From Acetobacteraceae bacterium (GTDB lineage Bacteria; Pseudomonadota; Alphaproteobacteria; Acetobacterales; Acetobacteraceae), in contig CANBXZ010000011.1 in assembly GCA_947373495.1 (NCBI GenBank), forward strand, positions 1 through 32,233: DNA of 32,233 bases, written 5' to 3'. The position numbers and the translations under genes are program-made. Position 1 is the first letter of the stretch; every line of letters starts with the position of its first letter. Shown piece after piece: positions 1 through 32,233 of the stretch. A model generated the notes under the pieces. The model had not been told where the DNA came from and searched no databases. It saw only the letters and a list, made by a program, of their open reading frames with translations.

Positions 1-444
1 GGGAATGGCATAGAACACCAGGCCGAGGGTGGAGATCAGCGTGTCCGGCCAGCCATTCACCCGCCGCGCCGCCACCACGCCCAGCACCAGCCCGGCCGAA
101 AACGCGAAGGCCAGCGCGCAGGACATGAACAGCGCCGTCACCGCCAGCCGTTCCAGGATGACGCTGGCCACCGGCTTGCCATAGATCGCGCTCTGGCCCA
201 GGTCGAAGCTCAGCAGCCGCAGCAGGTAGCGGCCAAGCTGCACCGGCACCGAGACATCCAGCCCGTAATCCTGCCGCAGTTGCGCCGCCACGGCGGCATC
301 GCCACCGCCCATCTGGGCCAGCAGCGCGTCCACCGTGTCTCCCGGTGCCAGTTGCAGCAGCAGGAACAGCCCGACCAGGATGATGAGCAGCACCGGCACG
401 GATTGCGCCAGCCGGCGCAGCGCCAGCCCCGCCACTCGTTTCAT
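1..444 (-). CDS. ABC transporter permease, DppB/OppB-like (partial)
   Basis: Inner-membrane permease of a peptide/nickel-type ABC importer, cut at its C-terminal side by the window edge; 148 codons are visible with no stop. The ATG is at 444 and the start reads MKRVAGLALRRLAQSVPVLL. A basic N-terminus leads into one hydrophobic helix (about residues 14-34, ending near LLQLAPGD), followed by the periplasmic loop typical of the DppB family and a second hydrophobic stretch near residues 100-120. The APGD motif shortly after TM1 is characteristic of the family. It lies 22 bp downstream of the binding-protein gene on the same strand, so the two form one operon, and a DppC-like partner plus ATPases are expected beyond the window. 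The substrate cannot be read from the sequence. Confidence 0.88.
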   Translation of the reverse strand, partial: MKRVAGLALRRLAQSVPVLLIILVGLFLLLQLAPGDTVDALLAQMGGGDAAVAAQLRQDYGLDVSVPVQLGRYLLRLLSFDLGQSAIYGKPVASVILERLAVTALFMSCALAFAFSAGLVLGVVAARRVNGWPDTLISTLGLVFYAIP

Positions 445-466
445 GCCCGGGCCCCGACGCCAGGCC

Positions 467-2104
467 TCACGCCGGCGCCAGCCAGGCGTCGTGCCAGGAG
501 GAGGACGACCAGCGCGGCGTGTTGTGGCTGCCCATCAGGCGCTTGGAGTAGACGCTGATGAAGGCGTGCTCCACGGCGCAATGCACCGGCACGTCGTCCA
601 CCGCCAGCTTGACGAAGTCCTGGTACAGCGCCTTGCGCTTCGGCGCGTCCAACTCGGTGGCGGCGGTGTCGATCGCGGCATCCATCGCCGGGTTGTTGTA
701 GCCATACTGGTTGGTCCAGGGCGCGCCCACCGGGCTGCCGGTACGGAACCACACCGTGGTGCTCACCGCCGGGTCGTTGCGGTACTGGTGCCAGCCGGTG
801 GTCAGGTCGAAGCCATGGTCGCGGTAGACGCCGGTGAGGAAGCCCGGGGCATCGCGCGCCTCGATCTCCACCCGCACGCCGATCTCGCGCAGGCTCTGCT
901 GGATGAAGGTGGCGAAGTTGATGGTGTATTCGCCCCAGGGCGCCGGCAGCAGCTTCAACGGCTGGGCGAAGCGCATGGCGCCGCGCGACGGCCGCTTGAA
1001 GCCGGCGGCGTCCAGCATCTGCTCCGCCTTGGCCTTGTCGAACGGGTAGGGCGCCGGGCGCGGCACGTAGAACGGCGCGCTGGAGGACGGGATCGGCCCG
1101 GTGCCCAGCTTGGCGTAGCCGTAGAGGAAGTTCTCGATGAAGAAGTTCAGGTCCAGCGCATGGCACAGCGCGCGGCGCACCTGCACATCGGCCAGCTCGG
1201 CGCGGCGCAGGTTCATCTCCATCACGGTATGGGCGGTATTGCCCTCATTGCCGCGGGTGGAGACGGTGTAGCGCGCATCGCGTGACAGCCGGGCGATGTC
1301 GGACAGCGCCAGGCCGGAATAGGGGCTGAACTGCACCTGGCCGCTTTCCAGCGCGGCGCTGGCGGCGGCACGGTCGCTGATGAAGCGCCAGACGATGCGG
1401 TCCAGGTAGGGCGCACCATTGCCGCGCCAATAGTTCGGGTTGCGCTCCGCGATCAGGTACTGGCCGCGTTCGTATTGCTTGAACACGAAGGGCCCGGTGC
1501 CGATCGGCGCGGTATTCGCCGGGTTGGTGCGGATATCCTTGCCTTCGTACACATGCGCCGGGATCACATGGCCCAGGTCCGGCAGCGCGCGCAGCAGCAG
1601 GCCCTGCGGCATCGGCTTGCTGAAGCGGAACACCGCGGTGTGCTCGTCCGGCGTCTCCACCGCTTCCAGGAACTGGTACAGCGTGGTGCCGTAGTTCAGG
1701 ATCTTCTTCCAGCACTCCATGGCGCTGAACTGCACATCCTTGGCCACGAAGGGCCTGCCGTCGTGCCATTGCACGCCGCGGCGCAGGTGGAAGGTGTGGG
1801 TCAGGCCATCGGCGCTGCCCTCCCAGCGTTCCGCCAGCACGCCCACCGGCTCGCCGGCCGCGTCCAAGTCCACCAGCGGCTCGACGATCTTGCTCGCCAT
1901 CACGTAGACGCCGGTGCTGGCCTGGATGGCCGGGTTCAGCACCCGCTGTTCGCTGGTGAGCTGCACCGTCAGCGTGCCGCCACGCTGCGGGGTTTGCGCC
2001 TGGGCGCCAAGGCCGGGGGCCAGGCCGAGGGTGGCGCCCAAGGTGGCACCCAGGGTAGCGCCGGTGGCAAGGCTTTGCCTGCGGGTCAGGATCATGGTGG
2101 TCAT
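467..2104 (-). CDS. ABC transporter substrate-binding protein, family 5 (DppA/OppA-like)
   Basis: Periplasmic solute receptor of a peptide/opine/nickel-type ABC importer (SBP_bac_5), 545 aa, the normal size for the family. The N-terminus MTTMILTRRQSLATG contains a twin-arginine-like RRQS followed by a hydrophobic Ala/Gly/Leu stretch, so Tat or Sec export is likely. The mature start (RGGTLTVQL, then a segment on VLNPAIQAS) and internal blocks such as WHDGRPFVAKDVQFS and GTGPFVFKQYERGQYL are typical of the family. I chose ATG 2104; the second ATG nine bases in is equally possible because GGGA sits just upstream of both. Three near-identical 12-bp units encode GATL repeats in the signal peptide. 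The DppB-like permease follows 22 bp downstream. Confidence 0.92.
   Translation of the reverse strand: MTTMILTRRQSLATGATLGATLGATLGLAPGLGAQAQTPQRGGTLTVQLTSEQRVLNPAIQASTGVYVMASKIVEPLVDLDAAGEPVGVLAERWEGSADGLTHTFHLRRGVQWHDGRPFVAKDVQFSAMECWKKILNYGTTLYQFLEAVETPDEHTAVFRFSKPMPQGLLLRALPDLGHVIPAHVYEGKDIRTNPANTAPIGTGPFVFKQYERGQYLIAERNPNYWRGNGAPYLDRIVWRFISDRAAASAALESGQVQFSPYSGLALSDIARLSRDARYTVSTRGNEGNTAHTVMEMNLRRAELADVQVRRALCHALDLNFFIENFLYGYAKLGTGPIPSSSAPFYVPRPAPYPFDKAKAEQMLDAAGFKRPSRGAMRFAQPLKLLPAPWGEYTINFATFIQQSLREIGVRVEIEARDAPGFLTGVYRDHGFDLTTGWHQYRNDPAVSTTVWFRTGSPVGAPWTNQYGYNNPAMDAAIDTAATELDAPKRKALYQDFVKLAVDDVPVHCAVEHAFISVYSKRLMGSHNTPRWSSSSWHDAWLAPA
2027..2062. repeat. Three 12-bp tandem units in a signal-peptide coding region
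   Basis: Three consecutive 12-base units (2027-2038, 2039-2050, 2051-2062), differing at a few positions, encode three copies of the tetrapeptide GATL in the hydrophobic core of the binding protein's export signal. The unit length is a multiple of three, so copy-number change would lengthen or shorten the signal without breaking the frame. Confidence 0.6.
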
Positions 2105-2282
2105 TCCCGGAATACGGCGGTGAAATTGCCCAGGCCAGGGGGTGCCATGCAAGGGCCGCGATGCGACAATACGGCGCGCAGGCACCCCACCTGACCGAAA
2201 ACGCGCCAGACGCGGCCGAAATCAACGGCGGCCCGGTGCAACGGGCCAGGGCAGCGGCCTGCACCACAACCGTGGAATCACC

Positions 2283-3272
2283 ATGACCGATACCATCCGT
2301 ACCCGCGTGACCGAGTTGCTCGGCATCCGCTATCCCATCGTGCAGGGCGGGCTGGCGCGGGTTGCCACCGCGGAACTGGCCGCCGCCGTCTCCAATGCCG
2401 GCGGCCTGGGGCAGATCGCCAGCGCCGGCATCGGCGCCGAGCGGTCCGGCGGGCTGTGCACCCCGGCGGAGCTGCGGGCCGAGGTGCTGCGCTGCAAGGC
2501 GCTGACCGACAAGCCCTTCGGCGTGAACTTCCCCATCGGCCGCAGCCCGATCGAGGCCTTGCTGGAAGCGGCGCTGGAAGCCGGCGCGCCGGTCATCGCG
2601 CTGACCGCGGGCAACCCGGCGCCGCATATTCCGCGCTGCAAGGCCGCCGGCGCCAAGGTGCTGGTGCTGATCGCCGGGCCGGAACTGGCCAAGAAGGCCG
2701 AGGCCGCCGGCGCCGACATGGTGGCCACCGTGGGTTATGAGGGCGGCGGCCACCTGGGCCGCGGCGACGAGACCACCATGGTGATGGTGCCGCGCACCGT
2801 GGCGGCGGTGAAGATCCCGGTGCTGGCCAGTGGCGGCATTGCCAGCGGCGCCGGCATGCTGGCCGCGCTGGCGCTGGGGGCCGAGGGGGTGGAGATGGGC
2901 ACCCGCTTCGTCGCCACCACCGAAGCCCGCGCCCATGCCAACTACAAGAACGCCCTGGCCACGGCGAAGCCGGAAGACACCCGCGTCATCAAGCGCACGC
3001 TGGGCATGCCGGGCCGTTCGCTGGACAGCGGGCATGTCCGCGCCATTCTGGCCGCCGAGGCTGCCGGCGCGCCGAAGGAAGTGATCCTGCCGATGGTGCT
3101 GGGCGCCATGAACGCCCTGGGCACCGACCAGGGCGAGCTGGAGCAGGGCTTCGTCTGGGCCGGGCAATGCGTCGGCCTGATCGAGGATGTGGTGCCGGCC
3201 GGCGAGGTCATCGCCCGCATGGTGGCCGAGGCCCGTGCCGGCCTGGCGCGGCTGGGCAGCGCCTTCGGCTGA
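2283..3272 (+). CDS. Nitronate monooxygenase (2-nitropropane dioxygenase family)
   Basis: FMN-dependent TIM-barrel oxidoreductase of the NMO/2-NPD family, 329 aa, which oxidises alkyl nitronates such as propionate-3-nitronate. Family hallmarks: the N-terminal IRYPIVQGGLARVA, the glycine-rich AGGLGQIAS near residue 40, GVNFPIGRS, the EGGGHLGRGDET block near residue 157 (its His aligns with the proposed catalytic base) and the phosphate-binding ASGGIASGAGM and LGAEGVEMGTRF segments. The start is ATG 2283; a longer in-frame extension upstream has low-complexity Arg-rich sequence and no good ribosome site. Divergent from the ABC binding protein and convergent with the thioesterase, so probably monocistronic. 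Members are often misannotated; enoyl reductase FabK-like activity is the main alternative. Confidence 0.9.
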   Translation: MTDTIRTRVTELLGIRYPIVQGGLARVATAELAAAVSNAGGLGQIASAGIGAERSGGLCTPAELRAEVLRCKALTDKPFGVNFPIGRSPIEALLEAALEAGAPVIALTAGNPAPHIPRCKAAGAKVLVLIAGPELAKKAEAAGADMVATVGYEGGGHLGRGDETTMVMVPRTVAAVKIPVLASGGIASGAGMLAALALGAEGVEMGTRFVATTEARAHANYKNALATAKPEDTRVIKRTLGMPGRSLDSGHVRAILAAEAAGAPKEVILPMVLGAMNALGTDQGELEQGFVWAGQCVGLIEDVVPAGEVIARMVAEARAGLARLGSAFG

Positions 3273-3296
3273 GAGGCTTGGCAGGTGGCGGGGGTC

Positions 3297-3725
3297 TCAG
3301 CCCTCCGCCACCGCGCCCTCGCGCAGCAGTTGCGCGCGCATCGCCTCGGGCAGCGGCACCCGCGCGCCGGTGCTGCCCTGCACCGCCACCAGCACGCTGC
3401 GGCAGGTGAAGCAGAGCCCATCCTTCCACACCGCATATTCCTCCACCCAACTGGTACGGCGGAAGCTGGCGGTGCGCATGGTGACCAGCACCGCGTCATC
3501 ATACACCAGGGACTTCAGGTACTTCGCTTCCAACTGGCCCAGCACCGGGCCGAAGCTGTCGGGCGCGAAGCTGCCGCCCAGCGCCAGCCAGTGCGAACAG
3601 CGCAGATCCTCGCACAGCCGCAGGTAGGCGGTGTGGTTGGCATGGCCATACAGGTCGCATTCCCCCCACAGGATGCGATGTTCCCGCCGCACCGGCCATT
3701 CGCCCGCCACGCCAAAATCCGTCAT
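3297..3725 (-). CDS. Acyl-CoA thioesterase, hotdog fold (4HBT/YbgC-like)
   Basis: Small cytoplasmic thioesterase of 142 aa. The segment ILWGECDLYGHANHTAYLR (about residues 18-36) matches the 4-hydroxybenzoyl-CoA thioesterase/YbgC pattern D-x-x-G-H-x-N-x-x-x-Y, but Glu-Cys precede the Asp where WGDTDxxG is more usual. The later VTMRTASFRRTSWVEEYAV strand fits the hotdog sheet. The substrate is unknown; short-chain or aromatic acyl-CoA is typical. It is transcribed alone, convergent with the nitronate monooxygenase (24 bp apart) and divergent from the TTT binding-protein pair across 148 bp. The ATG at 3725 is the only convincing start. Confidence 0.85.
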   Translation of the reverse strand: MTDFGVAGEWPVRREHRILWGECDLYGHANHTAYLRLCEDLRCSHWLALGGSFAPDSFGPVLGQLEAKYLKSLVYDDAVLVTMRTASFRRTSWVEEYAVWKDGLCFTCRSVLVAVQGSTGARVPLPEAMRAQLLREGAVAEG

Positions 3726-3873
3726 CGTCCCGCCTCCGCCTGCACGCCAGGGCCGGGTTTTTCGCGTGTTTCAGGCGTGCCGGCAACGCCGGCGGCGGCA
3801 ACCCCGCTGCGACCTGACTGGACGCCGGCGCGGCCGGCAGGGCAGGCTGGGCGCAACAAGTCGGAGGAAACCC

Positions 3874-4836
3874 ATGCTGACGCGAAGGCTGGCGCTTGCC
3901 ACCCCCCTGCTGGCCCTGGCTGGCCGCGCCCGTGCGGCGGCCTGGCCGGAAGACCGCCCGGTGGAGATCATCATCCCCTACCCGCCCAGCGGCGGCGTGG
4001 ACACCATGGCCCGCGTGGTGCTGAACCACGTGGCGCCGCGCATCCCGGGGTTTCGCTACGTCGTCACCAACCGCGCCGGCGCCGGCGGGCAGATCGGCTT
4101 CGAGGCCACCTTCAATGCGGCGCCCGACGGCTACACCATCGGCGCCGTCACCAACAACGCCATGCACGGCCATGCCATTGAACGCCGGCCGCGCTACCGG
4201 CCGGAAGACTTCACCTTCATCGCCAACATCACCGACGACCCGGGCGCCTTCTTCGTCGACGTGAACTCGCCGTTGCAGACGCTGGCGGCGTTCCAGGCCG
4301 CGGCCAAGGCGGCGCCGGACAGCATGGGCGTGGGCACCGCCGGCATCGGCACCGACGACCACCTGCTGATGATGGGCTTCGAGGATGCCGCCGGCGTGCG
4401 CCTCATCCACGTGCCCTACAGCGGCACCGCGCCGCAGTTGCGGGACCTGCTGGGTGGCCGGCTGGCGGTGGGCTGCTTCAACATGGGCGAGGGCATCACC
4501 CTGATGCGCGAGGGCAAGATCCGCTGCCTCGGCCAGGCCGGGGAACAACGCTGGTCCGCCGCCCCGGAGATCCCGACCTTCCGCGAGCAGGGCTTCGACC
4601 TGCTGGGCGGCAGTGCCCGCGGCCTGGCCGGCCCGCCCAACATGCCGCCGGCGGTGGTGGCGAAGCTGGTCGACGCCTTCCGCGCGGCCATGGCGGACCC
4701 GGCCTATGTCGCCGAAACCACCCGCCTCGGCCTGCCGATCCGCCCGCTGGTGGGGGAGGAGTATCGCCAGATGATGGCGGCGGACTACGCCCGGCTGCGC
4801 GCGCTGTGGCAACGCCGCCCCTGGAAGGAAGGCTGA
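3874..4836 (+). CDS. Tripartite tricarboxylate transporter (TTT) substrate-binding protein, first of tandem pair
   Basis: Periplasmic Bug/TctC-family receptor, 320 aa, binding small carboxylates or related molecules. A short export signal (MLTRRLALATPLLALAGRARA) precedes the mature start AAWPEDRPVEIIIPYPPSGG; the P-(F/Y)-PPGG loop is the hallmark of the family. Further motifs are TNRAGAGGQIG, PDGYTIG and HVPYSGTAPQLRDLLGG. The start is ATG 3874, preceded by GGAGGAAA with six bases of spacing, a strong ribosome site that decides against the longer upstream reading frame. Only 2 bp separate it from a second, clearly related TTT receptor, and both end in the shared LWQRRPW. No TctA or TctB membrane genes are nearby. 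Confidence 0.93.
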   Translation: MLTRRLALATPLLALAGRARAAAWPEDRPVEIIIPYPPSGGVDTMARVVLNHVAPRIPGFRYVVTNRAGAGGQIGFEATFNAAPDGYTIGAVTNNAMHGHAIERRPRYRPEDFTFIANITDDPGAFFVDVNSPLQTLAAFQAAAKAAPDSMGVGTAGIGTDDHLLMMGFEDAAGVRLIHVPYSGTAPQLRDLLGGRLAVGCFNMGEGITLMREGKIRCLGQAGEQRWSAAPEIPTFREQGFDLLGGSARGLAGPPNMPPAVVAKLVDAFRAAMADPAYVAETTRLGLPIRPLVGEEYRQMMAADYARLRALWQRRPWKEG

Positions 4837-4838
4837 GC

Positions 4839-5819
4839 ATGCAGCGCCGCACCTTGCTCGGGGCCGCCCTGGCCGCCCCCACACTGGCCGCCCCCGCCCT
4901 GGTCCCCGCCATGGCCCAGCCGGCCTGGCCGAACGACAAGCCGGTGGAGGTCATCGTGCCCTTCCCGCCCGGCGGCGGCGTGGATGTGATGACGCGCCTG
5001 GTCATGCCGCTGGTGGCGGAACGCATCCCCGGCATGCGGGTGGTCATCACCAACCGGCCCGGCGCCGCCTCGCAGATCGGGCTGGAGGCGGTGTTCAACG
5101 CCCCGGCCGATGGCTACACCCTGGGCGCCACCACCATTCCCGCCCACAGCGCCATTCCGCTGGAACGCCCGGTGCGGTTCCGCGCGCTGGAGTTCAGCTT
5201 CCTCGCCAATATCGTGGAAGATCCGAACTGCCTGTATGTGCGGGCCGAATCGCCCCTGCGTTCGCTGGCCGATCTGGTGGCACAGGCCAAGGCGCGGCCC
5301 GGCAGCCTGGACTACGGCACCACCGGCATCGGCAGCGATGACCACATCATGATGCTGGCCTTCGAGGCCGCGGCCGGGCTGCCGCCCTTCACCCATGTGC
5401 CCTTCCCCGGCGTGGCGCCGCTGCTGCCGCAACTGCTGGGCGGGCACCTGGCCACGGCGGTGGGCAACACCACGGAACTGGTCACCCTGTCACGCGAAGG
5501 CAAGATGCGCGGCCTGGCGGTGGCCAGCGCGGAACGCCTGACGGAATTGCCCCAGGTGCCGACCTTCCGCGAGTTGGGCTTCGACATCGTGGCCGCCGCC
5601 TCGCGCGGCATCATCGGCCCGCCGGGGCTGCCGGCGAGCATCACCGCCCGGCTGGAAGCCGCCTTCGGCGCGGTGATGGCAGACCCGGCCTTCGTGCGCG
5701 AAACCGAACGCCAGCACCTGCCGCTGCGGCCGCTGCTGGGCGCCGAGTACAAGCGCATGGCGGCCGCGGTGGACGCGCACCTGCATGAGCTGTGGCAGCG
5801 CCGCCCCTGGCGAGGCTAG
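4839..5819 (+). CDS. TTT substrate-binding protein, second of tandem pair
   Basis: Bug/TctC-family periplasmic receptor of 326 aa. Signal peptide MQRRTLLGAALAAPTLAAPA continues to an AMA-type cleavage site, and the mature chain opens with WPNDKPVEVIVPFPPGGG. ITNRPGAASQIG, ADGYTLG, TTGIGSDDH and HVPFPGVAPLLPQLLGG match the first copy position by position. By eye the pair share roughly half their residues over the full length, so they arose by tandem duplication and then diverged. The ATG at 4839 follows the upstream stop by 2 bp, with GGAAGG inside the previous gene's end as ribosome site, so translation is likely coupled. Confidence 0.92.
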   Translation: MQRRTLLGAALAAPTLAAPALVPAMAQPAWPNDKPVEVIVPFPPGGGVDVMTRLVMPLVAERIPGMRVVITNRPGAASQIGLEAVFNAPADGYTLGATTIPAHSAIPLERPVRFRALEFSFLANIVEDPNCLYVRAESPLRSLADLVAQAKARPGSLDYGTTGIGSDDHIMMLAFEAAAGLPPFTHVPFPGVAPLLPQLLGGHLATAVGNTTELVTLSREGKMRGLAVASAERLTELPQVPTFRELGFDIVAAASRGIIGPPGLPASITARLEAAFGAVMADPAFVRETERQHLPLRPLLGAEYKRMAAAVDAHLHELWQRRPWRG

Positions 5820-5840
5820 CGCCACGCCACGACGGCGGGG

Positions 5841-7022
5841 CTACAGCCCGGCGCTTTCCAGCCGCAAGATCGCCCGCGCCATGGCCTGGGCGCGCGGCAC
5901 CATGCTGGCCACTTCCAGGTATTCCTCCGGGCTGTGCGCCTTGCCGCCCACCGGGCCCACGGCGCAGATGGTCGGCGCGCCCAGCGCCGCGGTGAAGCCG
6001 CTGTCGGCGCAGCCGCCGCTGAACTCGCCTGCCACCGTCAGGCCGCTGGCCGCCGCCGTGCTCTGGTACAGCGCGAACAGCTTGTTGCTGCTGGCGGTCG
6101 CGTTCAGCGGGCGGAACTCGCCCTTCACCGTCAGCTTCGCCTTGGTGCCGGGGATGTAGCTGCGGCCGATGATGTCGTGGATCCGGCCCATCACCTCGTC
6201 GCGGTCTTCCAACTCCACGTAACGCAGGTCGATCTGCCCCTGCGCCCAGGGCGCCACCGTGTTCACGCTCTGCCCGCCGGAAACCAGGCCGACATTCAGC
6301 GTGATGCCGCGCTTCAGGTCGGTCAGCGCATGGATGGCGGTGATCTTGGCCGCCAACTCGCCGATGGCGCTGATGCCGGCTTCGAAGTTGCCGCCGGAAT
6401 GCGCCGCCTTGCCCTCGATCTCGAACACCGAGAACACACCGCCCTTGCGCCCGGTGACCACATTGCCCGAAGGCCGGCCAGGTTCGCTGTTGAACACCAC
6501 CCGCGCCTCGCGCGCCGTCGCCTCGATGACCTCGCGGCCCTCGGGGCTGCCGATTTCCTCATCGCCGGTGAACAGCCCCAGCAGGTCGGCCGGCGCCCCG
6601 CCGAACTTCTGGAAGGCGGCCAGGACGAACATGTTCATCACCAGCCCGGCCTTCATGTCGGCCACGCCGGGGCCATAGGCGATGCCGTCCTTCACCGTGA
6701 ACGGCCGCCGCTCCGGCTCGCCCTTCGGGAACACCGTGTCGCGGTGGCCCATCAGCACGATCTTCTGCTTTTCGTTGCCACCACCCAGGGCATTGCCGCC
6801 GGCCACGCGGGCCTTCAGGCAGTCGCCATGCTTTTCGCGCGGCACCACTTCCACCGGAATGCCATGGCCCTCGCAGAACGCCTTGATCTGCGCGCCCACC
6901 GCATCTACGCCGGCCTTGTCGTAGCTGCCGCCATCGGTGTTCACCATGCGCTCCAGCGCGGCGAGCATGGTGTCGTGCTGGGTGGCCAGCCAGGCGGTGA
7001 TCTGGGTTTCGGTCTCGGTCAT
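5841..7022 (-). CDS. M20 family metallopeptidase (glutamate carboxypeptidase-like)
   Basis: Cytoplasmic di-zinc hydrolase of 393 aa resembling carboxypeptidase G2, which removes a C-terminal amino acid from N-acyl or peptidyl substrates. Metal and catalytic residues are visible: MGHRDTVFPKG (His93, Asp95), GVADMKAG (Asp122 bridging), GDEEIGS (Glu155 base, Glu156 ligand), FNSEPGRP (Glu180) and the dimerisation-domain AAHSG (His208). No signal peptide. ATG 7022 is preceded by GGAGGG at good spacing; the 107-codon upstream extension is Arg-rich and unsupported. Last gene of the leftward amidase, FAH, TTT-receptor, M20 operon, 79 bp after the receptor. The set suggests stepwise hydrolysis of an imported amide or N-acyl-amino acid. 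Confidence 0.92.
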   Translation of the reverse strand: MTETETQITAWLATQHDTMLAALERMVNTDGGSYDKAGVDAVGAQIKAFCEGHGIPVEVVPREKHGDCLKARVAGGNALGGGNEKQKIVLMGHRDTVFPKGEPERRPFTVKDGIAYGPGVADMKAGLVMNMFVLAAFQKFGGAPADLLGLFTGDEEIGSPEGREVIEATAREARVVFNSEPGRPSGNVVTGRKGGVFSVFEIEGKAAHSGGNFEAGISAIGELAAKITAIHALTDLKRGITLNVGLVSGGQSVNTVAPWAQGQIDLRYVELEDRDEVMGRIHDIIGRSYIPGTKAKLTVKGEFRPLNATASSNKLFALYQSTAAASGLTVAGEFSGGCADSGFTAALGAPTICAVGPVGGKAHSPEEYLEVASMVPRAQAMARAILRLESAGL

Positions 7023-7101
7023 GCGGCAGCCCTCCATCGCGCGGCGCGCAGCCTTGCACCGCGCGCCGCCGCCGGGAAGGCCCCGGCCTATTCCATCCCG
7101 C

Positions 7102-8112
7102 CTATTCCACCTTGCCGATGCGCTGCACCACCTGCGCCAGCCGGGCGCAATCGGTGCGGAAGAAGCTCTCGAATGCGGCGCCGTCGCGATAGTCCAGCGT
7201 GTTGCCGCCAGCCGCCAGGGCACGCCGCACCTCGGGGTCCTGCGCCGCCGTCGCCATCGCGGCACGCAGCGCGGCCTGTACCGGCGCCGGGGTGGCCGCG
7301 GGGGCGAAGACGCCGCACCAGATGTAGTATTCGCAGCCGGCAAAGCCCTTTTCCAGCAGCGTCGGCGCCGTGGGGAACTCGGCGAAGCGCTGCGTGCCCC
7401 AGCTGGCCAGCACGCGCAGCCGGCCCTCCTTCACATGCGCCGCCACCGGCCCCGGCCCACTGGACAGCGCCATCACCTGGCCGGACAGCAGCGCGGTCAG
7501 CGCCGGGGCGCCGCCCTGGAACGGCACGTGCAGCAGCTCCACCCCCGCCGCCGCGGCCAGCATCGCCATCGGCACATGCAGCGCCGAGTAGTTGCCCGAG
7601 GAGGAATAGCTGATCGCCCCCGGCCGACGCCTGGCGTCGGCGATGAATTCCTCCAGCGTCTGCCAGGGCGCGCTGGCCGGCACCACCAGGAAGGTGGGGT
7701 CGGCGGTGAACAGCGCGATCGGCGCCAGCTGGTCCAGTTCATAGGCCGGGGCGCGGTTGAACAGCCGCGCCGCTTCCGGCAGCACCGCCAGGGAGGACAG
7801 CGCCATCAGCAGCGTATGGCCATCCGGCGCCGCGCGGGCGACGAAGCTGTTGCCCAGTTCGCCGGAAGCGCCGGCACGGTTCACCACCGGCACCGGCTGC
7901 TTCCACTGGCGCTCCAGCCCCGCCGCCACCGGGCGGGCCACCACATCGGCCTGGCCGCCGGGCGGGAAGGCCACCACCAGGTTCACCGCGCGGCCCGGAA
8001 AGTCCGCGTTCTGCGCCAGGGCCAGGGTCGGGCCCAAGGCCGGGGCCGCCACGGGGGCGGCGGCCAGCGCGGCCAGCAGGGTGCGGCGCGGAACAGCCCC
8101 GGGGGTGCTCAT
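7102..8112 (-). CDS. TTT substrate-binding protein in amidase/FAH operon
   Basis: Bug/TctC-family receptor, 336 aa. Twin-arginine-containing export signal (MSTPGAVPRRTLLAALAAAP) with an Ala-rich core ending near LALAQ, then the mature start FPGRAVNLVVAFPPGGQAD. VVNRAGASGELG, PDGHTLLM and HVPFQGGAPALTALLSG follow the family order. Its ATG overlaps the stop of the upstream FAH-family gene by 4 bp (ATGA, 8109-8112), so translation is coupled. That ties the receptor's ligand to the substrate of the neighbouring amidase, FAH and M20 enzymes. Sequence divergence from the 3.9-5.8 kb pair is clear, so it is not a recent copy of them. Confidence 0.92.
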   Translation of the reverse strand: MSTPGAVPRRTLLAALAAAPVAAPALGPTLALAQNADFPGRAVNLVVAFPPGGQADVVARPVAAGLERQWKQPVPVVNRAGASGELGNSFVARAAPDGHTLLMALSSLAVLPEAARLFNRAPAYELDQLAPIALFTADPTFLVVPASAPWQTLEEFIADARRRPGAISYSSSGNYSALHVPMAMLAAAAGVELLHVPFQGGAPALTALLSGQVMALSSGPGPVAAHVKEGRLRVLASWGTQRFAEFPTAPTLLEKGFAGCEYYIWCGVFAPAATPAPVQAALRAAMATAAQDPEVRRALAAGGNTLDYRDGAAFESFFRTDCARLAQVVQRIGKVE

Positions 8113-8993
8113 GCCACCGGGTTCTCCAGCACGCCGATGCCCTCCACCGCCACGCGCACCACATCGCCCGGCTTCAGGAACACCGGCGGCTTGAAGCCGA
8201 TGCCGACGCCAACCGGCGTGCCGGTGGCGATCACGTCGCCCGGCTCCAGCGTGATGTAGCTGCTGATGCATTCGATCAGGGTGGGGATGTCGAAGATCAG
8301 GTCCTTCACCAGCACGTCCTGGCGCTTCTCGCCGTTCACATGCGTGGTCAGGTGCAGCAGCTTCGGGTCCGGCACCTCGTCGGCGGTCAGGATGGCGGGG
8401 CCCATCGGGCAGAAGCTGTCGATGCCCTTGCCCAGGATCCACTGGCGATGCTTGTGCTGCAGGGTGCGCGCCGTCACGTCGTTGACGATGGTGTAGCCGA
8501 ACACGTGCGCAAGCGCGTCCGCCTTGCTGATGCCGCGGCCGCCCTTGCCGATCACCACCGCCAACTCGCCCTCGTAGTCGGTGCTGTTCGAGGTATCGAG
8601 CTGGCTGAGGATCGGCTCGCCCGGCGCGATGATGGCGGTGGCCGGCTTGCTGAACACCACCGGCGCTTCCGGCACCACTTCCTTGGCGGAGGCGTCGAAG
8701 CCGCTGCCGGCGAATTCAGCGGCGTGCTCGTAGTAGTTCTTGCCGACGCAGAACACGTTCTTCGGCGGCCGCGGAATCGGCGCGCACAGGATGGCGCCTT
8801 CCACCACCGGGGCGGTTTCGGCGGCCTTGCGGGCATGTTCCAGCGCCGCGGCGCCGCCGCTGATGAAGGCCGGCATGTTGCCGCCGGCCAGCGCCGGGTC
8901 CACCGCCGCCAGGTCCAGCACCGCGCCATCGGCGCGCAGCGCGCCGATATGGGTGCCAACGGTGTTCGGACGCTTGAAGGTTACCAGGCGCAT
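8109..8993 (-). CDS. Fumarylacetoacetate hydrolase family protein
   Basis: Cytoplasmic FAH-fold enzyme, 294 aa, with an N-terminal domain (about 1-75) and the catalytic domain after KNVFCVGKNYYEH. The metal site is visible: TDYEGELAVVIGK gives Glu141 and Glu143, and GYTIVNDVTART gives Asp172; Glu110 to Pro116 (EAPVVFSKP) and DSFCPMGP are further family signatures. Members include 2-keto-4-pentenoate hydratases, acylpyruvate hydrolases and oxaloacetate decarboxylases; this length and the KNYYEHAAE motif fit the acylpyruvase/ureidoglycolate-lyase-like group, but the exact reaction cannot be decided. It lies 11 bp downstream of the amidase and overlaps the TTT receptor by 4 bp. Confidence 0.92.
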   Translation of the reverse strand: MRLVTFKRPNTVGTHIGALRADGAVLDLAAVDPALAGGNMPAFISGGAAALEHARKAAETAPVVEGAILCAPIPRPPKNVFCVGKNYYEHAAEFAGSGFDASAKEVVPEAPVVFSKPATAIIAPGEPILSQLDTSNSTDYEGELAVVIGKGGRGISKADALAHVFGYTIVNDVTARTLQHKHRQWILGKGIDSFCPMGPAILTADEVPDPKLLHLTTHVNGEKRQDVLVKDLIFDIPTLIECISSYITLEPGDVIATGTPVGVGIGFKPPVFLKPGDVVRVAVEGIGVLENPVA

Positions 8994-9004
8994 CGGGGTG
9001 CTTC

Positions 9005-10414
9005 CTATTCCGGCTGGGCGAGAGGGATTTCGGCGGCGATTTCCAACGCCCGGGCGGCGCGGAACACCAGGTCGTCGCGGTACAGCGCGGCGGCCAATTG
9101 CACGGCGCGCGGCATGCCATGTTCATCCACGCCGATCGGCACGGAGATGGCGGGCTGGCGCGTCAGGTTGAAGGCGAAGGTCCAGGGCGCCCAGTCGCGC
9201 CACAGCGCCTCCACCGGCTTCAGCGTCGGCTGGTCGGCGGCGAAGGCGGCGGTGGGGGTGCAGGCGGTCAGCATCAGGTCGTATTTCTGGTGGAAGCGGG
9301 CGGCGGCGTGGGCGGCCTCGATCCGCATCGCCTCGGCGCCGAGGAAATCCACCGCGCTCATGCCGCCTTCCAGCCGGGCCACTTCGGCCAGCCCGGCATC
9401 CAGCAAATGGCGCTTTTCCTCCGGCATGGTCTGCACCAGCCGGGCCAGCGCCACGCCCCAGACCCGGCCGAAGATCTCCCGCGTGTCGGGCAGCATCGGG
9501 TCGGCTTCCTCGACGATGGCGCCCTGTTCCGCCAGCAATTGCGCCGCGCCGGCCAGGGCGGCGCGGCCGTCCTCGTCCAGCGGCGGGGCGAAGCCCAGGC
9601 GGGTCACGATGCCGATGCGCAGGCCGGCGACGCCGTCCTCGATGCCGTCGCGCCAGTCCCGCCCCAGGGAGCCAGGTTCGTCCGGCAGGCTGAACGGGTC
9701 GCGCAGGTCGTGCCGGGCCATGGCGCTGAACATCAGCGCGTTGTCGCGCACCGTGCGGGTCATCGGCCCGGCGCAGGCGACATTGGCGAAGGCGCCCAGC
9801 GGCCATTGCGGCACCCGGCCAAAGCTTGGCTTCAGCCCCACCAGGCCGCAGAACGCGGCGGGGATGCGGATGGAGCCGCCGGCATCGGTGCCGAGGTGCA
9901 GCGGCCCGAAGCAGGCGGCGCCCGCGGCACCGGCGCCGCTGCTGCTGCCGCCCACGGTGCGCTCGCGATTCCAGGGGTTGCGGGTAATGCCGTGCAGCGG
10001 GCAGTCGCCGGGGGATTTCCAGCCGAATTCGGTGGTGGTGGTCTTGCCCAAAATCACCGCGCCGGCCTGCTTCAGCCCCAGCACCGCCGGGGCATCCTCG
10101 GTCACCGGGGTGGTGGGCGTGGTCTTGCTGCCGCGCCGGGTCGGGAAGCCGGCCAGGTTCAGCAGGTCCTTCACCGTGCTCGGTACGCCATCCAGCAGCC
10201 CCAGCGGGCGGCCCGCCATCCAGCGCGCCTCGCTCTCCCCGGCGGCCTGCAGGGCCCGCGGGTTCATCACCGCGAAGGCGTTCACCCAGGGATTGAAGCG
10301 CGCCACCCGCTCCATCACCGCCTTCAGTGCCTCCACCGGGGAAAGCCGCCGCCGGGCATACAGCCCGAGCAGGGTCTCGGCGGACATCAGGGCGGGGTCG
10401 GTGGCTTCGGGCAT
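9005..10414 (-). CDS. Amidase (amidase signature family)
   Basis: Serine amidase, 469 aa, hydrolysing a carboxamide to acid plus amine or ammonia. The Ser-cisSer-Lys triad is complete: Lys82 in GVPSTVKDLLN, cis-Ser157 in TVGGSSSGAGAA, nucleophile Ser181 in GTDAGGSIRIPAAFCG; spacings of 75 and 24 residues equal those of mammalian FAAH. No export signal, so cytoplasmic. ATG 10414 has GGAAGG upstream with about seven bases of spacing; the 28-codon upstream extension lacks support. First gene of the leftward operon amidase, FAH hydrolase, TTT receptor, M20 peptidase. Divergent from the outer-membrane protein gene across 112 bp. GatA is unlikely because no GatB/GatC adjoins it. Confidence 0.92.
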   Translation of the reverse strand: MPEATDPALMSAETLLGLYARRRLSPVEALKAVMERVARFNPWVNAFAVMNPRALQAAGESEARWMAGRPLGLLDGVPSTVKDLLNLAGFPTRRGSKTTPTTPVTEDAPAVLGLKQAGAVILGKTTTTEFGWKSPGDCPLHGITRNPWNRERTVGGSSSGAGAAGAACFGPLHLGTDAGGSIRIPAAFCGLVGLKPSFGRVPQWPLGAFANVACAGPMTRTVRDNALMFSAMARHDLRDPFSLPDEPGSLGRDWRDGIEDGVAGLRIGIVTRLGFAPPLDEDGRAALAGAAQLLAEQGAIVEEADPMLPDTREIFGRVWGVALARLVQTMPEEKRHLLDAGLAEVARLEGGMSAVDFLGAEAMRIEAAHAAARFHQKYDLMLTACTPTAAFAADQPTLKPVEALWRDWAPWTFAFNLTRQPAISVPIGVDEHGMPRAVQLAAALYRDDLVFRAARALEIAAEIPLAQPE

Positions 10415-10526
10415 GCGGGCGCCTTCCGGGGTCAGGGCCGACTGTGCCGGCAGGGCCTTGCGGCAGCCCTCCGGCGGCGAGGCGCTGCGGTAGCGCAATC
10501 ACGGCGCCGCCGCTAGCCTGACGAAA

Positions 10527-11810
10527 ATGCGAGTCCCCGCCCGTTTCCTCCGTGCCGGCCTGGCGCTGGCCCTGCTGGTGCCGAGCCTGGTGTCGAGCCT
10601 GGCACCCAGCCCGGCCACCGCCCGCAGCCGCCCCTCGCCCGGCAACCTGGCCAGCCGCCTGCGCAACCTGGAAGCCCCGGACAGCCAGGGCGAGCAGCCC
10701 ACCGCGTTCAGCCTGGATGGCCAGTTCGTCAACCAGCTCAGCTACGAACGCATGCGCCAGGGCAACCACGTCACCGACCTGGCCTATGACCGCGCCGCGG
10801 TGTCCGCCAAGCTGCAGGGGCCGGCCGGGCTGTCGCTGTCCACCACGCTGCGGCTGGAACCGGGGCCCAGCAGCCCCGCCGGCCTGGTGCCGCGCCACAC
10901 CGGCTATGCCGAAACCCTGATCCTGCGCTGGACCCAGGACCCCTGGCGGGTCTTTGCCGGCAAGATCAACCCGCGCTTCGGCGCCGCCTGGTCCCGCGCC
11001 CCCGGCGTGTTCGGCGCCGACTACGCCAGCGACTACCAACTGCGGGAAAAGCTGGGCGCCGGGGCGCGGATCTGGGTGGACGACATCCTCGACCTGCCCG
11101 ACCCGCTTGGCTACCAGAGCCTGCAATTCGAGGTGTTCCAGGCCGATACCAGCTTCCTCTCGGCCAGCGCCTTCGCCCCGCGCTGGAGCCTGGCCACCAC
11201 CGAGGCCGACCCGCTGGGCGGCACCGAGACCACCACCATCCGCCAGCGCTGGCGCGCCAGCCGGCAGTTGGGCGGCGCCGACAATCGCCGCGGGCTGGGC
11301 GGCATGACCGTCTCCTGGGTGGGCACCGAGCACGAGGTGCCGGGCGGGCAGATCGCCTACAATGCCGGCGTCTCGCTGCGCCGCGCCGGGCTGGACGCGC
11401 AACTGGCCGGCCGCGCCACGAACGAGGTCGGCAGCGTCGCCGGCATCGAGGGCGCCTTCCCGCTTGGCGCCGACTTCCGCCTGGTGCCGGCGCTGGAATA
11501 CGCCCGCCGCACCGGCGCCGATGGCTACCAGGGCCGCAACGCCGATTGGTGGACCGCGGCGCTGACCCTGAAGCGCGGCGCCCTCAGCCTTGCCTATGCC
11601 TGGATGCAGCGGCGCGAGACCGATGCCCCCGTGGCCGAGCACGCCATCGGCCGGCAGCACACCGCCAACGCCACGCTGGACCTCGGCCGCGCCACCGGAC
11701 TGGCACTGCTGACCAATGCCGCCGTCTCGCTGGACTGGCGGCGCCGCACTGAACTGGGCGAGCGCATCCAGGGCTTTGGCACTTCCTTCGTCGTCAGCCT
11801 ACCCTTCTGA
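10527..11810 (+). CDS. Outer-membrane beta-barrel protein of unknown specificity
   Basis: Predicted 427-aa outer-membrane protein. An N-terminal export signal (MRVPARFLRAGLALALLVPS, cleavage probably after the ATA near residue 32) precedes a chain of alternating polar/hydrophobic strands separated by Gly/Asp-rich turns, such as FSLDGQFVNQLSYERM, AKLQGPAGLSLSTTLRLE and AFPLGADFRLVPALEYARR. The protein ends in FVVSLPF; a terminal Phe after alternating hydrophobics is the BAM recognition signature of barrels. I do not recognise a named porin family. The ribosome site before ATG 10527 is poor. It lies 20 bp ahead of a polysaccharide deacetylase on the same strand, which hints at a cell-envelope role for the pair. 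Confidence 0.78.
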   Translation: MRVPARFLRAGLALALLVPSLVSSLAPSPATARSRPSPGNLASRLRNLEAPDSQGEQPTAFSLDGQFVNQLSYERMRQGNHVTDLAYDRAAVSAKLQGPAGLSLSTTLRLEPGPSSPAGLVPRHTGYAETLILRWTQDPWRVFAGKINPRFGAAWSRAPGVFGADYASDYQLREKLGAGARIWVDDILDLPDPLGYQSLQFEVFQADTSFLSASAFAPRWSLATTEADPLGGTETTTIRQRWRASRQLGGADNRRGLGGMTVSWVGTEHEVPGGQIAYNAGVSLRRAGLDAQLAGRATNEVGSVAGIEGAFPLGADFRLVPALEYARRTGADGYQGRNADWWTAALTLKRGALSLAYAWMQRRETDAPVAEHAIGRQHTANATLDLGRATGLALLTNAAVSLDWRRRTELGERIQGFGTSFVVSLPF

Positions 11811-11830
11811 CGCAAGCACGGAGAACGACG

Positions 11831-12724
11831 ATGGCAGACCCGAAAAAGCCCTGGGAATGGCCCGAGGAGTACTGGCGCACCGCCATCAACCGCGCCCGCG
11901 CCGGCCGCAGCCTGAAGCCGCGCTGCTGGCCGGGCGGCGCCCGCTGCGCCGTGGCGCTGAGCTTTGACAGCGACCACGACACCACCCCGCTGCGCGACGG
12001 TGATGAAAGCCCGATGCGGATCAGCCAGGGCCAGTACGGCAACCGCCAGGGCGTGCCGCGCATCCGCCGCCTGCTGGACCGCCACAGCATCCGCGCCAGC
12101 TTCTACGTGCCGGCGGTGACCGCGCTGATCTACCCGGACGAACAGCGCGCGCTGGTGGATGAGGGCCATGAGATCGGCATCCACAGCTGGATCCACGAGG
12201 CCAATACCGCCCTGCCGCCCGGCGTGGAGCGCGAGCTGACGCTGCGTTCAGCCGATGTGCTGGAAAAGGTCAGCGGCCGCCGCCCGGTGGGCATCCGCAC
12301 CGCGTCCTGGGATTTCTCGGTCGATACCATGGGCATCATCGAGGAGATGGGCCTGCTGTACGACAGCAGCCTGATGGGCGACGACGAGCCCTATGAGCTG
12401 ATGGACCAGGGCCGCCCGACCGGCGTGGTGGAATTGCCGCCGGAATGGATCCGCGACGACGCGCCCTACTTCATGTTCGTGCGCTTTTCCGGCCTGCGCC
12501 CCTACACCCCGCCTTCCAGCGTGCTGGAGATCTTCAAGGCCGAGTTCGACGGCGCCTATGCGGAAGGCGGGCTGTTCCTGCTGACCATGCACCCGCACAT
12601 CATCGGCCACCGCAGCCGCATGCCGCTGCTGGAGGCGCTGGTGGAATACATCAAGGGCCATGACGGGGTGTGGTTCGCCACGCATGAGGAAGTGGCGCGG
12701 TATGCCAAGGATGAGGCGGGCTGA
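11831..12724 (+). CDS. Polysaccharide deacetylase family protein (NodB domain)
   Basis: Carbohydrate esterase family 4-like enzyme, 297 aa, with no signal peptide. The NodB motifs are present in the variant form seen in HpPgdA/PuuE-like members: AVALSFDSDHDTTP (Asp46, Asp48) in place of TFDDG, the metal-binding IGIHSWIHEAN (His118, His122), then GIRTASWDFS and LLTMHPHIIGH. The lack of an export signal argues against a classic periplasmic peptidoglycan deacetylase; an allantoinase-like or other cyclic-amide hydrolase role is possible. The ATG at 11831 has GGAG nine bases upstream. It follows the barrel protein by 20 bp and ends 13 bp from the convergent STAS gene. Confidence 0.88.
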   Translation: MADPKKPWEWPEEYWRTAINRARAGRSLKPRCWPGGARCAVALSFDSDHDTTPLRDGDESPMRISQGQYGNRQGVPRIRRLLDRHSIRASFYVPAVTALIYPDEQRALVDEGHEIGIHSWIHEANTALPPGVERELTLRSADVLEKVSGRRPVGIRTASWDFSVDTMGIIEEMGLLYDSSLMGDDEPYELMDQGRPTGVVELPPEWIRDDAPYFMFVRFSGLRPYTPPSSVLEIFKAEFDGAYAEGGLFLLTMHPHIIGHRSRMPLLEALVEYIKGHDGVWFATHEEVARYAKDEAG

Positions 12725-12737
12725 CCGCCGCCCGGGC

Positions 12738-13070
12738 CTACCCCAGCGCGGCCGCCGCCTGGGCCGCGCTGGCGAAGCTCGGCACCACCTTGTCCACCCC
12801 GGTGCTTTCCAGCACCTCCGCCACCGCCGGCTGCACCGCGGCCAGGCCGAAGCGGGCGCGGTTGGTGGCGGCCTGCTTCACCGCCACCAGCAGCACCCGC
12901 AACCCGGCGGAGGAGCAGTAGCGCAGCTTCGCCAGGTCCAGCACCAGCACGCCGTTTTCCGGCAGCGCCGCCAGTACCCGCGGCTCCAGCGCCGGGGCGC
13001 TGTCCTGGTCCAGCCGGCCGGCCAGGTGCAGCACCACCCCACCGGGGATGGGCGAATGCGTGATCTCCAT
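12738..13070 (-). CDS. STAS domain protein (anti-sigma factor antagonist-like)
   Basis: Stand-alone STAS domain of 110 aa, the size of SpoIIAA/RsbV-type regulators that switch partners with an anti-sigma kinase. The core ENGVLVLDLAKLRYCSSAGLR places Ser53-Ser54 where SpoIIAA has its Asp-Ser, with Ser54 at the phosphorylatable position. The Asp that normally precedes it is Ser53 here. No kinase (RsbW/SpoIIAB), phosphatase or sigma gene is within the window, so its partner must be encoded elsewhere. It is downstream of a TTT receptor on the same strand, separated by a 10-bp-stem hairpin, so it is probably transcribed independently. Confidence 0.88.
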   Translation of the reverse strand: MEITHSPIPGGVVLHLAGRLDQDSAPALEPRVLAALPENGVLVLDLAKLRYCSSAGLRVLLVAVKQAATNRARFGLAAVQPAVAEVLESTGVDKVVPSFASAAQAAAALG

Positions 13071-13092
13071 GGCGGCAACCCCCTGCGCGACA

Positions 13093-13117
13093 GGCCGGAA
13101 TGTTAACCATTCCGGCC
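13093..13117 (-). terminator. Perfect 10-bp-stem hairpin between TTT receptor and STAS gene
   Basis: GGCCGGAATG (13093-13102) and CATTCCGGCC (13108-13117) are exact reverse complements around a TTAAC loop. The hairpin starts nine bases after the TTT receptor's stop on the minus strand and lies 23 bp before the STAS start. There is no U-tract on either side, so it would be a weak or Rho-assisted terminator, or an mRNA-stabilising 3' stem. An operator for the STAS gene is the alternative. Confidence 0.5.
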
Positions 13118-13125
13118 CCCGTCGC

Positions 13126-14109
13126 TCAACTGGCGACGATACCGGCGGCCCGGGCCACCCCGGTCCATTCCTTCACATAGTCGCCGATGTACTGGCTGAA
13201 GGCGGCGCCCACCAACGGCGCCGGCGGCGGGTAGCTCGCCAGGTCGGCCAGCTTCTGGCGGATCTCCGGGTTGGCCATGGCGGCCACGGTCACCTCGGTC
13301 AGCCTGGCCGCGATCGGCGCCGGCAGCGCCTTGGGGCCGGAAATGCCGATCCAGGTGGTGCAGGTCAGCCGCGGCAGGCCCAGTTCGGCGAAGGTCGGCA
13401 CCTCCGGCACCGCCGGCACCCGGGCCGGGGTGGAAACCGCCAGCGCCCGCAGCGTGCCGTCCTTCAGCATGCCGACATAGGTGGTCAGCGGGTCGAACAG
13501 GCTTTCGATCTGGCCGGCCAGCATGTCCTGCAAGGCCGGGGCACTGCCGCGATAGGGCACGTGGTCCAGCCTGGTCAGCCCGGCTTCCTTGCCCAGCACC
13601 TCGCCCATCAGGTGGGTGATGCTGCCGATGCCGCTGCTGCCGTAGCGCACGCCGCGCGCCGACTTCGCCGCGGCGATGTAGTCCGCCATGGTCTTGATCG
13701 GGCTGTCCGCCCGCACCATCAACGCATTGCCGGTGTCGCACATCATGGCCAGGTGGCTGAAGTCGGCCACCGGGTCATAGGGCAGTTGCGGGTAGATGCC
13801 GGGGGCGATGCCGTGCGGGCTGGCATGGCTGACCACCAACGTATAGCCATCCGCCGCGGCCTTGGCGCACATGTCGGCGCCGATGCTGCCGCCGGCGCCG
13901 GCGCGGTTTTCCACCACCACCTGCTGGCCCAGCGCCGCGCTGAAGGCCGGGGTCAGCAGGCGGGAGACGGTGTCGGCCAGGCCGCCGGGCGGGAAGGTGA
14001 CGATCAGCCGTATCGGCATGCGGCTGGGCCAGGCGGCCCCTTGGGCGCGCAGCAGGCCGGGCGAGGCCAGGCCGGCGGCAGCCAGGCCCAACAGGTGGCG
14101 TCGTTGCAT
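13126..14109 (-). CDS. TTT substrate-binding protein next to decarboxylase-like gene
   Basis: Bug/TctC-family receptor of 327 aa. Export signal MQRRHLLGLAAAGLASPGLL ends near LRAQG, and the mature chain opens PSRMPIRLIVTFPPGGLAD. VVENRAGAGGSIGADM, ADGYTLVVSHAS, RYGSSGIGSITH and HVPYRGSAPALQDMLAG follow the family order. I chose ATG 14109, preceded by GGGAG with eight bases of spacing, over an in-frame GTG nine bases upstream. It is 95 bp downstream of an arylmalonate-decarboxylase-like gene on the same strand, probably one transcript. That suggests the ligand is a small dicarboxylate or a 2-substituted acid. Confidence 0.92.
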   Translation of the reverse strand: MQRRHLLGLAAAGLASPGLLRAQGAAWPSRMPIRLIVTFPPGGLADTVSRLLTPAFSAALGQQVVVENRAGAGGSIGADMCAKAAADGYTLVVSHASPHGIAPGIYPQLPYDPVADFSHLAMMCDTGNALMVRADSPIKTMADYIAAAKSARGVRYGSSGIGSITHLMGEVLGKEAGLTRLDHVPYRGSAPALQDMLAGQIESLFDPLTTYVGMLKDGTLRALAVSTPARVPAVPEVPTFAELGLPRLTCTTWIGISGPKALPAPIAARLTEVTVAAMANPEIRQKLADLASYPPPAPLVGAAFSQYIGDYVKEWTGVARAAGIVAS

Positions 14110-14204
14110 GGGTGGCACTCCCGTTCACCAGAAAGCCGGGGGAACTGCCTGCGCCGTGGGCATTGCGGCGCGCGCGGTTCCGGTCGCGGCCGGACGGTGG
14201 CGGA

Positions 14205-14990
14205 CTACGCAAGCCGCGTGCCGAGCCTGGCCTTCCAGCCCTCGCCGGCGATGCAGGCGCGCAGCGTCGCGGCGCTGGGGGCCGCCGGGCGCAGCACCGC
14301 CTCCGCCACCCGCCACGCCAGGGCGAGCATGGAGGAGATCACCGGCACCCCGCCATGCGCCGGGTACTGGGCGATGCTGCCCAGCGTGGGCATGCCGGTG
14401 CCCAGCAGCACCACCGCATCCACGCCCGAGGGGTCCAGTGCCTCCAGCGCCAGCGTCGCCTCCGGCGATCCCAGGGCATAGATCGGGTGGAAGGCGTCGG
14501 CCGGCAGCGGCACCCGGGCCAGCCGCACCACCTCGAAGCCGCGGCTTTGCCAATAGGCCACGCTGGCCTCGGTCACGTCGTCCGGGTAGGGCGAAACCAG
14601 CCCCAGCCGGCGCGCCCCCAGCGCCACCAGCGCATCCCGCACCGCCCGGGCGGCGGTGATGAAGGGCACGTCCAGCCGCTGTTCCAACTGGGCCACCAGC
14701 ACGTCCTCGGCAGCGGCGCCGCAGTAGTAGGAAGCGCCGGTGACAGCCAGCGCATAGGCGGTGACCGGGGCGTTGTTCACCTGCGCCAGGGTGGCGTCCA
14801 ATGCCTCCAGGTATTGCCGCATGCGGGTGGCCACGCTGGCCTCCGCCTGGCCGACCAGCCGGGCCGCCACCCAGCCGACGCCGGGCGGCAGCAGCAGCGA
14901 CGCCTCGGCCTCCACCGTGGTGTTGGCGGGCGGCACCAACAGGCCCACCAGCCCGGCACGGGCGTATTCCAGCGGGAAAGGCTGCTTCAT
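14205..14990 (-). CDS. Arylmalonate decarboxylase / maleate isomerase superfamily protein lacking both catalytic Cys
   Basis: Asp/Glu-racemase-fold protein, 261 aa. The N-terminal GLVGLLVPPANTTVEAEA is the maleate-isomerase/AMDase opening, and AVTGASYYCG (residues 82-91), LVSPYPDDVTEASV (131-144) and VVLLGTGMPTLGSI (193-206) align with the AMDase active-site loops. In that alignment, done from memory of the family, the position of the isomerase first Cys (AMDase Gly74) is Val83 and the position of AMDase Cys188 is Gly197. Thr84 and Tyr135 of the carboxylate-binding pocket are kept. The one nearby Cys, Cys90, falls where AMDase has Arg81. So the fold and anion pocket persist without the normal cysteine acid/base. 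It precedes a TTT receptor in an apparent operon. Confidence 0.8.
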   Translation of the reverse strand: MKQPFPLEYARAGLVGLLVPPANTTVEAEASLLLPPGVGWVAARLVGQAEASVATRMRQYLEALDATLAQVNNAPVTAYALAVTGASYYCGAAAEDVLVAQLEQRLDVPFITAARAVRDALVALGARRLGLVSPYPDDVTEASVAYWQSRGFEVVRLARVPLPADAFHPIYALGSPEATLALEALDPSGVDAVVLLGTGMPTLGSIAQYPAHGGVPVISSMLALAWRVAEAVLRPAAPSAATLRACIAGEGWKARLGTRLA

Positions 14991-15020
14991 GGCATGCTTG
15001 CTCCTGACCCGGGCAGGCTA

Positions 15021-15058
15021 GGGTTTGATCGGCGCAGACTGAAGCGCCGATCAAACCC
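15021..15058. repeat. Perfect 15-bp inverted repeat (IR1)
   Basis: GGGTTTGATCGGCGC (15021-15035) is exactly complementary to GCGCCGATCAAACCC (15044-15058), with loop AGACTGAA. It lies 31 bp upstream of the decarboxylase-like start and 100 bp after the chemoreceptor stop, both on the minus strand. No T-run follows on either strand, so a simple intrinsic terminator is unlikely. Candidates are a terminator stem, a two-half-site operator (half-site centres 23 bp apart) or an mRNA leader hairpin. Confidence 0.75.
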
Positions 15059-15074
15059 AGGCTGATTGATTTGT

Positions 15075-15120
15075 CGCGTGATCCACACCTTTCGCTGAGT
15101 TCCCCCCAGCCGATCACGCG
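15075..15120. repeat. 9-bp inverted repeat with 28-base loop (IR2)
   Basis: CGCGTGATC (15075-15083) and GATCACGCG (15112-15120) are exact reverse complements. The element sits in the same intergenic gap as IR1, 16 bp away on the chemoreceptor side. Both repeats contain GATC. Confidence 0.6.
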
Positions 15121-15157
15121 CCAGCCCCATTGCCCCGGCATGCCGGCCGCCCGCGGT

Positions 15158-16507
15158 TCAGGCGGCGCGGAAATCCGCCAGGAAGCTTTCCATCGCGCCG
15201 CGCAGCTCGGCTGCCTGCGCCGCCTGGCCGGCGGCGGCGTGCAGCACCTGCACCGCGGCCTGGCCGGTGCTTTGCGCCCCGGTGCCCACGCCGGTGATGT
15301 GCGCGCTCACCTCCCGCGTGCCGGTGGCCACGTCCTGCACGCTGCGGGCAATCTCCTGCGTCGCGGCGCCCTGTTGCTCGATGGCGGCGGCGATGGCGGT
15401 GGCCACCTGGTTGATGTCGCCGATGGTCTGGGTGATGCCGCCAATGGCCTGCACCGCCTGCTGCGCCGCGGCCTGCAGGTCGCTGACCTGCTGGCTGATG
15501 GTCTCGGTGGCCTTGGTGGTCTGCGCCGCCAGGTTCTTCACCTCGCTGGCCACCACGGCGAAGCCCTTGCCCGCATCGCCGGCCCGGGCCGCCTCGATGG
15601 TGGCGTTCAGCGCCAGCAGGTTGGTCTGCGCCGCCACCTGGCCGATCAGCCCGACCACATCGCCGATCCGCTCCGCGCCACTGGCCAGGGCATGCATGAT
15701 GGTGTCGGTCCGCCGGGTATTCTCCACCGCCTGGTCCGTGGTGCGGGAGGAATGCGCTACCTGGCGGGAGATTTCGTTGATCGAGGCGGTGAGTTCCTCG
15801 GCCGCCGTGGCCACCGTCTGCACCCCGGCATTGGCCTGCTCGGCGGCGCCGGCCACCATGGTGGCCTGGGCGGAGGTTTCATCGGCCGTTGCGCTCAGCG
15901 CCTCGGCGGTCAGCTTCAACTCCCCGGCCTGGCTGGCCATGCCGCCGACCAGGCTGGAGAACTGGCCCTCGAACCGGTCCGCCAGGGTGCCGATGCGGCG
16001 GTCGAACCCGGCCTTGTTCTCCTCGATATAGATCGAGATGGCGATGTCCATGTCCAGCATCACCGCCTGGCTGAGCGCGTTCAGCAGCACCGCGGTGCGT
16101 ACCGCCGCCGCCGCCGGGTGCAGCCGGCTGCTGTATTGCGCCGCCGCCAGGGCATAGACCTTGCCCATGATGAAGCTGTAGCCGCCGATGTACCAACGCG
16201 GCTCCAGCCCGATGCGGCTGTGCATCTGGCCGATGCGGCGGACCGAGGCGACATAGGCGTCATCGAAGCGGCCGGAGAACAGCGCCATCCAGTGGCCCAG
16301 CTGGGCCTTGGAAGCGCGCTCCATGCCCGCCTTGCCCTGGAAGCGCGCCGCCAGCGCAGGCCATTGCTCCAGGTGCCGGTAGAAGCCGGCCATGATCTCC
16401 GGCAGGCCGCGTTCCAATGCCGGCATGAAATCCGCCAGGGCCTGACGGCTTGCCTCCGTCCAGCCGATGAAGGCGACACGGTCCTGGATTTCGGCACTGA
16501 GAGACAC
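15158..16507 (-). CDS. Globin-coupled methyl-accepting chemotaxis protein (HemAT-like, soluble)
   Basis: Haem-based oxygen/redox chemoreceptor of 449 aa from the preferred start. A globin-coupled-sensor domain fills about residues 14-165: MAGFYRHL places Tyr43 at the distal position, and [20 protein letters not shown] places His96 as proximal haem ligand, a spacing close to DosC and AfGcHK. A coiled-coil MCP signalling domain follows, with the conserved tip [20 protein letters not shown] near residues 295-314. No transmembrane segment is present, so it acts in the cytoplasm. There is no C-terminal CheR-binding pentapeptide. GTG 16507 has GGAG eight bases upstream; the in-frame GTG at 16528 has its purine run too close. 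No che genes are nearby. Confidence 0.9.
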
Positions 16508-16604
16508 GGGCGATACTCCATGCGGCACCCCCCCTTGATGGGAAGGCTGCCACCTGAGTTAGCGCCCGTTCCGGTAAAGCAGCGGCTAACGCCGCCCCCG
16601 CCCC

Positions 16605-18173
16605 TCAGGCCGCCACGGCGCCGGACCAGGGCGAGGCCAGGTCCGCAACCCCCACCACCGTGCCATCCGCGCCACGCTGGATCAGGTTGGGGCAGGCGAA
16701 GTTGATCGGGATCACGCCGTGGTCCACCTCCTCCAGCGGGCCCAGTGCGCGCAGCGCCGCCAGCGTGGCTTCCGGCAGCTTGCGGTCGGCCGAGACATGC
16801 TCCGGCCCGCTGACATCGATGCGCGGGTGATGCGCCGCCACTTCCGGGTCCATGCCGAAATCGGCGACGAAGCTGAGCAACTGGAACACCGAGGCCATGA
16901 TCCGCCGCCCGCCGGAAGCGCCGCAGGCAATCTCCGGCCGGCCATCGGCGCCCAGCGCGATGATCGGGCTCATGTTGGTCAGCGGCCGCTTGCGCGGGGC
17001 AATGGCGTTCGGCGTGCCCGGCCGCGGGTCGAACCACATGACGCCGTTGTTCATCAGCACGCCGGTCTTCGGCAGCACCACCCGGCTGCCCATGGAGGAC
17101 AGCAGCGTGGTGGTCATCGAGATCATCATGCCGTCCTTGTCGCAGACGGTCAGGTGGGTGGTGCAACTGTCGGCCTGGTTGTCGCCCTCCCCCAGGCCGG
17201 CCAGGCGGTCGGCATAGGCGGCCTTCATGCTGGCGGCCAGTTGCGCGTACCAACCGGCCGAGGGCGTGCCGCCGAGTTCGGCATCCGCCATCCGCTGCAT
17301 CACGTCGCGATAGGTGGGCGCGGCGGTGAGGCCGTTGGAGAGCAGCAGCGTGCGGCCATGCCAGGGCGCGCGCACCGCCGGCAGCACCCGGGCCTGGCAG
17401 GCGGCCAGGTCCGCGGCGGCCACGAAGCCGCCCATCTCCTTCATGTCGGCCGCCACGGCGGCGGCGATGTCGCCCTGGTAGAAGTCCTGCCAGCCGGCGT
17501 GCTGCAGGCGTTCCAGCGTGGCTGGCAGATTGCCCTGGGTGAAGAAGCCGGTATTGCCCTGGTAGGGCGGCACCGGCGGCAGGCCATTGGGCAGGTAGAT
17601 GCGGGCGCTTTCCGGGTACAGCCGCAGCACGGCGGCCGAGGCAGCCACCTTCAGCGTGGTGTACCAGTCCTGCGGCAGGCCGCGTTTGGCCAGCGCCACC
17701 GCCGGCGCCAGCACGTCCTTCCACGGCAGCTTGCCGTAGCGGCTGTGCAGCAGCGCATAGCCGGCCACGGCCGAGGGGATCAGCGCCGACATCGGGCCGT
17801 GGACGTTGCGGTCCTCCACCACTTCCGGCCAGGGGAACAGGTCCAGCTTCATCCGCCCGGTCATCGGGTAGGCGCTGGGGTCCAGCCCGGCCGGGGAGAC
17901 CGGGCCGAAATCGAAGGTCTCGCCCGGGCTGGCGCCGCCGGCCACCTGGGCGAAGCCGATGCCGCCCAGGCCGCAATTCCACGGCTCGATCGCGGCCAGG
18001 CAGAAGGCGGTGGCCACCGCGGCGTCGGCCGCGGTGCCGCCGGCGGCCAGCATGGCGGCCCCGGCTTCCGCCGCCACCTTCACCTGGGAGACGACCATGC
18101 CGCCCTGGCCACGCGCCGCCGGCTTGGCGATGGCCCAGTTCTGGGTGAGATGCGGGGTTGGGGTATAGGTCAT
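16605..18173 (-). CDS. Gamma-glutamyltransferase family protein
   Basis: Ntn-hydrolase of the GGT family, 522 aa, normally self-cleaved into large and small subunits at a Thr. The cleavage/nucleophile site is visible as DSCTTHLTVCDKDG, with Thr338 opening the small subunit. SSMGSRVVLPKTGVLMNNG and GASGGRRIM match the GGT substrate and oxyanion segments. Where classical GGTs have NN(E/Q)MDDF, with the Asp gripping the glutamyl alpha-amino group, this protein reads NNGVMWFDP, so gamma-glutamyl specificity is doubtful and an acylase-like role is possible. No signal peptide, whereas many GGTs are periplasmic. It lies 73 bp downstream of a GntR regulator on the same strand. Confidence 0.9.
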   Translation of the reverse strand: MTYTPTPHLTQNWAIAKPAARGQGGMVVSQVKVAAEAGAAMLAAGGTAADAAVATAFCLAAIEPWNCGLGGIGFAQVAGGASPGETFDFGPVSPAGLDPSAYPMTGRMKLDLFPWPEVVEDRNVHGPMSALIPSAVAGYALLHSRYGKLPWKDVLAPAVALAKRGLPQDWYTTLKVAASAAVLRLYPESARIYLPNGLPPVPPYQGNTGFFTQGNLPATLERLQHAGWQDFYQGDIAAAVAADMKEMGGFVAAADLAACQARVLPAVRAPWHGRTLLLSNGLTAAPTYRDVMQRMADAELGGTPSAGWYAQLAASMKAAYADRLAGLGEGDNQADSCTTHLTVCDKDGMMISMTTTLLSSMGSRVVLPKTGVLMNNGVMWFDPRPGTPNAIAPRKRPLTNMSPIIALGADGRPEIACGASGGRRIMASVFQLLSFVADFGMDPEVAAHHPRIDVSGPEHVSADRKLPEATLAALRALGPLEEVDHGVIPINFACPNLIQRGADGTVVGVADLASPWSGAVAA

Positions 18174-18246
18174 TGTCGGCTGGTCCCTGCGGTTGCCCGC
18201 ATGGTCCCGCCAGACCGGGCCGGGGGCAAGACCCCGGCTGCGGGGC

Positions 18247-18996
18247 TCAGCCCGCGGGCTGGCGCCGGCGCTGGTCCAGCGCGGCCTCGAAGTCGAAGCC
18301 CTGGTGCCAGTTGATATGGCTGGTCAGCACCGCGGTGGCGGCCTTCAGGTCGCCGCGTTCCAGCGCCGCGATCAGCGCGTCGTGCTCGGCCGCCGCCTGG
18401 GCCAGGGTCTGGGCACCAAGGCCCAGCCCCCACACCACGGCCAGTTGCCGCGCCAGGCTGTTCCACACCGCGGCCAGCGGCGCATTGCCGGACCAGCGGC
18501 ACAACTCGCCATGGAAGGCTTCCTCGGTCGCCACCAGGGCGGCGGGGTCGCCGATTTCCTGTGCCTGGGCATAGGCGGTGGCAAAGCGACGCAGCCCGGC
18601 GAAGCGTTCCGCCCCGCCCGGCCGGCGCATGGCTTCCTGCACCGCCAGGCTTTCCAGCGCCAGCCGCACGCGCATCACCTCGGCCACGCTGGCGTTGGAA
18701 ACCTGCATCAGCCGCATGCCCTTGTAGGGCGTGCTGACCACGATGCCCTGGCTTTCCAGCAGCCGCAGCGCCTCACGCACCGGCACGCGGGAAATGCCCA
18801 GGTCGCGGGCGATCTCGGCTTCCACCAGGCGATCACCGGGCAGGAACACGCCGCGCGCGGCCGCGCCGACAATGGCCTCGGCGGCCTGTTCAACCATGGT
18901 TCGCGGCTGCACGGGCAGCAACCGCCGCGGTTCGGCCAAGGCCGAGCCAACTTCGCCGGGAGCGGCTACTCGCGTCCGGTGCTCACGTAGAGCCAC
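18247..18996 (-). CDS. GntR family regulator, FadR/FCD subfamily
   Basis: DNA-binding repressor/activator with an N-terminal winged helix (AIVGAAARGVFLPGDRLVEA, then IARDLGISRVPVREALRLLE) and a C-terminal FCD ligand domain. The FCD domain keeps the metal-site pattern: ATEEAFHGELCR, AAEHDALIAALERGDLKAA and LTSHINWHQ supply the histidines. FCD regulators usually sense small organic acids. The start is uncertain: GTG 18996 (249 aa) has a purine-rich stretch upstream, TTG 19047 would be longest, and ATG 18897 would give 216 aa starting right before the winged helix. It heads an operon with the GGT-like gene and is divergent from malate synthase G, so it may control either or both. Confidence 0.88.
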   Translation of the reverse strand: MALREHRTRVAAPGEVGSALAEPRRLLPVQPRTMVEQAAEAIVGAAARGVFLPGDRLVEAEIARDLGISRVPVREALRLLESQGIVVSTPYKGMRLMQVSNASVAEVMRVRLALESLAVQEAMRRPGGAERFAGLRRFATAYAQAQEIGDPAALVATEEAFHGELCRWSGNAPLAAVWNSLARQLAVVWGLGLGAQTLAQAAAEHDALIAALERGDLKAATAVLTSHINWHQGFDFEAALDQRRRQPAG

Positions 18997-19235
18997 GCTG
19001 GGGGATCCCTTCGAGGGGAGGGGGGAAGAGGTGCAGACTAAATTCAATCTGCTGGTTTAGGAAGCCGCCGCTCGCGAAATGGCGATCAACTGTAACCGAA
19101 GAGCGACATCTGTGGCCCGGCAGGCACAGGCCGCCGGCCTCCCCCACCCTTCCGCTCCGGGCGGCTACCAACCGGCGCTTTGGCTTTCCACTCCGGCAAC
19201 CCCTTCCCCGCGGCGGCATTGCCGCCTAGTTACCG

Positions 19236-19257
19236 GCCTTGGTTCAGGGGCCAAGGC
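19236..19257 (+). promoter_or_regulatory. Small hairpin in malate synthase leader
   Basis: GCCTTGG (19236-19242) pairs exactly with CCAAGGC (19251-19257) around an 8-base loop, ending 14 bases before the ribosome site AGGGAG of glcB. It is within the 287-bp divergent region to the GntR gene. I saw no convincing -35/-10 pair or FCD-type operator in the rest of that region. Confidence 0.3.
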
Positions 19258-19283
19258 GCCCCGAAGCGGCAGGGAGAGATGCG

Positions 19284-21449
19284 GTGCAGGACATGGTGGA
19301 GATTGCCGGCCTGAAGGTGGCCCGGGCACTGCGCGACTTCATGGAGCAGGAAGCCCTGCCCGGCACCGGCGTGGCGCCGGAAGCCTTCTGGGCCGGCTAT
19401 GCCGCCATCCTGGCCAAGCTGGCGCCGCGCAACGCCGCGCTGCTGGCCAAGCGGGACGCCCTGCAGGCGAAGATCGACGCCTGGCACCGCGCCAACCCGG
19501 CCCGCCCGGTGGACCAGGCCGCCTATGTCGCCATGCTGCGGGAGATTGGCTACCTGGTGCCGGAAGGCCCGGCCTTCAGCGTGGCCACGCAGAATGTGGA
19601 CCCCGAGATCGCCAGCATGGCCGGCCCGCAGCTGGTGGTGCCGACCTCCAACGCCCGCTACGCGCTGAACGCCGCCAATGCCCGCTGGGGCAGCCTGTAT
19701 GATGCGCTGTACGGCACCGATGCCATTTCGGAGGCCGATGGCGCCGAGCGCGGCCGCGGCTACAACCCGAAGCGCGGCGCCAAGGTCATTGCCTTCGCCC
19801 GCCAGGTGCTGGACGACGCGGTGCCGCTGGCCGGCGCCAGCCACAAGGACGCCAAGGGCTATGCCGTGGTCGGCGGCGCCCTGGCGGTGACGCTGCTGAA
19901 CGGCAGCACCGTGGGCCTGCAGGACCCGGCCCAGTTCCGCGGCTACAATGGCGAGGCCGGCGCGCCGGGCACGCTGCTGTTCGCCCATAACGGCATGCAC
20001 ATGGAATTGCGGGTGGACCGCAGCCACCCGATCGGCAAGGACGACGCCGCCGGCATCTCCGACCTGGTGCTGGAAAGCGCGCTGACCACCATCCAGGACG
20101 CGGAGGACAGCGTGGCCGCGGTGGATGCCGAGGACAAGGTGCTGGTGTACCGCAACTGGCTGGGGCTGATGAACGGCACGCTGGAAGCCAGCTTCGAGAA
20201 GGGCGGCGGCACCCTGGTGCGCAAGCTGAACCCGGACCGCAGCTATACCAGGCCGGAAGGCACCGGCCTGCGCTGGCTGGCCGGGCGCAGCCTCATGCTC
20301 ATCCGCAATGTCGGCCACCACATGATGACCGACGTGGTGACGCTGGGCGGTGCCGAGACGCCGGAGACCATCCTGGATGCGATGTGCACGGTGGCGATCG
20401 CGCTGCATGACATCCGCGGCAAGAAGCTGAACAGCCGCGCCGGCAGCGTCTACATCGTGAAGCCGAAGATGCATGGGCCGGAGGAAGTCTCCTGGGCCAA
20501 TGACCTGTTCGCGGCGGTGGAGGATGCACTCGGCATCGAGCGCTTCACGCTGAAGATGGGCATCATGGACGAGGAACGCCGCACCACGGTGAACCTGGGC
20601 GAATGCATCCGCGCCGCCGCCAACCGGGTGGCCTTCATCAACACCGGCTTCCTCGACCGCACCGGCGACGAGATCCATACCTCGATGGAAGCCGGCGCCA
20701 TGATCCGCAAGAACGACATGCGGGCCACCGCCTGGATCAAGCACTACGAGGACAACAACGTCGATGTCGGCCTGGCCAGCGGCCTGCGCGGCCGCGCGCA
20801 GATCGGCAAGGGCATGTGGGCGGCGCCGGACATGATGGCGGCGATGATCGAGCAGAAGGTCGGCCACCCCAAGGCCGGCGCCAACACCGCCTGGGTGCCG
20901 AGCCCGACGGCGGCCACGCTGCACGCGCTGCACTATCACCAAGTCAGCGTCGCCGCCCGGCAGGATGAGTTGGCGAAGGGCGGCAAGCGCGCCGACCTGA
21001 ACGCCATCCTCACCGTGCCGCTGGCCGAAAACACCAACTGGTCGCCGGCCGATGTGCAGGCCGAACTGGACAACAACGCCCAGGGCATCCTGGGCTACGT
21101 GGTCCGCTGGGTGGACCAGGGCGTGGGCTGCTCCAAGGTGCCGGACATCAACAATGTCGGCCTGATGGAGGACCGCGCGACGCTGCGCATCTCCGCCCAG
21201 CACATCGCCAACTGGCTGCGCCACGGCATCTGCACCGAAGCCCAGGTGCTGGAGACCATGAAGCGCATGGCCACCGTGGTGGACAGGCAGAACGCCGACG
21301 ACGCCGCCTATACCGCCATGGCCCCGGGCTATGACGGCCCGGCGTTCAAGGCGGCCTGCGACCTGGTGTTCCAGGGGGCGGCGCAGCCGAACGGCTATAC
21401 CGAGTTCGTGCTGCACGCCCGCCGGCGCGAAGCCAAGGCGCGCGGCTGA
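19284..21449 (+). CDS. glcB: Malate synthase G
   Basis: Condenses glyoxylate with acetyl-CoA to malate (glyoxylate shunt/glycolate use), cytoplasmic monomer. From GTG 19284 it is 721 aa, against 723 in E. coli GlcB; AGGGAG lies at good spacing upstream, and ATG 19293 is an alternative. Active-site residues are in place: Arg341 in [11 protein letters not shown], Glu430 in [10 protein letters not shown], Asp458 in [12 protein letters not shown] (Mg2+ site), and the catalytic base Asp630 in [15 protein letters not shown], with Cys616 in [23 protein letters not shown] is another isoform-G signature. No isocitrate lyase or glycolate oxidase gene is in the window. It is divergent from a GntR/FCD regulator, an arrangement like E. 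coli glcC-glc. Confidence 0.97.
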
Positions 21450-21461
21450 GCCGCACGCAAA

Positions 21462-21486
21462 CCCTCCCCCACGGCGTGGGGGAGGG
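21462..21486 (+). terminator. GC-rich 11-bp-stem hairpin after glcB overlapping the next ribosome site
   Basis: CCCTCCCCCAC (21462-21472) and GTGGGGGAGGG (21476-21486) pair perfectly around a GGC loop, 12 bases after the glcB stop. It lacks a T-run. Its right arm contains GGAGGG (21481-21486), the candidate ribosome site for the next gene, so it may both attenuate read-through and mask translation initiation. Confidence 0.55.
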
Positions 21487-21500
21487 CTAAGGTGGCCGGC

Positions 21501-22472
21501 ATGTCATACGTCCAACTCCCCCGCCGCGCCCTGCTGGGCGCGCTGGCGCTGCCCGCCATCGCCCGTGCCCAGGATTCCTGGCCCAACCGGCCGGTGAAGA
21601 TCGTGGTGCCCTTCCCGCCCGGCGGGTCGAACGACACCATCGCCCGGCCGCTGGCGGAACGCCTGACGCGCCAGCTGGGCCAGCCCTTCGTCATCGAGAA
21701 TCGCGGCGGCGCCGGCGGCAGCATCGGCGCCGGCACGGTGGCCCAGGCCCCGGCGGATGGCTACACGTTGATGGTCACCTCCAGCAGCTTCCCCACCAGC
21801 GCGGTGCTGCAGAAAACCCCCTGGGATGCCGAGGGCAGCTTCGACGCCATCGCCCTGCTGGCCCGCGCGCCGTTCTTCCTGATGGTCAACCCGCGCTTCG
21901 CCGCGCAGGACGTGCAGGCGCTGGTCAAGCTCAGCCAGGAACGCCCGGGCAGCGTGGACTACGGCACCTCGGGCGCTGGCGGCATCAACCACTTCATCAC
22001 CGAATACTTCTGCCTGCAGGCCGGCATTCGGATGAACCACATTCCCTACCGCGGCACCGCGCCGGCGGTGACCGACCTGATGGCCGGCAACATCAACCTG
22101 ATGCTGACCACGGTGGCCAGCGCCAACGCCGCCATCCGCGAAGGCCGGGTGCGCTGCATCGCCGCCACCGCCGAAGGCGGCGACCTGCCGCCGGGCGTGG
22201 CCCCGGTGCGCACGGTGAAGCAGCAGGGCGTGGACTACGAGGTTTCGATCTGGTGGGGGCTGCTGGCGCCCAAGGGCGTGCCGGAGGCGCTGCGCCGCAC
22301 CATCCACCGCGCCTGCGCCGAAGCCGTGGCCGACACCAACCTGGCCCGGATCTACGACGCCGAGGGCGCCAAGCCGGCCACCGACCCCTTCGGCAGCTTC
22401 GCCCAGGTGCTGCACAGCGACCTGGAACGCTGGCGCCGGGTGAAGGAAGCCGCCAATATCCGGGCAGAATGA
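21501..22472 (+). CDS. TTT substrate-binding protein coupled to CoA-transferase
   Basis: Bug/TctC-family receptor of 323 aa. Signal MSYVQLPRRALLGALALPAI ends at ARAQD, and the mature chain opens SWPNRPVKIVVPFPPGGSND. VIENRGGAGGSIGAGT, ADGYTLMV, DYGTSGAGGINHF and HIPYRGTAPAVTDLMAG are family blocks. ATG 21501 is preceded by AAGGTGG; GTG 21492 is in frame, 5 bases after GGAGGG, and cannot be excluded. The stop codon overlaps the start of a CaiB/BaiF CoA-transferase by 4 bp (22469-22472), so the two are translated together. The ligand is therefore probably a carboxylic acid that is activated to its CoA thioester after uptake. Confidence 0.92.
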   Translation: MSYVQLPRRALLGALALPAIARAQDSWPNRPVKIVVPFPPGGSNDTIARPLAERLTRQLGQPFVIENRGGAGGSIGAGTVAQAPADGYTLMVTSSSFPTSAVLQKTPWDAEGSFDAIALLARAPFFLMVNPRFAAQDVQALVKLSQERPGSVDYGTSGAGGINHFITEYFCLQAGIRMNHIPYRGTAPAVTDLMAGNINLMLTTVASANAAIREGRVRCIAATAEGGDLPPGVAPVRTVKQQGVDYEVSIWWGLLAPKGVPEALRRTIHRACAEAVADTNLARIYDAEGAKPATDPFGSFAQVLHSDLERWRRVKEAANIRAE

Positions 22473-23701
22473 TGCAACCCGAACGCAAGAGCTTCGACCC
22501 CACGGCCACGGGCGCGCTGGATGGCGTGCGCGTGGTCGACCTCTCCCGCCTGGTGGCCGGCAACATCCTGACCAAGGTGCTGGCCGACCATGGCGCCGAG
22601 GTGGTGAAGGTTGAACCGCCGGAAGGCGACACGCTGCGCGCCTGGCGGATCAACGGCATCTCCACCGCCTGGAAGACGCTGAGCCGCAACAAGAAGTCGG
22701 TAGCGCTGAAGCTGCGCGACCCGGACGGCATCGCGGTGGTCAAGCACCTGGTCAAGGGCGCCGCGATCTTCGTGGAAAGCTTCCGCGCCGGCGTGCTGGA
22801 AGCCATGGGCCTGGGGCCGGAGGTGTTGCTGGCGATCAACCCGCACCTGGTCATCGTGCGGGTTTCCGGCTGGGGGCAGACCGGCCCCTACCGCCACAAG
22901 CCCGGCTTCGGCACCCTCATCGAAGGCTATGCCGGCTACGCCGCCACCTGCGGCTTCGAGGATCGCGAGCCGGTGCTGCCGCCGATGTACATGGCGGATG
23001 GCTATGCCGGGCTCTACGGCGCCTCGGCCGCCATGATCGCGCTGCGCGTGGCCGAACGCGGCGGGCCGGGGCAGGTCATCGACCTGTCGCTGTTCGACCC
23101 GCTGTTCACCATGCTGGAACCCCAGGTGGCGAATTGGCGGCTGACCCGCCAGCGCAAGCCCCGCACCGGCAGCCGCAGCACCAATGCCGCGCCGCGCAAC
23201 GCCTACCAGACCAGCGACGGCAAGTGGGTCTGCCTCTCCGCCTCCACCCAGGGCATGACCGAGAAGCTGTTCCGCAGCATCGGGCGGGAGGACATGATCG
23301 CCGACCCGCGCTTCGCCACCAATCAGAAGCGGGTTGAAAACGGCATCGCGCTGGACAAGGTGATCGCCGACTACATCGCGGCGCGGGACCTGGCGACGAC
23401 GCTGGCGCATTTCGACCAGGCCGGCGTGACCATCGGCCCGATCATGGAAGCCGAGCAACTGGACGGCGACCCCTACCTGGTGCAGCACGAATCGCTGGTG
23501 GAAGTGCCGGACGACGAAATGCCCGGCGGCTGGCTGCCGATGCATGGCGCCGTGCCGCGGCTTTCCGGCACCCCGGGCATCCTGGCCCGGCCGGCGCCGA
23601 AGCTGGGCGAGCACAATGAGGAGATCCTGCGCCCGCTGCTGGGCCAGGATGAATTGGAACGCCTGCGGGCCGCCAAGGTTGTGCTGGACAGCAACGCCTG
23701 A
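22469..23701 (+). CDS. CaiB/BaiF family CoA-transferase (class III)
   Basis: Transfers CoA between carboxylic acids through a mixed-anhydride/thioester on an active-site Asp; 410 aa, usual for the family. The N-terminal block GALDGVRVVDLSRLVAGNI, followed by ADHGAEVVKVEPPEGD, is the family signature, and the nucleophile Asp is in PPMYMADGYAGLYGAS (about residue 176). SGWGQTGPYRHKPGF and the EGYAGYA loop also match. The start is ATGATG at 22469/22472, overlapping the TTT receptor's stop (ATGA), with no strong ribosome site of its own, as expected for coupled translation. Substrates cannot be assigned; succinyl-CoA or acetyl-CoA donors and small dicarboxylates are common. Confidence 0.93.
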   Translation: MMQPERKSFDPTATGALDGVRVVDLSRLVAGNILTKVLADHGAEVVKVEPPEGDTLRAWRINGISTAWKTLSRNKKSVALKLRDPDGIAVVKHLVKGAAIFVESFRAGVLEAMGLGPEVLLAINPHLVIVRVSGWGQTGPYRHKPGFGTLIEGYAGYAATCGFEDREPVLPPMYMADGYAGLYGASAAMIALRVAERGGPGQVIDLSLFDPLFTMLEPQVANWRLTRQRKPRTGSRSTNAAPRNAYQTSDGKWVCLSASTQGMTEKLFRSIGREDMIADPRFATNQKRVENGIALDKVIADYIAARDLATTLAHFDQAGVTIGPIMEAEQLDGDPYLVQHESLVEVPDDEMPGGWLPMHGAVPRLSGTPGILARPAPKLGEHNEEILRPLLGQDELERLRAAKVVLDSNA

Positions 23702-23799
23702 ACCGCGCCGCCCGGCGGTGCGCCGCCGCCTTTCACACCACAAGACCGGGGCGGGGCGTTCCCCCCACCCTGGCCCCCTGGGCCTGAGGAAGAACCGCC

Positions 23800-24807
23800 A
23801 TGCGCCTGGACAATGAACGCGAGAGCCAGAACGTCGACGACCGCCGCGATGGCGGCGACGGCGGCGGTGGCTTCGGCAAGGGCGGCGGGGGCTATGGCGG
23901 CGGGTATGGTGGTGGCGGCGGCGGCGGCTTCAACCGCGGCAGCATGCCGGTGCTCATCGGCGGGGGCGGGCTGGGCACGGTCGCCATCATCGTCATCGCG
24001 CTGCTGCTGGGGGTGGACCCTTCCTTCCTGTTCCAGGGTGGCCCGGTGGATGCCCCGCCGCAGCAACAGCAACAGCAACAGCAGCAACGGCAGCCCCACA
24101 TACCGCAGGGCAAGTTCGACCCGGGCGAGGCCCGGCAGCCCGGCAGCCATGCCAGCGGCGATGACGACGCCCAGCGCCGCTTCGCCGCCCGCGTGCTGGC
24201 CACCACGGAGGATACCTGGGGCGGCCTGTTCCAGCGCCAGGGCCAGCAATATGAGGCGCCGCGCCTGGTGCTGTTTTCCGGCGGCACCCAGGGCAGTTGC
24301 GGCATGGCGCAAAGCGCCATGGGCCCGTTCTACTGCCCGCGCGACCGGCAGGTTTACCTGGACCTGAGCTTCTTTCAGGAAATGGAACGCAAGATGGGCG
24401 CCCCGGGCGACTTCGCCCGCGCCTATGTCATCGCGCATGAGGTTGGCCACCATGTGCAGAACCTGATGGGCATCATCCCCCGGGTGGACGCCGCCCGGCG
24501 CAGCCAGAGCGAGGCCCAGGCCAATGCGCTTTCGGTACGGCTGGAACTGCAGGCGGACTGCTTCGCCGGCGTCTGGGCCAACGTGACCGACCGCGCCCGC
24601 CACGTGCTGGAGCCCGGCGATATCGAGGAAGCGATGAACGCCGCGGCCGCGGTGGGCGACGACCGGTTGCAGCAGCAGGGTGGCGGCCGGGTGGTGCCGG
24701 AAAGCTTCACCCATGGCAGTTCCGCCCAGCGCGTGCGCTGGTTCCGCCAGGGCTATGACAGCGGCGATGTGCGCCGCTGCGATACCTTCAGCGCCGAGCG
24801 GCTGTAG
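23800..24807 (+). CDS. Neutral zinc metallopeptidase, YpfJ family
   Basis: Membrane-anchored member of the putative neutral zinc metallopeptidase family (YpfJ/KPN_02809), 335 aa. A charged start (MRLDNERESQNVDDRRDGGD) leads into a glycine tract (about 19-43), one transmembrane segment (about 50-70, LGTVAIIVIALLLG), a run of nine Gln (88-96) and the catalytic domain. HEVGHH at 213-218 supplies the zinc ligands and Glu; LRLELQADCFAGVWA gives the downstream acidic ligand, and MGPFYCPRDRQVYLDLSFF is a family signature. Biological substrates are unknown. ATG 23800 has GAGGAAG upstream. Transcribed alone, with a 98-bp gap from the CoA-transferase and convergent with tyrA. Confidence 0.93.
   Translation: MRLDNERESQNVDDRRDGGDGGGGFGKGGGGYGGGYGGGGGGGFNRGSMPVLIGGGGLGTVAIIVIALLLGVDPSFLFQGGPVDAPPQQQQQQQQQRQPHIPQGKFDPGEARQPGSHASGDDDAQRRFAARVLATTEDTWGGLFQRQGQQYEAPRLVLFSGGTQGSCGMAQSAMGPFYCPRDRQVYLDLSFFQEMERKMGAPGDFARAYVIAHEVGHHVQNLMGIIPRVDAARRSQSEAQANALSVRLELQADCFAGVWANVTDRARHVLEPGDIEEAMNAAAAVGDDRLQQQGGGRVVPESFTHGSSAQRVRWFRQGYDSGDVRRCDTFSAERL
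24061..24087. repeat. CAGCAA-type microsatellite coding polyglutamine
   Basis: Nine consecutive Gln codons, mostly alternating CAG and CAA, form a simple in-frame repeat between the membrane anchor and catalytic domain of the zinc metallopeptidase. Confidence 0.7.
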
Positions 24808-24813
24808 CCGGGC

Positions 24814-25701
24814 TCACGCCTGGCCGCGCTCCACCAGGCCGCGGCGGATGCGGCGGCCGCGGCGGATGCGGTCCTCGATGAACTCCGCCTCGCCCCAGCG
24901 CACCGCGCGGCCCAGCGCATGCGCGTCCTCGGTGAAGCGGGCCAGCATTTCCAGCAGTGCTTCCCGGTTGTTCAGGAAGATGTCGCGCCACATGTCCACG
25001 TCGCTGGCGGCGATGCGGGTGAAGTCGCGGAAGCCGGAAGCGGCGAATTTCAGCACCGCCTCGCGGGTTTCCTCGGCCAGGTCGTCGGCCGTGCCGCAGA
25101 TGGTGAAGGCGATCAGGTGCGGCAGGTGGGAGACGATGGCCACCACCTTGTCATGCGTCGCCGGGTCCAGGGTTTCCACGTTGGAACCGGCGCGGCGCCA
25201 AAGCTCCCGCACCTTCTCCGTCGCCACCGGGTCGGTTTCCGGCAGCGGCGTCACGATGGTGTAGCGGCCCTTGAACAGGGTGCTGAAGCCGGCATCCGGG
25301 CCACTGTGCTCGGTGCCCGCCATCGGGTGGGCCGGCACCAGGTGCACGCCGGGCGGCAGCAGCGGCCCCAGGTCGCGCACCACGCTGCCCTTGGTGGAGC
25401 CGACATCGGTCAGCACGCAGCCCGGCGCCAAATGGGGCGCGATCTGCTGCATCACCTTGGCGTAGGCGCCCACCGGCACGCAGAGGATGACGCAATCCGC
25501 CCCGGCCACGGCGCGGGCGGCGTCGGGTTCCACCTCATCGGCAATGCCCAGCTCCCGCACCCGCGCCAGGGTGGCGGCGCTGCGGGCGGTGGCCACCACG
25601 GTGCCGGCGATGTCGCCGCGTTCCTTGGCCAACCGCGCGAGGGAGGACCCGATCAGCCCGATGCCGACCAGGCAGAGCCGGTTGAACAGCGGCGCGGTCA
25701 T
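24814..25701 (-). CDS. tyrA: Prephenate/arogenate dehydrogenase
   Basis: NAD(P)-dependent oxidative decarboxylation of prephenate or arogenate in tyrosine synthesis; 295 aa, cytoplasmic. The Rossmann fingerprint [17 protein letters not shown] starts at residue 9, TDVGSTKG carries Ser102, and [13 protein letters not shown] carries the catalytic His125; [10 protein letters not shown] provides the second conserved His. No chorismate mutase or ACT domain is fused. The ATG at 25701 overlaps the stop of the hisC-type gene by 4 bp (25698-25701), so the two are coupled. It is the last gene of the leftward aromatic operon and ends 6 bp from the convergent metallopeptidase gene. Confidence 0.95.
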
Positions 25702-26783
25702 GCGCGCAGGTGGGCTTTCACCGCCTCCAGCACCAGGGTGCACTCCTCGGCGGTGCCCACGGTGATGCGCAGGCAGGTCGGCAGGTTGTAGGAGCCAACC
25801 GCGCGCACGATCAGGCCGCGCGCCCGCAGCGCCGCATCCGCCGCCTTGGCGCGCGCCGCCTCGGTGAAGTCCACCAGCAGGAAATTGCCCTCGCTGGGGT
25901 AGACCGTCAGGCCCAGGGCGCGCAGGCCCTCGCCCAGGCGGCCGCGCCATTCGGCGTTGTGCGCCACCGACTTCTCCACCCAGCCCGGCTCCTCCAGCGC
26001 GCCAACGCCGGCGGCCAGCGCCTGGGCATTGACGTTGAAGGGGCCGCGCACGCGGTTCAGCACGTCGATCACGTCGGCATTGCCGTAGCACCAGCCCAGC
26101 CGGGCGCCGCCCAGGCCGAACACCTTGCTGAAGGTGCGGGTCATGATGGTGTTGGTGCCGGCATCCACCAGTTCCACGCCGGCGTCGTAGTCCGGGCTCT
26201 GCACGTATTCGGCATAGGCGCTGTCCAGCACCAGCAGGATGTCGTCCCGCAGCCCGGCGCGCAGCCGCGCCACGTCCGCCTTCGGCACCATGCTGCCGGT
26301 CGGGTTGTTCGGGTTGGCCAGGAACACCAGCTTCGTGCGCGGGCCGCAGGCGGCGATCATCGCGTCGATATCGGCGGTGAGGTTCCTCTCCGGCACCTTG
26401 ATGACGCGGCAGCCGGCATAGCGGCCGGAGATGTCGTACATCACGAAGCCATGGGCGCTCATCACCAGCTCGGTGCCCTCGCCGCCATAGGCCAGGATCA
26501 GGTGCTGGATCAGCTCGTCGGAGCCATTGCCGCAGACGATCTTGGCCGGGTCCAGCCCGAACTTGCGGCCGATGGCGGCGCGCAGGGCATTGGCGTGGCC
26601 ATCCGGGTAGCGGTGCATCTCGGCCGCGGCGCGCTGCATCGCCGCCACGGCGCCGGGCGGCACGCCGAAGGCGCCCTCATTCGAGGACAGCTTGATGATG
26701 CGGTTGACGCCCTCGATCTTCGATTCGCCGCCAACATAGGGTTCGATCGAGAGGATGGTCGGGCGGGGCTGCGGGAAACCCAT
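25698..26783 (-). CDS. hisC: Histidinol-phosphate / aromatic aminotransferase
   Basis: PLP-dependent fold-type I aminotransferase, 361 aa. Visible are [12 protein letters not shown], the NPNNPTG motif (157-163), LDSAYAEY (Asp187 and Tyr190 to PLP) and the Schiff-base Lys220 in [15 protein letters not shown], ahead of GNFLLVDF. It belongs to the HisC family. Because it sits between chorismate mutase and prephenate dehydrogenase rather than in a his operon, the inferred role is transamination of aromatic keto acids or prephenate, possibly with histidinol-phosphate activity too. It starts 3 bp after the chorismate mutase stop and overlaps tyrA by 4 bp. Confidence 0.93.
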
Positions 26784-26786
26784 GGT

Positions 26787-27662
26787 CTATTCTCCTCTCT
26801 CCGGCACGGCATAGAAGCCGAGCGGTTGGGCACGGTCGAAGGGCAGCCCGGCCAGGCGGGGGTCGCCGGGCAGCAGGGCGCCATCCAGTTCCACCAGAAC
26901 GCGGGTAAAGCCGCCTTCGGTGCGCATCTGCAGGCCACGCGGCACCAGGCCGGCGGCGTTCAGCGCCTGGGTCACCGCGGCGCGGCTCAGCGAACGGTCG
27001 GTCTCCAGCCGCAGCAGGGAGCGGTCGTGGCCGGTCTCGTCCGGCGGCACCGGCGCGACGGCCAGCATTTCCGGGCCATTTTCCGCCGCCGAGAAGAACG
27101 GCAGCCGCGCCACCACCTGCAGCCGCGGGCTTTCCAGCCGGGACCACCAGGCGGCCTCGGCCGGCTCGCCTTCCTGCGGCAGCGGCAGCACGGCCAGGCT
27201 GGTCTTGCCGGAGGACACCGCCGCCAGCGCCGCGGCGCCCGAGGGGTGCAGCTTCAGCGGCGTGCCGGCACCGAAATGTTCCCGGGCGATGCGTTCCTCC
27301 TCCGGCTGGCGGATGAACACCGCCACGGAGAAATTGCCCTGCATCAGGGTGGAACTGGCGAAGATTTCCCGCCACAGCCGCACCAGGGCGGCATGCGGCA
27401 GCGGCCCGGCATGGCGCGCCAGCAGGCGGCGCAGGATCAGCGCCTCCCGCCCCGGGCGCAGCGGGGTGCCGCTGCCCTTGGCGCGGCTTTGCGCCAACCG
27501 GGCGACCACGTCGGCCCGCTGCATCAGCAGGTCGTGCAATACGTCGTCCAGTCGGTCGATCTCGGCGCGCAGCGCGGGCAACGAGGGGTCGGCCCCGTTG
27601 GCGGTGGCGAAATCCGGAGATCCGGCAGCGGGGGCGGTGGGGGAGTCGGAGGGTGCGGTCAT
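26787..27662 (-). CDS. Chorismate mutase with degenerate prephenate-dehydratase-like C-terminal region
   Basis: 291 aa. Residues about 28-108 form an AroQ-type chorismate mutase: Arg32, Arg49, Lys62, Arg72-Glu73 and Gln108 align with E. coli PheA Arg11, Arg28, Lys39, Arg51-Glu52 and Gln88, so chorismate to prephenate conversion is expected. Residues about 109-291 have the position and rough size of a prephenate dehydratase plus ACT region. The dehydratase NxTRF catalytic motif is absent, as is the ACT-domain ESRP, and the PIENS-like site reads VLPLPQEGE. Phenylalanine synthesis probably needs a separate dehydratase. First gene of the aromatic operon; ATG 27662 lacks a strong ribosome site. 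Divergent from metX. Confidence 0.87.
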   Translation of the reverse strand: MTAPSDSPTAPAAGSPDFATANGADPSLPALRAEIDRLDDVLHDLLMQRADVVARLAQSRAKGSGTPLRPGREALILRRLLARHAGPLPHAALVRLWREIFASSTLMQGNFSVAVFIRQPEEERIAREHFGAGTPLKLHPSGAAALAAVSSGKTSLAVLPLPQEGEPAEAAWWSRLESPRLQVVARLPFFSAAENGPEMLAVAPVPPDETGHDRSLLRLETDRSLSRAAVTQALNAAGLVPRGLQMRTEGGFTRVLVELDGALLPGDPRLAGLPFDRAQPLGFYAVPERGE

Positions 27663-27795
27663 TGCCTGGCGTCTTCTCGGCCAGCAATAGACGGCGCGGG
27701 CCGGCTCGCCAAGCGGCGGCGAGACACCAGCGGCCCGGCAAGGCGGTTGCTCCGCAGGCGAAACGCAGGGCAGCGGGTTGAAGCGCGCCCCTCGC

Positions 27796-27831
27796 GGCCT
27801 TAATGCTGCGCGGCAAACCACGCCCAAGGCC
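27796..27831 (+). promoter_or_regulatory. Possible structured metX leader masking the ribosome site
   Basis: GGCCTT (27796-27801) is exactly complementary to AAGGCC (27826-27831), and the latter holds the AAGG ribosome site directly before ATG 27832. The 24 bases between are GC-rich and could form an inner stem. Alphaproteobacterial metX genes often carry SAM-II riboswitches, but I could not match that consensus here. Confidence 0.3.
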
Positions 27832-28986
27832 ATGCCAGCATCCGTTGCCCCCTTCCCGCAGGTTGACCACCAGCGCGCCGTCTTCACGGCGGGCCTGGCG
27901 CTGGACTGCGGCGTGGTGCTGGCCCGGCATGCCGTGGCCTACCGCACCTATGGCACGCTGAACGCGGCCAAGACCAACGCCGTGCTGGTCTGCCACGCCC
28001 TGACCGGCGACCAGTACCTGGCCGAGACCAACCCGCTGACCGGCAAGCCGGGCTGGTGGCAGAACATCGTCGGCCCCGGCAAGCCGCTGGACACCGACCG
28101 GTATTTCCTCATCTGCGCCAATGTGCTGGGCGGCTGCATGGGCTCCACCGGCCCGCGCGAGGAAATGACCGACGCCGAGGGCCAGGGCCTCGGCCGCCCC
28201 TGGGGCACCGATTTCCCCAATGTCACGGTGCGCGACATGGTGCGCCAGCAGAAGTGCCTGATCGACCGGCTTGGCATCACCCGCCTGCTGGCCGTGGTGG
28301 GCGGCTCGCTGGGCGGCATGCAGGCGCTGCAATGGGCCGCCTGCTACCCCGAGGCGGTGTTCGCCTGCGTGCCCATCGCCACCGCGGCGCACCACAGCGC
28401 GCAGAACATCGCCTTCGACGAGGTCGGCCGCGCCGCCATCCATGCCGACCCGGACTACAACAACGGCCGCTACTGGGAAGACGGGCGCATCCCGGCCCAG
28501 GGGCTTTCGGTGGCCCGCATGGTGGCGCACATCACCTACCTGTCCGAGGAGGCGTTGCAGCGGAAGTTCGGCCGCAAGCTGCGCGGGGCGCAGACGCTGA
28601 CCCTGCTGGAGGATGTGTTCGAGGTGCAGAGCTACCTGCGCTACCAGGGCAGCACCTTCGTGCGCCGGTTCGACGCCAACAGCTACCTGACCATCACCCG
28701 CGCCACCGACTACCTGGACATTGCCGCCGAGCATGGGGGCAGCCTGGCCCGCGCCTTCGCCGGCACCGCCACCCGCTTCTTCGTCGCCTCCTTCAGCAGC
28801 GACTGGCTGTACCCCACCAGCGAAAGCCGCCACATCGTGCGGGCGCTGAACACGGCGGCGGCCAATGTCAGCTTCGTGGAATTCCCCACCGACAAGGGCC
28901 ACGACGCCTTCCTGCTGGAGGAGCCGGAATTCCACCGCGCCCTGGGTGGCTTCCTGGCCGGCTGTGCCGCAAGGGCGGGGGTTTGA
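27832..28986 (+). CDS. metX: Homoserine O-acetyltransferase (MetX family)
   Basis: Acylates L-homoserine in methionine synthesis; alpha/beta-hydrolase of 384 aa, normal for MetX. The catalytic triad is visible: nucleophile Ser159 in [14 protein letters not shown], Asp324 in [12 protein letters not shown] and His357 in [19 protein letters not shown] and the family insertion [10 protein letters not shown] also match. Acetyl-CoA is the classical donor, but some MetX proteins use succinyl-CoA, and this cannot be settled by eye. ATG 27832 has AAGG close upstream; the longer reading frame from 27778 looks like leader. metW follows after 5 bp, as in many proteobacteria. Divergent from the aromatic operon across 169 bp. 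Confidence 0.96.
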
Positions 28987-28991
28987 AGCCC

Positions 28992-29633
28992 ATGCCCGAC
29001 ACCCATGCGCCGATCCAATACGTGGCCAAGAACATGCGGCTGGACCTGCGGCTGATCGCCGAGATGGTATGGCCCGGCGCCACCGTGCTGGATATCGGCT
29101 GCGGCGACGGCGCGCTGCTGGCGCACCTGACCACCACCAAGGGCGCCGACGCCCGCGGCATCGAGATCGACATGGCCGAGGTGACGGAAGCCGTCGCCAA
29201 TGGCCTGGCCGTGATCCATGGCGACGCCGACAACGACCTGGCCTTCTACCCGGACGCGGCCTTCGACTTCGTCATCCTGTCCCGCACCCTGCAGGCGGTG
29301 GAAAAGCCGCGCGAGGTGCTGCGGCAGATGCTGCGGATCGGCCAGCGGGCCATCGTCAGCTTTCCAAACTTCGGCCATTGGCAGGTGCGCTGGCAGTTGG
29401 GCACCGGCGGCCGCATGCCGATGACCGGCACCTGGCACCGCGCCTGGTTCGAAACCCCCAACATCCACCCCTGCACCATCCGCGACTTCTTCGACCTGTG
29501 CGCGCTGGAAGGCTATGTGGTGGAACAATGGCTGGCGGTGGATGAGAACGGGCTGCGCGCGCCGTGGCGGCGTTCGGTTCGGCTGGCCAACCTGTTCGGC
29601 GAACAGGCGCTGTTCCTGCTGCGACGGGGCTGA
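28992..29633 (+). CDS. metW: Methionine biosynthesis protein MetW
   Basis: SAM-dependent methyltransferase-fold partner of MetX, 213 aa. The SAM-binding motif TVLDIGCGDGALLAHL is near residues 31-46, with acidic loop GIEIDM and HGDADNDLAFYPD after it. The MetW-specific SFPNFGHWQVRW and NIHPCTIRDFFDL segments are present. In characterised systems MetW activates or stabilises MetX. ATG 28992 lies 5 bp after the metX stop, so the genes are co-transcribed. Confidence 0.95.
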   Translation: MPDTHAPIQYVAKNMRLDLRLIAEMVWPGATVLDIGCGDGALLAHLTTTKGADARGIEIDMAEVTEAVANGLAVIHGDADNDLAFYPDAAFDFVILSRTLQAVEKPREVLRQMLRIGQRAIVSFPNFGHWQVRWQLGTGGRMPMTGTWHRAWFETPNIHPCTIRDFFDLCALEGYVVEQWLAVDENGLRAPWRRSVRLANLFGEQALFLLRRG

Positions 29634-29655
29634 CCCCGCCGCTGTTGCCGTGAGC

Positions 29656-29736
29656 CAGCGCGGCGGCGCGGCTTTCGTGTAGCAGCGCGGCGGCGCTGCC
29701 TTTGTTCGCCAGCGCGGCGGCGCGGCGCTGGCGCCT
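29656..29736. repeat. 27-bp tandem repeat, three copies
   Basis: The 13-base core CAGCGCGGCGGCG recurs at 29656, 29683 and 29710, exactly 27 bp apart, with partly conserved 14-base tails. It starts 22 bp after the metW stop and ends just before the small hypothetical gene's stop. A minus-strand reading frame through it encodes a 9-residue repeat with the core AAAL, but I do not think that frame is a gene. Confidence 0.75.
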
Positions 29737-29755
29737 CTGCCCGCCGCGCCGGGCT

Positions 29756-29971
29756 TCAGTGCAGCCGCAGGCTGCGCGGGCGGCGGGGCGCCGGGGCGGC
29801 CGGTTGCAACGCCAATTCCGGCAGCAGCCCGGCGGCCATGGCCGCGTGCCGTGCCGCTTCAAGGGCGCCCAGGCGGCGGCATTCGGCTTCCACATAGGAA
29901 AGCATCAGCAGCAGCGCCTGGCGGTCGGTCGGTTCCGTCTCGGTTTCGACGGGATTGGTCGCGGCGTCCAT
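29756..29971 (-). CDS. Small hypothetical protein (71 aa)
   Basis: Not recognised. The 71-aa protein has an acidic start (MDAATNPVETETEPTDRQ), a probably alpha-helical middle (about 17-55; LLLMLSYVEAECRRL, then ALEAARHAAMAAGLL) and a Pro/Arg-rich tail (APAPRRPRSLRLH). It has no signal peptide or membrane segment. ATG 29971 is a plausible start. It stands alone between metW (convergent) and the AapJ-like gene (divergent, 144 bp away). Confidence 0.55.
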   Translation of the reverse strand: MDAATNPVETETEPTDRQALLLMLSYVEAECRRLGALEAARHAAMAAGLLPELALQPAAPAPRRPRSLRLH

Positions 29972-30039
29972 CTAGCGGCGGGCTCCAGAGCTACTGTCTA
30001 CTGCATACACACATACAATTGACCGGACGCTAAACGCAA

Positions 30040-30060
30040 CACCAGACCGCAAAGCTGGTG
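30040..30060. repeat. 6-bp-arm inverted repeat in promoter region of AapJ-like gene
   Basis: CACCAG (30040-30045) and CTGGTG (30055-30060) flank a 9-base spacer, 56 bp upstream of the AapJ-like start and between it and the divergent small gene. It could be an operator; arms this short also arise by chance. No clear -35/-10 pair was seen in this 144-bp gap. Confidence 0.3.
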
Positions 30061-30115
30061 ACGCGGACATCGCGGAGAGCCTAGGGTTTGCCTTGGTTTC
30101 ACGCGGAGATTAACC

Positions 30116-31135
30116 ATGATCAGGCTTGCGCAACTGCTGGTAATTCTGGCCCTCGCGATGAGTTCAGCCCCAGCCGGGGCCGGCACGACCTTCGACGCGG
30201 TCAAGGCGCGCGGCCAGGTGGTGTGCGGCGTGAACACCGGCGTGGCCGGCTTTTCCGCCCCGGACGCCCGCGGCGTTTTCCAGGGCCTGGACGCGGATTT
30301 CTGCCGCGCCATCGCCGCCGCCCTGTTCGGGGATGCCAGCAAGGTTCGCTTCGTCCCCACCACCTACCAGACCCGATTCGTCGCGCTGCAGTCCGGCGAG
30401 ATCGACGTGCTGGCGCGCAACGTCACCCAGACCCTGCTGCGGGATACCTCGCTGGGCTTCAACATGGCCGGGGTGAACTTCTACGACGGCCAGGGCTTCA
30501 TGGTGCCCAAGCGCGCCAACATCGCCAATGCCCGCGCCCTGGACGGCGCCACGGTTTGCGTGCTGCCGGGTTCCACCACCGAACTCAACCTGGCGGACTT
30601 CGCCCGGCGGGAACGGCTGCGCATCCAGCCGGTGGTGCTGTCCTCGATGGATGAGATGACCGCCGCCTACCAGGCCGGCCGGTGCGACGCCATGACCAGC
30701 GACGCCAGCCAATTGGCGGCGCTGCGGGTTTCCGCCCTGCGCGACCCGAACGAGCACGTGATCCTGCCGGAACGCGTCTCCAAGGAACCGCTGGGCCCGA
30801 TGGTGCGCCATGGCGACGACCAGTGGCTGGACGTGGTGGCCTGGACGCTCCGCCTGATGGTGGAGGCCGAGGAAGTCGGCCTGACCCGCGCCAATGTGGA
30901 CCAGATGCGCACCAGCCAGGACCCCAACATCATGCGCATCCTGGGCGTGACGCCGGGCTTTGGCCGGGCGCTGGGGCTGGAGGAGACCTGGGCCTACAAC
31001 GTGCTGAAGCAGGTGGGCAATTACGGCGAGGTGTTCGACCGTACCCTGGGCGCCGGCAGCCCCATCGGCCTGCCGCGCGGCCTGAACGACCTGTGGACCC
31101 GCGGCGGCCTGATGTACGCCCTGCCGCTGCGCTGA
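30116..31135 (+). CDS. Amino-acid ABC transporter substrate-binding protein (AapJ-like)
   Basis: Periplasmic receptor of the general L-amino acid (AapJ) type, 339 aa. Signal peptide MIRLAQLLVILALAMSSAPAG ends near AGA; the mature chain begins TTFDAVKARGQVVCGVNTG, the AapJ-style opening with VxCGV. FQGLDADFCRAIAAALFGD, FVALQSGEIDVLARN and NMAGVNFYDGQGFMVP follow the family 3 binding-protein pattern. ATG 30116 has GGAG seven bases upstream. No permease or ATPase gene (aapQMP) follows; the next gene is phaB. So it is either an orphan receptor using a system encoded elsewhere or a duplicate. Confidence 0.93.
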   Translation: MIRLAQLLVILALAMSSAPAGAGTTFDAVKARGQVVCGVNTGVAGFSAPDARGVFQGLDADFCRAIAAALFGDASKVRFVPTTYQTRFVALQSGEIDVLARNVTQTLLRDTSLGFNMAGVNFYDGQGFMVPKRANIANARALDGATVCVLPGSTTELNLADFARRERLRIQPVVLSSMDEMTAAYQAGRCDAMTSDASQLAALRVSALRDPNEHVILPERVSKEPLGPMVRHGDDQWLDVVAWTLRLMVEAEEVGLTRANVDQMRTSQDPNIMRILGVTPGFGRALGLEETWAYNVLKQVGNYGEVFDRTLGAGSPIGLPRGLNDLWTRGGLMYALPLR

Positions 31136-31155
31136 GCCGGCCCCGCACGGCCGAC

Positions 31156-31188
31156 AAAAAAATCGCCCGGCAGGAGTGCCTGCCGGGC
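31156..31188 (-). terminator. Intrinsic terminator oriented for the minus strand
   Basis: GCCCGGCAGG (31165-31174) pairs perfectly with CCTGCCGGGC (31179-31188) around AGTG. Seven A residues (31156-31162) lie on the left, so on the minus strand the stem is followed by GA and seven T. It is 21 bases after the AapJ-like stop, but on the plus strand no T-run follows. It best fits termination of a leftward transcript starting between here and phaB, or inside phaB. Confidence 0.65.
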
Positions 31189-31204
31189 CGAGTCGAGGGA
31201 GGAA

Positions 31205-31321
31205 ATGTCCAGTCTGGTCCGACAGAGGCTATTGCTCGCCGGGCCATCGCTGTTTTCTCGCGATCATGCGCGGACGTCCTTGATCCAGCGCAAGGTGTAC
31301 AGGCAGTCTGACGCGCCTTAA
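31205..31321 (+). CDS. Candidate 38-aa leader ORF upstream of phaB
   Basis: An ATG at 31205 directly follows the purine-rich GAGGGAGGAA and opens a 38-codon frame (MSSLVRQRLLLAGPSLFSRD at the start) ending in TAA at 31319-31321. The ribosome site GAGGG is well spaced. The product is basic and resembles no family I know. It may be a leader peptide or a chance ORF. Confidence 0.2.
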   Translation: MSSLVRQRLLLAGPSLFSRDHARTSLIQRKVYRQSDAP

Positions 31322-31350
31322 TTTCGTCACCTGCCTCAATCAGAAACCAA

Positions 31351-31367
31351 ATGCTGCAATGCAGCAT
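31351..31367. promoter_or_regulatory. Putative PhaR operator upstream of phaB
   Basis: ATGCTGC-AAT-GCAGCAT is a perfect 7-bp-arm palindrome containing CTGC-N3-GCAG, the TGC-rich site described for the PHB repressor PhaR in Paracoccus and Rhodobacter. It lies 21 bp upstream of the phaB start, well placed to block transcription or RNA polymerase escape. Confidence 0.6.
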
Positions 31368-31388
31368 AAACATATAGGGAGCCAGGAC

Positions 31389-32111
31389 ATGGCACGGGTC
31401 GCATTGGTTACGGGTGGGCAGCGCGGTATCGGCGCCGCCATCAGCGAGGCCCTGCAGGCCGCCGGGCGCAAGGTGGTTGCCAGCTATGCCGGCAACGACG
31501 CCGCCGCCGAGGCCTTCACCAAGCGCACCGGCATTCCCTGCTACAAGTTCGATGTGGCCGATTTCGACCAGTGCGCCGCGGCGATCAAGCAGATCAGCCA
31601 GGAAGTCGGCCCGGTGGAGATCCTGGTGAACAACGCCGGCATCACCCGGGACGCCACCATGAAGCGCCTGAGCCGCGAGATGTGGGACCAGGTGATGGAT
31701 ACCAACCTGGGCGGTTGCTACAACACCTGCAAGCTGGTGTGGGACGGCATGTCGGCCAAGAAGTTCGGCCGCATCGTCAATATCGGCTCGGTCAACGGCC
31801 AGGCCGGCCAGTATGGCCAGGTGAACTACGCCGCCGCCAAGTCCGGCATCCACGGCTTCACCAAAGCCCTGGCCCAGGAAGGCGCCCGCAGCCAGATCAC
31901 GGTGAACGCCATCGCCCCGGGCTATGTGGACACGGAAATGGTCCGCGCCGTGCCGCCGGACGTGCTGGAAAAGATCGTCGCCCGCATCCCGATGGGTCGC
32001 CTCGGTCGCGCCTATGACATCGCGCGCGGCGTGCTGTTCCTCACCGCCGACGACGCCGACTTCGTCACCGGCAGCACGCTGAGCATCAACGGCGGCCAGC
32101 ACATGTATTGA
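31389..32111 (+). CDS. phaB: Acetoacetyl-CoA reductase
   Basis: NADPH-dependent reduction of acetoacetyl-CoA to (R)-3-hydroxybutyryl-CoA for polyhydroxybutyrate synthesis; short-chain dehydrogenase of 240 aa, close to the 246 aa of Cupriavidus PhaB. The nucleotide motif VTGGQRGIG is at 7-15, NNAGITRDATMKRL at 81-94, and the catalytic Ser134 (NIGSVNG), Tyr147 and Lys151 (YGQVNYAAAKSG) are present. VNGQAGQYGQVNY and GYVDTEMVRAVP are PhaB-type and favour it over FabG, the main alternative. ATG 31389 follows AGGGAG; the frame from 31359 looks like leader. phaA and phaC are not in the window. A PhaR-type palindrome precedes it and a tandem repeat follows its stop. Confidence 0.94.
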   Translation: MARVALVTGGQRGIGAAISEALQAAGRKVVASYAGNDAAAEAFTKRTGIPCYKFDVADFDQCAAAIKQISQEVGPVEILVNNAGITRDATMKRLSREMWDQVMDTNLGGCYNTCKLVWDGMSAKKFGRIVNIGSVNGQAGQYGQVNYAAAKSGIHGFTKALAQEGARSQITVNAIAPGYVDTEMVRAVPPDVLEKIVARIPMGRLGRAYDIARGVLFLTADDADFVTGSTLSINGGQHMY

Positions 32112-32233
32112 GCCCTCAGGCGCCGGGCGGCCGCATCCGCGGCCTTGGCTGTCTGGCCCTCAAGCGCCGGGCGGCCGCATCCGCGGCCTTGGCTGTCTGG
32201 CCCTCAGGCGCCGGGCGGCCGCATCCGCGGCCT
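32112..32233. repeat. 44-bp tandem repeat, at least 2.8 copies, running off the window
   Basis: Units begin at 32112, 32156 and 32200 with an exact 44-bp period; I see one mismatch (AGG or AAG near the unit start), and the third copy is truncated by the window edge. Each unit carries GGCCGC-ATCC-GCGGCC, a 6-bp-stem hairpin, preceded by GCGCCGGGC. The array starts immediately after the phaB stop. It may act as a reiterated terminator or be a variable-number repeat. Confidence 0.85.

Follow-up and report, generated by a model that had tools for sequence, protein, structure and literature searches.

The window analysed here, by which we mean the whole stretch of 32,233 nucleotides from an Acetobacteraceae bacterium (contig CANBXZ010000011.1 of assembly GCA_947373495.1), carries a gene for a protein of the arylmalonate decarboxylase (AMDase)/maleate isomerase fold. 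The open reading frame is intact, has an ordinary ATG start and lies in a run of genes that includes several hydrolases (Table 1). Genes were called with a custom script that scores GC content by codon position; it may overlook small genes and places some starts wrongly, and the contigs compared are partial. A receptor of the tripartite tricarboxylate transporter (TTT) family adjoins the gene, as the earlier note had proposed, and the two are probably carried on the same transcript. TctC also adjoins the AMDase-like gene in loci L053-L055, and in L056 the next called gene is the STAS-like one.

Table 1. Features of the window. Coordinates of codons 83 and 197 were computed from the start of the open reading frame.
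Feature	Coordinates	Strand	Remarks
AMDase/maleate-isomerase-fold protein, "GTG" group, Val83/Gly197	14205..14990	(-)	261 aa
Codon 83, GTC (Val), first-Cys site	14742..14744	(-)	ATC (Ile) in 4 congeners; Cys in 21/29 clade members
FHPIY motif, residues 167-171	14478..14492	(-)	loop aligned with AMDase 156-160; His168 and Tyr171 invariant (29/29)
Codon 197, GGC (Gly), second-Cys site (AMDase Cys188)	14400..14402	(-)	Gly in 29/29 clade members
Codon 220 (PVLSCM)	14331..14333		Cys220 in 18/21 Cys83-bearing rows, Ser in 6/6 Val/Ile rows
TctC, tripartite tricarboxylate transporter receptor	13126..14118	(-)	PF03401, 203 bits; 86 bp downstream
STAS-like protein, 110 aa	12738..13070	(-)	kept in five of five genus members; STAS assigned by eye
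Polysaccharide-deacetylase/PuuE-like hydrolase (CE4)	11831..12724	(+)	near the gene in 8/29 clade loci
Amidase, amidase-signature family	9005..10498	(-)	near the gene in 7/29 clade loci
Fumarylacetoacetate-hydrolase-family (FAH) protein	8109..8993	(-)	in 7/29 clade loci
M20 carboxypeptidase-like hydrolase	5841..7037	(-)	common to window, L061 and L065 loci
Protoglobin fused to chemotaxis (MCP) signalling domain, globin-type sensor	15158..16528	(-)	just upstream of the AMDase-like gene
TctC-like receptor	3874..4836
TctC-like receptor	4806..5819
TctC-like receptor	7102..8112
TctC-like receptor	21492..22472

Several other features of the window stood out. Its five TctC-like receptors, one confirmed by Pfam and the others assigned by clustering or by eye, are unusually dense. 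The PuuE/CE4-like hydrolase, whose nearest solved structure is 3rxz, is 93-98% identical among congeners and is the most conserved gene of the cluster, and among genes that can be clearly matched in all four congeners, the protoglobin-MCP gene (74-77%) diverges most.

A Pfam scan of the window protein returned PF17645 (Amdase) at 78.1 bits against a cut-off of 25.9 and PF01177 (Asp_Glu_race) at 36 bits against a cut-off of 31, and NicE, AMDase and the Nocardia maleate isomerase were among its phmmer matches in the PDB. An AlphaFold2 model built from seven sequences (pLDDT 79.5, pTM 0.85) matched the maleate isomerase 2xed best (Z 23.7, 229 residues, 2.9 Å), with further matches to NicE (Z 23.1), AMDase 3ixl (Z 21.9) and allantoin racemase (Z 15.3); besides the N-terminal residues, the least certain part of the model was the FHPIY segment, at pLDDT <50. 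Both profile and fold place the protein in the Asp/Glu racemase superfamily. It scored below the curated cut-offs of the AMDase equivalog NF052327 (82.7 vs 225 bits) and of the EutA model TIGR02990 (45.9 vs 318 bits). The window protein clearly shares its fold with AMDase and maleate isomerase, yet does not qualify as a member of either family.

The earlier note, whose residue matching was approximate, held that neither catalytic cysteine of this superfamily is present. Alignments bear out the matching, with AMDase Gly74, Thr75, Tyr126 and Cys188 falling on Val83, Thr84, Tyr135 and Gly197, and an HMM of Cys-bearing orthologues alone puts their conserved cysteine on Val83, the position of the first isomerase cysteine. 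With Val83 and Gly197 at the two sites, both catalytic cysteines are indeed missing. NicE Cys200 falls, depending on the alignment, opposite Gly197 or in an adjoining one-residue gap, neither neighbour of which is a cysteine. Two cysteines occur elsewhere in the protein, at positions 90 and 246, and neither is conserved: in the other five rows of the Val/Ile subclade described below the Cys90 column reads V, V, V, V, T, and the Cys246 column has M in four, the fifth being missing where a contig ends. The idea that a displaced Cys90 serves as catalyst did not survive this comparison, as it recurs in 0 of the other 28 clade members (1/29 rows in all), and Cys246 was rejected in the same role as likewise unconserved. 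A sequencing or assembly error at codon 83 was also rejected, given that four congeners have Ile at this site and a further relative, L008, has Val. No Cys-bearing copy was seen in the organism's own genome (85% complete), which contained two other matches, at 26% and 24% identity; the former, the one read at the two Cys sites, has Met and Gly there.

In a maximum-likelihood tree of 44 rows, the window protein fell within a clade of 29 orthologues (support 100/98). The second-Cys site is Gly in all 29, and the first site holds Cys83 in 21, Val or Ile in 6 and Thr in 2. All 6 Val/Ile rows group together in a single clade (100/99), and the two Thr rows are each other's closest relatives (100/100). 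The closest relatives of the window protein are four congeners, 80-82% identical to it, with Ile83 (codon ATC), and a fifth protein, 66% identical, with Val83; none of them has Cys90. Loss of Cys83 is derived and occurred in at least two events, because Cys is also found in most of the nearest outgroup rows and the Cys-less rows lie on two separate starred branches. The earlier note had stated that its reading would fall if close homologues all carried the cysteines, and had asked whether Val83 and Gly197 mark a conserved clade and whether Cys90 is invariant. The outcome is divided: the nearest relatives lack the first cysteine, which 21 of the remaining 23 clade members retain, and the second is present in 0/29; Gly197 holds across the clade, Val83 is confined within it to a subclade where it occurs along with Ile, and Cys90 is not invariant.

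Arg44, Asn23, Thr84, Gly85, Tyr88, Ser133, Tyr135, His168, Tyr171, Thr198 and Gly199 are invariant in the clade, and Pro125 (AMDase numbering) is found in 28 of its members. A different cysteine, Cys220, is kept by the Thr83 pair and was lost alongside the first in the Val/Ile rows (Table 1).

Residues at the two sites were also tabulated in a survey of 167 homologues, made up of 150 family-level rows and 17 from class and phylum searches, related loci and a plasmid record. The letter pairs at positions 83/197 were CC 52, CG 27 (26 without row L022, a broken or shifted reading counted as Cys83), GC 15, other+Gly 63, AC 4, AS 4 and DA 2. Judged from these sequences, Cys-free members of the fold are common, both cysteines being absent in 69/167 homologues and in 65/150 of the family rows, fractions that are biased upward by a Cys-less query. 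Other Cys-free subfamilies were encountered (for example L098, L002 and L109), with Gln83+PGGN, with Met/Val/Ile83+VGTN, one of which is in the organism's own genome (G000 C211), or with Asp83+ATD.

A GTG group, with Gly-[Thr/Ser/Val]-Gly at positions 197-199, takes in 57 of the 169 aligned rows (the 167 plus two references); Gly at the second site, which defines the group, is found in 57/57. In a FastTree tree from which L022 was omitted, a branch with support 97 sets the 56 other rows of the group apart. Tyr171 is found in 55/57 GTG rows vs 0/112 others, and Tyr88 in 56/57 vs 0/53 CC and 0/16 GC rows. In held-out plasmid sequences both tyrosines were present in 5/5 of the GTG type and either of them in 0/6 of the non-GTG type, and in held-out phylum loci Tyr88 or Tyr171 occurred in 0/28 non-GTG rows. 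One event in an ancestor may underlie this correlation. The window protein carries the signature in full, with G197-T198-G199, Tyr88 and Tyr171. Arg56 was considered as a third signature residue and dropped, being present in 56/57 survey rows yet absent in 3/5 held-out GTG rows. Residue 83 is labile in the group (C 27, I 7, L 7, H 7, V 4, T 2, F 2, M 1).

A phylum search with a GTG profile, from whose longer match list 30 loci were taken, gave the window and one known row as GTG type and 28 others as CC (24) or GC (4), and the group looks rare outside Alphaproteobacteria. It does occur in 5/11 plasmid-record sequences (Shinella, Rhodococcus twice, Streptomyces and Nonomuraea), from 10 of 14 new plasmid records, H4, H5, H7 and H13 having been left out as near copies. 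In three of the loci on Rhodococcus and Streptomyces plasmids (L237, L238 and L241) a GTG "arylmalonate decarboxylase" lies beside ArgC and a RimK-family ligase, and the Streptomyces record adds annotated LysW and LeuA-family genes; an amino-group-carrier pathway is possible for these ArgC/RimK loci. Public records name GTG-type members "hypothetical protein" or "arylmalonate decarboxylase", no curated NCBIfam model scored above threshold for the 21 GTG-group members scanned, and a search of the PDB, with 4ix1 set aside, found no solved structure of the group.

Between the window gene and its congeners dN was 0.139-0.154 and dS 0.41-0.57, from which we computed dN/dS ratios of about 0.27-0.34; among the congeners the ratio was 0.10-0.23. 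Conserved columns, defined by agreement in 20 or more of the 21 Cys-bearing rows, number 54; the six Val/Ile rows all keep 45 of them and differ at 19, 21, 57, 71, 83, 129 and 139, and two further columns are missing in L008, a row cut by a contig end. The Cys-less copies remain under purifying selection. With dN/dS well below 1 and the reading frame open in the six Val/Ile rows (in L008 as far as the contig end), a decayed gene is not favoured. The window gene has evolved faster than most of its neighbours (80-82% identity to the congeners vs mostly 84-98%), with the MCP gene as the main exception, and this is compatible with some possible relaxation of constraint.

Gene neighbourhoods were compared across the 29 clade loci. 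Within seven genes of the AMDase-like gene, TctC was found in 18 loci, an ABC ATPase in 11, an FAD monooxygenase in 11, a CE4/PuuE-like hydrolase in 8, an amidase in 7, an FAH protein in 7, an isochorismatase in 5 and a nitrile hydratase in 4. The FAD monooxygenase loci include nine Cys-bearing members and both Thr-bearing ones (L073/L074). The order AMD-TctC-CE4-amidase-FAH-TctC-M20 is common to the window and the Cys-bearing L065, and nearly so to L061, although further genes are interspersed and the AMD gene is turned the other way relative to the rest. ABC transporter genes precede the Val-bearing L057, as they do the Cys-bearing L085 of a Roseomonas haemaphysalidis plasmid. In L037 the clade gene is followed by genes for a methylisocitrate-lyase-like protein, an isochorismatase-family hydrolase, an FAD monooxygenase, whose best PDB matches are PnpA and then HspB of nicotine breakdown, and an aconitase-family protein; this layout resembles the aromatic and N-heterocycle ring-opening routes that end in maleate-like acids, the setting of NicE. 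It is mainly because Cys-bearing and Cys-less members share pathway settings that a working enzyme is preferred over a dead one.

A nitrile hydratase open reading frame, in which the beta-N and alpha parts are fused (tested in L061:8381-9382), lies next or close to the Cys-bearing orthologues L058, L059, L061 and L065. For the window cluster itself, a cyclic-imide route, in which a PuuE-like imidase, an amidase and an isomerase would act by way of a cis-dicarboxylate, is kept only as an idea; it draws on the existence of imidases of the PuuE type, and a literature search on such a route returned nothing useful.

Three possibilities had been offered in the earlier note for a Cys-free member beside a TTT receptor: a different chemistry, use of the displaced Cys90, or a binding protein. 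We favour the first, because the remainder of the pocket is retained in the Cys-less copies, which are under purifying selection and share gene neighbourhoods with Cys-bearing relatives. Our tentative reading, in which we place a little less than even confidence, is that of a catabolic enzyme acting on a dicarboxylate by oxyanion-hole chemistry that needs no thiol and is probably assisted by Tyr. It would be a cofactor-free enzyme of a scavenging or catabolic cluster, together with the TctC receptor, the PuuE-like hydrolase, the amidase and the FAH hydrolase. The substrate would be a small dicarboxylate. The conserved N-terminal loop and an oxyanion hole (Asn23, Thr84, Tyr135 and Thr198) would bind one of its carboxylates, and an enediolate or enediolate-like state would then be protonated or tautomerised by a non-thiol group. 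In the GTG group Thr84 and Tyr135 of the hole persist together with the isomerase-like Asn23, no thiol is present at 188 (AMDase numbering) and the one at 74 is optional. Near the two sites along the chain, the remaining conserved polar residues are Tyr88, Thr198, Tyr171 and, within the 29-row clade, His168; from this we infer enediolate chemistry in which a tyrosine would transfer the proton. The best candidate for proton transfer would be Tyr171, on a lid loop with His168 and on the face of AMDase Cys188, with Tyr88 on the opposite side of the pocket; Tyr171 is a candidate only, because the loop from which it would reach into the pocket is modelled at pLDDT <50. Alternatively, the two tyrosines may serve in substrate binding and not in proton transfer. 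In the scheme proposed here, the Cys83 that related members carry would be a dispensable addition, not the essential catalyst.

As to how this arrangement arose, it is possible, though we would put the chances at about one in three, that in the GTG branch tyrosine took over proton transfer from cysteine. The second cysteine would have been replaced by Gly for good, with the lid Tyr171 and Tyr88 in place, so that the first was free to become Val, Ile, Leu, Thr, Phe, Met or His, and the window protein would be a fully thiol-free working end point.

By analogy with engineered AMDase, losing both cysteines could well kill catalysis. According to passages of PMC12576825, moving the cysteine from 188 to 74 (G74C/C188S) lowers AMDase activity 20,000-fold, and changes to the pocket raise it again ~9,500-fold. 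Cys83 does matter in most members of the clade, because it is kept in 21/29. It is conceivable, although on balance we think it unlikely, that the Cys-bearing members use Cys83 as a covalent nucleophile in the manner of maleate isomerase and that the Val/Ile subclade is a derived pseudoenzyme, binding a dicarboxylate for sensing, sequestration or regulation. The derived loss of a residue so widely kept fits such a history, as does the faster evolution of the window gene, and, according to the title of a structure entry, crystals of maleate isomerase with one Cys changed (C194S) contained a covalent succinylcysteine at the other Cys. Set against this, the 45 columns kept in the six Val/Ile rows include N23, T84, G85, S87, Y88, S133, Y135, H168, Y171 and T198; position 83 is non-Cys in many other GTG-group lineages; and the Pfam scan of the window protein found no regulatory domain.

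A quite unlikely alternative is that residue 83 is used in no member, Cys83 being a pocket-lining or redox-sensitive residue, and that a single reaction, on substrates that differ slightly, is catalysed by Cys-bearing and Cys-less orthologues alike. These two sorts of orthologue share gene order and families of neighbours, and eight different letters occur at the site within the GTG group, both of which agree with this; yet Cys at 21/29 is more than a neutral lining residue would need, and the same site holds the catalytic cysteine in racemases and in (S)-selective AMDase variants, according to passages of PMC4996985 and PMC12576825. That Cys-bearing members are natural "mirror-image" AMDases (Cys74/Gly188) decarboxylating substituted malonates, with Val/Ile members relying on protonation by solvent, we regard as improbable: C74 (21/29), P125 (28/29) and G188 (29/29) do reproduce three of the six changes V43I/G74C/A125P/V156L/M159L/C188G, with Phe and Ile at 156 and 159, but Asn23 (Ala17 in AMDase) and Arg44 are isomerase-like, AMDase pocket residues L40, V43 and Y48 are Gly, Ala and Met here, His168 and Tyr171 occupy the 156-160 loop, and A125P merely restores the common Pro of the family.

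To our knowledge, the characterised members of this fold (AMDase, maleate isomerase, and the hydantoin, allantoin and Asp/Glu racemases) are all explained by one or two cysteines. Our analysis suggests that the chemistry of the window protein does not rest on cysteine. What is new is less a single Cys-free protein than a group without the second cysteine, with two conserved tyrosines, in which the first cysteine has been lost in places. The group is monophyletic, has the second Cys replaced throughout and treats the first as optional, and it offers a testable case of catalytic-residue loss with pathway context kept. The Cys-bearing members naturally have a Cys74/Pro125/Gly188 layout that engineers had to build for (S)-selective AMDase, and may be new starting points for biocatalysis. 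Among the papers listed in searches of the open-access literature, none was seen to describe an AMDase/maleate-isomerase group free of Cys, or members with Cys74/Gly188 in nature, which is weak evidence of absence.

Among known systems, the maleate isomerases (NicE/Iso of Pseudomonas putida S16, 4fq7/4fq5, and the Nocardia farcinica enzyme, 2xec/2xed) are the best fold matches of the window protein (Z 22.9-23.7). It has Asn23, Pro134 and Tyr135 in common with NicE; Asn23, in the N-terminal loop, and the domain Tyr135 align with the NicE residues that bind the carboxylates. The clade genes of L037 and L038 each sit with an FAD monooxygenase and an isochorismatase-family hydrolase. Maleate isomerase differs in having both catalytic cysteines where the window protein has Val83 and Gly197; two-Cys rows lack Tyr88 and Tyr171, both of which are conserved in the window's group, and identity to maleate isomerase is about 25%. 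The ectoine utilisation protein EutA (TIGR02990) matches 21/21 of the scanned GTG-group rows weakly, and none of the genes examined next to the window gene is an ectoine gene.

According to passages of PMC4996985 and PMC6563808, the hydrophobic pocket of AMDase expels a carboxylate, a dioxyanion hole holds the resulting enediolate and Cys188 delivers the proton, and the related racemases have a second Cys at 74. With the Bordetella bronchiseptica enzyme the window protein shares the fold (Z 21.9), Pro20-Pro21, Thr84 and Tyr135. Its adjoining TTT receptor also has a parallel in the AMDase clusters TTT-I to V described in PMC4996985. Compared with the residues given in Table 4 of PMC4996985, the P14 P15 pair is present as P20 P21 (P-Q in the clade at large); the proton donor C188 and G74 are replaced by Gly197 and Val83; the dioxyanion hole (T75 S76, Y126, G189) retains T84 and Y135 and differs at S76 (G85) and G189 (T198); and the hydrophobic pocket L40, V43, Y48, V156 and M159 reads G47, A51, M57, F167 and I170, the alignment of 40-48 being uncertain. 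The engineered (S)-selective AMDase V43I/G74C/A125P/V156L/M159L/C188G is without the extra conserved tyrosines of the GTG group, and the window protein is without its cysteine; the likeness is one of residues only, in that Cys74, Pro125 and Gly188 occur naturally in the Cys-bearing members of the clade.
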